64,000 nucleotides of DNA from Anaerococcus pacaensis 9403502. Its GTDB lineage: Bacteria; Bacillota; Clostridia; Tissierellales; Peptoniphilaceae. The stretch spans positions 23,265-87,264 of the forward strand of contig HG326666.1 of NCBI GenBank assembly GCA_000308255.3. The letters are read 5' to 3'. The position numbers and the translations under genes are program-made. Below, piece by piece: positions 1 to 64,000 of the stretch. Every line of letters begins with the position of its first letter. Positions within the stretch are counted from its first letter, which is position 1. A model generated the notes under the pieces. It saw nothing but the letters and a program-made list of their open reading frames with translations, was not told where the DNA came from and made no database searches.

Positions 1-202
1 GGTTTACTGTAGGTTTTCTTCCTAATGATGAGTAGACTTTTTTTATTTCAGATAAATCCATCCTTTCGATTATATTTTTTACAAGCCTTAACTTAACATT
101 ATCGTAAACGTATATTTCTGTGTTAAAATTCATTTTTAATTGAATAGTATCATCAACTAGTGTAAAATTAGTTAATGATAATGTATTTTTAGTTGTTTTC
201 AT
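1..202 (-). CDS. Transposase N-terminus, IS1182-like (partial, runs off the left edge)
   Basis: An open frame of 67 codons starts at the ATG at 200-202 and continues past position 1 without a stop. The protein begins MKTTKNTLSLTNF and contains VRLL-like and YSSLGRKPTVNP segments. As I recall, that pattern matches the N-terminal domain (DUF772 type) of IS1182-family transposases that precede a 'SPKTLFK' stretch. The gene lies just inside a terminal inverted repeat (266-282) and a leader hairpin (218-251), as expected for the 5' end of an IS. Family assignment rests on motif memory only; the catalytic DDE part is outside the window. Confidence 0.7.
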   Translation of the reverse strand, partial: MKTTKNTLSLTNFTLVDDTIQLKMNFNTEIYVYDNVKLRLVKNIIERMDLSEIKKVYSSLGRKPTVN

Positions 203-217
203 AAATACATTGTATCA

Positions 218-251
218 GAAAAAGACGAGGACTTCAGTTTCCTCGTCTTTT
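218..251 (-). terminator. Hairpin with U-tract inside the IS leader
   Basis: AAGACGAGGA pairs with TCCTCGTCTT across a short loop and is followed by five Ts in the minus direction. It sits between the ROK gene and the transposase ATG. It can end ROK transcription and would shield the transposase from read-through, a common arrangement in IS elements. Confidence 0.75.
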
Positions 252-253
252 TT

Positions 254-1147
254 CTATATTAGGACTTTTGCAACAGCCCCTTTTCTTTGAGCTAGAGCAT
301 AGGCCCCATAGCAAGAAGCCTTATTGCCTAGACTTGTGGTTTTTATATTTACATTTTCGTATACTTTTTTAGGAATTTCCCTTTTTAGTATTTCTTTGAT
401 TGGATCTAAGAGGGCATCTTCTTGTGCAGAAATCGCCCCACCTACTAGTATAACCTCTGGCTCGAGAATTAGAATTATAGATCCGATGAGTTCTGCTATT
501 GCCTGGATGAGATAGTTCACTAATGCTGTGGCCTCTGGGTCTTTTGCTAGATATGCATCAAATATTTCTTTACCATCGCTAAAGCCCTTCTCTGGATAAA
601 GTTTATTAGCACGTCTGATAAGCCCAGATGTAGAGGCAAGGGCCCCTATATTTGAGTCTTCTCTAGGTATATAGCCGATTTCTCCAGCTGTAGCAAAATG
701 ACCTCGATATATCTTCCCCTGGTCTATAAAACATCCGCCAATGCCTGTGCCAATTGTTAAGACATACATCGATTCGTATTTTTTATTAGATCCATAGTAA
801 TATTCACCAAGGCCAGCGCATTTGACATCATTTTCAACTACTGCATCTATATCAAAGACTTTTTTAATCTCATCTGTCCAAGAAAATCCTACATAATCCT
901 TAAAGGCCCCACCAACTTCTTCTATCCTACCAGTATTTGAATCTACTATACCAGCTGTTGAAATTCCTATATTTTTGACATCATATTTCTTTATATTTTT
1001 TTCTATTTCAGAAAATATATCCTCTTTAAGATAGGATATACCAAGGCTAGCCCTAGTTGGTATTTGATAAGAAGTGCGTTCACTGCCTTCTTCAAACACA
1101 ATGACTTTGCTGGCAGTGCCTCCTATATCAAAAGTAAGACTTGCCAT
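254..1147 (-). CDS. ROK-family sugar kinase or kinase-like protein, C-terminus altered by IS end
   Basis: The 297-residue protein has the ROK ATPase fold. DIGGTASKVIVF at residues 7-18 is the phosphate-1 motif, GIGGCFIDQGKI near 135 is the central motif, and EPEVILVGGAIS near 230 is the adenosine region. The zinc signature of classical ROK glucokinases (a CxCGxxGC loop after the conserved His) is absent; here the segment reads FATAGEIGY. The protein is a close paralogue of the ROK at 46484-47380. Substrate cannot be read from sequence; N-acetylmannosamine or mannose is possible given the glycan locus elsewhere in the window. The last eight residues (GAVAKVLI) are encoded by the IS terminal repeat, so the native tail is lost, probably without harming the fold. 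The upstream S41 gene ends only two bases before this start. Confidence 0.8.
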   Translation of the reverse strand: MASLTFDIGGTASKVIVFEEGSERTSYQIPTRASLGISYLKEDIFSEIEKNIKKYDVKNIGISTAGIVDSNTGRIEEVGGAFKDYVGFSWTDEIKKVFDIDAVVENDVKCAGLGEYYYGSNKKYESMYVLTIGTGIGGCFIDQGKIYRGHFATAGEIGYIPREDSNIGALASTSGLIRRANKLYPEKGFSDGKEIFDAYLAKDPEATALVNYLIQAIAELIGSIILILEPEVILVGGAISAQEDALLDPIKEILKREIPKKVYENVNIKTTSLGNKASCYGAYALAQRKGAVAKVLI

Positions 1148-1148
1148 A

Positions 1149-2552
1149 TTAATAATTCCCTGCTTCTATCTCTTCTATAGTTTCTAGAGAATTCCTGTAG
1201 CTGGATGATTGGATATCCGGCAAAGTGCGTTTTTCCTCGTTGATTGATCCATCTGGTGCATAGCCCAGGGTGTTGGTATAGGTAAATACCAGGCCTGAAT
1301 GTGGCATCACATCGTTTATGATTCCTAGGGTAATCCCATCTCCGCCTGTCTGTTCTCCGATAAGAGTTGCAGATCCAGAATGCTTCATAAAACTTGCCAT
1401 GCCTTCAGCCGCTGAAAATACAGCCCCATCTACCAAGAGATAAATATCTCCACTGTAGCCGTAGTCTTTGTCCGACTCATCAGGGCTAATCACTACATTA
1501 TCCTTGATATAATAATCAAATTTCTTTAGGTCGTTTGGGTGGTCTAGTTTGATACCAGATACATCTACATTGCTTAGGTTTTCCACATTTAACGTATCAT
1601 CAGCCAGTATTAGCTTCGCTCTTTCAGAGTCTTTAAAAAAGAGATGATTGGTCACCATTTTTTGGCTGGTGAGGAGCTTTGGCAATAGGAAATTTCTCCA
1701 ATATTCCATATTACCCCCGTAGTTTTCTCTGATATCTATAATCAGCGCCTTGTAGAGGTGTTTATTTTGCAAGAAGGTATTTAAGGTATCCAGGTCTTTT
1801 TCAAAATAACTTGGGTCAGCCATGCTATTTATCTTTAGTATGGCAATCCCTTCCTTGCTGGTATCGAGAGTAAGATTACTCGATGTAGATTGGCCGAGCA
1901 TTGCAATAGCTAGCCTATCCTCAATAGTAAAATTACGAGCAGATTGCATACCAGTGAGATTATACCTATTTCTGACCACTTGCTTATTTAGATTAAGAAA
2001 TTCAAAGTAAATCGATGGTGAATTCCAATTTTTAGAATAATAGTCAACTACCCTTTCGACATAGGCCCTGTCTGCAATTCTAGCATGGTGGTTATTTAGC
2101 TCACCCATGATGCCAGTCATGGTGTCGATAAATTCATCATCGTTGGCACATTCGCTAATTCTCTTTAAATATTTATTATAATTGCCTATGAAATCTATAT
2201 TGTGCTGGCGTTTTAGGACATCAAAAAACGGATAATTTTCCTCTAGTTCTTTGAAAACATAATTAAAATCGTCAATCATTTCTTGATTGGTAAGCGCCTT
2301 TGGAGTTTCTGCTGGTGGTAATTGCAATTTTGGGGCCTTATCTAGGTCTTTGTACCAGGCTAAATATGCATCCACATCGAATCTATCAATATTGTCTGGG
2401 TAAAATACACTAGAATTTGGATCAAAATTGCCCTCGCTTACTATTTTCTTGGTCCTTCTGGCTTCTAGCTCATCGTATCTGCGTTTGACACAGCTAGTAT
2501 TTATGAGCATAAAAACAAGGATTAGACAAAAAATTCTAAATCGCTTTTTCAT
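1149..2552 (-). CDS. S41-family peptidase, lipoprotein
   Basis: The 467-residue protein starts at ATG 2552 (MKKRFRIF), which follows AGGAGG at good spacing; an extra TTG codon precedes it. Residues 1-20 form a lipoprotein-like signal ending ...INTSC, a slightly atypical lipobox. The C-terminal half carries the tail-specific protease fold: LIIDIRENYGGN near 275 and VDGAVFSAAEGMASF near 375, whose serine is the expected nucleophile, followed by GEQTGGDG. No PDZ domain is obvious. It probably acts on the outer face of the membrane. It overlaps the upstream small membrane gene and lies ahead of the ROK gene in the same direction. Confidence 0.82.
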   Translation of the reverse strand: MKKRFRIFCLILVFMLINTSCVKRRYDELEARRTKKIVSEGNFDPNSSVFYPDNIDRFDVDAYLAWYKDLDKAPKLQLPPAETPKALTNQEMIDDFNYVFKELEENYPFFDVLKRQHNIDFIGNYNKYLKRISECANDDEFIDTMTGIMGELNNHHARIADRAYVERVVDYYSKNWNSPSIYFEFLNLNKQVVRNRYNLTGMQSARNFTIEDRLAIAMLGQSTSSNLTLDTSKEGIAILKINSMADPSYFEKDLDTLNTFLQNKHLYKALIIDIRENYGGNMEYWRNFLLPKLLTSQKMVTNHLFFKDSERAKLILADDTLNVENLSNVDVSGIKLDHPNDLKKFDYYIKDNVVISPDESDKDYGYSGDIYLLVDGAVFSAAEGMASFMKHSGSATLIGEQTGGDGITLGIINDVMPHSGLVFTYTNTLGYAPDGSINEEKRTLPDIQSSSYRNSLETIEEIEAGNY

Positions 2553-2895
2553 CAAATCCTCCTCTCATTACCTGGTCTCTCTTAAACAAATCGTAGATGA
2601 CAGGTATATTACCTATTGGGTTGACCAGTGAGAATATCACTATAGCTAGCGCCAAAAATGTTAGCTTATTTTTCTCAATTCTAGCTATCCCAGCTAGGCT
2701 AGTCACCCTTGTCCTATGGTTATATATGGCATAAATTATGGCAAGAGTTCCAAAAACAATCTCAAATATTTCCCTATAATATATGCCAAAGCCAAGAACA
2801 GCAAGGCCTGATAGGGCCCAAAGTATAGAGCTAGCCTTCTTTTTGCTATTATATTTTTTTAATAAATTCGAGTTATCTCTTTTTTTTGCTCTCAT
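2536..2895 (-). CDS. Small membrane protein of unknown function
   Basis: This 119-residue protein has a highly basic N-terminus (residues 1-20), two close hydrophobic segments (about 24-60), and a third near 76-98, then a charged tail. I do not recognise a family with certainty; it resembles small DUF proteins found beside tsaD in anaerobic Firmicutes. It starts 3 bases after the tsaD stop and overlaps the S41 lipoprotein start by about 17 bases, suggesting co-translation with the lipoprotein. Confidence 0.6.
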   Translation of the reverse strand: MRAKKRDNSNLLKKYNSKKKASSILWALSGLAVLGFGIYYREIFEIVFGTLAIIYAIYNHRTRVTSLAGIARIEKNKLTFLALAIVIFSLVNPIGNIPVIYDLFKRDQVMRGGFDEKAI

Positions 2896-2898
2896 ATA

Positions 2899-3909
2899 TC
2901 AAAGTTCCAGGTTTGGGTAAACCTTCATAAAAGTATCTGACCTATCGCCATCCTTGTAATTTAAGTATCCTGTGATTGCAATCATAGCAGCATTGTCTGT
3001 GCAAAGCTCGATTGGTGGATAGTAAAATTTCACATCTCTTTTTGCACATTCTGCTGCAAGTCTTTCTTGTAGCCTAGTATTGGCCGCAACTCCACCAGAT
3101 AGGGTGAAAGTATCAAGGGTAAGTTCATCAACCAGCCTCATAGATTTTTCTACCAGGACATCCACCACAGCTTCTTGGAAGCTTGCAGCTATATCAGCCT
3201 TATCAAAGTCTTCGTTTTTCTGGCTAGCATTATGGATGTGGTTGATGACAGCTGTCTTAAGTCCTGAGAATGAAAAATCATATGAATCCTTTTCTAGCAT
3301 AACCCTTGGAAAATCAGCAGCCTCTTTGTCGCCTTCTTTTGCTAACTTATCAATCTTTGGACCACCAGGATAACCTAAATCCATAGTGCGGGCGATTTTA
3401 TCAAAACTTTCACCAGCAGCATCGTCTCGAGTTTTTCCGATGATTTCATAATCAGTATACCCCTTCACATGGACCAAATAAGTATGGCCGCCGCTTACTA
3501 CAAGGGATACAAAAGGTGGCTCAAGTTCTTTGTGGGCCAGATAATTGGCACATATATGGCCTTCGATGTGGTTGACCCCAAGCATTGGTGTGCCCGTAGC
3601 AAGATTTAGCCCCTTGGCTGCAGATATGCCTACTAGTAGCGAACCCATCAGGCCTGGGCCCTTAGTCACAGCTATAAGATCAATATCAGAAAAGCTAAGA
3701 TTTGTATCAGATAGTGCCTTATCTATCAAGGGGTTTATGGCCTCTAGATGCTTTCTACTAGCTATTTCTGGTACCACACCGCCAAAGATGGTGTGGATAT
3801 CTATTTGTGATGATATTAAATTTACTAATAATTCTCTTTCATTTTTGAGTATAGACACGCAGCTGTCGTCACAGCTAGTTTCTATCCCCATTGTATAAAA
3901 ATCGGTCAT
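2899..3909 (-). CDS. tsaD: tRNA N6-adenosine threonylcarbamoyltransferase TsaD
   Basis: The 336-residue product matches TsaD in length and motifs. MGIETSCDD near residue 7 is the start of the ASKHA fold, HIEGH near 110 is the iron-binding signature, SGGHTYLV near 138 and LSGGVAANT near 271 are nucleotide-binding loops. It transfers threonylcarbamoyl to A37 of ANN-decoding tRNAs together with TsaB and TsaE. The gene overlaps rimI by 35 bases and forms the operon tsaE-tsaB-rimI-tsaD, a standard arrangement. Confidence 0.97.
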   Translation of the reverse strand: MTDFYTMGIETSCDDSCVSILKNERELLVNLISSQIDIHTIFGGVVPEIASRKHLEAINPLIDKALSDTNLSFSDIDLIAVTKGPGLMGSLLVGISAAKGLNLATGTPMLGVNHIEGHICANYLAHKELEPPFVSLVVSGGHTYLVHVKGYTDYEIIGKTRDDAAGESFDKIARTMDLGYPGGPKIDKLAKEGDKEAADFPRVMLEKDSYDFSFSGLKTAVINHIHNASQKNEDFDKADIAASFQEAVVDVLVEKSMRLVDELTLDTFTLSGGVAANTRLQERLAAECAKRDVKFYYPPIELCTDNAAMIAITGYLNYKDGDRSDTFMKVYPNLEL

Positions 3910-4342
3910 TTAATTTCCTTACCATATTGTATGCATCTTCACCAAGCTTTTGATAGTAGTTTTTGCGGACACCCATGACTTCAAAGCCAAATTTTTCATA
4001 AAGACTAATGGCCGCCGTATTTTTGGTAGATACTTCTAGCCATATTTCAGCCACGGCGTATTTTTCACTCTCTTTAATTAAATGTTCTAAGAGTTTGATA
4101 CCAATGCCTCTTTGCCTGTAGTCCTTATCAACAGCGATCGTGAATATCTCCACCTCATCCATAACATGGCTTGCTATATAAAATCCGACTATTTTGCCAT
4201 CTAGCTCGTATACATAGTGGTTTAGAAAGCTATTTTGCTCCAGGTCCTTGATAAGATTTTTCTTTGACCAGGGTTCAAAAAAGGCTTGGTTCTCTATTTC
4301 ATAAACTACATCAGCATCTCTAGTTAGCATTCTTCTTATCAT
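3875..4342 (-). CDS. rimI: Ribosomal protein S18-alanine N-acetyltransferase RimI (GNAT)
   Basis: A 155-residue GNAT protein. It has the acetyl-CoA loop RQRGIGIKLLEHL near residue 80 and the ISLYEKFGFEVMGVRKNYY ending typical of RimI. Its position between tsaB and tsaD with overlaps on both sides is the usual RimI context in Firmicutes. RimI is known to acetylate the N-terminal alanine of ribosomal protein S18; other targets are possible. Confidence 0.92.
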   Translation of the reverse strand: MIRRMLTRDADVVYEIENQAFFEPWSKKNLIKDLEQNSFLNHYVYELDGKIVGFYIASHVMDEVEIFTIAVDKDYRQRGIGIKLLEHLIKESEKYAVAEIWLEVSTKNTAAISLYEKFGFEVMGVRKNYYQKLGEDAYNMVRKLNDRFLYNGDRN

Positions 4343-5000
4343 TGTCTAGTAGTTCTCTTTCTGCTTGAGACTTTCTCAAGTAGTTTGGGGTAATTTCGTA
4401 TAGATTGTAATCATTGTCTATATTTTCAAGGCCAATTTTAACCAGAGACCTGCCTATGCAAGAATTGAAATTTAGAGGCAGGGTCTTCGCATGGGTAAAC
4501 TTATCCTTATATTTACCAGCCACTTCACCTATTAGCTCTACTCTAGTGTGGAGGTTATTTACAATTTCCGAAAAATCCTCGATAGTATAGAGGTCTTCTG
4601 CTACCACTTCATTAAAGTCTTCATCATAAACCGCCCCATATATACGATTGCCCCTGGCATCTAGCATTGGCACTTTGAAGTTGTCACTATATGAGTTATT
4701 AGCTAATGCCAATAGGGTTGATACTGGGATTAGCTTTTTATTATCCACTTGGGCTAGGGTCTTAGCTATAGTCATACCAATCCTAAGACCAGTAAAAGAG
4801 CCAGGTCCTTTTCCGATAACAAAAGCATCTATATCTGATATTTCCATCCCCAAAAGATCTAGCAAAGTTTCAATCATAGGGACCAGTGACTCGCTGTGAG
4901 TCTTTTGTTGGTTGACATTAAAATCGCCAATTATTTCATTATCAACGGCTATAGTGACGGTTGATATCATAGTTGAGGTATCAATGGCTAAAATATTCAT
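4320..5000 (-). CDS. tsaB: tRNA threonylcarbamoyladenosine biosynthesis protein TsaB
   Basis: A 226-residue ASKHA-fold protein starting MNILAIDTST. It has the TsaB signature GKGPGSFTGLRIGM near residue 63 and HSESLVPMI near 36. It is shorter than TsaD and lacks the HxEGH metal motif, which distinguishes the two. It is the platform subunit of the TsaB-TsaD-TsaE complex. It overlaps tsaE upstream and rimI downstream by about 20 bases each, consistent with translational coupling. Confidence 0.95.
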   Translation of the reverse strand: MNILAIDTSTMISTVTIAVDNEIIGDFNVNQQKTHSESLVPMIETLLDLLGMEISDIDAFVIGKGPGSFTGLRIGMTIAKTLAQVDNKKLIPVSTLLALANNSYSDNFKVPMLDARGNRIYGAVYDEDFNEVVAEDLYTIEDFSEIVNNLHTRVELIGEVAGKYKDKFTHAKTLPLNFNSCIGRSLVKIGLENIDNDYNLYEITPNYLRKSQAERELLDNDKKNAN

Positions 5001-5427
5001 TTAACTCTCTCCCCCTAGTTGAATCATCATGGATTACTATTTCTCTATTATCTTCATCAAGTTTAATTATTTCAATATTTATCATATCATCTGGCAAATA
5101 GCCATTAGCATTTTCCGCCCACTCTATAATAGTGATAGCATCATCTGGATAAAAATAAGTTTCAAAATCAATATCTAGTATCTCATCCGGATCATCTAGT
5201 CTATATAGGTCTAGGTGATAGATTTTCTTATCACCTACATAAATATTAACCAGGGCAAAGGTAGGCGATGAGCTGTCATTTATGGAAAAATATTCTGATA
5301 TGTAGGCAGTTGTTGTAGTCTTACCCGCTCCCATTTCTCCCATGAGATTTATCACATCAGTTTCTTTAAGCTCGCTTGCTAGCTCATATGAAAATTTCTT
5401 TAATTGGTCTAAGTTTTCTATAATCAT
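4981..5427 (-). CDS. tsaE: tRNA threonylcarbamoyladenosine biosynthesis ATPase TsaE
   Basis: A 148-residue P-loop protein. Walker A is GEMGAGKTTTT near residue 30; YHLDLYRLDD near 71 and IIEWAENA near 99 are TsaE hallmarks. It drives the t6A cycle with TsaB and TsaD. First gene of the tsa operon; a TATAAT box lies about 20 bases upstream at 5447-5452. Confidence 0.95.
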   Translation of the reverse strand: MIIENLDQLKKFSYELASELKETDVINLMGEMGAGKTTTTAYISEYFSINDSSSPTFALVNIYVGDKKIYHLDLYRLDDPDEILDIDFETYFYPDDAITIIEWAENANGYLPDDMINIEIIKLDEDNREIVIHDDSTRGRELNEYFSH

Positions 5428-5446
5428 AGTATTCCTTTATCCTATA

Positions 5447-5452
5447 ATTATA
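5447..5452 (-). promoter_or_regulatory. Candidate -10 box for the tsa operon
   Basis: A perfect TATAAT on the minus strand lies about 20 bases ahead of the tsaE ATG. No good -35 match is visible at 16-18 bases, so this is only a likely promoter. Confidence 0.4.
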
Positions 5453-5516
5453 CACTATAAATGGGATTTTATAAAGGATATTGTATTGATTATATCAAAC
5501 ATTTTTAAAACAAATA

Positions 5517-5535
5517 CCCCAGGCTAGGCCCGGGG
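5517..5535 (-). terminator. Terminator after the ECF S-component gene
   Basis: On the minus strand CCCCGGGC pairs with GCCTGGGG around a CTA loop, followed by TATTTGTTTT. It ends the riboflavin transporter transcript ahead of the tsa promoter. Confidence 0.75.
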
Positions 5536-5541
5536 TTGAGA

Positions 5542-6147
5542 TTAGAATTTGAGTATCGGTGATATACGCTTATAGATTAGGTGAGTTGCAACCGATGCAA
5601 CCGTTCCCTTTACAATATTAAATGGTGCTACGGATAATAGCATGAGTGTAGTATATGAATTTACTAGATTATTGCCTGGTACCATTCCAGCAAAGGCCTC
5701 AAGGTCAATGCCCATTACCTTCGCATAGGTAGGAAATACGACAAAAGTATTTGATAGAGTAGCTACTACTGTCATTGCAAGAACTCCAAGAACTAAAGCT
5801 ACAATTGAGTCTTTCTTGGTTTTATTGTGTCTATAATACATAGATGATACAAGCACAAATGTCGATCCTACGATGAAGTTTGATAGCTCACCTACGCCAC
5901 CTGTAGTAGTCTTTGTAAGATTAAATAAGTTCTTTATAAGTTGGATAAGGACACCATACCAAGGTCCCATAGCAAAACCGCCAATGAGTGCTGGCACATC
6001 AGCCACATCAACCTTCATAAAAGGTGGGGCAATAGGTATTGGTAGTTGGATAAACATCAGTACATAAGAAATAGCAGATAAAACTGCAACTTTAACAAGG
6101 GCGTCTAAACTAAATGATTTGCTAGTATTAGCTTTACTTTGATCCAT
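5542..6147 (-). CDS. ribU: ECF transporter S component, riboflavin type (RibU-like)
   Basis: A 201-residue, very hydrophobic protein with about six membrane segments. It has the S-component features FMKVDVADVPALIGGFAMGPWYG (residues about 43-65) and a GG..G pattern before the third helix. An FMN riboswitch controls the gene, so the substrate is very probably riboflavin. It would pair with a shared EcfA/A'/T energising module encoded elsewhere. The start ATG follows AGGAGG at five bases. Folate- or queuosine-type S components are alternatives on protein sequence alone. Confidence 0.9.
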   Translation of the reverse strand: MDQSKANTSKSFSLDALVKVAVLSAISYVLMFIQLPIPIAPPFMKVDVADVPALIGGFAMGPWYGVLIQLIKNLFNLTKTTTGGVGELSNFIVGSTFVLVSSMYYRHNKTKKDSIVALVLGVLAMTVVATLSNTFVVFPTYAKVMGIDLEAFAGMVPGNNLVNSYTTLMLLSVAPFNIVKGTVASVATHLIYKRISPILKF

Positions 6148-6171
6148 AATAACCTCCTATGATTTGGGCAA

Positions 6172-6197
6172 TAAAAAATGCCCGAATATCAGGGCAT
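6172..6197 (-). terminator. Expression-platform terminator of the FMN riboswitch
   Basis: ATGCCC pairs with GGGCAT and is followed by six Ts on the minus strand. It lies between the aptamer and the ribU ribosome binding site, so it fits transcription attenuation: FMN binding would favour termination. Confidence 0.82.
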
Positions 6198-6221
6198 GAA
6201 AAATCATATATATAAAATATA

Positions 6222-6329
6222 ACTCTCCCATCCAGACTTTACTGTCGGTATTGGAATTGCACCAATTCAACCAAAAAAATGGCTCGCGGACTTTACCGCC
6301 GGTTAAGGAATTTCACCATTACCCTGAGT
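6222..6329 (-). promoter_or_regulatory. FMN riboswitch aptamer (RFN element)
   Basis: Read on the minus strand it contains the conserved RFN blocks GGTGAAATTCC, ACCGGCGGTAAAGTCCGCGA, ACCGACAGTAAAGTC and TGGATGGGAGAG in the right order. The closing stem P1 is short: ACTC pairs with GAGT (6326-6329 with 6222-6225). The core looks intact. Confidence 0.95.
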
Positions 6330-6480
6330 GAGCCCGTCTGGCTAGGGGAAGACCCTCCATGGAATGGTCGCAGAGCGGAGCTTGAGATACGCCCGCCCGG
6401 CGCTGAGAGGGCCCGTGCCAACAAGCACGGAAAACCGCAGATGCCAAAGGCATCGAGGACCAAAAAAAGCTCCCCTTATA
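6330..6480 (-). promoter_or_regulatory. GC-rich structured leader upstream of the FMN aptamer, unclassified
   Basis: Between the promoter and the aptamer lie about 150 bases far more GC-rich than anything nearby. Helices visible in the sequence: 6377-6383 with 6467-6473 (GGAGCTT/AAGCTCC), 6413-6418 with 6425-6430 (CCGTGC/GCACGG), 6440-6445 with 6449-6454 (GATGCC/GGCATC, loop of three), 6351-6354 with 6366-6369, and 6331-6334 with 6340-6343. The first encloses the next two, forming a branched domain. There is no RFN, TPP, cobalamin, SAM, glycine, T-box, SRP or RNase P signature that I can see. It could be a second aptamer, a stability element or an unrelated small RNA. Confidence 0.6.
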
Positions 6481-6514
6481 CTCCGAACAAACGTAATATT
6501 TAGTTTATAAATCA

Positions 6515-6542
6515 ATTATATCACAAGGAAAACATTTTTCAA
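6515..6542 (-). promoter_or_regulatory. Promoter for the leader-riboswitch-ribU transcript
   Basis: TTGAAA (6537-6542) and TATAAT (6515-6520) are separated by 16 bases on the minus strand. This places transcription start near 6508, so the transcript contains the GC-rich domain, the FMN aptamer and ribU. Confidence 0.8.
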
Positions 6543-6574
6543 GAGGATTTATCAAAAAAATCACAAATTTTCTA

Positions 6575-7234
6575 CTATTGAGGTGTGCAGCTATCTAGTA
6601 CCCACCTATAGCCCTTGCGGTTGACAGTCTCTATCGGGCTAAGATTGGCTTTATTAAACTCAGCTCTTATTTTTCTAATATGCTCGCGAACTGACCTTTC
6701 AGTAGTAGCAAGCCCTTTTTTGCTCATTTGTTCAACTATCTCATCTTTAGAAAGTGTTTGGCCCATATTAGATATGAGTACTGCGCAAATTGATATTTCA
6801 AACTTGGTTAGATCTAGGATATCATTGCCAATCCTAAATATGCCGTTATCTTCTTCCATTGTGCAAAAACCAAGATTTACTATATTCGAGTCATTTATCT
6901 CTTGTACCTTTTTAAAAATATTATTTATGAATTCTTCTCTAGTGTATGAATGAATGATAAAGTCCTTATCGTCAAGCTTCTTTTCGTATGGATTGTCGGT
7001 GGACCTATCAGTTAGGTATATTACAGGGACATTAGTAGTTTGCTTGATGTATTGGATTACTTGTAGGCACTTGTTGTGAGTCATGTCTACCAGTATTAGA
7101 TCAAACTTTTTTGGGTCCTCATCTATCAAGTCTTCAATTATATCAAACTTTTGAACTACGACCTCATTTTTGTCAAATTGAGAGTTTAGGAGCCCTGATA
7201 CACCATTTTCGTATTCTATTGATGCTATTTTCAT
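6575..7234 (-). CDS. OmpR-like winged-helix transcriptional regulator with receiver-like domain
   Basis: A 219-residue protein. Residues 1-115 resemble a response-regulator receiver: FDLILVDMTH near 46 could hold the phospho-accepting Asp, but the usual N-terminal acidic pair is missing. Residues 125-215 are an OmpR/PhoB winged helix ending TVNRKGYRWVL. No histidine kinase is adjacent, so it may be an orphan or a pseudo-receiver regulator. Targets are unknown. It is transcribed in the same direction as ribU but a promoter lies between them. Confidence 0.8.
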   Translation of the reverse strand: MKIASIEYENGVSGLLNSQFDKNEVVVQKFDIIEDLIDEDPKKFDLILVDMTHNKCLQVIQYIKQTTNVPVIYLTDRSTDNPYEKKLDDKDFIIHSYTREEFINNIFKKVQEINDSNIVNLGFCTMEEDNGIFRIGNDILDLTKFEISICAVLISNMGQTLSKDEIVEQMSKKGLATTERSVREHIRKIRAEFNKANLSPIETVNRKGYRWVLDSCTPQ

Positions 7235-7346
7235 ACAAACTCCCCCTATCTTATTTCTGTAATATTATAAACCGAATTTTGACAAAAGTAAAGTTTTATT
7301 TAGGTTTTTTTACTAAATTTTATATATATCTTAAATTTCACTGCAA

Positions 7347-7372
7347 TAAAAAAGACTTGCCAGGCAAGCCTT
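7347..7372 (-). terminator. Terminator after gpmA
   Basis: GCTTGC and GCAAG form a compact stem followed by TTTTTTATT on the minus strand, just downstream of the gpmA stop. The stem is short, about five to six pairs. Confidence 0.6.
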
Positions 7373-7379
7373 AAATTTT

Positions 7380-8069
7380 TTATAGATAGTATTTTTTAAT
7401 CATTTTAAGATCATCATCTAGTTCATAAACTAGTGGTTGACCTGTCGGGATTTCAAGGTCCATGATGTCTTCATCTGAGATACCTTCGATGTGTTTAGCA
7501 AGAGCTCTTAGTGAGTTACCGTGAGCTGCTACTAGTATTGTCTCATCTTTTAGTAATTGTGGTGCGATGTGGTCAAAGAAGTATGGTAGGGCTCTTTCTA
7601 GAGTTATTTTTAGGTTTTCAGCTGTTGGGATGACATCTTTTGGAAGATTTTTAAACTGTCTCATGTTTAATTGTTCTTCACGTCTTTGATCATCTAGTTC
7701 TGGTGGAAGTGTATCATAGCTTCTTCTCCAGATGTGAACTTGTTCGTCGCCATATTTTTCAGCTGTTTCAGCTTTATTTAGGCCTTGTAGGGCGCCATAG
7801 TGACGTTCATTTAGTCTCCATGATTTTTCAACTGGTACAAATAATTGTTCGCTGTATTCTAGGACGTAGTTACAAGTTTTGATAGCACGTTTTAGGATAG
7901 ATGTGTGAGCGTGGTCAAATACTATGCCTGCTTCTTTGATTTTTTTACCAGCTTCAATTGCTTCTTCTACACCTTGTTCAGATAGGTCTACATCTACCCA
8001 TCCTGTGAATTTATTAGCTAGGTTCCATTCTGACTGGCCATGTCTTACCATTACTAAAGTTTTTGTCAT
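7380..8069 (-). CDS. gpmA: 2,3-bisphosphoglycerate-dependent phosphoglycerate mutase
   Basis: A 229-residue enzyme of the histidine phosphatase superfamily. VRHGQSEWN at residues 8-16 holds the phospho-histidine, [11 protein letters not shown] near 90 and [11 protein letters not shown] near 180 hold the rest of the active site. It interconverts 3- and 2-phosphoglycerate in glycolysis. The ATG overlaps the mreB stop (TAATG), so translation may be coupled to mreB. Confidence 0.96.
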
Positions 8070-9118
8070 TATCTTCTCCTTAATTTTTCACTATTTTCAA
8101 GCTCTTTTTGCTTAGCCTTTACTGCCTCTTCCCTGCCCTTGTCTAAGTCATCTAAGAAGGCTAGGGATCTTCCAGTTCCATTTATGACACATTGGTCAGG
8201 ATTTTCTGCAATCCTTACTCCAATTTGGAATTTCTCAGCTATTCTATCGGCAAGGCCAAGCGTGAGTGCACCGCCGCCTGTAAGTATGATTTCCTTATCA
8301 TAAATATCGGCTGCTAGTTCTGGAGGAGTTACCTCTAATACTTTTTTTACCCCATCTACTATTAAATCAACAGGAGCTTTTATAGCTTGATGGATCTCTC
8401 CGACTGGGACGAAGACTTTGTTAGGCAATCCATTTGAAATTTGGCGGCCAGATACTTCTATAGAATCATTGGCCTCGATCAGGCCAGCCTTGATTTTTAC
8501 TTCTTCTGCCTTGTTATCACCAATCAATAGGCCGTATCTTTTTCTGATGAAATCTTTGATGTTTCTATCAAAGGTAAGGCCTGCTACTGGAACTGATGAA
8601 CTAGCTATGATTTGACCCATAGAGATGACAGCTATATCAGTAGTACCTCCACCAATATCTACTATGAGCTCTCCACCAGCTTCAGATACATCTATCCCTG
8701 CTCCTATGGCAGCAGCAAGTGGCTCTTCTATAAGATATGTCCTGTGGGCACCTGCATTTTCACTAGCTTGTAGGACCGCCCTTTTTTCTACTTGTGTGGC
8801 TCTACTTGGCACGCAGATCAAGACATCCGGTTTTAAGATAGCCCTATTTATAGATTTGTCTAGGAAATATTTTAGCATGCGCTCTGTAGCTGGGAAATCT
8901 GCTATGACCCCATCTTTCATAGGCATGATGGCCTTGATATTGCCTGGAGTTCTGCCTACTAATTTCTTGGCTTCTTCACCTACTGCCAGTATTTCATTGT
9001 TTAAGACATCTACTGCTATGACTGATGGCTCTTCTAGCACTATGCCCTTGCCAGTTACATAGACTAGGACCTTGGCAGTACCTAAGTCTATTGCAACACT
9101 TCTTCTAATTCTAGCCAT
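8069..9118 (-). CDS. mreB: Rod-shape determining protein of the MreB/Mbl family
   Basis: A 349-residue actin-like protein. [12 protein letters not shown] at residues 10-21, [14 protein letters not shown] near 157 and [11 protein letters not shown] near 283 are the actin-fold nucleotide motifs; [13 protein letters not shown] near 70 is typical of MreB. No mreC or mreD lies in the window, so it is a stand-alone Mbl/MreB-like copy joined to gpmA. The tail after residue 330 is charged and probably disordered. Confidence 0.93.
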
Positions 9119-9126
9119 TTTTGCTC

Positions 9127-10296
9127 CTAATACTTCTTAAGATCATCTACCTTATCTAGCTTCTCCCATGTGAAGGCATCGTTGTCACGACCAAAGTGGC
9201 CGTAGCTTGATGTTTCCTTATATATTGGTCTAAGTAGGTCTAGCTTGTCGATGATGGCTTGTGGTCTAAAGTCAAAGTTTTCTTTTATAATTTCTAACAA
9301 TCTCTCATCATCGTATTTGCCTGTTCCAAAGCTATCGACATAGATTGATAATGGATGAGCCACACCTATAGCATAAGAAATACCTATTTCAAGTCTATCA
9401 GCAAGACCAGCTGCTACCATGTTTTTGGCAGCATATCTAGCCATATAGGCAGCAGAACGGTCTACTTTAGTAGGGTCTTTACCAGAAAATGCTCCGCCCC
9501 CTACTTTGGAATATCCACCGTAAGTATCTACTACTATCTTACGACCTGTAAGGCCACTATCACCTTTTGGTCCACCAATTACGAATTTACCAGTTGGGTT
9601 TATATAAATCTTTGTATCCTCATCTAAAAGGTCAGTATCAACTACTGCTTTGATCACATGTTCGATGAGGTCTTCACGGATTTTATCTATACTCACATCT
9701 TCTGTATGTTGGGCGCTTATAACAATATTATCAATACGAACTAGCTTGTCATCATCGTATTCTACTGTCACTTGGGTCTTGCCATCTGGTCTAAGGTATT
9801 CTAAAGTACCATTTTTTCTTACCTCATCAAGCCTCATAGCCAGTTTATGGGCGTAGCTAACTGATACAGGCAAGTATGAATCTGTTTCATTATCAGCGTA
9901 ACCAAAGATAATACCTTGGTCACCTGCTCCGATTTGGTCGTAGAGTTCGTTGGTGTCCTTATATTCTTGAGCACTATTTACCCCTTGGGCAATGTCTGCT
10001 GATTGCTCGATAAGGGATGTAAGTACTGCTACATTGGCATGGTCAAAGCCTATATTTGGATCATCATAGCCGATTTCTTTGATAGTTTCACGCACGATTT
10101 GCTCTACTGGCGCATAGGCTTTTGTAGAGATTTCCCCTACTACTAGCACAAGACCCGTTGATGTTACAGTCTCACATGCGACTCTTGAATTCTTATCCTG
10201 TCTTAAACATTCATCTAATATAGCATCAGATATCCTATCGCAGACCTTATCTGGGTGGCCTGCTGTTACTGATTCACTTGTTACAAATCTTTTCAT
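9127..10296 (-). CDS. metK: S-adenosylmethionine synthetase
   Basis: A 389-residue MetK with [16 protein letters not shown] (residues 14-29), [12 protein letters not shown] near 122 and [19 protein letters not shown] near 267. It makes SAM from methionine and ATP. No SAM riboswitch is visible ahead of it because it directly overlaps ispF upstream, forming the run yacL-like/ispD/ispF/metK. Confidence 0.98.
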
Positions 10297-10769
10297 TATA
10301 TCTCCTCTAATATTACTACGCTACGAGCTTCTATACCGAGTCCTTCTCCTGTAAAACCAAGGCCTTCGCTAGTAGATGCCTTGACTGATACATTCGATAT
10401 GTCAGTTTTTAGATGCTCTGCTAATAAGCTTCTTATCTCTTCCCTTTTTGGGCTTATCTTTGGCAGTTCGCAAATTATAACACTATCTACGTTTCCTATT
10501 TTGTAGCCCCTATCTTCCATTAGACTTACTACTTGATCTAGGAGGTCGATTGAATATATGTCCTTGTATTTGGGATCAGTATCTGGGAAAATTTTTCCTA
10601 TATCCGCTTCAGCGAGAGCTCCTAAGATGGCATCCATTATAGCATGGGTCAAAACATCTGCATCAGAATGGCCCAGTAGGCCCTTCTTATAATCAAATTT
10701 TACCCCGCCAAGGATTAAATCTCTTCCTTCGACTAATCTATGAACATCATATCCTATTCCAATTCTCAT
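10296..10769 (-). CDS. ispF: 2-C-methyl-D-erythritol 2,4-cyclodiphosphate synthase
   Basis: A 157-residue IspF. The metal-binding DVHRL at residues 8-12 and [20 protein letters not shown] (33-52) are diagnostic, and [19 protein letters not shown] near 128 closes the active site. It acts in the MEP isoprenoid pathway directly after the IspD and IspE steps. It overlaps ispD by four bases. Confidence 0.97.
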
Positions 10770-11473
10770 TTATCTCCTCTTTTGCTTTCTACATAGGCCC
10801 TGGCAAATAATATGTCTTCGTTGGTTGTAATCTTTATATTGGAATACTCACCCTCGACTATTTTAACCTTTGTATGCCTATCAAAAAATTCAAATAATTG
10901 GCTGTCATCGGTTATTTTAAACTCGCTTTCTATATATTTTTCATACATAGGAAAAAGAGTTTGGTAAGAAAAGGCTTGTGGGGTTTGGATATTATAAACA
11001 TAGTCGCGGTTTGGTGTGAAATCCACATGCATATTTTCATCTGCTATCTTTACTGTATCCTTAGATTTGGTTGCAGTCACTACTGCCTTACATTTTTTTA
11101 GATGGCTTAGAGTATCGTAAAAAAGTTTTCTACTTGCAAAAGGCCTTACCCCGTCATGGGTTAAGACCAATTCACAATTCTTATTACAAGCTTTAAGCCC
11201 TTCAAATGTAGATTTCTCGCGGGTAGTAGACCCATAGACATATTTGATATCCCTATCGTATTTTTTAAGGATACTTCTTATATTATCTTCATCAGCTGGT
11301 CTTATCACTAAAATTATTTCATCAAATTCGTCAATACTTGTGATAGTATCTAGGGTAAGCTCTATGATGGTTTTGCCATCAATTTCTAGATAGGGCTTAT
11401 TTATCGAATTGTTCATGCGAGTCCCACTACCAGCAGCTGTAACTATAGCTGATAAAAACTTGCCGTCTATCAT
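10766..11473 (-). CDS. ispD: 2-C-methyl-D-erythritol 4-phosphate cytidylyltransferase
   Basis: A 235-residue nucleotidyltransferase with AAGSGTRMNNSINKPYL near residue 13, THDGVRPFAS near 104 and VYNIQTPQAF near 158, the standard IspD motifs. It forms CDP-methylerythritol in the MEP pathway and is coupled to ispF. Confidence 0.95.
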   Translation of the reverse strand: MIDGKFLSAIVTAAGSGTRMNNSINKPYLEIDGKTIIELTLDTITSIDEFDEIILVIRPADEDNIRSILKKYDRDIKYVYGSTTREKSTFEGLKACNKNCELVLTHDGVRPFASRKLFYDTLSHLKKCKAVVTATKSKDTVKIADENMHVDFTPNRDYVYNIQTPQAFSYQTLFPMYEKYIESEFKITDDSQLFEFFDRHTKVKIVEGEYSNIKITTNEDILFARAYVESKRGDK

Positions 11474-12571
11474 CTAGTCCTCTTCACTTCTTACAAAGAT
11501 CATACGACCAGCAGATGTTTGTAAGACGCTAGTTACTACTGCATTTATAGTTTGATCGATATATTTATCCCCATCTTCTACTACAACCATAGTACCATCG
11601 TCTAAATAGCCTACGCCTTGGTTTTTACCCTTACCCTCTTTGATGACATCTATGCGCATCGCTTCTCCTGGGATAACAATAGGTTTTAAGGCATTGGCCA
11701 AGTCGTTGATATTTAAGATTGGTATGCCTTGGACATCTGCCACCTTGTTTAGATTGTAATCATTTGTAAAAATTTTGGCATTCATATCTAGGGCAAGTTT
11801 TAAAAGCTTGCTATCAACTTCTTTGATATCAGGATAATCAGTATCTACTATAACAAGATTTATTCTCTCAGAATTTTTGATACTATTTACTATATCAAGC
11901 CCACGTCTACCGCGTTCGCGTTTTAGGTCATCTGGGCTATCAGCTATATGTTGGAGTTCCTCTAGTACAAATTCACTTATGATAAGGTCCCCTTCTATAA
12001 AGTCAGTCTCTATAATATCAACTATACGGCCATCTATGATTACTGATGTATCGAGAATCTTAGGGCTAGCTTCCGATTTATCTCTTGTATGACGATTGAG
12101 CCTAGATTCTTTATTCTCCTTAGATGACTTAAAGAGAGATGAGAATTCATCAGAATTCCTTAGGGCAATTCTCCATCCTAGGTAACCCAAACCAATATAT
12201 AATAATATAGATAATAGCACAAAAATTGAATTTCCCACAAACGGTAGTTGCAGGGTGGTTAAAGGTCTAGATATTAGAAATGCTATAAGTATACCGATGA
12301 TGACACCAACCGTTCCAACAATCAATTTGTTAGCTGGTATTTCTGACATCTGTAGTTCAAAATTTGAAAAATTCTTTAGCAACCTATCCGATATCGGAGG
12401 TGCTATCAAATAGAAGATTACTCCACCTATGAGTCCTGCTATGATATTTGCAATAATAAACATAATGCCGCTATCTGCTAAGAGATTCGTCGCGGCATTG
12501 ATTAAATTAAATATTACAATTCCAAGAACAGTCCCAATCAGCGTAATAACCAATTGAAATATTCTTCTCAT
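11474..12571 (-). CDS. PIN and TRAM domain membrane protein (YacL family)
   Basis: A 365-residue protein. Residues 1-140 hold four membrane helices. Residues 170-285 form a PIN domain with acidic residues at ILDTSVIIDGR, FVLEELQHIAD and TNDYNLNKVAD. Residues 295-360 are a TRAM domain (GEAMRIDVIKEGKGKNQGVGYL). PIN domains are usually nucleases, and TRAM binds RNA. The real substrate of YacL proteins is not settled. It lies directly ahead of ispD, as in other Firmicutes. Confidence 0.92.
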   Translation of the reverse strand: MRRIFQLVITLIGTVLGIVIFNLINAATNLLADSGIMFIIANIIAGLIGGVIFYLIAPPISDRLLKNFSNFELQMSEIPANKLIVGTVGVIIGILIAFLISRPLTTLQLPFVGNSIFVLLSILLYIGLGYLGWRIALRNSDEFSSLFKSSKENKESRLNRHTRDKSEASPKILDTSVIIDGRIVDIIETDFIEGDLIISEFVLEELQHIADSPDDLKRERGRRGLDIVNSIKNSERINLVIVDTDYPDIKEVDSKLLKLALDMNAKIFTNDYNLNKVADVQGIPILNINDLANALKPIVIPGEAMRIDVIKEGKGKNQGVGYLDDGTMVVVEDGDKYIDQTINAVVTSVLQTSAGRMIFVRSEED

Positions 12572-12597
12572 TAATGCTCCTTGCTTTCATTTTGATA

Positions 12598-13077
12598 TTA
12601 TAAGCCTATCGACTCATCTATCATTGCTTCTGCTTTTTGCGTTTCTAGAGAACCTGCCATGACCAATTCACTGGCCAAAATACGCCTTGCCCTATTTAGT
12701 AATTTCTTTTCTGTAGTTGAAAGTCCTTTTTCCTTATCCAAAATAGCCAAGTTTCTCACCATCTTTGCTATTTCAAATATGTCCCCAGTCTTTATGATTT
12801 CCTGGTTTTCTCTGTATCTGACATTCCAATTGCTACTCATCTCAGTTGGGTCTTCGTCTAAGATCTTAAGTACTTCATCGCCTTCTTCCTTGCCGATGAC
12901 CTCTCTTATGTTCATCTTGTCAATATTACTAATTGGTATAGAGATATCCATAGAACCAATTGGCATTTTTAGGATGAAATATTCTTTCTCTTCTCCTAAA
13001 AATTCCTTTTTTTCAATAGAATCAATAACACCCGCCCCATGGTTTGGGTATACGATTTTATCGCCTATTTTAAACAT
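12598..13077 (-). CDS. CarD-family transcriptional regulator
   Basis: A 159-residue protein. The N-terminal RNA-polymerase-interacting domain begins MFKIGDKIVYPNHGAGVI, the CarD/CdnL/TRCF hallmark. The C-terminal helical part ends with RARRILASELVMAGSL, fitting the DNA-binding region of CdnL. CarD stabilises open complexes at many promoters. Its stop lies 26 bases ahead of the YacL-like gene start. Confidence 0.93.
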   Translation of the reverse strand: MFKIGDKIVYPNHGAGVIDSIEKKEFLGEEKEYFILKMPIGSMDISIPISNIDKMNIREVIGKEEGDEVLKILDEDPTEMSSNWNVRYRENQEIIKTGDIFEIAKMVRNLAILDKEKGLSTTEKKLLNRARRILASELVMAGSLETQKAEAMIDESIGL

Positions 13078-13164
13078 TTTAACCTCCTAGGTTCTCATTT
13101 ATATTATATCAAATGAAAGCCTTTAGGTAAAATATTTTAAGTAGAAGTTCAGAATTTTGATAAA

Positions 13165-14064
13165 TTATCTACGCAATCCTGTTCTCATCCTTACTTTTTC
13201 GCGAAGAACCTCAATTTCTGATTGAGTTGTAGAACCGCCATACTCCCCATCAAGGGCCCATGCTACCTTCTCGTTGGTTTTGATTTTAAAATTAGAACCT
13301 TGCCTTAGGATTACCATATCGTTCTCCTCACCATTAGTTAGCCCAAATATAATTTTATTGACATCCGATAGTGATTGCGGGCGTTTGACCATAGATAGTT
13401 CAAATATACCATCAGAAAGCCCTACATTTTCTCCAGTAATCCCTGTGAAACCTCCAACAGAAATAGAATTGGTCACCATAAAGTGGATAATATCATCGCT
13501 TATGATCTCCCCTTCTACTTCTAAGTCTATTTTATAGGTTGGAATGTTAACTAGAGGTAAAGTTGACTTTAATCCTTCGAAAATATAGGCAGAGCGGCCG
13601 AAGATATTTTTGGCATTTTGGTCAGTAGAATACGAGACCTCAGCGATTGTCCCAAAAGCTGCTACATAGACAAAATATTTTTCATCAATCTTTCCTATAT
13701 CTATGCGGTGCTCATAACCACGTGTGGCTACCTTTGTTGCCTTTTCAATATCAGCTGGGATATTGATGCTTCTGGCAAAGTCATTGGTAGATCCTGTTGG
13801 GACGTAGCCAATTAGAGGATCAGATTCTATTTTACTAACTGCAGATACCACCTCATCTAGGGTCCCATCTCCACCAGATACTAATATTTCGTCAAAATGA
13901 TGGCCATAGTCTAAGAGTATGTCTCTAGCATCGCCTTGTCTTTGAGTGGCATATACGGTTGTAAAATATTCTCTTTCGCTTAGATAATCCACTATCCAAG
14001 GCAGGTAATCATTTATGATTCTTTGTCCGCTATTTGGATTATAGATAAAAAGTAATTCTTTCAT
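13165..14064 (-). CDS. Lipid kinase of the diacylglycerol kinase (YegS/DgkB) family
   Basis: A 299-residue protein with IYNPNSGQ (residues 6-13), VSGGDGTLDEVVSAV near 61 (nucleotide site) and YVPTGSTNDFARS near 86. The C-terminal beta domain contains AWALDGEYGG near 273. It probably phosphorylates diacylglycerol or a related lipid on the inner membrane face. No operon partner; a short gap follows the selenium cluster. Confidence 0.9.
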   Translation of the reverse strand: MKELLFIYNPNSGQRIINDYLPWIVDYLSEREYFTTVYATQRQGDARDILLDYGHHFDEILVSGGDGTLDEVVSAVSKIESDPLIGYVPTGSTNDFARSINIPADIEKATKVATRGYEHRIDIGKIDEKYFVYVAAFGTIAEVSYSTDQNAKNIFGRSAYIFEGLKSTLPLVNIPTYKIDLEVEGEIISDDIIHFMVTNSISVGGFTGITGENVGLSDGIFELSMVKRPQSLSDVNKIIFGLTNGEENDMVILRQGSNFKIKTNEKVAWALDGEYGGSTTQSEIEVLREKVRMRTGLRR

Positions 14065-14124
14065 AGTATGCTCCTTTGCTATGAAATATCTTAGATAAAA
14101 TATACTTTTAATTTAAGCTTTTGT

Positions 14125-14152
14125 AAAAAAATATCCCCGCCGTAGCGGGGAT
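14125..14152 (-). terminator. Terminator of the yedE operon
   Basis: ATCCCCGC pairs with GCGGGGAT around a four-base loop, followed by a T-rich tract on the minus strand immediately after the DUF3343 gene. Confidence 0.85.
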
Positions 14153-14155
14153 AAA

Positions 14156-14401
14156 CTAGAAGTCTTTTATGATTTTAAAATCATCTGAGCCTGTTATTTC
14201 ATAAAAGCTCTCAGCATCTATTAAATTTTCAATAACCAACGATTCGATTTGTTCTAGCGAAAGATCTGTGGTCATTGCATAGCCACACGAAGATGATAGC
14301 TTGGTTGGAACTGGTACTAGCTTTGCACTAGAATCGAGCTCTTTTGCAAGAGTTTCTAATTGGATAGCTGCTGTAGTTGTATGAAAGGTCACAAGATTCA
14401 T
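14156..14401 (-). CDS. DUF3343 small protein (putative Se/S carrier)
   Basis: An 81-residue protein with TFHTTTAAIQLETLA at the N-terminus and the central LSSSCGYAM motif whose cysteine is the conserved feature of DUF3343. The family commonly sits next to YedF/TusA-like proteins and selenium genes. It is the last gene of the yedE operon and overlaps the TusA-like stop by one base. Confidence 0.82.
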   Translation of the reverse strand: MNLVTFHTTTAAIQLETLAKELDSSAKLVPVPTKLSSSCGYAMTTDLSLEQIESLVIENLIDAESFYEITGSDDFKIIKDF

Positions 14402-14607
14402 TATTTACTGCCTACTATTCTATAATGATCGCCAGCATTTTCTAGATTTGTCTTATAACCAGCATTTTCTAAGAATCTGATTACATTTTCTTTTGATACT
14501 TCTGTATCTACTAAGATAGCAAGTTCACTATCTCCTGCGATTGTTGCTTCTTGGGTAAGCATAATTGGTTCTGGACATGATAGCCCTCTTGTATCTACTT
14601 CTCTCAT
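14401..14607 (-). CDS. TusA/YedF-like sulfurtransferase-fold protein
   Basis: A 68-residue protein containing the CPxP motif: DTRGLSCPEPIMLTQ at residues 4-18. The cysteine can carry a persulfide or selenide in this family. Being encoded between a YedE transporter and DUF3343, it most likely serves selenium or sulfur trafficking rather than tRNA thiolation. It overlaps yedE by four bases. Confidence 0.9.
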   Translation of the reverse strand: MREVDTRGLSCPEPIMLTQEATIAGDSELAILVDTEVSKENVIRFLENAGYKTNLENAGDHYRIVGSK

Positions 14608-15665
14608 GCGTTGCTCCTTTTTGCTGTCATTGCTATGATTAGATTAATTACAAAACCAATTCCCACTGCAATCATACCATTTACTGTAGGACCAGCAGGA
14701 GAAGATGCAAGACCAAAGTTATGGGCAAAAGCTGCTCCCATGATAAGACCTATTACTGTGATAGCTGCATCATTGTCGCCTTGGCCAGATAGTACAGTTT
14801 GTCTGATTGGACAGCCACCCATTAGTACAGATGAGAAGCCCATTAGCATAGTGCCTAGGAAATTCCATAGGTGGTTAGAATGTGCTACTGGTTGGTCAGC
14901 AAAGCCAAAATTAAATTGACCAAAGATTAAATTCATTACTAGTGCACCGATAAAGATACCAGCTACGCCCATAAACAATGTATTATCTTTAACTAAAATA
15001 ATATCTCTAAAGGCTCCAGCTGTACAAAGTCTAGTTTTTTGGAATAAGCCACCTACGATTAGACCTGCGATTAGAGAAAGGATAACTGGTGCATGCATAG
15101 AACCAGGACCTTCTTCAGAGAAATTGATAAATTCTGGTTTTACAAATAAGAAAACTAATAGTAATACCATAAATGCTGGCATAAAGTATCCTGCAATTTT
15201 TGGCTGATTATAGGCACGACCTAATGTAAATCCTCTTTTTAGGAAATAAATACCAACTGCTATACCTGCCACAAAACCAATTAGGCCAATAATAGCATTT
15301 GCATCTCCACCAGCAAGTCTTAAGATTAGTCTTAGTGGACAGCCTAAGAACATTAAAGCACCAATCATAGCTGTAAAGCCCAGTGTAAATCTAAGTATAG
15401 GGCTAGATCCGCCTCTAGATTGGAATTCACCGCTTATGGTTGACATGATACAAGCGCCAAGTACAAAGCCGATTACTTCAGGTCTAAGATATTGAACAAC
15501 TCCAGCTGAATGAAGGCCTAGAGCACCAGTGATATCTCTCCAAAAACAAGCTAGACAAAAACCCATATTTCCAGGATTGCCAAATTTTACCAATAAGGCA
15601 GCAATAATACCAATAACAAGTCCCGCAATGAGGTTTCTGGTCTTACGATTTTTATTAACTTCCAT
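14604..15665 (-). CDS. yedE: YedE-family putative selenium transporter
   Basis: About 353 residues if started at ATG 15665 (MEVNKNRKT), which follows GGAGG by five bases; longer starts up to 15716 lack a ribosome binding site. It has about ten membrane segments in two DUF395/YeeE repeats, with conserved cysteines at GFCLACFWRD near residue 35, FLGCPLRLIL near 105 and MGGCPIRQTVLSG near 285. YeeE/YedE proteins move thiosulfate or are linked to selenium use; the TusA-like and DUF3343 partners favour selenium. Expression is set by a consensus promoter and a long structured leader duplicated elsewhere in the window. Confidence 0.9.
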   Translation of the reverse strand: MEVNKNRKTRNLIAGLVIGIIAALLVKFGNPGNMGFCLACFWRDITGALGLHSAGVVQYLRPEVIGFVLGACIMSTISGEFQSRGGSSPILRFTLGFTAMIGALMFLGCPLRLILRLAGGDANAIIGLIGFVAGIAVGIYFLKRGFTLGRAYNQPKIAGYFMPAFMVLLLVFLFVKPEFINFSEEGPGSMHAPVILSLIAGLIVGGLFQKTRLCTAGAFRDIILVKDNTLFMGVAGIFIGALVMNLIFGQFNFGFADQPVAHSNHLWNFLGTMLMGFSSVLMGGCPIRQTVLSGQGDNDAAITVIGLIMGAAFAHNFGLASSPAGPTVNGMIAVGIGFVINLIIAMTAKRSNA

Positions 15666-15691
15666 GGTTTCCTCCATAATATTTAACGGAA

Positions 15692-15838
15692 AAATGGACA
15701 CAAAAAGTACACTCATCCGTCATTTGTGATTTCGAAAAAAGTGTACTAAAAGCCAAGGCTTATTTTTTCGATTTATATCTTGAAATAGGACGACCAAGTG
15801 TACTTAATCTTGCGATTTTGGCATGAAATCTTATTTCA
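15692..15838 (-). promoter_or_regulatory. Structured leader RNA, copy A (upstream of yedE)
   Basis: About 147 bases nearly identical to 21051-21203. Pairings visible on the minus strand: AAGTACACT (15797-15805) with AGTGTACTT (15705-15713); TCGAAAAAA (15763-15771) with TTTTTTCGA (15732-15740), enclosing AAGCC/GGCTT. A second AGTACACT (15740-15747) can pair with the same AGTGTACT instead, and that strand runs into five Ts. Two competing partners for one terminator-like strand is the layout of an attenuator or riboswitch. The ligand is unknown and no known class is recognised. Confidence 0.65.
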
Positions 15839-15843
15839 TTTTC

Positions 15844-15872
15844 ATTATAAAATATTATTAATTTTTTGTCAA
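15844..15872 (-). promoter_or_regulatory. Consensus promoter of the yedE leader
   Basis: TTGACA (15867-15872) and TATAAT (15844-15849) with a 17-base spacer on the minus strand, a perfect sigma-70/SigA promoter. The same promoter occurs in copy B at 21208-21236. Confidence 0.92.
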
Positions 15873-15888
15873 AGGTATATAACAAAAT

Positions 15889-15919
15889 AATCCCCTAGCA
15901 GGATAATATGCTAAGGGAT
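15889..15919 (-). terminator. Terminator after the permease remnant
   Basis: TCCCTTAGCA pairs with TGCTAGGGGA on the minus strand and is followed by a T-rich stretch. It corresponds to the terminator at 21246-21284 in the other copy. Confidence 0.7.
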
Positions 15920-15927
15920 TTGTTAGT

Positions 15928-16015
15928 TTATGCTACTGATAATTTATTATTGTGGAAGTAGTAGGCTAGGCCAGTTAATATAGCAATGATTACAATATTA
16001 ACTAAAAATGGCCAT
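15928..16015 (-). pseudogene. C-terminal remnant of an ABC-2 permease
   Basis: The minus-strand frame reads WPFLVNIVIIAILTGLAYY then FHNNKLSVA and a stop. This closely matches the last residues of the permease at 21292-22086 (...FHNKKLSVV). No upstream part of the gene is present: the homology begins right after the T-tract of the terminator at 16017-16042. It is a 3' fragment left by a rearrangement. Confidence 0.82.
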
Positions 16016-16016
16016 C

Positions 16017-16042
16017 AAAAAAAAGAGTAGCCTTAGCTACTC
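16017..16042 (-). terminator. Terminator of the peptide/nickel-type ABC operon
   Basis: GAGTAGC pairs with GCTACTC around a four-base loop and is followed by eight Ts on the minus strand. The stem overlaps the stop codon of the last ATPase gene. Confidence 0.9.
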
Positions 16043-16684
16043 ACTGGATACATTAGCTACCATATTTACAATTTTTTTGCTCTCCACATCTAATCTGAGT
16101 TGTTCTTGACTTGCATAATATATTGTTTTGGGATCGTGGCTTACTAGTATGATTACCACACCAGTAATGGACTTTATCATTTCAAGAATATTTTTTTGGT
16201 TGATTACATCCAGCGATGCCGTTGGTTCATCAAGAAGTAAAACTTTTGGATTTTGAGTTATCGCCCTTATAATAGACGCTCTTTGCAACTGTCCCCCTGA
16301 AAGGGAAGTAGGTTTTTTATCTAGCAGGGCTTTGTCCATCCCAAATTTCTCAAATAATTCACCAAGGTCATGACTGGTTTTATTTCTTCTGCATAACTCT
16401 TCTATGGATTCTCTAATGGTCATAGAAGGGTCGAATGATTTAAAGGAATTTTGAAAAACCACTTGAAATCCCATTCTATCTTTATCAACCAATTTACCAT
16501 TTAAGAAAATTTGACCATCATAGGGGATAAGTCCCAGCACCGCTTTCATGAAAGTTGATTTTCCACTACCGGACCTACCCATAAGCCCATAGCACTTAGC
16601 TTTTAAGTCGAGATTGATGTTGTCTAGTACCTTCTTATCCTTATAAGCAACTGAAAGGTCTTTTATTACCAAATTATTTTCCAT
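16037..16684 (-). CDS. ABC transporter ATP-binding protein, second NBD of a peptide/nickel-type system
   Basis: A short 215-residue NBD with Walker A GRSGSGKST near residue 37, signature LSGGQLQRASI near 128 and Walker B VLLLDEPTAS. It resembles NikE/DppF-like subunits but is shorter and lacks the C-terminal oligopeptide-type extension. It forms a heterodimer with the NBD encoded just upstream. It is the last gene of a five-gene operon. Confidence 0.9.
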   Translation of the reverse strand: MENNLVIKDLSVAYKDKKVLDNINLDLKAKCYGLMGRSGSGKSTFMKAVLGLIPYDGQIFLNGKLVDKDRMGFQVVFQNSFKSFDPSMTIRESIEELCRRNKTSHDLGELFEKFGMDKALLDKKPTSLSGGQLQRASIIRAITQNPKVLLLDEPTASLDVINQKNILEMIKSITGVVIILVSHDPKTIYYASQEQLRLDVESKKIVNMVANVSSE

Positions 16685-16695
16685 ACATCTCTCCC

Positions 16696-17439
16696 TTAAA
16701 ATTTCGCCGCTTCAAGCAAGTTTTTAGTGTAATCTTCTTTTGGATGGTTATAGACTACATCGGATAGGCCACTTTCTATAATCTTACCATTTTGCATGAT
16801 AAGAACCTTATCAGAGATTTTGTTGGCTAGGGTTAAATCGTGACTAATAAATAATAAAGACATATTGTGCTCTTGCTTTAATTTATCCAGAAGGGCTATG
16901 ATTCTAAGACCAGTCTCACTATCAAGGGCAGTAGTTGGCTCATCGCATATTAGTAGCTTTGGCAAGAGTATCATGGACATCATGATTACCATTCTTTGAA
17001 GCTCTCCTCCAGATAGTTCGTAAGGATATTTCATCAAATAATCCATTGGCAAGTTAACTTCTGCCATTAATGATTCTATTCTCTCATGGTTGTAAGGCAG
17101 TTTTTGTATTTTGTAGATATAATTTAACTGATCTTTGATAGTCATAACAGGAACCAAGGCATTAAAAGGATTTTGATAAATCATAGCAATTTCTTTTAAC
17201 CTTAGTTTTGAGATTTCTTTATCGGTCATTTTTAGCAAATTTTTATCATAAAAATTTATTTCACCCTTTTTTCCAAGCGCATCTGGCAGTAAACCCATAA
17301 TACATGTTGCAGTTAACGACTTGCCAGAACCCGATTCTCCTATTATAGATAATGATTCATTTTCAGCTATATCAAAGCTGATACCATCTACCAGATTGAC
17401 CTTGCCAATGCTTATTTCTAAATTATTCACCTTTAGCAT
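16696..17439 (-). CDS. ABC transporter ATP-binding protein, first NBD of a peptide/nickel-type system
   Basis: A 247-residue NBD with Walker A GESGSGKSLTAT near residue 34, the signature LSGGELQRMVIM near 141 and Walker B LLICDEPTTALD. It resembles NikD/DppD. It overlaps the permease gene upstream by 17 bases. Together with the second NBD it energises import by the two permeases. Confidence 0.92.
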   Translation of the reverse strand: MLKVNNLEISIGKVNLVDGISFDIAENESLSIIGESGSGKSLTATCIMGLLPDALGKKGEINFYDKNLLKMTDKEISKLRLKEIAMIYQNPFNALVPVMTIKDQLNYIYKIQKLPYNHERIESLMAEVNLPMDYLMKYPYELSGGELQRMVIMMSMILLPKLLICDEPTTALDSETGLRIIALLDKLKQEHNMSLLFISHDLTLANKISDKVLIMQNGKIIESGLSDVVYNHPKEDYTKNLLEAAKF

Positions 17440-18202
17440 ATTGTTCTCCTAGACCTTGGATTGAAAATACCAACAACACTACAAGGACACCTGCTGGCAA
17501 CCACATCCACCACTTATCACCTACATTTAGGATATTTAAGGCTACTGATAAGATAGTACCTAGACTTGTCTGTGGTTCCTTGATACCAAAGCCCAGAAAC
17601 GAAAGACTAGCCTCCATTAGAATAGCTTGAGCCATAGACCCTGTAAATAGTACTAGCAATGTATCTCTAATGTTTGGAATAATGTGTTTAAATAAAATTT
17701 GAGAATTCTTTATCCCATTTATTCTAAGAACCTGAATAAATTCTGCATCCTTTAATACTTTTATCTCATTTACCAAAATCCTTGTTGCAGGAGCAAAGGT
17801 AAATAGCACTATGATTATAATCAGGTTTCTCATGCTTGACCCTATAAAGGCTGCAATACTTACCGCTATAACATAAAAAGGAAAACACATAAAGATATCG
17901 ACTATACGCATGACGACCGCCTCGGCCTTGGTATTAATAGCCGCAATAAAAGCGAGGGTCAAGGCTAGTAGCATCTTAAGCATCGTAGAAGATAGGGAAA
18001 TAATAACAGACTTTTGGCCGCCACTCATAAGTCTAGATAAGATATCTCTGCCCAGGCCATCTGTACCCATAACATGCTCACTAGATGGAGCAACCTCTAT
18101 ATTTCTAAGGTCAGGAGTCGCAGGATCTATATCATAAACCAGTGGACCTACAAAGATAAATATCAATAATAAGGATATGATTGTTATATAAAATTTTTTC
18201 AA
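17423..18202 (-). CDS. ABC transporter permease, DppC/NikC type
   Basis: A 259-residue inner-membrane protein with about six helices. The N-terminal segment contains HVMGTDGLGRDILSRLMSGGQ (residues about 43-63), the DppC/NikC hallmark, and the EAA loop reads LRINGIKNSQILFKHIIPN near 158. It overlaps the DppB-like permease by four bases and the NBD by 17 bases. Confidence 0.92.
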   Translation of the reverse strand: MKKFYITIISLLLIFIFVGPLVYDIDPATPDLRNIEVAPSSEHVMGTDGLGRDILSRLMSGGQKSVIISLSSTMLKMLLALTLAFIAAINTKAEAVVMRIVDIFMCFPFYVIAVSIAAFIGSSMRNLIIIIVLFTFAPATRILVNEIKVLKDAEFIQVLRINGIKNSQILFKHIIPNIRDTLLVLFTGSMAQAILMEASLSFLGFGIKEPQTSLGTILSVALNILNVGDKWWMWLPAGVLVVLLVFSIQGLGEQYAKGE

Positions 18203-19155
18203 TCTCCCACCTCCAATCTCCTATCAAGTCTCGAACTTAGTATATCTGCCAATAGGTTGGATAATAGTACCATAAGTGAAATCATAAAAATTAATCCCAA
18301 GATTAACGGATAATCTCTACCCATTACCGCCTCATAATTTAACCTACCAATTCCCGGCCAAACAAAAACAGTTTCTGTTATGAGCATCCCTGATATGATT
18401 CCTGGCACTTCCATCAATACCATTATAAGGAGTTTTGGTGCGATGTTTTTTAGACCAATCTTCTTATAGGCATCATAGTGGGTCATTCCAAAACCCCTAT
18501 AAGTTTTTATATACTCTTCAGCCTTTACCTTATTCATAAAACCAATCACATACCTCACTATGGATGAAAATTGTATAAATGTTAGAACCGTAACAGGCAA
18601 AACCCCGTGATAAATCCTATTTAGCCAGGTAGGTAGGTTCGAGCCCTGTGATAGGGCACCTGTTCCTGAAATTGGAAAGATTTTATGGTCAAAAGCTAAA
18701 AATTTGATTAATATAATAGCAATCAGAAAAGTTGGCATAGAAATGCCTATCATTGAAATCACATCTACAACTTTATATGCAGTACCACCCTTAAAAGCAG
18801 CCCACCTACCTATTAGTATTGCAAGAATAACAGAAAAGGTTAGCGCCGGGATGGTTAGCATGATGGTATTTGGAATCCTCTCTAATATAACACTAGTTAC
18901 TGGTTTGTTGTGGAGGATAGAATAACCAAAATCCAATCTTATAAATGATAAGAACCATTTTCCAAATTTTACATAGAGCGGGTCATAATAGCCCTTATTT
19001 CTCAGCATGGTCTCTATCTGTTCAGGAGTCATGCCTTGCTTAATAAAACTTGCATAAGGGTTGCCTGGCATTAGCTGCATTAAGATAAACATCAGGGCAG
19101 ATATGCCTACAACCATGATTAAGATGGTTCCTAGTCTTTTTAAAACTCTATTCAT
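18199..19155 (-). CDS. ABC transporter permease, DppB/NikB type
   Basis: A 318-residue protein with six helices. MPGNPY near residue 30, the EAA loop YRGFGMTHYDAYKKIGLKN near 217 and VFVWPGIGRL near 265 are typical of DppB/NikB. It follows the binding-protein gene across a 63-base gap that holds an intra-operon hairpin. Confidence 0.93.
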   Translation of the reverse strand: MNRVLKRLGTILIMVVGISALMFILMQLMPGNPYASFIKQGMTPEQIETMLRNKGYYDPLYVKFGKWFLSFIRLDFGYSILHNKPVTSVILERIPNTIMLTIPALTFSVILAILIGRWAAFKGGTAYKVVDVISMIGISMPTFLIAIILIKFLAFDHKIFPISGTGALSQGSNLPTWLNRIYHGVLPVTVLTFIQFSSIVRYVIGFMNKVKAEEYIKTYRGFGMTHYDAYKKIGLKNIAPKLLIMVLMEVPGIISGMLITETVFVWPGIGRLNYEAVMGRDYPLILGLIFMISLMVLLSNLLADILSSRLDRRLEVGD

Positions 19156-19172
19156 AAAATAATCACCTTTAT

Positions 19173-19203
19173 TAAAAAGAAAGCCAACTCAGTTGAGTTA
19201 GCC
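19173..19203 (-). terminator. Intra-operon attenuator hairpin
   Basis: GCTAACTC pairs with GAGTTGGC on the minus strand and is followed by a T-rich tract. It lies between the binding-protein gene and the first permease, a common way to keep binding protein in excess over membrane subunits. Confidence 0.72.
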
Positions 19204-19218
19204 TCTCTTTTCTAAATA

Positions 19219-21027
19219 TTATTCTGCTATTTCCCAATTATTAACATTATAGAAATCAACAAAAGTATTTGGATTATAGTTCTTTAGACCAGAATTGTAT
19301 GCTTTAGTAATGTCTGATACGTAAAGTGGTAACCATGGTAGATTTTTATTTAAGATTTTACCAAATTCTTTTAGTGTTTCTGCTCTCTCGTCAATATCTA
19401 GTTGTTGTCTATTTAAATCTAATAGTCTGTCTGCTTCTTCATCTTTGAATGATGCAATATTCCAACCATATACACCTGGTTCATCAGATGCTTGGGTTGA
19501 TCTCCAGTTTGGTGTTGGGTCTGGGTCTGGATCTAGGGTATTACCCATTAGATATAGGTCAAAGTCGTGGTTTCCTACAACCTTATCCATAATCGCTTGG
19601 AATTCCATTGGGTTTAAATCAAGCTTAATACCAACTTGACCAAGATAGCTTTGGATAATTGTTCCCGTTTGCTCTCTAATTTGATCTCCTGTAGGAACAT
19701 CTAAAACTAGTTCTAGATCCTTACCATCTTTATCTACTACGCCATTGCCATTTGTGTCTTCCCATCCTGCTTCTTTTAGTAGAGCTTTTGATTTTTCTAC
19801 ATCGTATTCATAGTCGATTAGACCTTCTTTTGGATATGACCAAAGTGATGGAACCATTGGAGTGTTGATAACCTCACCATTACCCTCGATTAGCCCATCA
19901 ACGATAGCTTGGCGGTCTACAGCATGAGCTACCGCTTGTCTTATTTTTACATCATTTAGAATATCTTTTCTAAGGTTAAAGCCCATGTATTGAATTTTAG
20001 AGTTAGGGTATCTTTTAACTTCTACATTTTCAGCCACAAGTTTTTCTTCATCGCTTGCTTTTAAACCAGAGATATCAGCTACATCTACAGAGCCATTGAT
20101 AAGTTCAGCTGTGACGGTATCAGGGTTTACGACTTTAAATATAAAGCTATTTGTTTTTGGTACACCATCATAGTAATCTTCGTTGGCATTAAGTTGAACA
20201 TATTCGCCTTTTTGATATTTCTCAAATTTGTATGGACCTGTTCCTATTGGGTTAGCTATTTCATTTGACTTTTGCCACTCCTTGATTCCTACATTTTCCC
20301 AAATGTGTTTTGGAATTATGTTAAGGGTTCCAATATTAAATAGTACTGGTGAATAAGGTACATCAAAGTTGATTTCTACAGTTTTTTCATCCGGAGTAAC
20401 AACACCTTCTAAGCTATCAGCTTCACCCTTGTTAAAGGCCTCATAACCCGCGATAGAATCAACATAGCTTGATAGGTCTCCTTCATAATCTCCACTTGCA
20501 AGTGATTCTAGAGTAAACTTTACATCTTCACTTGTGAAAGGTTCACCATCATGGAATTTGATTCCGTCTTTTAGATGGAAAGTAATCTTCAATCCATCTT
20601 CAGATACATCATAGCTTTCGGCCATTGCTGGTTCAACTTCTATGTCAGAGTTTAATTGGAGAAGTGAATCATAAACTAAAGAAATAACTGCATTGTCGTA
20701 TTGAGTGTTTGAAAATAGTGGATTAAATACCCCATCTGGTGCTGAATTTAGCCCATAAACAATCTCATCTTTAGACCCTGTTGGAGCTACGGTTGTAGTT
20801 TCGTTTTCAGCTTCGTCTTCAGTGGTTTCTGCTTCGTTTTTGGCAGTTTCTGCTTCTGTTGGTGCTACTTCTGTGGTTTCATTAGTTTGACTAGGTTCTT
20901 CAACCTCTGCTGTTTGTGTTGTTTGTGTATCTGTAGCTGGTTGGTTATTATTACCACAAGCAGATATAAGCGGCACTAAAGATAGCATTAGAACAACTGG
21001 TAAATTTTTAAAAAATTTATTTTTCAT
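19219..21027 (-). CDS. Peptide/nickel-type ABC transporter substrate-binding lipoprotein (SBP family 5)
   Basis: A 602-residue protein. Signal peptide with lipobox LISAC at about residues 20-24, then a long acidic and Thr-rich linker (about 30-85), then the family 5 domain: LKDGIKFHDGEPFTSEDVKF near 150, NPIGTGPYKFEKY near 255 and AVAHAVDRQAIVDGL near 360. The substrate could be a peptide, nickel-chelate or similar; sequence does not decide. ATG follows AGGAGG by six bases. Transcription starts at a perfect promoter and passes through the duplicated leader. Confidence 0.93.
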   Translation of the reverse strand: MKNKFFKNLPVVLMLSLVPLISACGNNNQPATDTQTTQTAEVEEPSQTNETTEVAPTEAETAKNEAETTEDEAENETTTVAPTGSKDEIVYGLNSAPDGVFNPLFSNTQYDNAVISLVYDSLLQLNSDIEVEPAMAESYDVSEDGLKITFHLKDGIKFHDGEPFTSEDVKFTLESLASGDYEGDLSSYVDSIAGYEAFNKGEADSLEGVVTPDEKTVEINFDVPYSPVLFNIGTLNIIPKHIWENVGIKEWQKSNEIANPIGTGPYKFEKYQKGEYVQLNANEDYYDGVPKTNSFIFKVVNPDTVTAELINGSVDVADISGLKASDEEKLVAENVEVKRYPNSKIQYMGFNLRKDILNDVKIRQAVAHAVDRQAIVDGLIEGNGEVINTPMVPSLWSYPKEGLIDYEYDVEKSKALLKEAGWEDTNGNGVVDKDGKDLELVLDVPTGDQIREQTGTIIQSYLGQVGIKLDLNPMEFQAIMDKVVGNHDFDLYLMGNTLDPDPDPTPNWRSTQASDEPGVYGWNIASFKDEEADRLLDLNRQQLDIDERAETLKEFGKILNKNLPWLPLYVSDITKAYNSGLKNYNPNTFVDFYNVNNWEIAE

Positions 21028-21050
21028 TGAATCCTCCTATGTTTGTGACT

Positions 21051-21203
21051 TAAAAATGGACACAAAAAGAACACTTATCCGTCATTTGTTATTTCGAAAA
21101 AAGTGTACTAAAAGCCAAGGCTTATCTTTTCGATTTATTGCTCTTGAAATAGGACGACCAAGTGTACTTAATCTTGCGATTTTGGCAAGAAATCTTATTT
21201 CAT
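21051..21203 (-). promoter_or_regulatory. Structured leader RNA, copy B (upstream of the binding-protein operon)
   Basis: The same leader as 15692-15838. The inner stem is kept with a compensatory-type change: TCGAAAAGA pairs with TTTTTTCGA through one G-U. The distal stem AAGTACACTT/AAGTGTTCTT keeps nine of ten pairs. Identity stops close to the end of the foldable region and the bases next to the ribosome binding sites differ between copies, which argues for function of the folded part. Confidence 0.65.
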
Positions 21204-21207
21204 TTTC

Positions 21208-21236
21208 ATTATAAAATATTATTAATTTTTTGTCAA
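21208..21236 (-). promoter_or_regulatory. Consensus promoter of the binding-protein operon
   Basis: TTGACA (21231-21236) and TATAAT (21208-21213) with a 17-base spacer on the minus strand, identical to the copy upstream of yedE. Confidence 0.92.
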
Positions 21237-21245
21237 AGCTATATA

Positions 21246-21284
21246 ACAAAATAATCCCTTAGCAGGCTAAGCTGCTAAGGGATT
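21246..21284 (-). terminator. Terminator of the GntR/ABC operon
   Basis: A perfect 13-pair stem (AATCCCTTAGCAG with CTGCTAAGGGATT) with a six-base loop, followed by ATTTTGTT on the minus strand, just after the permease stop. Confidence 0.88.
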
Positions 21285-21291
21285 AGCTGAT

Positions 21292-22086
21292 TTATACTAC
21301 TGAAAGTTTTTTATTGTGAAAATAATATGCTAGACCATTTAATATGGCTATTATCAGTAAATTAATAGCAATTGGCCATCCTAGCGCTCCATATGGTGGA
21401 TTTACCGCTAAGTTTATTTCAATAAGATCTGGGTTTAAGTTGCTAGTAAACATATAATCTCCCAATACTTGTATCTGAAGTCTCACAAATAAAATAGTAA
21501 CAAGGAAATTCACTATAAAAAATACTAATACTGGTGCAAAACTACCTAGCTTACTCATAGCTTTAGATGCGCCAATTGAATTGGCAAATAATATCTCGCT
21601 TACAACTGTCACTCCATACACTAAGACATATATAAATGTCAAGAAGGTCATATAAGCTCCATAATTTGCTACAAATAATTCAAAGCCTTCGCCTATAGCC
21701 TCTAAAAAGCTTAAATCACCAGCTTGACTAGCAAATAGGATGGTTATATTGATAAGAGCTGCTAGGCAAGCTAGGATACCCATTAATATATAATTAATCA
21801 GCCTAGCCCCTATTACTGTCCCGCTATCGTAAGGAAGAGCAGAATAAAAGGCAGCATTTTTCCCATAAAATCTAGTCCAGTCATTGACAGCAGCTTGGAT
21901 TAAAGCTACGAACGGAAACATAAATACCAACATCATACTCATGCCTGCTATCATGCCAATTATAGCATTTTCGCCAACTGTTACTAATACCATTAGAGTT
22001 GCAATAACAACTATTGGCGGAAATACCAACCAAGGTAGTATGTCTTTAAAGTCTTCTTTAAATAATTGTCCGATAAGTTTACCCAT
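21292..22086 (-). CDS. ABC-2 type transporter permease
   Basis: A 264-residue protein with about six membrane segments and no clear family motif beyond the general ABC-2 layout. It is translationally coupled to the ATPase gene: its ATG overlaps the ATPase stop. With the YtrA-like regulator ahead it forms a three-gene unit like those induced by cell-wall antibiotics in other Firmicutes. A 3' fragment of a paralogue lies at 15928-16015. Confidence 0.85.
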   Translation of the reverse strand: MGKLIGQLFKEDFKDILPWLVFPPIVVIATLMVLVTVGENAIIGMIAGMSMMLVFMFPFVALIQAAVNDWTRFYGKNAAFYSALPYDSGTVIGARLINYILMGILACLAALINITILFASQAGDLSFLEAIGEGFELFVANYGAYMTFLTFIYVLVYGVTVVSEILFANSIGASKAMSKLGSFAPVLVFFIVNFLVTILFVRLQIQVLGDYMFTSNLNPDLIEINLAVNPPYGALGWPIAINLLIIAILNGLAYYFHNKKLSVV

Positions 22087-22769
22087 TATAACACCTCCGT
22101 AAAGTATTCTTCTACACCCATCTGGTATTTACTTCTAATATCATCAACTGTTTCATTTGCTACTACTTTGCCATGTTCTACAACGATAGCCCTATCCAGC
22201 ACTTTTTCTATCTCACTTACAAGGTGAGTAGATATAATCATAATCCCTTCATAGTCGAAGTTCTCAATTATTGTGTTTAAAACTTGCTTGCGGCTTTTTG
22301 GGTCTACCCCGCTCATTGGCTCATCTAAGAGATATATGAAAGTTTTACGAGAAAGGGTTAGGGCTATTTGAATCTTATCCTTCATCCCTTTAGAACATTC
22401 TTTGATCTTAATATCGCGAGCTATATTGAAGCCTTCTAGGAGTTTATAAAATCTATCACTATCAAAATCATCGTAGAATTTCTCATATAGGTCTACTACC
22501 TTTGCTATCTTTAGAGTTTCCTTCATAGCAAGGTGGTCTGGCTGGTAGGATACTAGATTGTTTGTCATCCCACCTGGCAATTTTCCATCTATTAGTACAT
22601 CTCCAGTATAGTTTCGCTCAAGGCCTGCTAGAATCCTTAGGAGAGTAGTCTTACCAGACCCATTTTCTCCAACTAGCCCTATTATCTGGCCCCTGTCTAT
22701 ATTTAAATCTACATTATCAAGCACTGCCTTGCCTGAATAAACCATAGTTAGGTTCTTAGTTTCTATCAT
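22086..22769 (-). CDS. ABC transporter ATP-binding protein (YtrB-like)
   Basis: About 227 residues when started at the ATG 22769 (MIETKNLTM), six bases after GGAGG; upstream in-frame Met codons lack a site. Walker A is GENGSGKTT, the signature is CSKGMKDKIQIA rather than LSGGQ, and Walker B is FIYLLDEPMSGVD. That relaxed signature is usual in YtrB/bacitracin-type exporters. The start overlaps the GntR gene stop, so it is translated in a coupled way. Confidence 0.9.
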   Translation of the reverse strand: MIETKNLTMVYSGKAVLDNVDLNIDRGQIIGLVGENGSGKTTLLRILAGLERNYTGDVLIDGKLPGGMTNNLVSYQPDHLAMKETLKIAKVVDLYEKFYDDFDSDRFYKLLEGFNIARDIKIKECSKGMKDKIQIALTLSRKTFIYLLDEPMSGVDPKSRKQVLNTIIENFDYEGIMIISTHLVSEIEKVLDRAIVVEHGKVVANETVDDIRSKYQMGVEEYFTEVL

Positions 22770-23127
22770 CATCTTCCTCCCAATAATCGCTAAGTTCTTT
22801 AATAGCATCATTCTTACTCATGTTTAAATTTTTTGCTCCAAATATAAACTGGTCTGCTATGTCTTTAAAGGCATCATCTTCTAAGTTTTCAAGCTTTTTT
22901 ATATCATCAGTCACAAAGCGTCCTGCAGTCCTTCGGGTCTCTGTGAGCCCATCGCGTTCTAATTCTGCTAAGGCTTTTTGGACTGTGTTGGGATTTACTT
23001 CGTATGTGCTTGCAAGATTTCTCACCGAATCAATCTTACTGCCAGCCTCCCACTCGCCTGTTGATATTTTTACTTTGAATTCTTCTAGAAGTTGCAGATA
23101 AATAGGCCTGGTATTGTCAAATTGCAT
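22756..23127 (-). CDS. GntR-family regulator, YtrA subfamily
   Basis: A 123-residue protein. Residues 10-75 are a GntR winged helix (IYLQLLEEFKVKISTGEWEAG, then VNPNTVQKALAELERDGL). The short C-terminal helix pair after residue 80, without a FadR or UTRA ligand domain, marks the YtrA subfamily. Such proteins repress their own operon with the downstream ABC exporter. A good promoter with an imperfect inverted repeat just downstream sits ahead of the gene. Confidence 0.92.
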   Translation of the reverse strand: MQFDNTRPIYLQLLEEFKVKISTGEWEAGSKIDSVRNLASTYEVNPNTVQKALAELERDGLTETRRTAGRFVTDDIKKLENLEDDAFKDIADQFIFGAKNLNMSKNDAIKELSDYWEEDDDRN

Positions 23128-23153
23128 CTGTACTCCCCTTGTATGATTGTATT

Positions 23154-23177
23154 ATTGTATTACTATCTTAGTACAAT
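23154..23177 (-). promoter_or_regulatory. Candidate operator of the YtrA-like regulator
   Basis: An imperfect inverted repeat (ATTGT..ACTA and TAGTACAAT) lies between the -10 box and the start codon, where a repressor would block initiation. The two halves differ by three inserted bases. Confidence 0.45.
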
Positions 23178-23180
23178 GAT

Positions 23181-23209
23181 ATTATATCATCAGATTTTAT
23201 ATAATGCAA
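23181..23209 (-). promoter_or_regulatory. Promoter of the GntR/ABC operon
   Basis: TTGCAT (23204-23209) and TATAAT (23181-23186) separated by 17 bases on the minus strand. Confidence 0.85.
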
Positions 23210-23229
23210 GCCTTATTGCAAAAAATGTA

Positions 23230-23257
23230 CAAAAAAAGAGAGAATTTTTTCTCTCTT
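23230..23257 (-). terminator. Terminator after the SH3 lipoprotein gene
   Basis: AGAGAGAA pairs with TTCTCTCT and is followed by seven Ts on the minus strand. Confidence 0.82.
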
Positions 23258-23267
23258 GTGTATACAC

Positions 23268-23591
23268 TTAAATTTCATTTAAATTTTCCAATCTAACATA
23301 GCCTTGATTTCCGAAATAATCGACCCTTATGAAGTCACCCTCTCTTTCCCCTAAGACTTTCACAGTCGATCCCTTTTCTAATGTATCAAATGCGCTTTGT
23401 GCATCTGGACTGTCATATATTTCAGTATCTGCGCTTAGTTCGTAGTAGCCATTTATTTGTAGTGGGTCATTAGTATCAATTTCTCTTTTTTTATTATTTT
23501 CTGCAATAGTGATATCAACCGGCTCATAAGTCATTTCTTTTTTACACGAGCTTAGTGTTAGTATCAACAGGCAGATTAATATCTTATTTAT
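23268..23591 (-). CDS. SH3-domain lipoprotein with a probable non-AUG start
   Basis: The frame is open from a TGA just upstream of 23594. It reads NKILICLLILTLSSC, a clean lipoprotein signal with lipobox LSSC, then residues 40-105 form a bacterial SH3 fold (KGSTVKVLGEREGDFIRVDYF, GNQGYVRLENL). No ATG, GTG or TTG lies ahead of the signal; the first TTG is inside it (23567). The best fit is an ATA codon at 23589-23591 preceded by AGGGGTG, giving 107 residues and an eight-base overlap with the Wzz gene. The domain probably binds cell-wall material. Confidence 0.65.
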   Translation of the reverse strand: MNKILICLLILTLSSCKKEMTYEPVDITIAENNKKREIDTNDPLQINGYYELSADTEIYDSPDAQSAFDTLEKGSTVKVLGEREGDFIRVDYFGNQGYVRLENLNEI

Positions 23592-24636
23592 GATAAATCA
23601 CCCCTAGCACTTTTATGCCTAGTCTCTCGTATTCTTCGATTTGTCGGCGGAGGGTTCCTTTGTGTAGGTCCCTGCCACCTACAAAAAGGATTTTGTAGTC
23701 TTCTAGGCTTGATATTTCAATAGAATATGGGTCATTGGCAATTTTTTCATCCACTATTATATATGGATAGTCTTGGCTATATTTGTTTAGCTTGTATTTG
23801 ATATCCATAATCCCTTCTTCAGCTGCCTTTACCTTTTGTGCATCTACAACAGGGACTTTCAACTCTTCTGCCAGATAATCTATGACTTCTGATGTTTCAA
23901 AATTTTCAGCAATCGGCATTAAACCCACCACAGCCTTATCAGATGTGGTTTCAATTTTTCTTTTGACTTTGGCATATTCCATGTGGTCTTTATTTGATAT
24001 ATCGGCAAGGACTTCGATACCCATTTCACGTATGTCATCAGCATTATGGATTTTATCTGATAATATTTCCTTGATGATTAACAGTAGTATCCCTAATAAG
24101 GCACCTAGGATAAAGCCTGCTATGGTAAAAATTAACCCTCGAACTTTTGAGGTTTTCTTTACCGTGACATTTTGTAGGTATTCGATATTTTCCATATTTA
24201 GGAATGATTTTGCAAAAGCCCTAAATTCTTCTGTAATGAGAGTGAGAGTATTTTTAGCACTATTTTCATTTAAGCCTCTGTAAGTGAAAGCAATAGTGCC
24301 ACCCTGTGGATTGACTGTATAGTCAAGATTATTTTTAATTTCAGCAGGCTTAATATAACTTGACCCAGTCTTATCAATGACATTTTGATATAGGTCATCA
24401 GATTGTAAAAACTGTCCGTAGATATTGGCTAGCTTCTCATTGAGGATGATCTTATTGTAAGTCATCGGCCCTTCATCATTGCTGGTTACAATGAGGACTG
24501 CTTCAGCTTCTACAGTGCCTGAAGTCATGAGATTTCTAGCAAACACCAGGCCTGCCACTAGTAGGGCTGGGATAAGCATCATCCAGATATTTCTTTTTAT
24601 TGCATTTAAAATTTGATTGGTAGTAATTTTCTCCAT
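23584..24636 (-). CDS. Wzz-type chain-length protein with a degenerate kinase-like C-terminus
   Basis: A 350-residue protein. One helix near residues 17-32, a periplasmic-type Wzz region (35-165) and a second helix (170-192) match Wzz/YveK polysaccharide co-polymerases. Residues 195-350 look like the fused BY-kinase fold of Wzc proteins (VVGLMPIAEN, YPYIIVDEK, LGIKVLGVIYHK) but no Walker A GxxGxGK is present. It probably regulates polysaccharide chain length without kinase activity. It follows an EpsG-like gene in the same operon. Confidence 0.8.
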   Translation of the reverse strand: MEKITTNQILNAIKRNIWMMLIPALLVAGLVFARNLMTSGTVEAEAVLIVTSNDEGPMTYNKIILNEKLANIYGQFLQSDDLYQNVIDKTGSSYIKPAEIKNNLDYTVNPQGGTIAFTYRGLNENSAKNTLTLITEEFRAFAKSFLNMENIEYLQNVTVKKTSKVRGLIFTIAGFILGALLGILLLIIKEILSDKIHNADDIREMGIEVLADISNKDHMEYAKVKRKIETTSDKAVVGLMPIAENFETSEVIDYLAEELKVPVVDAQKVKAAEEGIMDIKYKLNKYSQDYPYIIVDEKIANDPYSIEISSLEDYKILFVGGRDLHKGTLRRQIEEYERLGIKVLGVIYHK

Positions 24637-24644
24637 AAAATCTC

Positions 24645-25763
24645 CTATTTAAGTGAAGTGATTGCCTGTAAGTTGGTAAAGAAAAAGTCGTAGGCCGGGG
24701 CCTTGTTCATCAGAAATATAGCGTAAGGTATTAGAAATAATACTACTCCGAGTATTACTAAAATTCTCCCCAGCTTATCTAATTCTCTTATTTCATCTAA
24801 AACTAGAGGTATATAGATGATTTGTAACACTGTGAAAAAAGTTGAAAACCTAAAGGCTATAGCAGTTGATGATCTAAAGACTAGTAGGACTATGAGGCTA
24901 AACCACATTGCTTTTATCGATGCCTCGGCCATAGTGAATTTATCAAAAGACCTCTTATTAAAGTACATAATGGATGTGGCAAACAGGGCAAGTCCAAAGA
25001 TAATTCTTGGGTCATATATAGCCATAACCTGGGCAAAGCGGCCAGTAAAGGTGTAATTGATGACCTTAGTTGCCATCCTCCCCATGCCGATAGCTTGGAG
25101 AATCCTCGCCAAAAGTCTAAAGACTTGGCCAGAAAATAAACTAACTGCAAAGGCCATACCTACTGTGATTATCTTAAAGCCATTGCCAAAATTTATGGCA
25201 AGCAAGACTAAAAATGGCAAGAGGATAATTGCAGCCCTGTGAAAGCTAAAGCTAAATAGGAAAAATAATATCATCTTTAGCCATTTCTTTTCGGTAAAGT
25301 AGTACATGCTCATTAGCGATAGGCCCACAGCAGTTGCTGTACGAGATGTTTGCATATCAAACTGAATGAAGATTGGCAAAAAAATAAGAGCCGCCAAAAA
25401 TGGATTTTTGCTTTTTCTGATAGATACAAAGCCCACCGGGAAAATTGATAGGGCATTCATGATGACTATTATCCATTGCCTGGATAAGCCCAATATATTT
25501 ATCAAATAAGAAAAGACCCTAAAGCCAAATTCGACAGGGTATGATGGATTCATAACTTTCCCTAAATCTGTTCCGATATCTTTGGCAAACCATAGGTAAT
25601 TGTAGTAGTCATTGTCCCCCGATCCTCTAATGGCTGCAAAGATAAACATGATGAAAAACATCAGCCCTGCTAAAATATTCTTTTGTCTTCTATCTTTAAA
25701 TTTTATCAGACTATTTATGGCAAATAGAGTTAGCTCTGATAAAGTAAATAATGTAAATCCCAT
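24645..25763 (-). CDS. EpsG-family polysaccharide polymerase-like membrane protein
   Basis: A 372-residue protein with about ten membrane helices. The segment FAAIRGSGDNDYYNYLWFAKD (residues about 41-61) is the EpsG/Wzy-like signature seen in exopolysaccharide polymerases, and SFSFHRAAIILLPF near 175 is also typical. It is the first gene of the Wzz/SH3 operon. No glycosyltransferases lie in this operon, so the repeat unit would be made elsewhere. Confidence 0.85.
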   Translation of the reverse strand: MGFTLFTLSELTLFAINSLIKFKDRRQKNILAGLMFFIMFIFAAIRGSGDNDYYNYLWFAKDIGTDLGKVMNPSYPVEFGFRVFSYLINILGLSRQWIIVIMNALSIFPVGFVSIRKSKNPFLAALIFLPIFIQFDMQTSRTATAVGLSLMSMYYFTEKKWLKMILFFLFSFSFHRAAIILLPFLVLLAINFGNGFKIITVGMAFAVSLFSGQVFRLLARILQAIGMGRMATKVINYTFTGRFAQVMAIYDPRIIFGLALFATSIMYFNKRSFDKFTMAEASIKAMWFSLIVLLVFRSSTAIAFRFSTFFTVLQIIYIPLVLDEIRELDKLGRILVILGVVLFLIPYAIFLMNKAPAYDFFFTNLQAITSLK

Positions 25764-25879
25764 AGTTATTTCATATTATAACAGAAATATCAGCTCTTAT
25801 AAACTTTGTATATTTATCAAAATATTTTCATAATATCCTCAAATCTTTACACAGTCTTTACAATACTATTATATATTTA

Positions 25880-26105
25880 AAACATATGTGGGCTAGAATA
25901 ATAACAAGTAAACAGTTAATGCTGACACTATTAATTTTCATCGCAAATGCGTACTCTTCCTTAATAAAAAATTTATGTCAACTGTTTACCTCACGAGTAC
26001 AAAGGTCATTACCCTCAAGCTTTTGTACGATACGCCGCGCTAGACTCTTCTTAGCAATAGGCGCGAAAACCAGTCAACTATACAATGCGTTGGCTGTTTT
26101 TATTT
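25880..26105 (+). ncRNA. Candidate structured small RNA, unclassified
   Basis: The 390-base gap between the EpsG-like gene and the DUF4097 gene holds no convincing ORF but has several stems. 25908-25917 pairs with 25980-25989 (ten pairs, GTAAACAGTT/AACTGTTTAC), 25997-26004 with 26020-26028 (GTACAAA/TTTGTAC), 26033-26036 with 26060-26063 enclosing GCTA/TAGC, and a 3' hairpin 26071-26078 with 26089-26096 followed by TTTTTATTT, a standard terminator on the plus strand. Upstream, TTTACA (25846-25851) and TTATAT (25869-25874) are 17 bases apart. The family is unknown to me; no 6S, SRP, tmRNA, T-box or RNase P signature is visible. Confidence 0.6.
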
Positions 26106-26120
26106 GCCTATTTTTAGGCA

Positions 26121-26145
26121 CAATAAAAGCACCCATGCGGGTGCT
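26121..26145 (-). terminator. Terminator after the DUF4097 gene
   Basis: AGCACCC pairs with GGGTGCT around a four-base loop and is followed by TTTTATTG on the minus strand. Just beyond lies TGCCTA/TAGGCA, a second small hairpin. Confidence 0.85.
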
Positions 26146-26153
26146 CATTATGC

Positions 26154-27206
26154 TTATCTAAGATTTATTTTACCAGCGCCAGCTGTTGCAGTTACTACTA
26201 TGTCAGCATTGTTTACATTAGTAGATACTTCGTAGCCGTCTTCATTTTGCACTTTGTTTTTGTATCTATCAGTCATATGGAGCCCTTGGCTAACTACTTG
26301 AGCTTTGATGTCTCCCTTGTAGTTTTCCGCATCGATTACTATGTTGCCAAAACCAGAGTTTAGGTCAATTAGGCTACTAGCCACGATGTTATAGACTCTG
26401 ATATTGCCCGAATGTGTGTCCACGTGTACATTTGATGTGTTTAGTCCATCTATTCTCACATTGCCGTTTACCGCATCGATTTCTGCAGACTCTCCGCTAA
26501 TGTTTGATAGGTATATAGGTCCGTTTACATTATCTACTACTAGGTCTCCGTTGGTGTTTTTGATATCTACTTTGCCATTGGTGTTGTTGATATCAATATT
26601 TCCGCTAGAATTAATGACATTTATCTTTGCATTTACCCCATCTAATGTAAGATCAGTAAAGTCTACATCTGTTACTTCGATTAGGCCGTTTACTAGGTCG
26701 ATATTTAACTCTTCATAGAAATTCTTTCCTAAAGCAAGAGTTAGAACAGCAGATGCATCAAGATTTTGATATGAATCGCTAACTTCTATAGTAAGAATTT
26801 TATCAGCTATAGTCACATTGATATAGTCAATTAGGTCAGCTTTTTTAGACCAGATATCTTGGGTAAGGCTGATAGCTGAATCACTTGCTCTTTCTACGAA
26901 GATCTTGCCATTTGGAATGTCGATATTAATTTCTTCTATCTCATCTTCAATTCTCATCTCTTTGTGAGTATTGATCTCACCTTTGATATTGTATTGATTG
27001 ATATCAAGATTGTCTAGGTCTATATTTCCAATGGTTTCAGTAGTTTTTTTGATTACACTATCGATTGATTGTGTAAGTTTTGTTACGAAATCATTTTCGT
27101 TGCGGACTTTTTTGCCGCCAAGTGCTTCTAGTAGGCTAGATGCTTCTTCAACAGTGATTTTGCCTTCTTTTAGCATTTCTAAAATCATTTGTTTTTCATC
27201 ACTCAT
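26154..27206 (-). CDS. DUF4097 beta-repeat protein (LiaX/YvlB-like)
   Basis: A 350-residue cytoplasmic-type protein without a signal peptide. Residues 1-30 (ILEMLKEGKITVEEASSLL) form a SHOCT-like helical motif. Residues 90-345 are a right-handed beta solenoid rich in NG turns (NGKIFVERA, NGLIEVTDV, NGDLVVDN, NGPIYLSN), the DUF4097/DUF4098 pattern. LiaX and YvlB homologues act in envelope-stress responses. It overlaps the DUF2089 regulator gene by eight bases. Confidence 0.88.
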   Translation of the reverse strand: MSDEKQMILEMLKEGKITVEEASSLLEALGGKKVRNENDFVTKLTQSIDSVIKKTTETIGNIDLDNLDINQYNIKGEINTHKEMRIEDEIEEINIDIPNGKIFVERASDSAISLTQDIWSKKADLIDYINVTIADKILTIEVSDSYQNLDASAVLTLALGKNFYEELNIDLVNGLIEVTDVDFTDLTLDGVNAKINVINSSGNIDINNTNGKVDIKNTNGDLVVDNVNGPIYLSNISGESAEIDAVNGNVRIDGLNTSNVHVDTHSGNIRVYNIVASSLIDLNSGFGNIVIDAENYKGDIKAQVVSQGLHMTDRYKNKVQNEDGYEVSTNVNNADIVVTATAGAGKINLR

Positions 27207-27555
27207 CTTTTAATTCCTCCAATAATTCTCGAGCTTGGTCAGCTGTGATTTCACCGTTATCAAGCATATTTAATATATCTATGCGGCTAGCTTTTTTGTC
27301 TACTTGTCCGCCTAGTTTTGCTACTAACTTATCAATTCTATTTCTAACTGTTGGATAAGAAATACCAATCTCTTCGCCAACATCTTTTATACTTCCTCTT
27401 TTTTGTAAGAATAATTCTATAAATTCTTTATCTTCTTTATCGAGTCTTGCGAAGTTATCCATTTCAAATTCTCCGCTTACCTCTGTATAACAATTATTGC
27501 ATCTATATGATGTGATAACCATCTCGTCACCACAGTGTGGACATTTATTTATCAT
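27199..27555 (-). CDS. DUF2089-family regulator
   Basis: A 118-residue protein. The N-terminus has a zinc-ribbon-like CPHCGDEM and CNNCYTEV pair (residues 5-22); residues 38-90 are a helix-turn-helix (IKDVGEEIGISYPTVRNRIDKL). The last 25 residues (ILNMLDNGEITADQARELL) repeat the motif at the N-terminus of the neighbouring DUF4097 protein. It probably controls this operon and envelope genes. Confidence 0.88.
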   Translation of the reverse strand: MINKCPHCGDEMVITSYRCNNCYTEVSGEFEMDNFARLDKEDKEFIELFLQKRGSIKDVGEEIGISYPTVRNRIDKLVAKLGGQVDKKASRIDILNMLDNGEITADQARELLEELKDE

Positions 27556-27709
27556 AGATAGCCTCCTTTTGATATAAGTATACTATGTATTTAATTTTTG
27601 TAAAGTCTAAATTAATAAATTTAATAAAATAATTTTAAATTGTTAATATCTTTAGGGTTGGTCTAGTGAAAATTGGAATGATAATTTTAATTTATAAATA
27701 ATCTATTGT

Positions 27710-27737
27710 TTGTGAAATGATTTTAATATACTATAAT
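27710..27737 (+). promoter_or_regulatory. Promoter of the EamA transporter gene
   Basis: TTGTGA (27710-27715) and TATAAT (27732-27737), 16 bases apart on the plus strand, followed by AGGAG four bases from the spacer to ATG 27764. Confidence 0.75.
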
Positions 27738-27763
27738 GAAGATAGTTTAATTTAGGAGTAGCC

Positions 27764-28687
27764 ATGTTAAAATTAAGAAAAAACGCAATTATATTTTCAA
27801 TCTTTGCCATGCTCCTCTGGGGCTCGGCAATACCACTAATTAAAACCACCTATGCTGAACTGGGTATAGGTGGGACTGAAACAGGCCTTAAGATACTTAC
27901 AGCTGGCATTAGATTTTTTATGGCAGGTATAGTGACCCTTATCATATACAAGATAACAGGTGCTAATAAAAATCATTATGACCCAGTAAGTATCAAATTT
28001 GTCCTAGTTCTTGCCCTAGTACAAACGGCCATCCAGTATATGTTCTATTATATAGGCCTATCAAATACCTCAGGTGTCAAATCATCGATTATTCAAGCCA
28101 CCAACGCCTTTATTGTAGTGATCTTATCATCATTTCTCTTGCCCAATGATAAAATCAGCCCAAATATAATCATTGCCCTTATCCTAGGTACAGCCGGAGT
28201 GTTTATTACAAATTCTGGATCAGTAGATGCAAATAGTACTTTAAAACTAACTGGTGAAGGATTTATATTTATATCTACATTTTTCAATGCCCTAGCTAGT
28301 GTTCTGATTAGAAAATATGGCAAAGGCCAAAATCCATTCTTACTAACTGCCTACCAATTTCTAATTGGTGCCAGCTTTTTGATATTATTAGGCCTTACAA
28401 TGGCTGAAAGAAGCCTTGCCTTTACCGGCAAATCTATCCTCATGCTCCTATACGGAGCCTTTATATCAGCCGCTGCCTTTTCAATTTGGACTATAGTCAT
28501 GCAGTATCATTCTGCCAACGAATTTGGAGTTTATAAGCTACTTATCCCAATATTTGGATCAATACTTTCTGTAATATTCTTAGGAGAAGTATTTACATTT
28601 CGACTTTTTATCGGCATGGTATTAGTCCTTCTTGGATCAATGATTTTAAATCTTGATAAAATAAAAAAACGCCCTCTACCAAATTAA
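27764..28687 (+). CDS. DMT-superfamily (EamA) transporter
   Basis: A 307-residue protein with ten membrane segments in two EamA repeats. LWGSAIPLIKTTY near residue 18 and the second-repeat LLIPIFGSILSVIFLGE near 262 are the usual signatures. Substrate is unknown; relatives export amino acids or nucleosides. It is a single-gene unit transcribed opposite to its neighbours. Confidence 0.92.
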   Translation: MLKLRKNAIIFSIFAMLLWGSAIPLIKTTYAELGIGGTETGLKILTAGIRFFMAGIVTLIIYKITGANKNHYDPVSIKFVLVLALVQTAIQYMFYYIGLSNTSGVKSSIIQATNAFIVVILSSFLLPNDKISPNIIIALILGTAGVFITNSGSVDANSTLKLTGEGFIFISTFFNALASVLIRKYGKGQNPFLLTAYQFLIGASFLILLGLTMAERSLAFTGKSILMLLYGAFISAAAFSIWTIVMQYHSANEFGVYKLLIPIFGSILSVIFLGEVFTFRLFIGMVLVLLGSMILNLDKIKKRPLPN

Positions 28688-28697
28688 CGGTAGAGGG
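28663..28697 (-). terminator. Terminator after the 28707 membrane gene, overlapping the EamA 3' end
   Basis: CCCTCTACC pairs with GGTAGAGGG and is followed by GTTTTTTTA on the minus strand. On the plus strand the same stem lacks a T-tract, so it mainly stops minus-strand transcription where the two genes converge. Confidence 0.78.
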
Positions 28698-28706
28698 TGT
28701 CTGCAT

Positions 28707-29396
28707 TTAAACTAGATCTTGGTTCCAATAGCTTGTGACTGCACGTACTATCCATAGGATAGTCATTATCATTACGACAGCTAAAACCATCATACCAAGC
28801 ACAATATATGTCGCCAGGGCTACATCATTTGTTATGAAATTTGGAATAATATTATAGACAATTGCAAAGGCAAAGAAAAATAGCATCCATTTGCCGGCAG
28901 TCCTTAGGTTTTCCTTAAAATCTGGGTAGACATAGATTTTCTTGCCGTGCCTTTTCATATAGGCATCTCTTTTAGCTCTTAGTTTCTCTCGTTCTTCCTT
29001 GCGAGCATTATCAATCATGGTTGCAAAATAATGCTCCATATCTTCTGGAGTGCTAGCATATTTTCGAAGATTTGCAAGTTCTTCATCCGAATATTCTATA
29101 GCTAATATCTTTGAAGTGGCACTAGCCTTAGACTTATAGGACCTTCTATCATCTCGAATTTGCCTTAATTTTGACAAATCACGAGTACCTTCTATCATTT
29201 TCACTGTATCTTTCTCATATTTTCTCTGATACCTCATGAGAAATGTAAATATCAAAACAAATATGAGTATGATGAGCATTTGGCTGATAAGAAGTCCAAT
29301 TTCATTGAGCTCAGCATAATATGCTATGCTCATGATTATTGTTGGGATTGTAATAGTAATAATTGCTACTAATAAAAATTTAAGTATAGATCTCAT
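28707..29396 (-). CDS. Membrane protein of unknown function
   Basis: A 229-residue protein with two helices at residues 5-25 and 33-53, a long, highly charged cytoplasmic stretch (58-160) containing RQIRDDRRSYKSKAS and EEREKLRAKRDAYMKRHGKK, and two more helices near 165-215. I do not recognise the family. It overlaps the glycosyltransferase gene upstream by four bases, so it may help in glycolipid synthesis or be a bystander in that operon. Confidence 0.7.
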   Translation of the reverse strand: MRSILKFLLVAIITITIPTIIMSIAYYAELNEIGLLISQMLIILIFVLIFTFLMRYQRKYEKDTVKMIEGTRDLSKLRQIRDDRRSYKSKASATSKILAIEYSDEELANLRKYASTPEDMEHYFATMIDNARKEEREKLRAKRDAYMKRHGKKIYVYPDFKENLRTAGKWMLFFFAFAIVYNIIPNFITNDVALATYIVLGMMVLAVVMIMTILWIVRAVTSYWNQDLV

Positions 29397-30394
29397 AAGC
29401 CTAGCACCATTTCATAACATTCGACTAATCGCTTACCTGTATTTTCAATTGACTTTTTTTCCGCCTCTAAAAAGCCTTCTTCTGCAAGCGATGGCAGTTC
29501 ATTCTCTAAGACTCCTATGATTATTCTTTCAAAGTCATTAGTATCCTTGCCCTTATATATATTAACCCCATCGGTGTAATTTTCTTCAAAAATTTCTATA
29601 TCGCGGATTAAAATATCAGTTTTTGTAGCTAGAGCCTCTAAAAGAACAATACCTTCAGTCTCTTCTCGTGTGAGAAATACATACATATCTGATCCAGAAT
29701 ATGCTTCTCTTAGGTTCTCACTAGATATATATCCTGGGAAATGGAGGTTTGGAAGATTAGTATCCATGATTCTCTTTATCTCTGGAGGGAGCACAGCTGT
29801 ATTAAGCTTACCAAACCAAACAAACTCATATTCTGGTAATCTTTGGGCAAGAGCCACGAAATCATCAATTCCCTTTCGTTTTATAGGGAGTCCTACTGAT
29901 ATAATTGATTTCTTATTTTTATCTAGCCCATAATTATCGTAAAATCTAACCCTATCTCCTGGCTTAGCTTGCCAAAAATCTAGGTCTATACCATTTGATA
30001 CAACCTCAATTTTACTCTTTAGACCATATTTCTCTAATATACTTTTGCTATAGTCTGTAGGGGTAATGATAAGGTCGCCTTTGTTGTAACAATAAATGAG
30101 CCACTGTTTAAAGGCAGGGGCTATTTGGTTGGAAAAAGCAAAGGAGTCCTTGAAGTCTTCCTTGGTAGAATGAGCGTGATAGACGATCCTTTTACCTTTA
30201 ATACGTGCCTTGTCTGCAAAGGCTACTGATTGGGGGAAAACTGTATTGATATGGACTATATCAAAATCATCATTTTCATCTAAGGTAAAATCGCAGCCTA
30301 CTTTGCTAAGGGCTTCTATTTGGTGGTCAATTGCTTTTCCAACTCCGCTTTCTTTAACTGTATTATAATCTTTTGAATATAAAAGAACTTTCAT
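29393..30394 (-). CDS. Glycosyltransferase family 4 (CpoA/diglucosyl-diacylglycerol synthase-like)
   Basis: Starts at ATG 30394 (MKVLLYSKDYN), since the residues before it overlap the previous gene and are not conserved-looking; length about 333. The N-terminal ESGVGKAIDHQIEAL and FDIVHINTVFP resemble the streptococcal CpoA-type processive glycolipid synthases. The C-terminal half has the GT-B donor motif FLTREETEGIVLLEALATK (EX7E). It likely adds the second sugar to a glucosyl-diacylglycerol made by the enzyme encoded next. Confidence 0.83.
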   Translation of the reverse strand: MKVLLYSKDYNTVKESGVGKAIDHQIEALSKVGCDFTLDENDDFDIVHINTVFPQSVAFADKARIKGKRIVYHAHSTKEDFKDSFAFSNQIAPAFKQWLIYCYNKGDLIITPTDYSKSILEKYGLKSKIEVVSNGIDLDFWQAKPGDRVRFYDNYGLDKNKKSIISVGLPIKRKGIDDFVALAQRLPEYEFVWFGKLNTAVLPPEIKRIMDTNLPNLHFPGYISSENLREAYSGSDMYVFLTREETEGIVLLEALATKTDILIRDIEIFEENYTDGVNIYKGKDTNDFERIIIGVLENELPSLAEEGFLEAEKKSIENTGKRLVECYEMVLGL

Positions 30395-31523
30395 ATTTGC
30401 TTTCTTTGATTGCCTTTTCGTACAAGTCTTCACATTTTTTGCCAAAGCTATCTACCGAGAAGTTTTCAATAGCATATGCTCTGGCATTGGCTGATAATTT
30501 ATCTTTTTTGCTATCATCAGCTAATATCTTATCTATATAAGACTTGAATTCATCAAAATTTTCATAAGTATAGCCATTATATCCATCTATGACTACACCC
30601 TCTAGAGAGCTATCCTCTCTAGCTATGACAGGAGTCCCATTTGATAGGGCTTCATAATATGTGAGCCCTTGGGTCTCTGATTCGCTTGCTGTAACAAAGA
30701 TATCTGCTGCCTGATAGTATTTATTTACCAAAGATGGGTCTACCATGCCTACAAAATTGATATCTTTTTCTTGACTTTGCCCAAATTCGATGAGTGTATT
30801 TAGATATGGCCCACCACCTACTATGTATAGGGCTAGATCATCGTTATCGATTCTCTCATAAAATTCGATGACTTCTTCGATGTTTTTCTCTTCGGCAAGC
30901 CTACCTAGATATAAGAGTATTTTCTTATCATTGCTTATCCCCAGCTCAGCTCTTAGATTTTCATTGTAAATCTCTGGAATTACAATCCCTGTTGGGATAA
31001 TCTCCATCTTATCACGGCTTATTTTGTAGCTTTCAAGCACCCTCGCAGTTTTCTCTGTTGGAGAGATGACATAATCACACATATCTACTAGGGTCTTGCT
31101 GGCAACAGACACTAGCTTATAGCCTGCTTTCTTATTGCTAGTTACATATCCAGTATAATCTTCATAAAGGGTGTGGTAGGTGTGGATTAATGGAATCGTT
31201 AATAAATTTGACAAGGTCTTTGCCATGATGAAGGTTGAAAACTCACTTTGAGAATGGATGACATCTGGCTCCCATTTTTTGATAGCTCTAAGGTGGGTGC
31301 TGGCTAATATATTAGACACCCTGGCCTCTGGGTATATGCGCTTGGCAGATAAAGATCCTACATAGTAGGTGTCGTGGGTCTTATATGAGCTTAAGGTGTT
31401 TGATAAAGTGAGCACCCTTACCTCATGGCCTAGGTTTTCCAATGAGTTTTTAAGATTTAATAAGCTTCTCACCACCCCATTTACAACTGGGTAGTAGGTG
31501 TCTGTCGTGATTAATATTTTCAT
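30363..31523 (-). CDS. Glycosyltransferase family 4 (monoglucosyl-diacylglycerol synthase-like)
   Basis: A 386-residue GT-B enzyme. It begins MKILITTDTYYPVVNGVVRSL and has IHTYHTLYEDYTGYV near 108, typical of alpha-monoglucosyl-diacylglycerol synthases. The donor site is VTASESETQGLTYYEALSNG near 285. The gene overlaps the second glycosyltransferase, the same pairing as in streptococci, so a membrane glycolipid (lipoteichoic acid anchor type) is the likely product. Confidence 0.86.
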   Translation of the reverse strand: MKILITTDTYYPVVNGVVRSLLNLKNSLENLGHEVRVLTLSNTLSSYKTHDTYYVGSLSAKRIYPEARVSNILASTHLRAIKKWEPDVIHSQSEFSTFIMAKTLSNLLTIPLIHTYHTLYEDYTGYVTSNKKAGYKLVSVASKTLVDMCDYVISPTEKTARVLESYKISRDKMEIIPTGIVIPEIYNENLRAELGISNDKKILLYLGRLAEEKNIEEVIEFYERIDNDDLALYIVGGGPYLNTLIEFGQSQEKDINFVGMVDPSLVNKYYQAADIFVTASESETQGLTYYEALSNGTPVIAREDSSLEGVVIDGYNGYTYENFDEFKSYIDKILADDSKKDKLSANARAYAIENFSVDSFGKKCEDLYEKAIKESKYESSFIFKRL

Positions 31524-31639
31524 AAATTCTCCATCTATTAGATAACTTATTCTTTATATACTATATAAGGATATTTCTCTTTTTGCAATCTTTAAAAATC
31601 GCAAGCTATCAGTATAGTAGCTATGAAAGTAGGTGAATC

Positions 31640-31990
31640 ATGGGAGTTCTTCTTGCAACTGATATTATGCTTTTAGTGCTTAGCATATATGTAGGTTTAT
31701 TTTTTAAATTTTTCCATAGCAGCTATCCTGAAATGAAAGTAGGTTTTCATATATGGGAAGTTTGTTATAGCAAGGACACCTGGAGATATGGCAATAGGCT
31801 TGCCGGCAATATCGCTATGGGCCTTGGCATCGTATTATTTGGGATTATCTATCCTATCCTCATATATCTAGGACTAAAGAGATCATATATGTCAGTCCTA
31901 ATTGTATTATTTGTTATTATATTTTTTGGCCTATTATTTGGCCTGACTAAGGTCATGATGAGAAAGAAATTTGACCTCAAAGACAACTAA
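31640..31990 (+). CDS. SdpI-like membrane protein
   Basis: A 116-residue protein with three hydrophobic segments. The motif KDTWRYGNRLAGN near residue 48 is the SdpI-family signature (WxxxxRxxG). Only the C-terminal SdpI domain is present, without DUF1648. In other bacteria SdpI-like proteins give immunity to a toxin or act as osmotolerance regulators. No sdpC-like toxin gene is nearby. ATG follows AGGTG. Confidence 0.75.
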   Translation: MGVLLATDIMLLVLSIYVGLFFKFFHSSYPEMKVGFHIWEVCYSKDTWRYGNRLAGNIAMGLGIVLFGIIYPILIYLGLKRSYMSVLIVLFVIIFFGLLFGLTKVMMRKKFDLKDN

Positions 31991-32011
31991 GAGCGGAAAA
32001 TCCGCTCTTTT
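31989..32011 (+). terminator. Terminator after the SdpI-like gene
   Basis: AAGAGCGGA pairs with TCCGCTCTT around two to three As and is followed by TTATT on the plus strand. Confidence 0.8.
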
Positions 32012-33602
32012 ATTGTTTGATTCTAAAAGTCTTATCCCCTTCACCCTTAACTATGGCAAAGTATAGGATGGTTAGTAAAACCATGATTATTGCATATATT
32101 TTTAATATATATATACCATCTGCTACTTCTTTGATGATAAACAAAGGTATAAATAAAATATTTACATAGCTTAAAATCGCTGATACCCATTTATAAGCAA
32201 TCCCTACATTCTTAGCATCAGAATTGTAAGGCTGGCATATATAATAATTGCCTAAGTTGAAGGCTGGGTAGAATATGTAGCAGGCTATGATGAAAAGTAC
32301 ATATACCAACATCTCTGCCATTGTGATCTCTTTAAATAAACTATATCCTATGCCAAATACAACTAAGGCTGCTAAGAGGCCTGGGATATTTAATTTTAAA
32401 AATGACATATACCTTAGCTTATACATATCAAATACTGCAGCCTTGTTCTTATAAAATCCATATCTCATAAGCGGTCTGTCGCAGTTTAAGAACATAGCAC
32501 GGCTGACAGATTCGTTGTTAAACATGATAAAGACTAGCTCTGCTAGGATTATTGTAATGTACTTATTGACATTCCATGATAAGGCTTCGTGCTTAAATTT
32601 CATAAACAGAAAGCCTGCAAGCATTATAACAGCTATCACAGCCGCCCTTTTAAAAATCGGTTTTACTATAAGTCTTCTATGTCTTTCAAAAAATAAATTG
32701 TTTAAAAACTCATAGCCAGTTCCCTTAGCTTTACTATTACTATTTAAATCTCCTTCCTTTAAGGCCAAGCTATCATTGGATATCTGATCAAAATCTGTGC
32801 TGATATCGGTAGATTCTCTTTTAGCGATTTCAATGATTTGCCCGTAGCCATCATAGGCAAAGAGGTATTTTACTGAAAATATACTGCCAATAAGGCCTAT
32901 TATAAAAATTATAAGGAGGATGCTAGTAGTAGGGAGCTTTAGTTATTTAAAGATAAAAAAGCTTATAATAAATACAGCAATTATCAGTAAAAAATTGTCC
33001 CCTACATTTTTCCCAAGCTTCCTATAAAGATTTAGATTAACGGAATTTGCAATAAGTCTTATAAATAAAAGTATAAAACTAACAAGAAATCCATTTTTAA
33101 AGCCTAGGATGATGCTAAAAGCAAATCCTCGAGCTATAGCAACCCTTAGCGGGTCAAAGACTGCTAGGCTAAGTCCAGTAGCCTTGGGGTTCATTCTAAG
33201 TTTTAGATTTAGCTCTCTTATGACTTGCTTAGCGTCGATTACAGCATTGGATAAAATTGCTCCTGTCAAATATATTGCTAAAAAAGCTAGAGAATTCATG
33301 CCCAGGTCATATAGCCCATCAAAAAGACCATTTTCAAAATTCCAAGGGATATTTGTAAATTTTATCAATGCCCCAGATATCCACATTGCCATAGCAAGTG
33401 ATATAAAAGACTTTATAAATTGGCCTAGTAGAGAAAATAAAGGACCCAGGAGAAAGACAAATCTCTTTAACCCATACCACTTATACTTATCTTTAGTAAA
33501 TTTCCTTATAATTGGCAGTTTGTGAAAGAAGTTTATGATGTGATTTACACCTTCTGCCAGTCTCACATTTTGAATTATCCTATATTTTTTATAGTATTCC
33601 AT
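32010..33602 (-). pseudogene. ABC transporter permease gene interrupted by an in-frame TAA
   Basis: Two open frames (33602-32943 and 32942-32010) are in the same reading frame and separated only by one TAA at 32943-32945. After the stop the frame continues directly as LKLPTTSILLIIFIIGLIGS, a membrane helix, and then on to FDQISNDS and the C-terminal part, with no ATG, GTG or TTG before 32768 and no ribosome binding site. Read through, it is about 530 residues with roughly 12 helices, like large ABC-2 permeases that pair with a single ATPase such as the one at 33606-34307. The break could be real, a sequencing error, or a nonsense mutation in this strain. Confidence 0.75.
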
Positions 33603-33605
33603 CGC

Positions 33606-34307
33606 CTAGGCCTCCGTTTGCAGGAGGGCTATGACTTGATCTTCAAAATCAGGATTATTCTTAAGCTGTCTATCAACTTCGCTGATTTGCCCCTTGTGGA
33701 GTAGGACAATCTCATCAGACATATTTTTTGCCAGATCCAATATGTGGGTTGAGAAAATTATGATGTGGTCGTGTTTGATTGATTTTATAAGATTTTTCAT
33801 CTCTAGTTGGACTACTACATCTAAGGAATTGAGTGGTTCATCCATGAGAATTACCTTGGATTTTAAAATTAAAAACATCATCATTTGGATCTTATTTCTC
33901 ATACCTGTCGAGTATCCTTCAATTAGCCTATCCTTATCATCCTCATCAAAGGATACCATATTAAAATATGAATCCACATCGATTGGTTCAGTTAGCCTAT
34001 CTCTATTGGCCTCTATGAAAAATTTGATAAATTCCCTAGCCGTTAGAAACCTAGGTAGCTCCGGCTCAGCTAACATGAAAAATACTTCATCCCTATCTAT
34101 CGGCCTAGTTTGTCCATTTTCTACTAGATTTATCTCTCCACTATCTTTCTTGATTTCATCAGCAATGAGTGAGAAGAGAGTAGTTTTTCCAGCTCCATTC
34201 CTACCAAGGAGGGCATAGATTCTCCCTTGATCAAAAGTTGCACTTAAATTTTTAATAACTTCTTTATCAGAGAAGCTTTTGTCTAAATCACTTATAATTA
34301 ATTGCAT
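33606..34307 (-). CDS. ABC transporter ATP-binding protein
   Basis: About 233 residues from ATG 34307 (MQLIISDLDKS), which follows GAGG by five bases; the earlier GTG is unlikely. Walker A is GRNGAGKTT near residue 36, the signature region reads YSTGMRNKIQMM and Walker B is VILMDEPLNSLD. It pairs with the permease encoded just downstream, whose gene is interrupted by a stop. Substrate unknown. Confidence 0.9.
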   Translation of the reverse strand: MQLIISDLDKSFSDKEVIKNLSATFDQGRIYALLGRNGAGKTTLFSLIADEIKKDSGEINLVENGQTRPIDRDEVFFMLAEPELPRFLTAREFIKFFIEANRDRLTEPIDVDSYFNMVSFDEDDKDRLIEGYSTGMRNKIQMMMFLILKSKVILMDEPLNSLDVVVQLEMKNLIKSIKHDHIIIFSTHILDLAKNMSDEIVLLHKGQISEVDRQLKNNPDFEDQVIALLQTEA

Positions 34308-34406
34308 ATTCACCTCAAATCATGTAACAATTTGCCTAGATTATATCAAAGATATGAGTCGATTGCTAATGTGATTTATATCTAAAGTAATTATATAATA
34401 TATGAT

Positions 34407-35057
34407 TTATACTCTTTGAATTGATGTAATTTCTCTTGGATTATCAATTATCGCATCTGGGTTTTCCGCTTCAAGTATTCTCCTATCGCGAAAACCCCAA
34501 GAGCAACCCACAGTAAATATAGATGCATTCTTCCCACACTTCATATCCACTTCGCTATCTCCAAAATAGTAGATATCCGAAAAATTCACAGCAAATCTCT
34601 CTGCTATTATCATAATCCCCTCTGGCGATGGCTTTCTTTTATAGTCTTCCCTGTAGCCTAAGATATAGTCAAAATATCCTGTGCCAAAAATTTCATTTAG
34701 GACTCTATTTGAGGTTTTATCTGGTTTGTTGGAAAAGGCTGCGATGATTTCTCCTTTGTTTTTTAGCTTATCTAGCTCTTCTCTAATCCCATCATAGGGC
34801 TTTGATAAATGAGTAGGATTGGCATCGTAAGCAGCATTGTAGGCCTTATATATCTCTTCTTTAAGAACCTCATCACCAGTAAAGCCCACATACTCCATAC
34901 AATGATCTACCAGAACTCTCGGCCCATTGCCCACAAATTCTTGGACTTTTTCTATAGGAACTTCTCCAAGTCCATATTTTTTTAGGGTGTCATTTATAAA
35001 AAAATGTATAGACCCAATTGAGTCGAGTAGCGTTCCATCTATATCAAATATATACAT
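34407..35057 (-). CDS. HAD-superfamily hydrolase, phosphoglycolate phosphatase-like
   Basis: A 216-residue protein. Motif I is FDIDGTLLDS at residues 3-12, motif II AAFSNKP near 108, and motifs III/IV KRKPSPEG and YYFGDSEVDM. The alpha-helical cap between residues 20 and 85 places it in the Gph/PGMB-like subfamily. The substrate cannot be assigned from sequence. Confidence 0.9.
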   Translation of the reverse strand: MYIFDIDGTLLDSIGSIHFFINDTLKKYGLGEVPIEKVQEFVGNGPRVLVDHCMEYVGFTGDEVLKEEIYKAYNAAYDANPTHLSKPYDGIREELDKLKNKGEIIAAFSNKPDKTSNRVLNEIFGTGYFDYILGYREDYKRKPSPEGIMIIAERFAVNFSDIYYFGDSEVDMKCGKNASIFTVGCSWGFRDRRILEAENPDAIIDNPREITSIQRV

Positions 35058-35223
35058 AATATCTCCTTTGCTACCTATCTCTTACCCTAAAACTAGCCAC
35101 AAGCTTTGTGAATAAAGTTCTCTTTTTGGGGCATTAATAACTTTAAGAGTATGTTAAAATAGTTTCCCATTGTATATACACATGGTACAATATAACAAAC
35201 ATACATTTAAGAAAGAAGGTTTT

Positions 35224-36669
35224 ATGTTAAATTGTAGAAACTTATCCATGCTAACAGATTTTTATGAATTTACTATGGGCAATGGATACTTTGAAAAAGG
35301 TATGAAAGATACCGTAGCAGTATTTGATGCATTTTATAGATCAAATCCAGATGATGGTGGATATGCAATATTTGCCGGTCTAAATGATATTATAGATTTT
35401 ATTAGAGGCCTATCTTTTACTGATGAAGATATAGAATATCTAAGGTCTCTAACTGATTTTTCAGAAGACTTTTTAGAATATCTAAGGACTTTTAAATTCA
35501 CAGGGGATGTTTGGGCCTTTCCTGAAGGGTCAGTAATGTTTCCAAATGAGCCAATTATCACAGTAAAGGCACCTATTATCGAGTGTTCAATCCTTGAGAC
35601 ATATTTGCTATTATCTATGAACTACAACTCACTAATAGCTACTAAAACCAGCCGTATAGTACGTGCTGCAGGCGATAGGCTTGTCATGGAATTTGGTGCC
35701 CGTCGTGCTCAAGGTGCTGACGCATCTCTAACTGGTGCTCGAGCAGCCTTTATAGCAGGTGCCCCAGTTTCATCAAACACCCTATCAGCCAAAACTTACG
35801 GTTTTAAGCCAGCTGGTACCATGGCCCATGCTTGGGTGCAAGCTTTTGATACAGAATACGAAGCCTTTGAAAGCTATGCAAAGCTTTATCCAAACAATTG
35901 TACACTTCTAATCGATACCTATGACACACTAGGATCTGGACTTCCAAATGCTATGAAAGTCCTAAAAGAAATCGTGGAGCCACAAGGCTTCCACGGAGGC
36001 GTCCGCATAGATTCAGGGGACCTTGCTTACCTATCAAAAGAGATTAGAAAAATTTTAGACGAAAATGGCCTATCTGAGACAAAGATTGTAGCTAGTAACT
36101 CGCTTGACGAATTTAAAATCCAATCACTTACAGCCCAAGGAGCAGAAATCAACTCTTTTGGTATAGGTGAAAGACTAATTACATCCAAATCTGACCCAGT
36201 ATTTGGCGGGGTTTATAAGCTCGTTGGCCTATATGATGGCGATAATTTAAAATCTAAGATTAAAGTAAGTGAGAATGTAGAAAAAATCACCACTCCTGGC
36301 TTTAAGAAAGTCTATAGGCTTTATGACAAAGAATCTGGCAAGGCTGAGGCTGATTACATCACTCTCCGTCATGAAGAAGTCAATGACAATGAGCCACTTG
36401 TAATCTTTGACCCACTTTTCACATGGAAGATGAAAAAGATGGAAAATTATGAAGCCCGCCTCATGCAACAACCTATATTTGAAAACGGTGAATTAGTTTA
36501 CGAAGAGCCAGACATTCACGAAATCCAATCCTATTGCAAGTCTGAAATGGACAGTATGTGGGATGAGGTAAAAAGATTTGACCAACCACACAACTACTAT
36601 GTTGACTTATCACAAGAGCTTTGGAATCTCAAACAAAACCTAATACTTGAAGCAAAACGAGGCCTATGA
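35224..36669 (+). CDS. pncB: Nicotinate phosphoribosyltransferase
   Basis: About 481 residues from ATG 35224 (MLNCRNLSM), which follows AGAAGG; the longer frame from 35170 has no site. SMLTDFYEFTMGNGYFEKG at the N-terminus, EFGARRAQG near 157 and HGGVRIDSGDL near 258 are NAPRTase motifs. It makes nicotinate mononucleotide from nicotinate and PRPP for NAD salvage. It overlaps the following SDR gene by four bases. Confidence 0.96.
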   Translation: MLNCRNLSMLTDFYEFTMGNGYFEKGMKDTVAVFDAFYRSNPDDGGYAIFAGLNDIIDFIRGLSFTDEDIEYLRSLTDFSEDFLEYLRTFKFTGDVWAFPEGSVMFPNEPIITVKAPIIECSILETYLLLSMNYNSLIATKTSRIVRAAGDRLVMEFGARRAQGADASLTGARAAFIAGAPVSSNTLSAKTYGFKPAGTMAHAWVQAFDTEYEAFESYAKLYPNNCTLLIDTYDTLGSGLPNAMKVLKEIVEPQGFHGGVRIDSGDLAYLSKEIRKILDENGLSETKIVASNSLDEFKIQSLTAQGAEINSFGIGERLITSKSDPVFGGVYKLVGLYDGDNLKSKIKVSENVEKITTPGFKKVYRLYDKESGKAEADYITLRHEEVNDNEPLVIFDPLFTWKMKKMENYEARLMQQPIFENGELVYEEPDIHEIQSYCKSEMDSMWDEVKRFDQPHNYYVDLSQELWNLKQNLILEAKRGL

Positions 36670-37406
36670 TAGCAATCATAAGCGGCGCAAGCTCGGGTAT
36701 TGGCAGGGAATTTGCCTACCAACTTGACAGCATGGGCTACGATGAGCTTTGGCTTATCGCTCGTAGGGCCGACCGTCTCGAAGCGTTGGCAGGTGAGCTA
36801 AGAACACCTGCCAAAATCCTTGGCCTGGATTTATGCTATGATAAAAGCTATGATATTATTAAAGATGAACTGGCTAAGGCAAAGCTTAAAATTGGGATAC
36901 TTATTAACTCAGCCGGCATCGGAGTCAATGATTATTTTGATAAAACCAGTCTTATCGACCTAGATAGTATGGTTGATTTAAATATAAAGGCCACTACAAG
37001 ATTGATAAAGCTAAGTCTTTCCCATATGGCGGATGAATCTGTGATAATAAATGTGGCAAGCGTGGCAGGTTTTATACCGCAACCAAAGTTTTCGACCTAT
37101 GCGGCGAGCAAAGCCTATATCATTAGCCTAACAAGGAGCCTAAATCGAGAACTAAAGCCACAGGGCATCCATGTCACAGCCCTATGCCCCAATCCAGTCG
37201 ATACAGAATTTGGCGACACCCACAAGAAGGGGATCAAGAAATATGCTACTGAAGACCTGGGAAAGCTTGTAACAAGGGCTCTTCTAAATTCGAGAAAGAC
37301 TGACCTTATCACTACTCACGGACCAGCTAAGTTGATGTTTATAGTTTCAAAGATTATCCCACATTCATTTATCATGTGGATAGAGAAAATGTTAGGAATG
37401 TATTGA
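36666..37406 (+). CDS. Short-chain dehydrogenase/reductase
   Basis: A 246-residue classical SDR. ISGASSGIGREFA at residues 4-16 is the cofactor loop, NSAGIG near 82 is the NAG-type motif and YAASKAYIISL near 144 contains the catalytic Tyr-x3-Lys. The C-terminus after 200 is hydrophobic, as in membrane-associated acyl reductases. It is coupled to pncB upstream and its stop overlaps the start of the GH2 gene (TGATG). Substrate unknown. Confidence 0.9.
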   Translation: MIAIISGASSGIGREFAYQLDSMGYDELWLIARRADRLEALAGELRTPAKILGLDLCYDKSYDIIKDELAKAKLKIGILINSAGIGVNDYFDKTSLIDLDSMVDLNIKATTRLIKLSLSHMADESVIINVASVAGFIPQPKFSTYAASKAYIISLTRSLNRELKPQGIHVTALCPNPVDTEFGDTHKKGIKKYATEDLGKLVTRALLNSRKTDLITTHGPAKLMFIVSKIIPHSFIMWIEKMLGMY

Positions 37407-40400
37407 TGATAAATATTATAAATACTGACAGCAGACAAAATTTTAATAAAAATTGGCAATTTTACTTAGGAGACCAGCCTGGAGCTTGGTCTCCTTTGTT
37501 TGACTCAAATCACTTTGATATCATAGATTTGCCCCACGATTACTCGATAGACCAGCCTTATCATAAGCATTTTGAGGCTGAATCTGCCTATAAGCCTGGC
37601 GGAGTTGGCAATTACAGGAAAAATTTTTACATAGATGGTATAGATCTCGCAAAAAAGCAAGTCTATATCTACTTTGACGGGGTCTATAACAACTCCACCA
37701 CCTACATCAATGGCAACAAGCTAGGGCTCAATCCCTACGGCTACAATCCCTTTATCTACGACCTAACCCCATACCTAAATACAGATGAGGAAAATATCCT
37801 CGCAGTCCACGTCAACCACCAAGTCCCATCCAGTCGTTGGTATTCGGGTTCTGGAATCTATAGAAGTGTAGATATACTAGTCAAAGAGCTCCTACATATA
37901 GACCTTTTTGGCCCAAGGGTCGATTACACTATTGAAAATGGCAGGGTTAATGTAAGTGTTAAAACAGATATAAAAAACAATTACGACCTCCCAAAAGACT
38001 TTAAAATCAAACACAAATTGCTAGATATCGATAGCAAAGAAATAGCAAGTACTTATAAAATTTGCAGTGTAGCTGCTAATATCAATACCAATATCGACTT
38101 AAATTTTGAAATAGAAAACGCTATACTATGGGATTTGGATAATCCATACTTATATAAGCTCATAACAGAAATTGAAGTAGATTCTGAAATCATCGATAGC
38201 CATATTACTGACATTGGCTTTAGGATTTTTGCCAAAGACCCTAAGACTGGTATTAGCCTCAATGGTAAAAATATCAAAATCAAGGGTGTCTGCCTCCACC
38301 ACGACCAGGGGGCCCTGGGTGCAGCAGACTACTATAGTGCCATAGAACGCCAAGTTGATATCCTAAAAGACATGGGAGCCAATACCATAAGGCTCTCCCA
38401 TAATCCTGCCAGCCGCAACCTAATCGATATTTGCAATAAAAAAGGCATGCTTGTAGTAAATGAAATCTACGATGGCTGGATACTAGATAAAAATAACAAC
38501 TACAACGACTTTTCCAAGTTTTTTAATCAAGAAATTGGTAAATCAGAACTATTAAATGCTAATCCAACTATGACTTATGGGGAATACTCCCTAAAACAAG
38601 TAATGATGCGTGATTACAATGCACCAGCTATCTTTATGACATCTATCGGCAATGAAATTCTAGAAGGGACTGACTGGTCGCTAATGGGAGAATATCCTAA
38701 TGTTGCAGATAAACTTATCTGCTGGGCAGAAGATATCAATCCTAATCATTGGCTAACTATAGGCGATAATATCATCCGCTATGCCTTCTATGATGAGCTA
38801 GTAGCCATAGATGAAGATATAGCTAGTCATGATGGTGTGGTCGGCCTAAATTATGTAAACGACATCCGCTATGACGAAATTCACAAAAAATATCCAGACT
38901 GGGTGCTTTGGGCTAGTGAAACTGCTTCTACCATAAACTCTAGGTCTGTCTATGACAGATTTGAATTAGACCACTTGCCAGCTGACCGCAAGCTTTCATC
39001 ATATGACATATCCAAAGTGGGATGGGGCAGGCATGCTTCAGATGCCTGGTATGATATCATCACTCGTGACTTCGTAGCGGGAGAAGCTGTATGGACTGGC
39101 TTTGACTATCTGGGCGAGCCAACCCCTTTTAACGGGATCGACCGAGGTCCTGTGGATGGTTGGCCAAGCCCTAGGAGTTCGTATTTTGGGATAATAGATC
39201 TAGCAGGTTTTCCTAAAGATGCCTACTATCTCTACCGCAGCCTTTGGAATGAAGCAGACACCACCCTCCACTTACTGCCAAGCTGGAATGAAGATGAAAT
39301 CATCATAAAAGATGGCAAGGTGAGGGTGAATTGCTATACCAATGCCCATAAGGTAGAGCTCGTTTTTATCGATGAAACTGGCAATATCACAAGCCTTGGC
39401 AGACAAAAATTCATAGAAAATACTACCAAAGCTGGCCATAGCTATAGGAGCATAGCCGGAAGAGACCATGGATTTTCCCTATATATGGAATGGCAGGTCC
39501 CATATCAAAAAGGGACTATCAAAGCCATAGCCTACGATAATGAAGATAGAATAATCACTGAAACTATCGGCCGCTCTGAAATAAAAACTCCAGGAGAGGC
39601 TAAACAAATAAAAGTTTCCGCCAGTAAGACCACTATAGCAAATAACGGCTATGACCTATGCCATATAGAGATTGATATAACAGATAATGAAGGAAACCTT
39701 ATTACGAATGCTGAGAATCTTATACATGTAGAAGTGTCTGAAAATGGTAAACTACTTGCACTTGATAACGGCTTCCAAAATGACCACGATAGCTTTAAGG
39801 TGAATGAGAAAAAAGCCTTTGGGGGCAAGCTACTCGCAATAATTGCTGCGAATGAATGTCTTGACCCAATAGAAATTAAAATCACTAGTGAGGGCCTTGA
39901 AGAAGCTAGCTTAGAAATAAAAGTAAAAGAATCTGAAGAGTCTTATCTAACTAAAGAAGATTCAATTAGCCAGGGAACACCTAACAAATACATGGAAGAA
40001 GCTGGCCAACATCTCCTAAACTACTCCACCCACACCTTCCCAGGCATTTATCCAAAACTACCACAAAGCCTAGAGATCATCACAAAAAAAGGCAAGTTAT
40101 CGGGTTATTATGCGCCAGTGACCTGGGATGAAATACCTGATGATGAATTATCCGAAGAAGGCACTTTTATAGTAAAAGGCAGGGCAGACCTTGTATCAGA
40201 GAACCTAGAGGCAGTAGCTTTTGTAAGAGTCGAAGATGAGAAAAATGTGCTTCACACAAACATAGCAAATCTTGCCCTTATCAAAGAAACTGAAGCTAAT
40301 ATGATTAGCCTAGGCTTTGCCACCCAACAGATATTTGGTGAATTAAGGATAAGAAACTTAAAAAATCCTGATATCAAAATCTATGTATCAGAAACTATGG

Positions 40401-40798
40401 CCAAGGCAGAGGGCAACTTACTAAACTATGAACTAGTAGAAAATAAAAATGAATGCATCTACAAGTTTGACCCAACCAATGCGACTTATATGACCATAGC
40501 ATTTGATGGAGATGCTCCAAAACTAGCAGATATTAGCCTATATTCAGTGAAAAAACTTGCTCGCATATACGATTCTACAGAATTTGAAGAAATAAAAGTA
40601 AATGATTACGAACTGAATAGTAAAGAGAAAAATCAAAAAGAATTTATCAATAATGCTGAGATTGATAATGTCAGTATAAGAACAAGGGACAATGCAGCTC
40701 ATACTGTCATTCGCCTCAAGAAAAAATGGGTCATCTACCTACAATCAGAAGACTCACAAAAAATTAGAAAATTCACCATTAGAAAAGAGGCCAAATAG
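37406..40798 (+). CDS. GH2 beta-galactosidase, large cytoplasmic form
   Basis: About 1130 residues from ATG 37406, which overlaps the SDR stop. IDLPHDYSIDQPY near residue 35 and RWYSGSGIYR near 148 mark the sugar-binding domain. The TIM barrel carries the acid/base Glu in SIGNEILEG near 417 and the nucleophile Glu in WASETAS near 505. Beyond 600 are several Ig-like modules and a long C-terminal part. The architecture resembles streptococcal BgaA-type GH2 enzymes acting on galactose beta-1,4-GlcNAc, but no signal peptide or LPxTG anchor is present, so it is intracellular. Confidence 0.9.
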   Translation: MINIINTDSRQNFNKNWQFYLGDQPGAWSPLFDSNHFDIIDLPHDYSIDQPYHKHFEAESAYKPGGVGNYRKNFYIDGIDLAKKQVYIYFDGVYNNSTTYINGNKLGLNPYGYNPFIYDLTPYLNTDEENILAVHVNHQVPSSRWYSGSGIYRSVDILVKELLHIDLFGPRVDYTIENGRVNVSVKTDIKNNYDLPKDFKIKHKLLDIDSKEIASTYKICSVAANINTNIDLNFEIENAILWDLDNPYLYKLITEIEVDSEIIDSHITDIGFRIFAKDPKTGISLNGKNIKIKGVCLHHDQGALGAADYYSAIERQVDILKDMGANTIRLSHNPASRNLIDICNKKGMLVVNEIYDGWILDKNNNYNDFSKFFNQEIGKSELLNANPTMTYGEYSLKQVMMRDYNAPAIFMTSIGNEILEGTDWSLMGEYPNVADKLICWAEDINPNHWLTIGDNIIRYAFYDELVAIDEDIASHDGVVGLNYVNDIRYDEIHKKYPDWVLWASETASTINSRSVYDRFELDHLPADRKLSSYDISKVGWGRHASDAWYDIITRDFVAGEAVWTGFDYLGEPTPFNGIDRGPVDGWPSPRSSYFGIIDLAGFPKDAYYLYRSLWNEADTTLHLLPSWNEDEIIIKDGKVRVNCYTNAHKVELVFIDETGNITSLGRQKFIENTTKAGHSYRSIAGRDHGFSLYMEWQVPYQKGTIKAIAYDNEDRIITETIGRSEIKTPGEAKQIKVSASKTTIANNGYDLCHIEIDITDNEGNLITNAENLIHVEVSENGKLLALDNGFQNDHDSFKVNEKKAFGGKLLAIIAANECLDPIEIKITSEGLEEASLEIKVKESEESYLTKEDSISQGTPNKYMEEAGQHLLNYSTHTFPGIYPKLPQSLEIITKKGKLSGYYAPVTWDEIPDDELSEEGTFIVKGRADLVSENLEAVAFVRVEDEKNVLHTNIANLALIKETEANMISLGFATQQIFGELRIRNLKNPDIKIYVSETMAKAEGNLLNYELVENKNECIYKFDPTNATYMTIAFDGDAPKLADISLYSVKKLARIYDSTEFEEIKVNDYELNSKEKNQKEFINNAEIDNVSIRTRDNAAHTVIRLKKKWVIYLQSEDSQKIRKFTIRKEAK

Positions 40799-40807
40799 CC
40801 TCTTTTT
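40785..40807 (+). terminator. Terminator after the GH2 gene
   Basis: AAGAGGC pairs with GCCTCTT, followed by TTTTTC on the plus strand; the stem overlaps the stop codon. Confidence 0.85.
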
Positions 40808-41668
40808 CTATTGACGAGCAATCTCTTTTGCTAGTACATAACCTCCGATGAGCCCTGCTTCATTGCCTAGCTCTGGGAATACTATATAGTCTTTACTATC
40901 TGGCAATACCAAGTAGTCGCCTTTTATCTTATCAAATTCTTCGCGGATCTTATCAATCATGCCTTCTTTATTGCAAACTCCCCCACCGATAATGATGATG
41001 TGCGGACGGAGGATGCAGGTGTAAGTGTATAGGCCCTTTGCTATATATCTAGCAGTAATATCAAAGGCTGGGTTTGATATATCGAGGTTTTCTCCCTTAT
41101 CACCAGCACGAGCCTCTATGGCAGGGCCAGAGCAAAGACCTTCAAAGCAATTGTCGTGATAGTCACATACGCCAGTAAAGTCATCGTCTGCTTCTTTTGG
41201 TATTTCAAAGTGGCCCATTTCTGGATGAGAATAACCTTCTAAAAGCTTTCCATCTTGGATAAATGATCCACCGATACCAGTGCCGATTGTAAGATAAAGC
41301 GAGCTAGTCACATTTTGAGCTGCGCCCATATCGTACTCACCAATACCACTAGCCCCCACATCTGTGGTAAGGCCCATTGGGACATCTAGGTTTTTCTTTA
41401 GTTTTCCTAAAAGGTCAAAATTTCTCCAAAGTCTCTTTGGTGTAGCCAGGATATGGCCGTAGGTGTCAGAATTTTTATCCACATCTACCGGTCCAAAGGC
41501 TCCAACTCCTATGGCTTTGATATCAGAATCTTTAAAAAATTCTACAATTTCAGCCACGTTTTCATGTGGGTCTGCTGTTTTTATCCTATCTTCTGTGAGT
41601 AGATTGCCATTATCGTCAAAGATACCACATCTTATCTTGGTACCGCCAAGTTCTATTGATCCATACAT
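40808..41668 (-). CDS. ROK-family fructokinase/mannokinase
   Basis: A 286-residue ROK kinase. ELGGTKIRCGIFD at residues 6-18 is the phosphate motif, TIGTGIGGSFI near 128 follows, and the zinc loop is complete: HPEMGHFEI then GVCDYHDNCFEGLCSGPAI near 152-182. That zinc loop is typical of ScrK-like fructokinases, which often accept mannose. In this locus it probably makes mannose-6-phosphate for ManA. Its start directly abuts the GH92 gene stop. Confidence 0.9.
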   Translation of the reverse strand: MYGSIELGGTKIRCGIFDDNGNLLTEDRIKTADPHENVAEIVEFFKDSDIKAIGVGAFGPVDVDKNSDTYGHILATPKRLWRNFDLLGKLKKNLDVPMGLTTDVGASGIGEYDMGAAQNVTSSLYLTIGTGIGGSFIQDGKLLEGYSHPEMGHFEIPKEADDDFTGVCDYHDNCFEGLCSGPAIEARAGDKGENLDISNPAFDITARYIAKGLYTYTCILRPHIIIIGGGVCNKEGMIDKIREEFDKIKGDYLVLPDSKDYIVFPELGNEAGLIGGYVLAKEIARQ

Positions 41669-43788
41669 TAGCTAATGCTCCTTTCTGGGACTAGCCCAAG
41701 AGTGTATACTATTTCATTTGCATGTATTAATTCGTGATGGCTGATTGCATTACATCCGTAAATATTGCCATCAACTAGCATTTCTTTTACAAATTTCTTT
41801 TGATGGAAATTTTCCTTTGTCTTTATGGTAAGCTTGTTGCCATTTGAAAGTTTAATCTCAATTTCATCAAAAAATGGAATCCCGAGCTCATATTTACCAG
41901 ACCCTGGAGCCACTGGATAGATGCCTAAGCTTGATAATATAAACCATGAGCTAAGCGACCCATTGTCCTCATCTCCAGGATATCCAGTAAAGTCATAGGA
42001 GAAATAATTTAGCATCAGCTCTTTTACTAGGCTTTGAGTCTTATCCGGTCTTTCTACATAATTATACAAGTAAGGCAAGTGGAAAGAAGGTTGGTTAGAG
42101 ATACCAATTTGCCCAAAATGAGCTACTTCTACCTCGCGCATCTCGTGAATCACTTCGCCATAGGCGCCCACTTTAAAATTTGATGGGCTATTGGCTATTT
42201 GATCTAGTTTACTTTCAAAGGCTTTCTTTGACCCAAAGGCATCAATGATGCCCACTATATCGTGGTAGGCATTGAAAGAATTTTGAAAGGCCGACCCCTC
42301 TGTATAAGGACTGCCCCAATCATAAGGGTCAAAATCTGCTGTGAAATTTCCATCCCTATCCTTTGCCCTAAACCATCCAGTCTCTGGATCAAATAAATTG
42401 AGATAAGCTTTTGATTTATCATAATATTCGCGGGCTATATCGTGCTTACCGAGAATCTCAGCTACTTTTGCTATAGAATAATCAGATAAGCTATTATCGA
42501 GTGTTTGGTTTACAGATTCATGGAGGTCAGCTGGTATATAGCCAATCTCATCCATAATCTGTGCCCCATAACGGCCGTATTTGCTTTCATCTTCACTTGG
42601 TGATGCTGATTTTATCATCGCATCAAGTAGGATTTCACCAAAGCCCATGCCTATGCCTTTTGACAAAGAGTCGGCTATAAAATTATCCACTAAAGTCCCT
42701 GGCATTAGGCTGCGCTCATCTGGAGATAGCCATTTTGGTAAATATCCTGTGTCCTTGTAGGTATTTACAATTCCCTCTAAAAGGTCTTCGATAAATGGCA
42801 CATCGATTAGAGTAAGTAGTGGGAAGAGGGTCTTTTGCCCGTCCCAAAAGCCGATATTGGTAAATAATTTGCCAGTTTCGATAGATTTCTTTAAGGTATT
42901 GTAGTGGATTTCTATTCCATCCTTATCGACCTCATAAAATCTCATAGGAAACATCGATGCCCTATAGAGGCAATGGAAGAAAAAGTCCCTTTGCTCTTTC
43001 TTATCATACGGGTTGTACTTTTCATAAATCGGATCGACTTCAGTTATTTTTATATCAAATTTATCTAGGATTTCACCCCAGCTAGCCTTAGTTTCAGCTA
43101 GGATTTTATCATAGTCCTTATCAAGTCTCTCGTGATTGAGTTTAGCTTGGTCTAAAGAAATAAAGGATGTGGAAATGTATAAATTTACATCAGTCTTGTC
43201 TGTGATGATGTTGTATGAGTCCTTTTTCTCCTTTAGGATAAAGTCAGCATCAAGGCTTATTACCATATGCATGGTAAAATCTTTATCCTCGCAGTCCGCA
43301 TAATTTATGACCGTACCTTCAATGATGCCATCATTTTCAGTTAGCTTTAGTCCCTCAGCCCTTAGGTTAAACTTAGCATTGTTGTCTGCCTTAAAGGATA
43401 TGGCTGCTGAATAAATATTGGCTGTAAGCTTTGCCTTTGACCCATCCTTGTATTTGATAATATTAAATGCTTGATTAAAGGTCGACCCCTTTGTATCAAA
43501 CTTCACATCTTTGGATTCAGTAAAAGGGAGGATAGTCAGATGTGAAAAATCTCCCATCCATGGGCTAGGTTGGTGGGTAAGCCTAAAGCCTTCAAAAGTA
43601 CAGTCGTTTGGGTTAAACCACCAGTCTTCTTCAGCAGAATTGGTCTGTACTGCAAAATAATTGGCCCCATGCGGATAGCCTACAAGCGGCAGGGTATTAC
43701 CTGCAGAGAATGCTCTGACTGAGTCTGTCCCCACCCTAGTATCTGTATATTTATAAGATTTGTTGATTTCTTTTTCTAATTTTTTCAT
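41668..43788 (-). CDS. GH92 alpha-mannosidase
   Basis: About 706 residues from ATG 43788 (MKKLEKEINKS), located one base after the stop of the GH29 gene. TDTRVGTDSVRAFSAGN near residue 16 and TNIGFWDGQKTLFPL near 310 are GH92 motifs, and YPGDEDNGSLSSWFILSSLG near 600 carries the conserved acidic pair. GH92 enzymes are calcium-dependent exo-alpha-mannosidases acting on alpha-1,2 (and sometimes 1,3) mannose. No signal peptide is seen, so it works in the cytoplasm on imported oligosaccharide. Confidence 0.93.
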   Translation of the reverse strand: MKKLEKEINKSYKYTDTRVGTDSVRAFSAGNTLPLVGYPHGANYFAVQTNSAEEDWWFNPNDCTFEGFRLTHQPSPWMGDFSHLTILPFTESKDVKFDTKGSTFNQAFNIIKYKDGSKAKLTANIYSAAISFKADNNAKFNLRAEGLKLTENDGIIEGTVINYADCEDKDFTMHMVISLDADFILKEKKDSYNIITDKTDVNLYISTSFISLDQAKLNHERLDKDYDKILAETKASWGEILDKFDIKITEVDPIYEKYNPYDKKEQRDFFFHCLYRASMFPMRFYEVDKDGIEIHYNTLKKSIETGKLFTNIGFWDGQKTLFPLLTLIDVPFIEDLLEGIVNTYKDTGYLPKWLSPDERSLMPGTLVDNFIADSLSKGIGMGFGEILLDAMIKSASPSEDESKYGRYGAQIMDEIGYIPADLHESVNQTLDNSLSDYSIAKVAEILGKHDIAREYYDKSKAYLNLFDPETGWFRAKDRDGNFTADFDPYDWGSPYTEGSAFQNSFNAYHDIVGIIDAFGSKKAFESKLDQIANSPSNFKVGAYGEVIHEMREVEVAHFGQIGISNQPSFHLPYLYNYVERPDKTQSLVKELMLNYFSYDFTGYPGDEDNGSLSSWFILSSLGIYPVAPGSGKYELGIPFFDEIEIKLSNGNKLTIKTKENFHQKKFVKEMLVDGNIYGCNAISHHELIHANEIVYTLGLVPERSIS

Positions 43789-43790
43789 CT

Positions 43791-45143
43791 TTAGTATATA
43801 CTGATATCGCTGATATGAAGATGCGAATCTCCATAGAGGCAAATCATTAGTTCATTTATCTTATCGTAAGCCCTAAGGTCGATAATTCTCTTGGCCCCTA
43901 GCGAATCAATATTCAACCTTTCTTCGTTTACAAATATATACCCATGTGTAAACCTAGAACCTTGGCTGATGTCTTCAGATAGTACTACATAATTGATATC
44001 AATCCCATCTTTATTGGTCACTCTTAATGATTGATCATTGCCTATATCTGTAAAGTCAAACAGTAAACCGTGTTCTATTGGATTTTTAAATTCCTCATGA
44101 ATTTTCTCTCTAACTTCTTTGATTCTATCTACTATCTCGTCATCAATAGTGCCAGCCTTATTAGCAGGTACATTTAAAAGTAGGACACCACCACGGCCTA
44201 TTGATTTTAGATAAATTTCAAACAGCTCATCTACTGTTTTCACCCTATCCTCAGGGTGAGAAAACCAACGGTCTGTCACAGATGTATCGCACTCTGCAAT
44301 AGAGAAAACATGAGACTCATCATGGCCAACTGCCGACCTAAAGGCTTCGTAGTAGTCGATTTCAAATGTTTCTTTAGGAAGTCTAGGGGCATTTTCACTT
44401 GGAGCATAGCCCAATTCATTGCCAGCCCAGTGGATACCACCAGCTGCCCCGACACCAAAAAATACTATATCAGGATTCTTATCCCTAATAGCTGCCATGA
44501 AATCATCAAAATTGTAAACTTGGTCTGGGAAGTCCTCGCCTTTGGCATTGTCAAACCACCATTCTACAAAATGGCCATTGTTGCCATAGATTGGATTATC
44601 TACTATTTCTTTGATTTGAGCTAGGTAAAATTCATTGTAGGCATTGCCTGACCCATAGGATGGCTCATGGACATCCCATGGTGATAGGTAAAGACCCATT
44701 TCCAGGTCGTATTTAGTGCAAGCCTCAGAGAGTAGTGCTAAAAAGTCCTTACCGTAAGCTGTATTCATAATATTGTGGTCGGTCTCTTTGGTATCCCACA
44801 TACAAAAACCATCGTGGTGCTTAGCTGTGAAAATTAACCTCTTAAAACCTAAGTCCTTTATAGTTTTTACATAACCCTCATAGTCAAAGTCAGTCATAGT
44901 GAATTGATCTAGGGTTTCTTTGCCATCTCCCCATTCGATTTCTGTATAGGTATTCATCCCAAAATGCAAAAAGGCTGCGTATTTTTCATCTAGATATCTA
45001 AGTTGAGCCTCATTTGGAAGAGGGCCCTTGTATAGAGGTAGCCTGCCGTAGGCAGTTTCTTCTTCTATAAAACTTTCTTCATCCCTTAAATAATCTTCTA
45101 TATTAAATTTAAAGTTCGAATCCATTGTTTTGTCGTAGGTCAT
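43791..45143 (-). CDS. GH29 alpha-L-fucosidase
   Basis: A 450-residue enzyme with FLHFGMNTYTEIEWGDG near residue 52, TAKHHDGFCMWDT near 105 and VEWWFDNAKGE near 195, where the Asp is the expected nucleophile. It has no signal peptide and overlaps the GH1 gene by 35 bases. GH29 enzymes release alpha-1,3/4/6 fucose; core fucose on N-glycans or Lewis fucose are plausible targets. Confidence 0.92.
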   Translation of the reverse strand: MTYDKTMDSNFKFNIEDYLRDEESFIEEETAYGRLPLYKGPLPNEAQLRYLDEKYAAFLHFGMNTYTEIEWGDGKETLDQFTMTDFDYEGYVKTIKDLGFKRLIFTAKHHDGFCMWDTKETDHNIMNTAYGKDFLALLSEACTKYDLEMGLYLSPWDVHEPSYGSGNAYNEFYLAQIKEIVDNPIYGNNGHFVEWWFDNAKGEDFPDQVYNFDDFMAAIRDKNPDIVFFGVGAAGGIHWAGNELGYAPSENAPRLPKETFEIDYYEAFRSAVGHDESHVFSIAECDTSVTDRWFSHPEDRVKTVDELFEIYLKSIGRGGVLLLNVPANKAGTIDDEIVDRIKEVREKIHEEFKNPIEHGLLFDFTDIGNDQSLRVTNKDGIDINYVVLSEDISQGSRFTHGYIFVNEERLNIDSLGAKRIIDLRAYDKINELMICLYGDSHLHISDISIY

Positions 45144-46491
45144 AAAACCACTCTCCTGATTTTTTTATCTTTCTCTCACCAGTTTCTAGATCTAGTTCTA
45201 CTAGGCCATAGCGGTTCTTGTAGGCATTGAGCCAGCTCCAGCAGTCTATAAAGGTCCATACCTGATAGCCCTTGCAATTGGCCCCTTCTTCTATGGCCTT
45301 AGCTAGCCAATATAGGTGTTCTTTGAAAAAGTCGATACGGTAGTCATCTTGGATTTGATCATTTTCCCTAAATCTCTCTTCATCTTCGACACCCATGCCA
45401 TTTTCTGTGACGAGCCACTCAATATTGCCGTAATTGTCGCGGATATTGATAGCTATATCATAGAGGGCCTTTGGATAAATTTCCCAACCACGGTATGGGT
45501 TCATGCGCTTACCTGGCATATCGTAAGGCAAGTAGTATTTGCTTGGTAAAAAGATTGCATCTTCCTTATAAACATAAGGATTTTCCATGACTCTAAATGG
45601 CTGATAGTAGTTTACACCCAAAAAGTCGATAGTATTTTCGCGGATAATAGCAAGCTCATCTTCTGTATAATCTGGCATGAGCTTTTCATTTATGATAAGC
45701 TCGACTAATTCTTTTGGATATTCGCCCTTTACTGATGGGTCTAGGAAGCTTGTTTTGGTAATAAGTTCAGAATAATTTGCTGCATCAATATCGCCTTTAT
45801 TAGAGCTTCTTGGATAAGCTGGGGTTAGGTTTAGGATAATCCCAATCTTTTTCTCTCCTCCCATTTCCTTGTAGGCCTTGATGGCTGAGGCGCTGGCTAG
45901 TTGGGTATTGAAGGCTGATTGGACTGCCTTTTTTGGGTCTAGTTCTGCTGGATAATGGTAGCCGTGGAGGTATTGGCACTCGACTTGGACTATAGGTTCG
46001 TTAAAGGTAAACCAACCGTCTACCACATCATCAAAGAGCTCAAAGCATTTTCTCGCATAGTGGACATAGGCCTTTACAGTTTCCTTGTTGGTCCATCCGC
46101 CGATATCCATCAGATACATAGGCAGGTCAAAGTGGAAAAGATTCATATAAAGGGTGATGCCCTTAGCCTGGATTTTTGAAAAATAATCTCTGTAGAAATC
46201 CACAGCCTTCTCATTAACTTCCCCATCTATAGCAGGGATTAGCCTAGCCCAATTTATAGATGTACGAAATACTGAGTGGCCAGTTTTTTCTAGATATTCA
46301 ACATCAGTTTCGTAATTGTGGTAGACATCAGTTGTCTTTTCTGGGCCTATTAGGTTGTGGAACCTGTGTGGGTCTATCTCATACCAGTAGTCCCATATGT
46401 TTTGGCTCTTGCCATCGATACTTGCCCCGCCCTCAGATTGGGTGGCAGAGGTGGCAGATCCATATAAAAAGCCCTCTGGAAATTTAATCAT
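45109..46491 (-). CDS. GH1 beta-glycosidase
   Basis: A 460-residue GH1 enzyme with FLYGSATSATQSEGG near residue 8, acid/base Glu in GWFTFNEPIVQ (about 165) and nucleophile in WLVTENGMGVEDEERF (about 360). It could act on beta-glucosides, beta-galactosides or 6-phospho forms; no PTS is nearby, so the non-phosphorylated type is likelier. It overlaps the ROK gene by eight bases. Confidence 0.92.
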   Translation of the reverse strand: MIKFPEGFLYGSATSATQSEGGASIDGKSQNIWDYWYEIDPHRFHNLIGPEKTTDVYHNYETDVEYLEKTGHSVFRTSINWARLIPAIDGEVNEKAVDFYRDYFSKIQAKGITLYMNLFHFDLPMYLMDIGGWTNKETVKAYVHYARKCFELFDDVVDGWFTFNEPIVQVECQYLHGYHYPAELDPKKAVQSAFNTQLASASAIKAYKEMGGEKKIGIILNLTPAYPRSSNKGDIDAANYSELITKTSFLDPSVKGEYPKELVELIINEKLMPDYTEDELAIIRENTIDFLGVNYYQPFRVMENPYVYKEDAIFLPSKYYLPYDMPGKRMNPYRGWEIYPKALYDIAINIRDNYGNIEWLVTENGMGVEDEERFRENDQIQDDYRIDFFKEHLYWLAKAIEEGANCKGYQVWTFIDCWSWLNAYKNRYGLVELDLETGERKIKKSGEWFYDLRQNNGFEL

Positions 46492-47380
46492 GTATGCTCC
46501 TTTGCTCTAGTTTCTTGTCTTCTTCTATGGTCTTAATTAGATTTGCATAGGCCCCGTAGAGGTTATTGTCGTTAAAAAATGACACCGGCCTTATATCGTA
46601 AGTTTTGCTAGCAAAAATCCCTTTCGTAAGTATTTCTTTGATTGAATCTATAAATCTCTCATCAGATGAAATAGCCCCGCCTAGATAAATCGCCTCTGGG
46701 TCTAGGCTATAGGCTATGTTATAAATCCCCATAGCTAGATAATCAAACATGCTCTCGACCTCGCTATAATAGGGCTCGATTTTTTCGTAATACTTATTTA
46801 AAATATTATAGGTATTGTCATGGATACCATATTTTTCAATCATCCTAGTCCTTACATTTGGCAGGGTAGCAAGTCTAGAGAAATTGGTAAAGACTCCCTC
46901 ATCATTTTTCATTAGCATATAGCCAAATTCCCCAGCCTCAAAGTTTGCTCCCCTGATGATTTCACCTCTATTAACCACAGCTCCGCCAATGCCTGAGCCT
47001 ATTATTAGAAAGGCCAGATAGTCTTTATCAGGGTTGCCATAATAAACTTCCGCCAGAGCTGCTGCAGATGCGTCGTTTTCTATGGCTACTGGTAAATTAA
47101 ATTTTTCTTGGAGATGATAGGAGAAATTGTATTCGGTGATAAATTCCACAGCCGATTCGCCAAGGATCTTGCCAGTAGCAGGATCCACTGTTCCAGGTGA
47201 AGAAATCCCTATACCCTCTATACAATAAGATTTTTGGTAGTTTATGATAGTTTCATCTAAGAATCTAACGAAGCTTTTCATATTTGTCTCTTGGGCAGAG
47301 GAGGCTTTTTCTATTATTTTGTCATTTTCAATTAGTGCATACTTGGTGGCCGACCCACCTATGTCAAATACTAAGTACAT
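46484..47380 (-). CDS. ROK-family kinase without zinc motif
   Basis: A 298-residue protein with FDIGGSATKYALIEN at residues 4-18, GSGIGGAVVNRGEI near 132 and DPEAIYLGGAISSDE near 235. The Cys-rich zinc loop is missing (EAGEFGYML instead). It is a close relative of the protein at 254-1147, whose end is altered by an IS. A kinase for N-acetylmannosamine or mannose is possible. It is the first gene of the minus-strand GH1/GH29/GH92 operon and is divergent from the RpiR regulator. Confidence 0.87.
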   Translation of the reverse strand: MYLVFDIGGSATKYALIENDKIIEKASSAQETNMKSFVRFLDETIINYQKSYCIEGIGISSPGTVDPATGKILGESAVEFITEYNFSYHLQEKFNLPVAIENDASAAALAEVYYGNPDKDYLAFLIIGSGIGGAVVNRGEIIRGANFEAGEFGYMLMKNDEGVFTNFSRLATLPNVRTRMIEKYGIHDNTYNILNKYYEKIEPYYSEVESMFDYLAMGIYNIAYSLDPEAIYLGGAISSDERFIDSIKEILTKGIFASKTYDIRPVSFFNDNNLYGAYANLIKTIEEDKKLEQRSIHD

Positions 47381-47420
47381 TTTTTACCTTTATGTTATAA
47401 TAACTCCATAAGGAGTGTTT

Positions 47421-48152
47421 ATGTCTAAGAATTCTTATGGTTTTGTGATGGATATCATTAGTAGAAATAATATAAAACTTTCAAGGGCAGAAGAGTCCAT
47501 AGTTTCTTTGATGAAACAAGGTTCCTATGATATTTCTGACTTTGATATCAATGAATTTTCCCATACATTTTTTGTATCCAATGCCACAGCCACCAGATTT
47601 TCCCAAAAGCTAGGCTTTAAGGGCTACCAAGAACTCAGATTTGCCATCAAATCAGATGATGATGGCCCTATTTATAAGTCGCTAAAAATCTATGAAGATA
47701 TGCTGGCAGGCCTTGATAGCTTATCTGATGAATTGACTAGTTTTATCAAATCTATCGATAGCTTTAATAAAATAGCAGTCATTGGTATCGGTTCATCTGG
47801 CCTTGTAGCCAATGAATTTGTCTATAAGCTAAACGAACTTGGTATAAAGAACTCAGACTACGCCAAAGAGCCCTATGCCATAAATCTCATGACCCACAAC
47901 TTAAGATCTGACGATTTACTTATAGCCCTATCCTTAAGTGGTGAAAATACCAACATACTAGAAGGCGTGGATATAGCAAGGGAAAATGGCACAACCATCC
48001 TCTCCCTCACTAATAATCCAAATTCTAGTTTAGCTATAAAATCTAACTACATTTTTAAGACTCCATCATATTCAACCTACGGGGTAAACATTTCAAAAAT
48101 GACCCCGCTGCTCATTTGTTTAGATATAATTTGCGAGATATATGCTGCCTAG
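47421..48152 (+). CDS. RpiR-family transcriptional regulator (HTH + SIS domain)
   Basis: About 243 residues from ATG 47421, which follows AAGGAG. Residues 1-75 form an HTH_6 domain (FFVSNATATRFSQKLGFKGYQEL), and 95-225 a SIS sugar-phosphate-binding domain (IAVIGIGSSGLVANEF, LIALSLSGENTNI). It is transcribed divergently from the ROK-GH1-GH29-GH92 operon with only about 40 bases between starts and is the only specific regulator in the glycan locus. It probably senses a hexosamine- or mannose-phosphate. Confidence 0.92.
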   Translation: MSKNSYGFVMDIISRNNIKLSRAEESIVSLMKQGSYDISDFDINEFSHTFFVSNATATRFSQKLGFKGYQELRFAIKSDDDGPIYKSLKIYEDMLAGLDSLSDELTSFIKSIDSFNKIAVIGIGSSGLVANEFVYKLNELGIKNSDYAKEPYAINLMTHNLRSDDLLIALSLSGENTNILEGVDIARENGTTILSLTNNPNSSLAIKSNYIFKTPSYSTYGVNISKMTPLLICLDIICEIYAA

Positions 48153-49426
48153 GCTTTGATAAGATCTAGGCCTATATAACGAAGGATCGCCTCGCAAAAT
48201 AGTGAGTTTGACCAGCTAAACCAATCTCTGGTAAATTCAGCTGGGTCATCCTTGTGGAAGCCCTCATGCATGAGGTACTTACCCGCATGAGTCTCTTCAA
48301 AATACTTTAAGATATCTTCTTGTTCTTCTTTCTCTGTTGCTGTCATCATTTGCATAGAAAGAGCTATATGCCAGATATAATCTTCTGGTGTATGATCACT
48401 TCCTATTCCTTTGGCTACTTTTCCCTCAAAATAGAATGGATTCTTTTCTGAAAGGATCGCAGCACGTGTGCGTTTATAAAGTGGGTCATCCTTTTCCATA
48501 AAATCAAGATAAGGCAGAGATAATAGGGATGGGACATTGGCATCATCCATAAATAAGTGGTTGCCTAGGCCATCAACTTCATAAGTCAAAATTTCACCAA
48601 AGTCTGGATCATCTATTAATCCGTAATCAGCTATTCCCTTTTCAATTTGACTAGCTATAGTGTGCATCTTATTTGCTAGTATATCATCTTTTCCAGAATC
48701 GATTAGGGCAGCGCTTAGTCTTTTTAGGCTAACTGCTGCAAAGGCATTGGCAGGGATTAAATATTGGTAGACACATGAGTCATCGCTTGGCCTAAAGCCA
48801 GACCAGCTCATGCCAGTGTATTTCACATCTGTACCACGTGCACCACCTCGGAGGCTATCTGTTTCTCTCCATGGATTTGGCCTTTCGAACTCATATGGGC
48901 TATTTTCGTGAAATTGCTCAGTTTCTATTAGGTCTACAATGTTTGCTAAGATTCTCATAAATTCTTCATCAAATATCGAATCATCATGAGTTTTTTCATA
49001 GTACATGTGGGCTGTTTGCATGATATAGGCAAGGCTATCAAGCTCATATTTGCGTTCCCACACCCATGGTGACTCAAAGTCTGTGATGTCATCATGGGTC
49101 CAAGCTCGGCCATTGGCCTCGATATTAAAGGCATTGGCATAGTAGTCCTTGTCAACTGAGAAAAACTGACGTTTTATTACCTTCTTGATTAGTTCATCCG
49201 CCTCAGGAGTGTCTATATAAAACAGCGGTCTGATTTGGCCAGATGAGTCGCGTAGCCACATAGCATCGATGTCACCTGTGATAACAAAGGCATCATTTCT
49301 ATCTGTTAGCTTGATGGTGGTAGTGAAGGTGTTTTTTATAGCATTTTCAAAAATCTTTTTTATCTCATCTGATATCTGATTAGACTCATTTACTTTTTCA
49401 ATTAGTCCGTTTACTATTGTTTCCAT
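48149..49426 (-). CDS. GH125 exo-alpha-1,6-mannosidase
   Basis: A 425-residue protein with GDIDAMWLRDSSGQIRPL near residue 52, DESCVYQYLIPANAFA-type segment near 218, HLFMDDANVPSLLSLPYL near 290 and ARDW-like FTRDWFSWSNSLF at the C-terminus. These are the signatures of the GH125 family, known for exo-alpha-1,6-mannosidase activity on N-glycan cores in Streptococcus and Clostridium. No signal peptide. It is the last gene of the GH84-GH38-GH125 operon. Confidence 0.93.
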   Translation of the reverse strand: METIVNGLIEKVNESNQISDEIKKIFENAIKNTFTTTIKLTDRNDAFVITGDIDAMWLRDSSGQIRPLFYIDTPEADELIKKVIKRQFFSVDKDYYANAFNIEANGRAWTHDDITDFESPWVWERKYELDSLAYIMQTAHMYYEKTHDDSIFDEEFMRILANIVDLIETEQFHENSPYEFERPNPWRETDSLRGGARGTDVKYTGMSWSGFRPSDDSCVYQYLIPANAFAAVSLKRLSAALIDSGKDDILANKMHTIASQIEKGIADYGLIDDPDFGEILTYEVDGLGNHLFMDDANVPSLLSLPYLDFMEKDDPLYKRTRAAILSEKNPFYFEGKVAKGIGSDHTPEDYIWHIALSMQMMTATEKEEQEDILKYFEETHAGKYLMHEGFHKDDPAEFTRDWFSWSNSLFCEAILRYIGLDLIKA

Positions 49427-49435
49427 AATATCTCC

Positions 49436-52075
49436 TTAAATATCAATTTTTGTAGTTCTTATCTCAAATGGAAGAAGTTTTGTTTGATCAACTTCACTCT
49501 CATCTGGATAATCACCAAGTATATTATAATTTTCCCCAGTAAGTCCTGATATTTCTTTGGCTGTCGTATCTGGGTTGTAGGTCCTAAATATCGCTTCGCC
49601 CTTAGTATTTCTATAAAGTACCGAATACATATTTTCACCTAGGTCTATTTTCGGGATTTGTGGGCTGAAGGTGGTTTCTGGGTCGGTATTTTTCGTTAGT
49701 TGTGTCTTAAAGAATGGGACACGTTCCTTTAACGCTCTTTGGATAGATAGGGATGGGTTTTGGTCAAATATATCAAGGTATAACTCAAAGACCATATCTG
49801 CCCTATCGCCTAAAAGTTGGGCATCAGGTGTTGGGAAATAGCCCCAATCTCCAAGTTCACCTATTGACCTAAAGAGTGTCAGATACATCCCCTCATCTCT
49901 TACTTGTTCGTATTCAGCAACACCCACGGTAGATACTGTAAAGCCTTTTTCTTCATGGTCTCTTACTTGGATAAATCTGTTTAGGTTTTGTGAATAGTCT
50001 GTATTTTCCCAGCTAGCTGGTGGATAGAGGTCACGTTTTACAGTTTCAAAGATAGACTCAGCATAAGCACTATCTGTATTTAGCTTATGGCCAAAGAGGA
50101 CTCTCATTCTGTGGTCTTTGGCAGCATTTTTTAGATTTATATGAATATCTATGGTGCGTTTGTTATCGTATACTCTGATTTCCTTATCGATTATCATATC
50201 GATATATTTATCAGACCTACGGCTCTCTCTTCTAGTGATTTCAACAAGGGTGACTTGCTCTTCGTGGAGAGTGTCTGCAGCTGATTCTGGGATAGAGATT
50301 TTCTCTTTTAGTCTTATGATATACTTATCATTTTCCCTGTAGACTTTTTTCTCAATTAACTCTCCACCGAGGATTCTAAGGTCATCGGCAGATTTTTTGT
50401 AGATGTACTCATTGCCGATATCTCCTGAGTCTTCTATCATGAGGACATTGGTATAAACCTCACCACTTGCCTTATCTGTAATGGTAAGTGATGCATTTTC
50501 GTTTATTTTTATATCATAAAAGTCATTGCTAATTACATCCTCAGTATAATCGCGATAGCTAAATTCTGATTTGCCTTCTACTAGCCTAAAGATTTTCTTT
50601 TCAAATGGTTTTAGCTTAGCTAAGAACTTAACATTGACCTTTCTAGAGAAGAATGGCTTGCGGAAGACATCTTCTGGCAAATCAAAGCCGAAATTAGTTC
50701 CAATATCTGTGATTTGAGCTGCTACTTCATTACCCTTTTCATTTACAAGTTTAAAATCAGGCATGTCTGAGTTAGCAAGTCTAGCTACAACTTCTGGGAA
50801 GTTGGCTCCGAAAAATTCTTTGATGTAATCAAGGTCTATTGATACTATCCTGGAACGCTCATATGGAAGTGTATTTACTACTGCAAAGCTTATTTCATCT
50901 GAGTCATTGTAAGTGGTGCGAGAGATAAATTCTGCTGCCTTATCATCGAGATAGTCTAGGGCTTCTGACGCATCCTTAAATCTGCGTTCGTTGCCATCGT
51001 GGACACTATCTATAGAACAACCACAGATACTATCGTGCGGGTGGTTTGAAATTAGCCTTTCGTAGATATAGTCTATCCTATCATGCGGATAGTCTTCCCT
51101 TTTGCCAAATACTGTAAGGAGTGGTTGGGTCACTTCTTCTAGACGCATTTCAAGCTGTTTGTTGTATTTTTTCAGATAATATCTAGATGAAGATGTCCCT
51201 TGCAGGGTATACCATCCATCTGTGTTTTGGCTGCGGAGCTCGCCTGTAATTGTGCCTAGTTCATTAAGATTTGCCTCTTTTTTCACAGCTTCATAGTATA
51301 AATTAAGGTTTGAGTGGATGAATTCATAGTCATCGTAAAGGCTATTGGCAATTTCAATTATTTCTCCAATATTTTTTTGAACTGGTGAATGGTCGCAGCC
51401 ATTCATAAGTAGTAGCTGATTTGTTGAAGCATATTTTTCCATATCAGCTATTTTTTGGTCCATGTATTTTTTAAGTTTGTCTGGTTCTTGTGGGATGTCT
51501 ACTCCATTGCAGTACCAGTTGGCAAAGAGCACACCTAGGACTTCTGATCCATTTGGTGATCTCCAGATTAGTTCGCTATTCTTTGATGTGAAGTCTTCTA
51601 TTACAGCATTATCAAAACCAGTCGCCTTTACCCCACGGCCAAAGTAAGCCACGCCGATTCCAGCTTTTTCTAGAATCTGAGGTGCTTGGCCGATATTGCC
51701 AAAGGTGTCTGGGAAATAGCCTATAGATGCTGGCTCACCCCAAGTCTTACATTTTTTTACCCCTAGGCTTAAGTCCTTCACATTAGATTCAGCTGTAGTG
51801 AGGAAGGCATCTTGGAGGATATACCAAGGTCCTATGATAATTCTCCCTGATTTGATTAGGTGTCTTAGGATATCTGCATTTTCTGGTTTCACCTTTAGGT
51901 AGTCTTCGATAGGCAGGTATTGGCCGTCAAATTGGAAATATTTGAACCTATCATCCTTGCAAGCCTCTATAACACCATCAACTAGGTCAACTAGTCTCAT
52001 AATGTGGTTTTCAAGTGGCAAATACCATTCCCTATCCCAGTGGGTATGGGAGATGATGTGTACGGTTTTTTTCAT
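49436..52075 (-). CDS. GH38 alpha-mannosidase
   Basis: An 879-residue protein with the zinc-binding SHTHWDREWY at residues 9-18 and the nucleophile Asp in GYFPDTFGN near 123, then ISNHPHDSICGCS near 345. The long C-terminal beta domains are complete. GH38 enzymes of this bacterial type remove alpha-1,3-linked mannose. It is cytoplasmic, nine bases from GH125 and nine from GH84, as in a single operon. Confidence 0.95.
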   Translation of the reverse strand: MKKTVHIISHTHWDREWYLPLENHIMRLVDLVDGVIEACKDDRFKYFQFDGQYLPIEDYLKVKPENADILRHLIKSGRIIIGPWYILQDAFLTTAESNVKDLSLGVKKCKTWGEPASIGYFPDTFGNIGQAPQILEKAGIGVAYFGRGVKATGFDNAVIEDFTSKNSELIWRSPNGSEVLGVLFANWYCNGVDIPQEPDKLKKYMDQKIADMEKYASTNQLLLMNGCDHSPVQKNIGEIIEIANSLYDDYEFIHSNLNLYYEAVKKEANLNELGTITGELRSQNTDGWYTLQGTSSSRYYLKKYNKQLEMRLEEVTQPLLTVFGKREDYPHDRIDYIYERLISNHPHDSICGCSIDSVHDGNERRFKDASEALDYLDDKAAEFISRTTYNDSDEISFAVVNTLPYERSRIVSIDLDYIKEFFGANFPEVVARLANSDMPDFKLVNEKGNEVAAQITDIGTNFGFDLPEDVFRKPFFSRKVNVKFLAKLKPFEKKIFRLVEGKSEFSYRDYTEDVISNDFYDIKINENASLTITDKASGEVYTNVLMIEDSGDIGNEYIYKKSADDLRILGGELIEKKVYRENDKYIIRLKEKISIPESAADTLHEEQVTLVEITRRESRRSDKYIDMIIDKEIRVYDNKRTIDIHINLKNAAKDHRMRVLFGHKLNTDSAYAESIFETVKRDLYPPASWENTDYSQNLNRFIQVRDHEEKGFTVSTVGVAEYEQVRDEGMYLTLFRSIGELGDWGYFPTPDAQLLGDRADMVFELYLDIFDQNPSLSIQRALKERVPFFKTQLTKNTDPETTFSPQIPKIDLGENMYSVLYRNTKGEAIFRTYNPDTTAKEISGLTGENYNILGDYPDESEVDQTKLLPFEIRTTKIDI

Positions 52076-52084
52076 AATTACCTC

Positions 52085-53368
52085 TTAGATTTGTTTCCAG
52101 TATATGTTTTCTAGGGTTTCAGAAGTTTTTACAACCCTATCTTCTATTTCAGTAGAGTGGTCCTTGTAGGTTCTTACCTTACATTCCTTACTCTTAGCAT
52201 AAAGCTCCTCTGCCATTGTAAAATCTCCAGTAGTGGTTACTACTTTTATAGCTTGGAGCAGATAGTGAAGACCTTCAAAGAATGGCTCTACTTCTTCATA
52301 TAGCAATTTATTGTCGTGGTTTACTTTGTATGACTCGATAGCAGCAATTTTCTCATCTATTAGTCTAACAGTCTCTTTTAGGTCGCCTGCCTCATAGGCC
52401 TTAGCTATAGCCATATCTTCGGTATATTTTTTATTATCTTCACGTTTGTAGATATCTGATCCAAAGAATGAATCAGCTATGGCAAATAAGTCAGCTGCAG
52501 CCTTTTCGTCCACATAAGCTAGAGCTTTTTTGAAAGATTCTATCGGTTCGTAATTTGTTGGGTCTTTGAAAAACTCAGCTGCTTGGAAGATAGCAATCTT
52601 AGAAAGCTCTGCTTGATTCATAGGATTTAGGACAAAGCTATCGTAGTTAAAGTCAGTGCTGTCGTAAAATTCAAAGATTTCCATAAAGATCTGGTCACGC
52701 TTGTAATCATTTACTGGCCAGTTAAACCAAATATGTGGTTTTTTGCCAAGAAGCTCGATGAATTTTTCATTAGCCTCATAACGGACTGGAGCAACTACAT
52801 CATAGCCTGTCCACATGATATTTACATTATCTACATCCCTAAACATATCAAAATATTCTGTACCCTTGTCATCTATCCAGTCAGAATTGTACCAAGGATG
52901 GACAAATAAAAGCTCTTTATTTTCGTATTTTGAGATGTGCTTTATTAAATCTTTTACAAGCCTTAGGTGATAGTCCCTATCTTCGTAAGCCTGGTTTAGG
53001 TCGATATCATCTAGGCATAGGGCAAATGATTTTACGCCGGCTTCGTGAAGTTGGTCGTATTTATTATATATCTTTGCCACTTCATTCTCATAATCTTCAA
53101 ATTTTATTAAATTTTGGCCAGGGTGGATTGCCCATACAAACTCGATTCCATTGTCATCTGATATTGCAGCGAGCCTTTCTAATTCAGATAATTTTTCTGC
53201 TGGATATAGCTCTCTCCATTTTTCGTTGTGGTATGGGTCATCCTTTGGGGCGTAGATAAACTCGTTCATATCCATGTCAGCCAAGAATTCAATCATAGAA
53301 ATTCTCTCATCATAAGTCCACGGAATTCCATAAAATCCTTCGATAACACCTGTCTTTAGCTTTGTCAT
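52085..53368 (-). CDS. GH84 beta-N-acetylglucosaminidase
   Basis: A 427-residue protein with GVIEGFYGIPWTYDER at residues 7-22 and the catalytic Asp pair in ALCLDDID near 120-121, both GH84/O-GlcNAcase hallmarks. Unlike secreted NagJ-type enzymes it has no signal peptide or carbohydrate-binding modules, so it acts inside the cell. It likely removes GlcNAc from imported glycans. It starts the GH84-GH38-GH125 operon, behind a promoter region with a 14-base palindrome. Confidence 0.9.
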   Translation of the reverse strand: MTKLKTGVIEGFYGIPWTYDERISMIEFLADMDMNEFIYAPKDDPYHNEKWRELYPAEKLSELERLAAISDDNGIEFVWAIHPGQNLIKFEDYENEVAKIYNKYDQLHEAGVKSFALCLDDIDLNQAYEDRDYHLRLVKDLIKHISKYENKELLFVHPWYNSDWIDDKGTEYFDMFRDVDNVNIMWTGYDVVAPVRYEANEKFIELLGKKPHIWFNWPVNDYKRDQIFMEIFEFYDSTDFNYDSFVLNPMNQAELSKIAIFQAAEFFKDPTNYEPIESFKKALAYVDEKAAADLFAIADSFFGSDIYKREDNKKYTEDMAIAKAYEAGDLKETVRLIDEKIAAIESYKVNHDNKLLYEEVEPFFEGLHYLLQAIKVVTTTGDFTMAEELYAKSKECKVRTYKDHSTEIEDRVVKTSETLENIYWKQI

Positions 53369-53420
53369 ACTTACTCCTTATGAAACTATTTTTTTCTCTC
53401 TAATATATAATTCCCATATA

Positions 53421-53434
53421 TGAAAATCTTTTCA
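53421..53434. promoter_or_regulatory. Palindromic operator candidate, site 1
   Basis: TGAAAATCTTTTCA is a perfect inverted repeat (TGAAAA/TTTTCA, two-base spacer). The same 14 bases, within 19 identical bases, recur at 60794-60807. Here it lies 53 bases ahead of the GH84 start and overlaps a TTGAAA that could serve as -35. The locus's RpiR protein is the natural candidate to bind it. Confidence 0.6.
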
Positions 53435-53449
53435 AAATCCTCTATAAAA

Positions 53450-53484
53450 CTAAAGACTTATACACTAAGTGCATAAGTCTTTTA
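53450..53484 (-). terminator. Terminator after the first sugar-binding lipoprotein gene
   Basis: AAAGACTTATGCAC pairs with GTGTATAAGTCTTT with one wobble-type mismatch and is followed by a T-containing stretch on the minus strand. It ends the transporter operon ahead of the GH84 operon. Confidence 0.82.
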
Positions 53485-53498
53485 GTAATCTCTACAAA

Positions 53499-55109
53499 TT
53501 ATTTATTAAATTCGTCTAATTGTTTTTGGATTTCTTCGATTGCTTGATCGATTCCAGCTACTTTTAATTGTTCAATGAATTCATCATAGTAAGATTCATC
53601 GAAAGCACCTGTTTTAAGGTTGTTCATGTATCTAGAGATTGTAGCGTCAATATTTTCAAGTTCACCTTGGATTGGATCTCTATTTACGTTGAAACCTAGT
53701 GTTGGAGATGCAACTAATTTTTCTTCGAATTCTTTAACTTCTGCTTCTAGTGCAGCATCATCTTGATCTTCACTGTATTCAGGAGTTCTGCTTTCCATTG
53801 ATAGATATTGGAAGCTTGCTACACCGTATAGGTCTTCGCCTTCCATTTTCTTAACTTTACCATCAACTAGTTCATAGTCTTCGCCTTCGATACCATAAGA
53901 TAGTAGGTTTTGAACTGTTGGGTCTGTGAACATTTTGTTGATGAAGTCTATGGCTTGTTCTTTGTATTCAGATTGGCTAGATAGAGATACCATCTTACCT
54001 GTAGCTTTACCGTTGTCGATAACGATAGAATCACCAATGATGTTTGAAACTTTTTCTTCACCTGGGTTTGACCAGATAGCTTCAGATCCTGGTTCACCTT
54101 CAGCTTGACCAACTAAAGTTGAATAGTAGCCACCGCCACCTTCACCTGGTTGTAGTTGTGGAGCGTCTGGATTGATTAGACCTTCATCATAAAGTTTTTT
54201 CATGTGGTTGATTTTTTCTTTGAATTCATCAGATTCAAATACATTGTAAGCTACAAGTTTGTCGCCTTCTTCACGAACACCAACACCGCTTGCTGCAGTA
54301 AATACTGCTACTGGATCAGCGTTTAGGTAGTCTTGAGCTACACCATATGGGTATTCTGCTTCTGGTTCGTTTTCTTTAACTTGGATTAGGTATTCTTCGA
54401 TATCTTGTGTTGTAGATAATTCTTGGTATGGGATATCGTATTTGTCTACGTATTCTTTGTTCCATACGAATTGGTTAGCTGCAACTACACCTGGGTAAGC
54501 TGCTGGCATACCGTATAGTGGGCCGTTGATTTTAGCACCTTCGATCATTCTGTCATCGATAAGTTCTTTTGCTCCGCTTAGTTCATTGTCTAGGTATGGA
54601 GTTAGGTCTTCGAGTGCGTTTTGGTCAGCTAGAGTTTTGTATGGACCTGCCCAGTTAGCTGTAAATGCTAAATCCCAGTCTTCACCTGAGTTTACTGCTA
54701 GTTGAAGTTTTTGTTGGTAGTCACCCCAGTCATAGAAAACTGTGTTTACGTGATAACCTGCGTTTTGGCTGTCAAGATATTCGTTAAGAGCTGCCATTAC
54801 TTCTTCGTGACGGGATGGTGTAGCTCCGATGTTGTAATATACTAGTGTTGGAACATCACCAGTTTCAGCTGTTGCTGGTTCTTCTTCAGTTGTTTCTTCT
54901 TCTGTAGCTGCCTCTTCAGTTGTAGCTTCTTCTGTTGTTTCAGCTTCCTCTACAACTTCTGTTGTTGCTTCTTCTGTAGTAGCTTCCTCAGTTGTAGCTG
55001 GTTCTGTTGTGGTATTGTTTGCAGACTCGTTGTTACCACCACAAGCAGTAATACCTAGTGCTAGGGCAAGGATTAATGCACTTTTTGCGTATTTTTTGTT
55101 TAAATTCAT
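53499..55109 (-). CDS. Family 1 substrate-binding lipoprotein for glycans
   Basis: About 536 residues from ATG 55109 (MNLNKKYAKS), after AAGGAGAGAG; the longer frame is not supported by a site. Lipobox ITACG near residue 20, then a long Thr/Glu linker made of TTEEA units (about 35-90), then the binding domain (YYNIGATPSRHEEVM, FTANWAGPYK) and a DUF3502-type C-terminus typical of LplA/YtcQ-like proteins. It is a paralogue of the next protein. It should capture N-glycan or related oligosaccharides for the LplB/YtcP permeases. Confidence 0.92.
   Translation of the reverse strand: MNLNKKYAKSALILALALGITACGGNNESANNTTTEPATTEEATTEEATTEVVEEAETTEEATTEEAATEEETTEEEPATAETGDVPTLVYYNIGATPSRHEEVMAALNEYLDSQNAGYHVNTVFYDWGDYQQKLQLAVNSGEDWDLAFTANWAGPYKTLADQNALEDLTPYLDNELSGAKELIDDRMIEGAKINGPLYGMPAAYPGVVAANQFVWNKEYVDKYDIPYQELSTTQDIEEYLIQVKENEPEAEYPYGVAQDYLNADPVAVFTAASGVGVREEGDKLVAYNVFESDEFKEKINHMKKLYDEGLINPDAPQLQPGEGGGGYYSTLVGQAEGEPGSEAIWSNPGEEKVSNIIGDSIVIDNGKATGKMVSLSSQSEYKEQAIDFINKMFTDPTVQNLLSYGIEGEDYELVDGKVKKMEGEDLYGVASFQYLSMESRTPEYSEDQDDAALEAEVKEFEEKLVASPTLGFNVNRDPIQGELENIDATISRYMNNLKTGAFDESYYDEFIEQLKVAGIDQAIEEIQKQLDEFNK
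54880..55020 (-). repeat. Degenerate tandem repeat encoding a TTEEA linker
   Basis: Within the lipoprotein gene, short units encoding TTEEA/TTEVV repeat about a dozen times. Such linkers hold the binding domain away from the membrane and can vary in copy number between strains. Confidence 0.7.
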
Positions 55110-55266
55110 ACTCTCTCCTTTTATGAATATATTTTCTTTAATAGTAGACAACTGACACTAAATTTTTGACTACCATTAAAACCGAATTTTCATACGGCAC
55201 CTACAATAATGATACCATATTTTATGCAAGGGGCAAATGTTTTCTCTTAAGTATATAGGTTGTCGC

Positions 55267-56856
55267 TTAACCTTCCCATTCATCCAATTGGCTTTGAACG
55301 TCTTCTACTAGTTTGTCAATGCCTGCAATTTTAAGTTTGTCAATAAATTCTTGGTAATAGTTATCATCAAATGCACCTGTTTTTATATCCCTGACATATT
55401 GATCAATAACTTGGTTTACATTTTCGTATTCTTTTTCACTACCCGTTTTATCAAAATTAAATCCTAAGATAGGAGATGGTTTTACTCTTTCTAGGTACTC
55501 ATCTAGTAAAGCCTTTCTCTCATTTTCATCGACAGACTTAGCCTTGACACTTGGAGTCATCATTTCGGATGCAAGAAATGTAAATTCTGGTACATCATAA
55601 CCAGTATTTTCAATTCTTTCGATTGCCCCATCAACTAGATTGTAATTTTTACCCTCTATACCATTAACTAGATATCTCATCAAAACTGGATCACTGTACA
55701 TTCTGTTAATAAAGTCCATAGCCATTTCTGGATATTCAGATTGTGAGTTTATTGATACTAAAGAACCTGTAGCCTTTTCATTGGTTACATAAACTAAATC
55801 CTCTGCAAATGAAGAAACAACCTCAGTATTAAAAGATCTGGACCATATTTCATCAGGTTTTACTCCACCTTCACCTTTTCGTACTAACCATCCATCTGAA
55901 CCTGATGCTTGGCCAGCATCTAGTTGAGGAGCTGATGGATCGATATAACCTTCATCCATGTATTTTTTCATTGTATAAGCTAAATCTTTAACCTCATCAC
56001 TTTCCCAAGTTGAATAAGCTATAAGTTTGCCATTTTCTTCTCTTACTCCTACTCCAGGAGCTGCTATAGATTGAGGTATCCTAGTTTGAAAAATATAGTC
56101 ATTGGCTACTCCAAATGGATATTCGACACTCGATTCATTTTCTTTAACTTCTTTTAAGTAAGGTTCTAAATCACTTTCTACATGAATATCATCCACTGGA
56201 ATATTATATTTATCCACATATTCTTTATTCCATATAAAGTAATCAGCCGCGGTTATATTATCTGCCGTAGCTGGAGCCCCATACAATCTACCATTGATGG
56301 TAGAACCTTTTATAACGTCAGGGCTAGCTAGATCCAGGACTGCCTGCCCCTCTTCTTTGATAAGATCTGTTATATCTAGAAAAGCCCCCCTCTCTGCCAT
56401 CTCTTTATAAGGACCAGCCCAACTTGCTGTAAAGGCTATATCCCAATCCTCTCCTGCGTTTGATGCAAGTTGAAGTTTCTGTTGATAATCACCCCAATCA
56501 AAATATTGGAAGGTTATATGATAGCCTGCATCCAGACTATCTAAATACTGATTTAAGGCAGCTGCCACCTCATCAGTTTTTGGTTGAGGAGAACCTATAT
56601 TATAGTATAAGAGGGTTGGAATATCCGAGTCATCTTTTTCTGCTACTACTTTTTCCTCATCTTTACTTTCATCAGTAGATTCTTGATTTTTATCTTCTTT
56701 TGATGAATCGATTTGAGTATCCTCAGTAGATTCAACAGTACTTATTTCTGTTTGTTTTACTTGTTCAGTTTTTTCTGATGTGCTTGTATTACTACCACAT
56801 GCTGTTATATTTAAAGCCATGGCTAATACTAAAGCCAATTTTAAATTATTATTCAT
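55267..56856 (-). CDS. Second family 1 substrate-binding lipoprotein for glycans
   Basis: A 529-residue protein with lipobox ITACGS near residue 20, a Ser/Thr/Glu-rich linker (25-80) without clear tandem repeats, and a binding domain whose segments YYNIGSPQPKTDEV, FTASWAGPYKEMA and NSQSEYPEMAMDFINRMYSD match the neighbouring lipoprotein. It is encoded directly behind the YtcP-like permease. Two binding proteins for one permease pair suggest a broadened glycan range. Confidence 0.92.
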   Translation of the reverse strand: MNNNLKLALVLAMALNITACGSNTSTSEKTEQVKQTEISTVESTEDTQIDSSKEDKNQESTDESKDEEKVVAEKDDSDIPTLLYYNIGSPQPKTDEVAAALNQYLDSLDAGYHITFQYFDWGDYQQKLQLASNAGEDWDIAFTASWAGPYKEMAERGAFLDITDLIKEEGQAVLDLASPDVIKGSTINGRLYGAPATADNITAADYFIWNKEYVDKYNIPVDDIHVESDLEPYLKEVKENESSVEYPFGVANDYIFQTRIPQSIAAPGVGVREENGKLIAYSTWESDEVKDLAYTMKKYMDEGYIDPSAPQLDAGQASGSDGWLVRKGEGGVKPDEIWSRSFNTEVVSSFAEDLVYVTNEKATGSLVSINSQSEYPEMAMDFINRMYSDPVLMRYLVNGIEGKNYNLVDGAIERIENTGYDVPEFTFLASEMMTPSVKAKSVDENERKALLDEYLERVKPSPILGFNFDKTGSEKEYENVNQVIDQYVRDIKTGAFDDNYYQEFIDKLKIAGIDKLVEDVQSQLDEWEG

Positions 56857-56891
56857 AGATTCCTTCGTTTTTACTAATTTTTAATTATTTA

Positions 56892-57827
56892 TTATTCTTT
56901 TACAGCCCCAAGTGTTAATCCAGATATGAAATATCTTTGGAAGAATGGATATGCTATTAGGATTGGTGCGGTAGTAATAACTACTATTGCCATCTTTAAA
57001 GATTCCGCAGGTAGTGTCTTTTTTATCTCTCCTGCTAGAGAACCTATCGCATCTTGTCTAACTGATAAGAAGTTGGTTGAGTTTTGGATTCTCATTAGCA
57101 TATATTGAACTGGCATCTTATCTTCACTGTCGATATAAAGCATCGCATTGTACCAGTCGTTCCAATAGCCAAGTGTTAGGAAAAGTCCAACGGTCGCTAT
57201 AATTGGTAGGGACAGCGGAAGAATTATCTTAAAGAAGATTTGCATCTCTGTTGCCCCATCTATAGTCGCAGCTTCTATAAGCGCATTTGGTATAGATGTT
57301 TGGAAATAGGTTCTCATGAGGATTATATTATAACTTCCTACAAGTCCAGGTAGGATTAGTGCCCACATGCTATCTTTTAGTCCCAAAAATTGGGTCATGA
57401 TTAAATAGCTTGCTACTAGCCCTCCTGAGAAAAGCATTGGTATTGTAGATACTTTTGTGAAAAATCCTTTGTATTCGTAGTCCTCACGGCTAAGTGAATA
57501 TGCATACATAGTTGTAAGAACTAGGGCTAGGATTACACCAACTACTGTGATAAAGATAGAGTTCTTATAAGCTGTAGCTATAGATCCCCCTGCCTTAAAT
57601 ACATATTTATATGCTTCTACTGAGAACTTTTCTGGGAAAAGCGAGTAACCATTGGTCTTAATAGTTTGCTCATCGGTAAATGAGATCATCACTACAAAGA
57701 GGAATGGTAATATAGCTGATATGGTAAGTAGTATTAGAAGGATATTTAATACTACGTTTGCTCCGCCGCCAATCTTTATAGGGTCATATTCTTTTTTCTT
57801 TTTTGGCTTTGCTTTTACTTCTGCCAT
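56892..57827 (-). CDS. Carbohydrate ABC permease, YtcP/LplC type
   Basis: A 311-residue protein with six helices; the EAA loop is EAATIDGATEMQIFFKIILPLSLP near 195-218 (IDGA motif) and the C-terminus ends PFFQRYFISGLTLGAVKE, the LplC/YtcP tail. It is the second membrane subunit, partnering the LplB-like permease encoded nine bases upstream. Confidence 0.94.
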   Translation of the reverse strand: MAEVKAKPKKKKEYDPIKIGGGANVVLNILLILLTISAILPFLFVVMISFTDEQTIKTNGYSLFPEKFSVEAYKYVFKAGGSIATAYKNSIFITVVGVILALVLTTMYAYSLSREDYEYKGFFTKVSTIPMLFSGGLVASYLIMTQFLGLKDSMWALILPGLVGSYNIILMRTYFQTSIPNALIEAATIDGATEMQIFFKIILPLSLPIIATVGLFLTLGYWNDWYNAMLYIDSEDKMPVQYMLMRIQNSTNFLSVRQDAIGSLAGEIKKTLPAESLKMAIVVITTAPILIAYPFFQRYFISGLTLGAVKE

Positions 57828-57836
57828 ATGTCCCTC

Positions 57837-58850
57837 CTAGAATAATGACCTTTGTGGGTCATAGCGTTTTACAATCTTATTCGATAGAAGGATAAGTATA
57901 GTACCTACTACCGATTGTAGCAAGGATACCGCTGATGATAGGCCGATGTCCCCAGATTGGAGAAGAGCCCTAAATACATAGGTATCGATTACGTTGGTTA
58001 CATTATATAGTGGACCTGAGTTACGTGGTACTTGGAAGAATAGACCGAAGTCTGCCCTAAATATACCAGCAAGTGATGTGATAAAGATGATTGTAACTAC
58101 TGGTCTTAGTAATGGTATAGTAATATTTTTTGTCATCTCCCACTTGCTGGCCCCATCGATAGCGGCCGCTTCATAATAGGTCCTGTCTATACCGGAAAGT
58201 GCCGATAAGTATACTACAGTATTATAGCCAAGCCCCTTCCAAGAGTTTATTAGCACTAGGAAGAATGGCCAAAATTTAGTATTGGTATACCAGTTTACCT
58301 TATCTCCACCAAAGCTCATTATGAGTTTATTTAAAAGCCCCTTATCTGGTGATAGGAATGCAAATACTGCATATGAGATAACTACCCAGCTTAGAAAGTG
58401 TGGTAGAAACATCGATGTTTGGTAAAACTTAGCAGCCTTTTTGTTTAAGATTTCATTTAAGGCAATGGCTGTAAACATGGCTAGTAATATATTTACAACT
58501 ATAAATATAAAGTTGTAGCCTATGGTGTTTCTGATGATAATCCACGCATCGTTACTTCTAAAGAAGAACTTGAAGTTGTCAAGCCCTGTCCACTCTGACA
58601 TGTAGAGATTGTAGAAGAAGTTTTTAGAGTGAATCTTATATCTTTTAAATGGAATGATAAGACCAAACATTGGTAGGTAAGCAAAGATTACAAACCAAAT
58701 GAATGCTGGCAACGAGAAAACCAATAGAGGGAAGTTGGTTTTAAATCTTTCTTTGAAAGGTTTTTTCTTTTTCTTCCTCTTATGCTCTATGCCAGGTTGG
58801 TTGGATACGGCTACATTTTCCATTTGATCATTTTTTGGTTGAGTTTCCAT
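57837..58850 (-). CDS. Carbohydrate ABC permease, LplB type
   Basis: A 337-residue protein with a basic N-terminal stretch (KRKKKKKPF) and six helices. YLPMFGLIIPFKRY near 58 and the EAA loop YYEAAAIDGASKWEMTKNITIP near 225 are typical of LplB. Such permeases with an SBP of the LplA type import complex oligosaccharides in streptococci, including the N-glycan transporter NgtS-P1-P2 (from memory). Confidence 0.94.
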   Translation of the reverse strand: METQPKNDQMENVAVSNQPGIEHKRKKKKKPFKERFKTNFPLLVFSLPAFIWFVIFAYLPMFGLIIPFKRYKIHSKNFFYNLYMSEWTGLDNFKFFFRSNDAWIIIRNTIGYNFIFIVVNILLAMFTAIALNEILNKKAAKFYQTSMFLPHFLSWVVISYAVFAFLSPDKGLLNKLIMSFGGDKVNWYTNTKFWPFFLVLINSWKGLGYNTVVYLSALSGIDRTYYEAAAIDGASKWEMTKNITIPLLRPVVTIIFITSLAGIFRADFGLFFQVPRNSGPLYNVTNVIDTYVFRALLQSGDIGLSSAVSLLQSVVGTILILLSNKIVKRYDPQRSLF

Positions 58851-58862
58851 TGTATCCCTCCT

Positions 58863-59504
58863 TTATAGATTTTTGATTGCATATTCATTTACCATATTAA
58901 TCATTGCAGCAAATATGATAATAAATACGAATATCCACAAGATATTGGCTGCCATAAGTCTAGTAAATATCTCAAAGACTACAAATACAACAAGTGAAAA
59001 TGCAAAATACTTATAAGTTAATATCAGCGCGTTTCTTATAGTTGGGATAATCCCCACATACTCTCTTAGGGCTGTTTGAAGAATCGAATAAAATATAATC
59101 CCTCTGTAAAAGTAATTGAGTATTATGGTTAGTATTCCAAAGATAGCACTAGCTTCTCCTATGATAAATAAGGATTGGTTCGCATAATAGTAAAGGGCGA
59201 AAAGTAAAGTATAGAGTCCATATTTTGAAAGGGTATTTGAGTCAAATGTCTCCTTAAAATATGTTACGAAGGCCTTTTTGTCATAAACAAAGCTTTCTGT
59301 AAATGATATGGCCTGACGCTCTAGAGCAAAGCCTAATAGGCCAACTAGTGGTATAAATAGCAATACATACGACCCGATAGGCCCATCAAGCATAAGACTT
59401 ATTAGAAAAATCGGGAGTAAGATAAGGCCGCTATAGACCATACTCATAAAAGCATATAGGATGACCTCACCAAACCTATACATGCCCTTGGTAAATGATT
59501 CCAT
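58863..59504 (-). CDS. YesL-like (DUF624) membrane protein
   Basis: A 213-residue protein with about five membrane segments and few charged residues. It resembles YesL/DUF624 proteins, which frequently sit between LplB-type permease genes and sugar ATPases. Its function in transport is not known. It overlaps the ATPase stop by one base. Confidence 0.7.
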   Translation of the reverse strand: MESFTKGMYRFGEVILYAFMSMVYSGLILLPIFLISLMLDGPIGSYVLLFIPLVGLLGFALERQAISFTESFVYDKKAFVTYFKETFDSNTLSKYGLYTLLFALYYYANQSLFIIGEASAIFGILTIILNYFYRGIIFYSILQTALREYVGIIPTIRNALILTYKYFAFSLVVFVVFEIFTRLMAANILWIFVFIIIFAAMINMVNEYAIKNL

Positions 59505-60622
59505 TAGTTAATTCTTGCCTGTGTTTCTTTATCAAATAAGTGAATGTCATCGAAATCTACATACATTCTAATCATTTGATCAACTTCTGCATCCTTGAAT
59601 TTACCTTGAACTTTTACAGCTATTTTGTTGTTGCCCTCTTCTTCAATAGCAACTGATGATTCTTTGTCTTCGGCATAAACTATAGTTTCATCCCCAAGCA
59701 TCTCGATATTAATTACTTTTGCTTCTATATAACTATCTGTATCTTCGTGATTTCTAAGCGAGAATGATTCTGGTCTGATACCTACAATTATTTCATTTGA
59801 ACCTTTGTAGTTTGCTAGAGCCTCTTTATTTTTATCAGAGATTTCAATAGTGTTGCGGCCAATTACTAGTTGACCATTTTCCACTCTGCCCCTAAAGAAG
59901 TTCATAGGTGGAGCACCGATGAAGTTTGCTACAAAGACATTGGCTGGTCTATCATAGATCTCTTCTGGACTACCCACTTGTTGCATGTAACCATCTTTCA
60001 TAACGACAATACGGGTAGCCATAGACATAGCTTCTGTTTGGTCGTGGGTTACATATATTGTCGTAGTGTCTAGCTGGTCGTGGATACGGCTAATTTCTGT
60101 TCTCATTTGTCCACGAAGCTTAGCATCTAGGTTACTGAGAGGTTCATCCATTAGGAAGATATCAGCTTCACGCACGATAGCACGACCTAGGGCAACCCTT
60201 TGGCGCTGACCACCAGATAGGGCAGCTGGTTTTCTATCTAAATATGGCTCTAGCTGAAGCATAGTAGCAGCTCTTTTTACCTTTTCATCTATATCTTTTT
60301 TATCTCTTTTTTGAAGTTTTAGACCAAAGGCCATATTGTCATATACACTCATGTGTGGATATAGGGCATAGTTTTGGAATACCATGGCGATATTTCTATC
60401 TTTTGGGCTTACTTCATTCATTAGTTTGCCATCTATGTAAAGCTCACCATCACTGATCTCTTCTAGTCCTGCGATCATTCTAAGTGTGGTAGATTTGCCG
60501 CATCCAGATGGGCCTACAAATACGATAAATTCTTTATCGGCAATCTCAAGATTAAAATCAAAAACGGCCTGTACGCCATTTGGATAAATTTTATCTATAT
60601 TGCGTAAACTTAATGTTGCCAA
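59504..60622 (-). CDS. MsmX/UgpC-type sugar ABC transporter ATPase
   Basis: About 372 residues starting at a TTG (MATLSLRNIDK) at 60622, six bases after AAGGAGG; the upstream ATG frame has no site. Walker A GPSGCGKSTT, signature LSGGQRQRVALGRAIV and Walker B DIFLMDEPLSNLD are followed by a MOBE/TOBE regulatory domain (residues 235-370). MsmX-type ATPases serve several sugar importers at once; here it is encoded with one. Confidence 0.95.
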   Translation of the reverse strand: MATLSLRNIDKIYPNGVQAVFDFNLEIADKEFIVFVGPSGCGKSTTLRMIAGLEEISDGELYIDGKLMNEVSPKDRNIAMVFQNYALYPHMSVYDNMAFGLKLQKRDKKDIDEKVKRAATMLQLEPYLDRKPAALSGGQRQRVALGRAIVREADIFLMDEPLSNLDAKLRGQMRTEISRIHDQLDTTTIYVTHDQTEAMSMATRIVVMKDGYMQQVGSPEEIYDRPANVFVANFIGAPPMNFFRGRVENGQLVIGRNTIEISDKNKEALANYKGSNEIIVGIRPESFSLRNHEDTDSYIEAKVINIEMLGDETIVYAEDKESSVAIEEEGNNKIAVKVQGKFKDAEVDQMIRMYVDFDDIHLFDKETQARIN

Positions 60623-60708
60623 TTTTCCCTCCTTAATAAAGAGTATTAGAGAAATCATTTTCCCAAAATCTAATATGTTAATATTCTAAAGATTTAACTC
60701 TCCACTTT

Positions 60709-60737
60709 ATTGTAATATATTTATAAATAAATAGCAA
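60709..60737 (-). promoter_or_regulatory. Promoter of the glycan transporter operon
   Basis: TTGCTA (60732-60737) and TACAAT (60709-60714) separated by 17 bases on the minus strand, about 90 bases ahead of the MsmX-type start. Confidence 0.7.
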
Positions 60738-60746
60738 CGTTTTCTT
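60732..60746. promoter_or_regulatory. cre-like site (possible CcpA control)
   Basis: AAGAAAACGTTGCTA on the minus strand matches the cre consensus with two mismatches and overlaps the -35 box, where catabolite repression would act. Confidence 0.35.
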
Positions 60747-60793
60747 CATTTATAGAATTGATTTTCACTTAAAATAAACTACTGATTTATTTA

Positions 60794-60807
60794 TGAAAAT
60801 CTTTTCA
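60794..60807. promoter_or_regulatory. Palindromic operator candidate, site 2
   Basis: The same TGAAAATCTTTTCA as at 53421-53434. It lies about 57 bases upstream of the transporter promoter's -35 box, with a TGAAAAT half-site nearer to it, which could fit looping or activation rather than simple blockage. Confidence 0.55.
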
Positions 60808-60815
60808 AAAATAGA

Positions 60816-60843
60816 CAAAAAAATAAGCGGTCACCCGCTTATT
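60816..60843 (-). terminator. Terminator after manA
   Basis: AATAAGCGG pairs with CCGCTTATT around a four-base loop and is followed by seven Ts on the minus strand, overlapping the manA stop. Confidence 0.88.
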
Positions 60844-61783
60844 AGTTTAATACATTGGCCTCAACCATTGTAAAATCACCATCTAATGTATAATCACTAG
60901 CTTCATTAGTAATGATAAGGAAATCTCCTTTTTTAACATCATAACTTTCATCACCTAGGCTTATAGTGCCATATCCTTCGATTACAGATTCTAGCAAGTA
61001 TTCCTTTTCCCTAGTAAATTCAACCTTGCCATGTACTTCATATTTGCGCACTTCAAAGAAATCATTTGATGTAAGTGTTGTAAGCTTGTAGGTATCAAAT
61101 TCTTCTTCTTTTTGATTATCGTTGACTTTATTTAGTTTGATAGCTTCAATCGATTTTTCTATGTGGAGTTCACGAAGATTGCCATCCTTATCTGGCCTAT
61201 CGTAGTCGTATAGTCTGTAGGTCACATCAGATGCTTGTTGTATTTCAAGTATCAGACAACCAGCTTTGATGGCATGGACTGTGCCTGCTGGTACAAAGAA
61301 AAAGTCGCCCTTAGTAGCTGGCACTTCTTTTAAAACTTCATCCCATCTAGCTTCATTTATAAGCTCTACCGCTTCTTCCTTGCTATCAGCATTTAGACCG
61401 TAGATTATTGATGCATCATTTTCATTTAGGATATACCAGCATTCAGTTTTACCAAGTGAATTTTCAAGCCTAGCCCCCATTTCATCATCAGGGTGAACTT
61501 GGATTGATAAATCATCTTTCGCATCGATTATTTTTACTAAAAGCGGAAAAGTATCTTCATTAGTATTTCCAAATAGCTCTTTGTGATTACGATAGATTTC
61601 ATCTAGGCTTTTCCCGCTAAGCTTTCCATTTGTTACCACAGAACTTGCCTCAGGCATAGCTGATATAGCCCAATATTCGCCTACACTATCAGAATTGATA
61701 TCAAAACCAAAGTCTGTCTTAAGTCTCTCTCCGCCCCAGACCTTGTCTTGAAATTGTCCTTCTAGCATTAGTACTTTTTGCAT
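60842..61783 (-). CDS. manA: Mannose-6-phosphate isomerase, class I
   Basis: A 313-residue type I PMI. The zinc site includes IQVHPDD near residue 98 and GTVHAI near 170, with the LEIQQASDVTYRLYDYDR segment near 180 holding the catalytic Arg. It converts mannose-6-phosphate to fructose-6-phosphate. Lying beside the mannosidase and transporter operons, it completes mannose use. Class I PMIs of this short type are common in Firmicutes. Confidence 0.95.
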   Translation of the reverse strand: MQKVLMLEGQFQDKVWGGERLKTDFGFDINSDSVGEYWAISAMPEASSVVTNGKLSGKSLDEIYRNHKELFGNTNEDTFPLLVKIIDAKDDLSIQVHPDDEMGARLENSLGKTECWYILNENDASIIYGLNADSKEEAVELINEARWDEVLKEVPATKGDFFFVPAGTVHAIKAGCLILEIQQASDVTYRLYDYDRPDKDGNLRELHIEKSIEAIKLNKVNDNQKEEEFDTYKLTTLTSNDFFEVRKYEVHGKVEFTREKEYLLESVIEGYGTISLGDESYDVKKGDFLIITNEASDYTLDGDFTMVEANVLN

Positions 61784-61865
61784 AATATCTCCTTTATCCT
61801 AGCTAGGATTTTTTATCATTATATAACATATTCCTATATTTATATACTACCCACCCCAAAGGAAA

Positions 61866-62063
61866 AAGGGGCTGTTGCAAAATAGATAAATCGTTCCAAA
61901 ATCATTCTGGCACCCTCTAAGAAAATGTCTCAGTACGCCGGCGGGCTAGCCTCCCATAGCCGGCGGGCTAGCCTCCCATAGCCGGCGGGCTAGTTCTCAA
62001 ATTTTCTCAGAGTGCACCCCAATGATGGAACGATAGATATCTATTGATTTGCAACAGCCCCTT
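61866..62063. mobile_element. MITE with long imperfect inverted repeats
   Basis: A 198-base element bounded by AAGGGGCTGTTGCAAA and its reverse complement. The two arms match imperfectly for about 65 bases (ATCGTTCCA, ATCATT and AGAAAAT blocks). There is no ORF. The ends equal those of the IS at 1-284, so it is probably moved in trans by that IS family's transposase. No clear target duplication is visible. Confidence 0.85.
61937..61993. repeat. 22-bp GC-rich tandem repeat inside the MITE
   Basis: Two full copies and one partial copy of a 22-base unit beginning GCCGGCGGGCTAGCC. The unit contains the palindrome GGCTAGCC and is far richer in GC than the rest of the region. Confidence 0.9.
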
Positions 62064-62076
62064 GGTATATTATTTC

Positions 62077-62505
62077 CTATTTTCCTAGGTCATCATGTTT
62101 TACATAAGTTCCTCTATTAGGGTCAAATACATAGTAATTGCCCTCAAGATCTTTGAAGATATATTGGCCAAATCCTAGTGATTTATCTCTGTTGGACTCA
62201 TAGCTGATATCTTTTTGAAATATAGCTTCTAACCCAGTCCCATCACTTATGATCATCCCTGCTCTATTTACACTATAGGTGGGCTTTATGCCCAGATAAA
62301 AAACTATCGCTAAAAGTACTAGGATTATATCTATGGTTATACTCTCTTTTTTTATGGCCAAGACTAGGCCCCCTTCTAGGAGGGCAAAGGCTAGGATATA
62401 GGTATAATTCATAGAGCCTGCATATAAAAAATAATTTATTAAACCAATAATTCCAAAAATACCAACTGCATATATCAAAGCCTTGGTATGGGTATCCTTT
62501 TTCAT
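62077..62505 (-). CDS. Small membrane protein of unknown function
   Basis: A 142-residue protein with three to four hydrophobic segments in residues 8-78 and a soluble C-terminal part (80-142) rich in aromatic and charged residues (FGQYIFKDLEGNYYVFD). I do not recognise a family. ATG follows GGAGATAAG. It lies between a MITE and a decayed regulator gene. Confidence 0.6.
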   Translation of the reverse strand: MKKDTHTKALIYAVGIFGIIGLINYFLYAGSMNYTYILAFALLEGGLVLAIKKESITIDIILVLLAIVFYLGIKPTYSVNRAGMIISDGTGLEAIFQKDISYESNRDKSLGFGQYIFKDLEGNYYVFDPNRGTYVKHDDLGK

Positions 62506-62522
62506 CTTATCTCCTTTCTAAC

Positions 62523-63435
62523 CTAGAAAATCTCTCCCCTAAATCTTTTTAATATATCCTTATTAATTAGGTCTTTTATCTTATCTAGCCTATAAGTTTT
62601 ACATAAGCTAAGGGCCTTGGTGAGGTCATCCATAAAATCAATGTCTTCGCTATAATACCTAGCCCCCCCCTAAGGTAGAATAAGATAACTAGGTTTGTTA
62701 AGATATATTCATGCCCTTTGTCTAGGTAAGCTGTGATAGACCTATTAGCTTCTTCATACCTCTCATCTAGGATATAGGAATAGGCCTTCACTATCATAAG
62801 ATATGGGTAGGTCCTATCATATATATCCATTTTTTTATCCAAAAACTTTATTATCCTAAGGCTCATATCCCTATCACCCATACCATTTAGGTAAATACAA
62901 AAATTTAGGAGGATTCTTGACTCATCACTGGTATAGGTAAAGCTATCAAAGTTTTCTAGTTTAAAACCTGGATGAAAGGAGCTTAGGGCTTTTTCATTAG
63001 CCCTTATAGCCCCTTTAGGGTCCTCATCATTGATATAGGTAAATATAGCCTCATAGGATTTCCTATGCTGGCTATTTATTTTTTTGTGAACCGGGAAATG
63101 TTCATCATCATCTAGGCTCATAAGGCTAAGGTAGGATTCATAGGCAAAGGAAAGGTCAAACTCAGCCAAACTCTTATCAATCCTGTCTTTATAGAAATTG
63201 AACTTTTGCCAAAATTTTCACGCTTATAAATGGTAAGCAAGTCAAAATCTATCTCTAGCACTCTTAAGACAGGCATTATCGAATCAAGTCTGGCCTGAAC
63301 CTATCCCGCCTCTATCCTCCTTACCGTATCAACCGAAATAACAGATAGGTCTGCCAGGTCATCTTGAGTTAGATTGATTACTTTTCTGGCTTCCTTGATT
63401 AGCTTACCTATCTCAACATGGTTTTCCCCATCCAA
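62523..63435 (-). pseudogene. Decayed HTH/TPR (Rgg-like) transcriptional regulator
   Basis: Pieces in different frames add up to one regulator. An N-terminal HTH starts at TTG 63435 (EIGKLIKEARKVINLTQDDL, then VDTVRRIEAG) and is cut by TAG. The same frame continues to REN and is then shifted by one base in a T run near 63218. The helical part (FDLSFAYESYLSLMSL onward) runs to a G8 tract at 62663-62670, after which another one-base shift is needed to reach the conserved-looking tail ending RFRGEIF. At least three lesions make it inactive unless slippage repairs it. Confidence 0.75.
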
Positions 63436-63517
63436 AAGCTACCCCCTTCCATCCTGAACTTGCCAAAGTCTAGCAAGGTCTGGTTTCATATAATTAATCA
63501 GTTACATCTTTTATTTT

Positions 63518-64000
63518 TTACATGCTCATGTATTTTACTTGTGCATTTCTTGCAATTAAGATAGGCTCTGTTCCTCTATTAGCCGTGTATACTGGATTAT
63601 AGAGGATATAGGATTCTCTTCTAGTAATATAGTCATACCTTACTAAGTACTGAGATTCTATGTAGGCATCTCCAAAGACAACCCTGTTGTTGATAACAGC
63701 CTTATAGTAGGTGAATTTTGATGCAAAACATACGTGGGAGTTATAGGCTGCTGATACATTATCACCTATGATATTAACACCTATGTTTTTAATAACTCCC
63801 CAAGCGTTTAATTTTGCGCTAGCATAATCTGATACTAGTCCTAGAACAATGCTAACCGGGTCTCCCTTCCTAAAGGATAGGTCTTTACCCATCCATCTTT
63901 TACTATATGGATTAGGGTCATTTGCCCTATAAAGGCTAACTGGCCTAGTCCCTGTAACAAAAGGATGAGGGCCATAGTTGCCATGAACGATCCAGTTGCG
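63518..64000 (-). CDS. Protein of unknown function, partial at the right edge
   Basis: The frame is open through the right edge, giving 160 residues; the Met at 63892 is probably internal, since the reading frame upstream (WIVHGNYGPHPFVTG, SLYRANDPNPYSKRW) is equally protein-like. The visible part is rich in Tyr, Asn and Ser with short beta-type stretches, like a secreted or surface protein. No family is recognised. Stop at 63518-63520. Confidence 0.55.
   Translation of the reverse strand, partial: RNWIVHGNYGPHPFVTGTRPVSLYRANDPNPYSKRWMGKDLSFRKGDPVSIVLGLVSDYASAKLNAWGVIKNIGVNIIGDNVSAAYNSHVCFASKFTYYKAVINNRVVFGDAYIESQYLVRYDYITRRESYILYNPVYTANRGTEPILIARNAQVKYMSM

Follow-up and report, generated by a model that had tools for sequence, protein, structure and literature searches.

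A candidate regulatory RNA family with tandem bulged hairpins in the leaders of selenium-related and transporter genes of Anaerococcus

Introduction

Understanding of the selenium regulatory network is incomplete (PMC5322559), and as of 2022 a high-affinity transport system for selenium had yet to be identified (PMC9312934). A DNA-binding protein, LysR_Se or HrsM, has been proposed as a selenium regulator (PMC5322559), and type 1 mlp gene clusters, which encode URO-D superfamily methyltransferases and corrinoid proteins, have been proposed to play a role in methyl-sulfur or methyl-selenium metabolism (PMC10418091). At the RNA level, SelB binds the SECIS-like element of Escherichia coli selAB, a lone hairpin whose apical features are conserved. 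Tandem hairpins are known from other leaders. The guanidine-II (mini-ykkC) riboswitch consists of two small tandem hairpins with the conserved motif ACGR in the apical loop. Leaders controlled by ANTAR-protein antiterminators have also been described (PMC3369931); these contain two hairpins, the second of which is tied to a terminator, and binding prevents termination.

Here, we analysed two leaders within a 64,000-nt stretch of contig HG326666.1 of Anaerococcus pacaensis 9403502 (referred to as the window), together with their relatives in other genomes. No description of such leaders was found in the literature searched, and the text of PMC10418091 that was searched mentions neither riboswitch nor RNA motif nor Anaerococcus.

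Results

The two leaders of the window

A first-pass annotation had reported a duplicated leader at 15692–15838 and 21051–21203, and this claim held, as both copies were present and nearly identical in a pairwise alignment (142 of 152 columns equal). Both are 5′ leaders on the minus strand ahead of transporter genes, copy 1 preceding yedE and copy 2 preceding a peptide/nickel-type ABC importer. The extent of the leaders was refined; their 3′ ends lie at 15692 and 21051, and they run along the minus strand from approximately 15838 and 21202, respectively. The reported conserved strands were confirmed on that strand, namely AAGTACACT (distal), AGTACACT (proximal), and the terminator-like AGTGTACT / AGTGTTCT followed by T5, as was the A-to-G change between copies that retains pairing as G-U (TCGAAAAAA / TCGAAAAGA with TTTTTTCGA). 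Conservation ended near the end of the foldable part, as had been claimed, with 48 of 50 columns equal in the promoter block and only 12 of 25 in the ribosome-binding region. The adjoining permease remnant (15923..16015, minus strand) had indeed drifted much more, with 68 of 93 columns equal to its source, the 3′ end of the permease gene at 21292–22086. The leader pair is the product of a tandem duplication, and the same event left the permease remnant behind.

Both copies carry a perfect TTGACA-17-TATAAT promoter (12/12 consensus match). On the minus strand, the −35 and −10 boxes of copy 1 lie at 15867..15872 and 15844..15849, with the transcript expected from near 15838, and those of copy 2 at 21231..21236 and 21208..21213. 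Promoter-like sites near the window copies were no more common than in shuffles (2 vs. 1.7 and 1.5). All genes downstream are likewise on the minus strand. Copy 1 is followed by yedE, a putative selenium transporter (14604..15665; TIGR04112, 511 bits vs. a cut-off of 200), a tusA-like gene (14401..14607; PF01206), and a Se_S_carrier (DUF3343-type) gene (14156..14401; PF11823). Copy 2 is followed by the solute-binding protein of the ABC importer (19219..21027; PF00496), which scored 369 bits with Opp4A, under its cut-off of 650, and by the two permeases and two ATPases of the same importer (16037..19155; profile matches).

Hairpin architecture

Each leader contains two tandem units, hairpins A and B, with a shared design composed of a stem P2, a hairpin P3, a 3′ bulge AGUACAC, and the closing strand P2′. 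The first-pass annotation had described two competing partners for the terminator-like strand; these proved to be the identical 7-nt AGUACAC bulges of A and B, that is, equivalent parts of two homologous hairpins that had gone unseen. In copy 1, hairpin A (15794..15821, minus strand; bulge at 15798–15804) reads CCAA-AAUC(GCAA)GAUU-A-AGUACAC-UUGG, and hairpin B (15732..15771, minus strand; bulge at 15741–15747) reads UCGAAAAA-AU-AAGC(CUUG)GCUU-UU-AGUACAC-U-UUUUUCGA; both were evaluated by the hairpin test. The hairpins of copy 2, both evaluated by the same test, are located on the minus strand at 21158..21185 (A, bulge at 21162–21168) and 21094..21133 (B, bulge at 21103–21109). With model R2, hairpin B scored 53.2 bits in copy 1 and 51.1 bits in copy 2, each copy being itself a row of that model.

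Across the leaders, the A-to-B bulge spacing ranged from 57 to 79 nt, and TTGACA was found 59–80 nt upstream of bulge A in all 18. Invariant sequence amounts to only some 7 nt per unit. The best-fitting P3 loops measured 3 to 8 nt and differed in sequence among units. The self-complementary GUAC within the bulge was unchanged in 36 of 36 units; this invariance is partly built in, since the pattern used for collection demanded AGTACAC.

Extent of the family

A total of 18 tandem leaders were identified, all within 5 of 31 Anaerococcus genomes, and these five genomes form one group in a SelD tree (support 96/92; row G054 is absent for want of sequence). Nucleotide searches of the own genome and the 31 genus genomes returned no strong match other than the two window copies, and those of plasmids and phages gave nothing. 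The collecting pattern required an AGTACAC pair at 49–79 nt, the observed spacing reaching up to 79, and leaders with wider spacing or an altered bulge may escape it. Within the genus, it occurred at 20 places, a single shared gene accounting for 2 of them. In the nearest relative, the leader was expected directly upstream of yedE and was not found there; it was located instead at the start of the yedE-containing operon.

The family-wide search provided one real lead, L048, while L045, L046, and L047 (inside long open frames) and L054 (inside an elongation-factor gene) were rejected. One homologue search returned 43 matches, of which 12 were real and 25 (L064–L088) were not; 23 of the latter lacked AGTACAC at the match site, and L071 and L075 contained it inside a gene with no second copy nearby. 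The remaining 6 were weak (E 0.24 to 0.49) and outside the checked set. In 249 genomes of the order, the paired pattern occurred at 36 places, 17 of them real, and the reversed pattern at 28. The other 19 places lay in one gene common to many genomes or had low hairpin scores (not above 5.0 for A or 6.0 for B); 18 of these were scored as listed, and the nineteenth (G000:C8), scored as L187, gave an identical outcome. In 391 genomes of the class, 13 places (3 real) were found, compared with 9 for the reversed pattern, and a stretch common to G257, G349, G360, and G445 was rejected, as its score of 8.5 for A was accompanied by no more than 6.0 for B. L223, the sole match outside G000 in 398 genomes of the phylum, lacked AGTACAC. 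No member was found outside the genus in these 249, 391, and 398 genomes. Control sites in L033 and L034 scored high (11.0) but resembled coding sequence by eye.

In 16 other genus genomes the selD locus lacked the element, as did that of G022; a seventeenth other locus had almost no upstream sequence. Model R1 gave weak matches in the selD regions L152 (E 0.11 and 2.3) and L146 (E 4), which were rejected for lack of AGTACAC, and model R2 gave no match in either region up to E 1. When Rfam 15 was searched at the gathering score, no family was found at the leaders in the window and 13 loci, which hold 13 of the 18 leaders (5 remained unscanned). A permissive search likewise placed none at the leaders of window positions 15400–21500 (E up to 5) or of five loci (E up to 2).

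Support for the RNA structure

Copy 1 folded better than shuffles (z −2.4 and −2.5), and copy 2 did not (z −0.6 and −0.7). By themselves, the window copies are weak evidence for structure, and it is the other family members that lift it above chance. The hairpin test was passed by 22 of 24 units and, at p < 0.05, by 11 of the 12 units found after the rule was fixed; hairpin A failed it in the G012 Fe-S (p 0.85), G022 yedE (p 0.12), and G000 ssu (p 0.37) leaders. Combined p values of these tests are too small, because orthologous leaders are not independent. Among 19 units, 94.1% of cells were paired, with 58 double-change cells vs. 17.4 in shuffles and a covariation score of 0.647 vs. 0.187, which none of 500 shuffles reached. 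For P2 alone, 95.4% were paired and the score was 0.850 vs. 0.213, again reached by none of 500. A further measure, pairs changed on both sides, was reached by 9 of 500 shuffles, and by 39 of 500 for P2 alone. Unconstrained folding recovered both bulged hairpins in 11 of 18 leaders, and A and B in 14 of 18 each. The stems therefore covary as RNA across 18 leaders, and the outcome that would have refuted the initial proposal, a lack of homologues with covarying stems, did not occur.

Terminator and alternative fold

In the window copies, the terminator state is predicted to be favoured by 9.1 and 8.0 kcal/mol over the state with open bulges. The predicted 5′ strands, which contain bulge A, lie on the minus strand at 15789..15805 and 21153..21169, and the 3′ strands with their T5 runs at 15702..15721 and 21064..21083. 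The overlap of bulge A with the terminator 5′ strand is clear in these two copies, where the terminator and the bulge-A hairpin are mutually exclusive; this is shown on paper, while termination in vivo is inferred in the absence of RNA data. When longer 3′ sequence was included, the terminator strand of copy 1 paired preferably with bulge B, not A, and a simple terminator scan did not flag the window leaders.

According to the predicted structures, a terminator after hairpin B was clear in 11 of 18 leaders, doubtful in one, and absent in six (the four Fe-S leaders, G012 selD, and G000 ssu). Of the nine leaders with a clear terminator besides the window copies, six have the 5′ strand between A and B, in a stem enclosing the region of B, and in three the terminator is wholly downstream of B. 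Hairpin A lies outside the terminator stem in all four methyltransferase-cluster leaders, and B can sit within it.

Genes behind the leaders

The leaders precede selD operons (4), corrinoid-methyltransferase clusters (4, one of which includes yedE), yedE (1), ABC importers (5), and an Fe-S/rhodanese operon (4). The methyltransferase clusters resemble ones proposed to recycle methyl-selenium. This link to selenium-related genes had been missed by the first-pass annotation. Half of the leaders (9 of 18) stand ahead of genes without an established selenium role; the other 9 precede selenium-linked genes. Together with the covariation, this fulfils one criterion for a riboswitch, a conserved covarying structure in the leaders of functionally related genes.

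Discussion

The promoters, tandem architecture, covariation, and gene contexts are shown by these data. It is likely that the leaders are cis-acting regulatory RNAs, attenuators in most members, that control a selenium regulon, although no expression, binding, or termination data are available. The original suggestion of an attenuator or unknown riboswitch is supported as the best reading, with premature termination inferred and direct ligand binding one of several options. In the proposed mechanism, a trans signal would be read through the AGUACAC bulges of hairpins A and B; that this signal is selenium status is inferred. For the window RNAs folded as far as the U run, the state of lowest energy would be an intrinsic terminator, with bulge A and its flank as 5′ strand, AGUGUACU/AGUGUUCU followed by U5 as 3′ strand, and hairpin B held in the loop. 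Since bulge A forms part of the terminator 5′ strand in these copies, holding it (or A and B together) would block the terminator, and the transporter genes would be read. In six of the nine other clear-terminator leaders, an A–B bridge would likewise oppose the terminator; both the bridging and the direction of regulation are inferred. The putative regulon would comprise the selD operon, yedE, the methyl-selenium-type methyltransferase clusters, and the ABC importers.

The family is most likely a young class of attenuator, and whether the partner of the bulges is a protein, a small molecule, or RNA remains undecided. The bulges could be docking sites for an antiterminator protein dedicated to this RNA, which would act under selenium shortage or in the presence of an organoselenium substrate, much as ANTAR proteins bind two hairpins; we consider this somewhat less likely than not. 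The roughly 7 invariant nucleotides per unit, the two equivalent sites 57–79 nt apart, and the restriction to one genome group, which is expected if a clade-specific protein is needed, speak for it, but no candidate protein was identified, in an analysis that did not extend to comparing gene content among the genomes. Slightly less favoured is a tandem riboswitch, in which each bulged hairpin would directly bind a small selenium compound or related metabolite and the palindromic GUAC of the two bulges might kiss. The small tandem hairpins with an invariant segment, the coherent selenium-type contexts, and the unchanged self-complementary GUAC (subject to the collecting pattern) agree with this; however, the distribution is narrow for a riboswitch, little sequence is conserved, kissing was beyond the reach of the folding used, and there are no binding data. 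A bolder version, possible but inferred without ligand data, is a selenium-sensing riboswitch class: cooperative binding of a selenium metabolite to the two tandem bulged hairpins, perhaps with GUAC kissing, would switch on a regulon for selenium acquisition and salvage that includes hitherto unrecognised selenium importers such as the ABC transporter of the window.

The remaining explanations carry less weight. A small RNA carrying GUGUACU could pair in trans with the bulges, whose complement the window terminators already use in cis, but this is unlikely and would not explain the covarying P2 and P3 around the bulge. Reading the AGTACAC repeats as DNA operators, bound by a repressor or an activator, is very improbable; AAGTACACTT forms an imperfect palindrome and such sites are found repeatedly near promoters, yet both sites lie downstream of the promoter, their spacing is variable, and their flanks covary as RNA stems. 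A recent functionless duplication would account for the tandem copies in the window but not for the 16 further leaders elsewhere, and a leader-peptide attenuator finds no short frame common to the 18 leaders, only two of which have frames behind a weak ribosome-binding motif; both are extremely improbable.

Candidate selenium importers can be named from a leader family that stands before selD operons and yedE as well as before methyl-selenium-type clusters and ABC importers of two kinds, and the family also provides a compact RNA that can be tested. Should the leader turn out to act as a switch, it may reveal by what means these bacteria sense selenium and which transporters bring it in. The family looks young, and because its 18 members are confined to one group of five species and each built of two like hairpins, it allows the emergence of an RNA regulon to be traced.

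Comparison with known systems

When compared to described systems, the Anaerococcus clusters share URO-D superfamily methyltransferases and corrinoid proteins with the type 1 mlp clusters, though membership in type 1 is not established. LysR_Se/HrsM likewise has a proposed role in controlling selenium-metabolism genes, but as a DNA-binding protein, while control in Anaerococcus appears to reside in the leader RNA. The SECIS-like element of selAB is also a leader hairpin controlling selenium genes; in contrast to this single hairpin, the Anaerococcus leaders contain tandem hairpins with variable loops. The ANTAR leaders are similar in having two hairpins, the second linked to a terminator, but they are defined by conserved hexanucleotide apical loops in both hairpins, which the differing loops of 3–8 nt do not match, and it is the bulge that is conserved here. 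Finally, the guanidine-II (mini-ykkC) riboswitch shares the small tandem hairpins, the same short unpaired motif in each, and genes of one theme; its motif is located in the apical loop, whereas that of the Anaerococcus leaders is a 7-nt 3′ bulge, AGUACAC, beneath loops that vary.

Origin of the two window copies

Both leader copies lie on the minus strand of the window, at about 15838 to 15692 ahead of yedE (copy 1) and at about 21202 to 21051 ahead of an ABC importer (copy 2), in a source genome (G000) of 2.37 Mb and 14 contigs; all large genes around them share this orientation. A perfect TTGACA-17-TATAAT promoter stands at the head of each copy, and 37 nt separate the end of the U run from the start codon in both. 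Copy 1 is followed on the minus strand by yedE, a tusA-like gene, and a Se_S_carrier gene, with YedE passing the selenium-transporter model TIGR04112 (511 bits, cut-off 200), while a five-gene peptide/nickel-type ABC importer follows copy 2 on the same strand. The copies originated in a tandem duplication that also copied the tail of the permease gene upstream, since agreement in their alignment extends through the leader (142/152 columns), the promoter block (48/50), the preceding terminator (29/34), and a permease remnant (68/93); after the leader, 12 of 25 columns agree. The remnant, a degraded permease 3′ end at 15923-16015 whose source gene is located at 21292-22086, is the scar of this duplication. 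An FMN riboswitch (RF00050, 97.5 bits) was also identified on the minus strand at 6216-6335.

Members and distribution of the leader family

A nucleotide search of 31 genus genomes returned no further copies. The family-wide search (130 genomes) gave a lead, locus L048 in another genome of the genus, which retains AAGTACACT and the AAGCC-GGCUU-AGTACAC hairpin, and whose outer stem differs in sequence yet still pairs. The family was collected with a pattern for the hairpin core, a covariance model (R1), and a pattern of two AGTACAC sites 49-79 nt apart, giving 18 leaders: five in G000 and three, four, four, and two in the Anaerococcus genomes G008, G012, G023, and G022, respectively. Over all 31 genus genomes, the paired pattern occurred at 20 places, two of them inside one shared gene, and the reversed pattern at three, all in G022. 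A near-identical sequence with two AGTACAC sites was observed in many family genomes (G006, G000:C8, G038, G050, G100, and others) inside a roughly 500-codon frame whose product looks like an ABC-transporter ATPase; this sequence could be mobile or exchanged between genomes.

Outside the genus, the element was not found in 249 order genomes (R1 search and paired pattern), 391 class genomes (paired pattern), or 398 phylum genomes (searched with R2, a second covariance model). The sets for class and phylum were sampled and share genomes with the other sets, and the stricter filters applied to large sets lose weak matches. A similar stretch starting AAGTACACTTTTTTGC was noted in four genomes from three families of the class (G257, G349, G360, and G445; loci L164, L163, L160, and L159, respectively), with a moderate fit to hairpin A and a poor fit to hairpin B. 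In the SelD tree (23 rows), the five element genomes fell on one side of a branch (support 96/92, 98% of bootstrap trees); the midpoint root serves for drawing only. The selD region of G022 lacks the element, as do 16 of 17 other genus selD loci; in the seventeenth, L144, hardly any sequence is available upstream.

Hairpin architecture and covariation

Hairpins A and B share one design: stem P2, 0-3 nt, hairpin P3, 0-3 nt, the bulge AGUACAC, 0-1 nt, and stem P2′. Hairpin A in the window reads CCAA-AAUC(GCAA)GAUU-A-AGUACAC-UUGG, and the bulges lie 57 to 79 nt apart across the family. The idea that the distal AGTACAC is a mere decoy was rejected, as it forms the 3′ bulge of hairpin A, which has the same build as hairpin B. 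Under a fixed scoring rule for the design, compared with dinucleotide shuffles, 22 of 24 hairpin units in the first 12 leaders reached p < 0.05, with a mean score of 10.6; the loci collected by then contained 48 further AGTACAC sites, which averaged 5.6. With the rule unchanged, so did 11/12 units of the six leaders found later. When the 18 leaders were folded without constraints, bulged hairpins A and B each appeared in 14, and together in 11.

An R1 alignment of 19 units (17 B and 2 A) served to assess covariation; five of these units had built the model, and both units of the G000 ssu leader were absent. In this set, 94.1% of cells were paired and 11 of 13 pairs showed changes on both sides. 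The covariation score of 0.647 was reached by none of 500 shuffles and fell to 0.207 or less when the partner strand was slid by one column; one of the five measures was reached by 9/500 shuffles. The alignment was itself fitted to the structure of R1.

Predicted mode of action

With the RNA folded only as far as the U run, the state preferred by both window copies is a terminator. Its stem joins bulge A plus flanking bases (AAGUACACUUGGUCGUC) to GACGGAU-GAGUGUACU, or to the counterpart strand in copy 2, ahead of U5, and hairpin B lies within the loop. Forcing both bulges open cost 9.1 kcal/mol in copy 1 and 8.0 kcal/mol in copy 2. When copy 1 was folded with extra 3′ sequence, the terminator strand paired with bulge B instead of A. 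The competition of two partners for a terminator-like strand, proposed in the first-pass annotation, corresponds to these alternative predicted folds: either bulge can pair with it because the two are identical in sequence. Anything holding bulge A, or tying A to B, would be expected to counter termination.

By our reading of the predicted structures, a stem with a U run is clear after or around hairpin B in 11 of the 18 leaders and doubtful in G023 selD. It is missing from the four Fe-S leaders, G012 selD, and G000 ssu, and these six would have to act in another way, perhaps on translation. Among the nine clear leaders outside the window, the terminator 5′ strand falls between A and B in six (G008 selD, G012 ssu, and four methyltransferase clusters), where an A-B bridge would be predicted to counter it, and the terminator lies wholly 3′ of B in three (G000 selD, G008 ssu, and G023 DUF169).

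Genes downstream of the leaders

Four leaders precede a selD operon, which in G008, G012, and G023 comprises activase, double-cubane reductase, selD, yedF, Se_S_carrier-like, and desulfurase-like genes; in G000, the desulfurase-like gene and a small gene stand first. The operon's gene families were tested in G000 only, and selD itself in all four. Another four leaders precede methyltransferase clusters (URO-D proteins, corrinoid protein, RACo, DUF4430 protein, and antiporter; family assignments checked with genes from G012 and G022), the G022 cluster also including yedE. These URO-D/corrinoid clusters look similar to type 1 mlp clusters, whose proposed role is recycling methyl-selenium (PMC10418091). 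The G012 cluster is situated downstream of 23S and 5S rRNA genes (L180, 1-493). One further leader, window copy 1, has yedE directly behind it. SsuA-like ABC importers follow three leaders, assigned by model in G012, where the best models (SsuA, SaoX, and SaoP) were all under cut-off, and by eye in G008 and G000. A G023 leader is followed by a DUF169 gene, a family listed among YedE's associated genes (PMC5322559), and then by a similar binding protein, and copy 2 by its peptide/nickel-type importer.

The remaining four leaders precede an Fe-S protein gene and further genes, which in G012 encode rhodanese, VTT, and glycosyltransferase proteins; the other three loci look alike. In this group only (G012, G023, G008, and G022; L051, L053, L062, and L063), a short frame without a ribosome-binding motif lies between hairpins A and B, starting inside stem P2 of A (peptides MKFDYIYKL, MKFEYIYKLNVIF, MMFDYINKLK, and MKYLYIYKIN).

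Overall, the downstream genes have a published selenium tie for nine of the 18 leaders and none for the other nine. selD was found in 22/31 genus genomes, among them the five that carry the element. A G008 gene named PrdB-like by eye contains an in-frame TGA, which is consistent with selenocysteine use.

Relation to known elements

None of the leaders scanned matched an Rfam family, and no such element was found in the literature searched (titles and beginnings of abstracts), a scope that leaves out most subscription papers. The family is probably a cis-regulatory leader RNA, for which a protein, metabolite, or second RNA are all candidates as the sensed partner. Guanidine-II riboswitches and ANTAR antiterminators are known elements with a two-hairpin layout, and it is in layout that each of them resembles the leader family.
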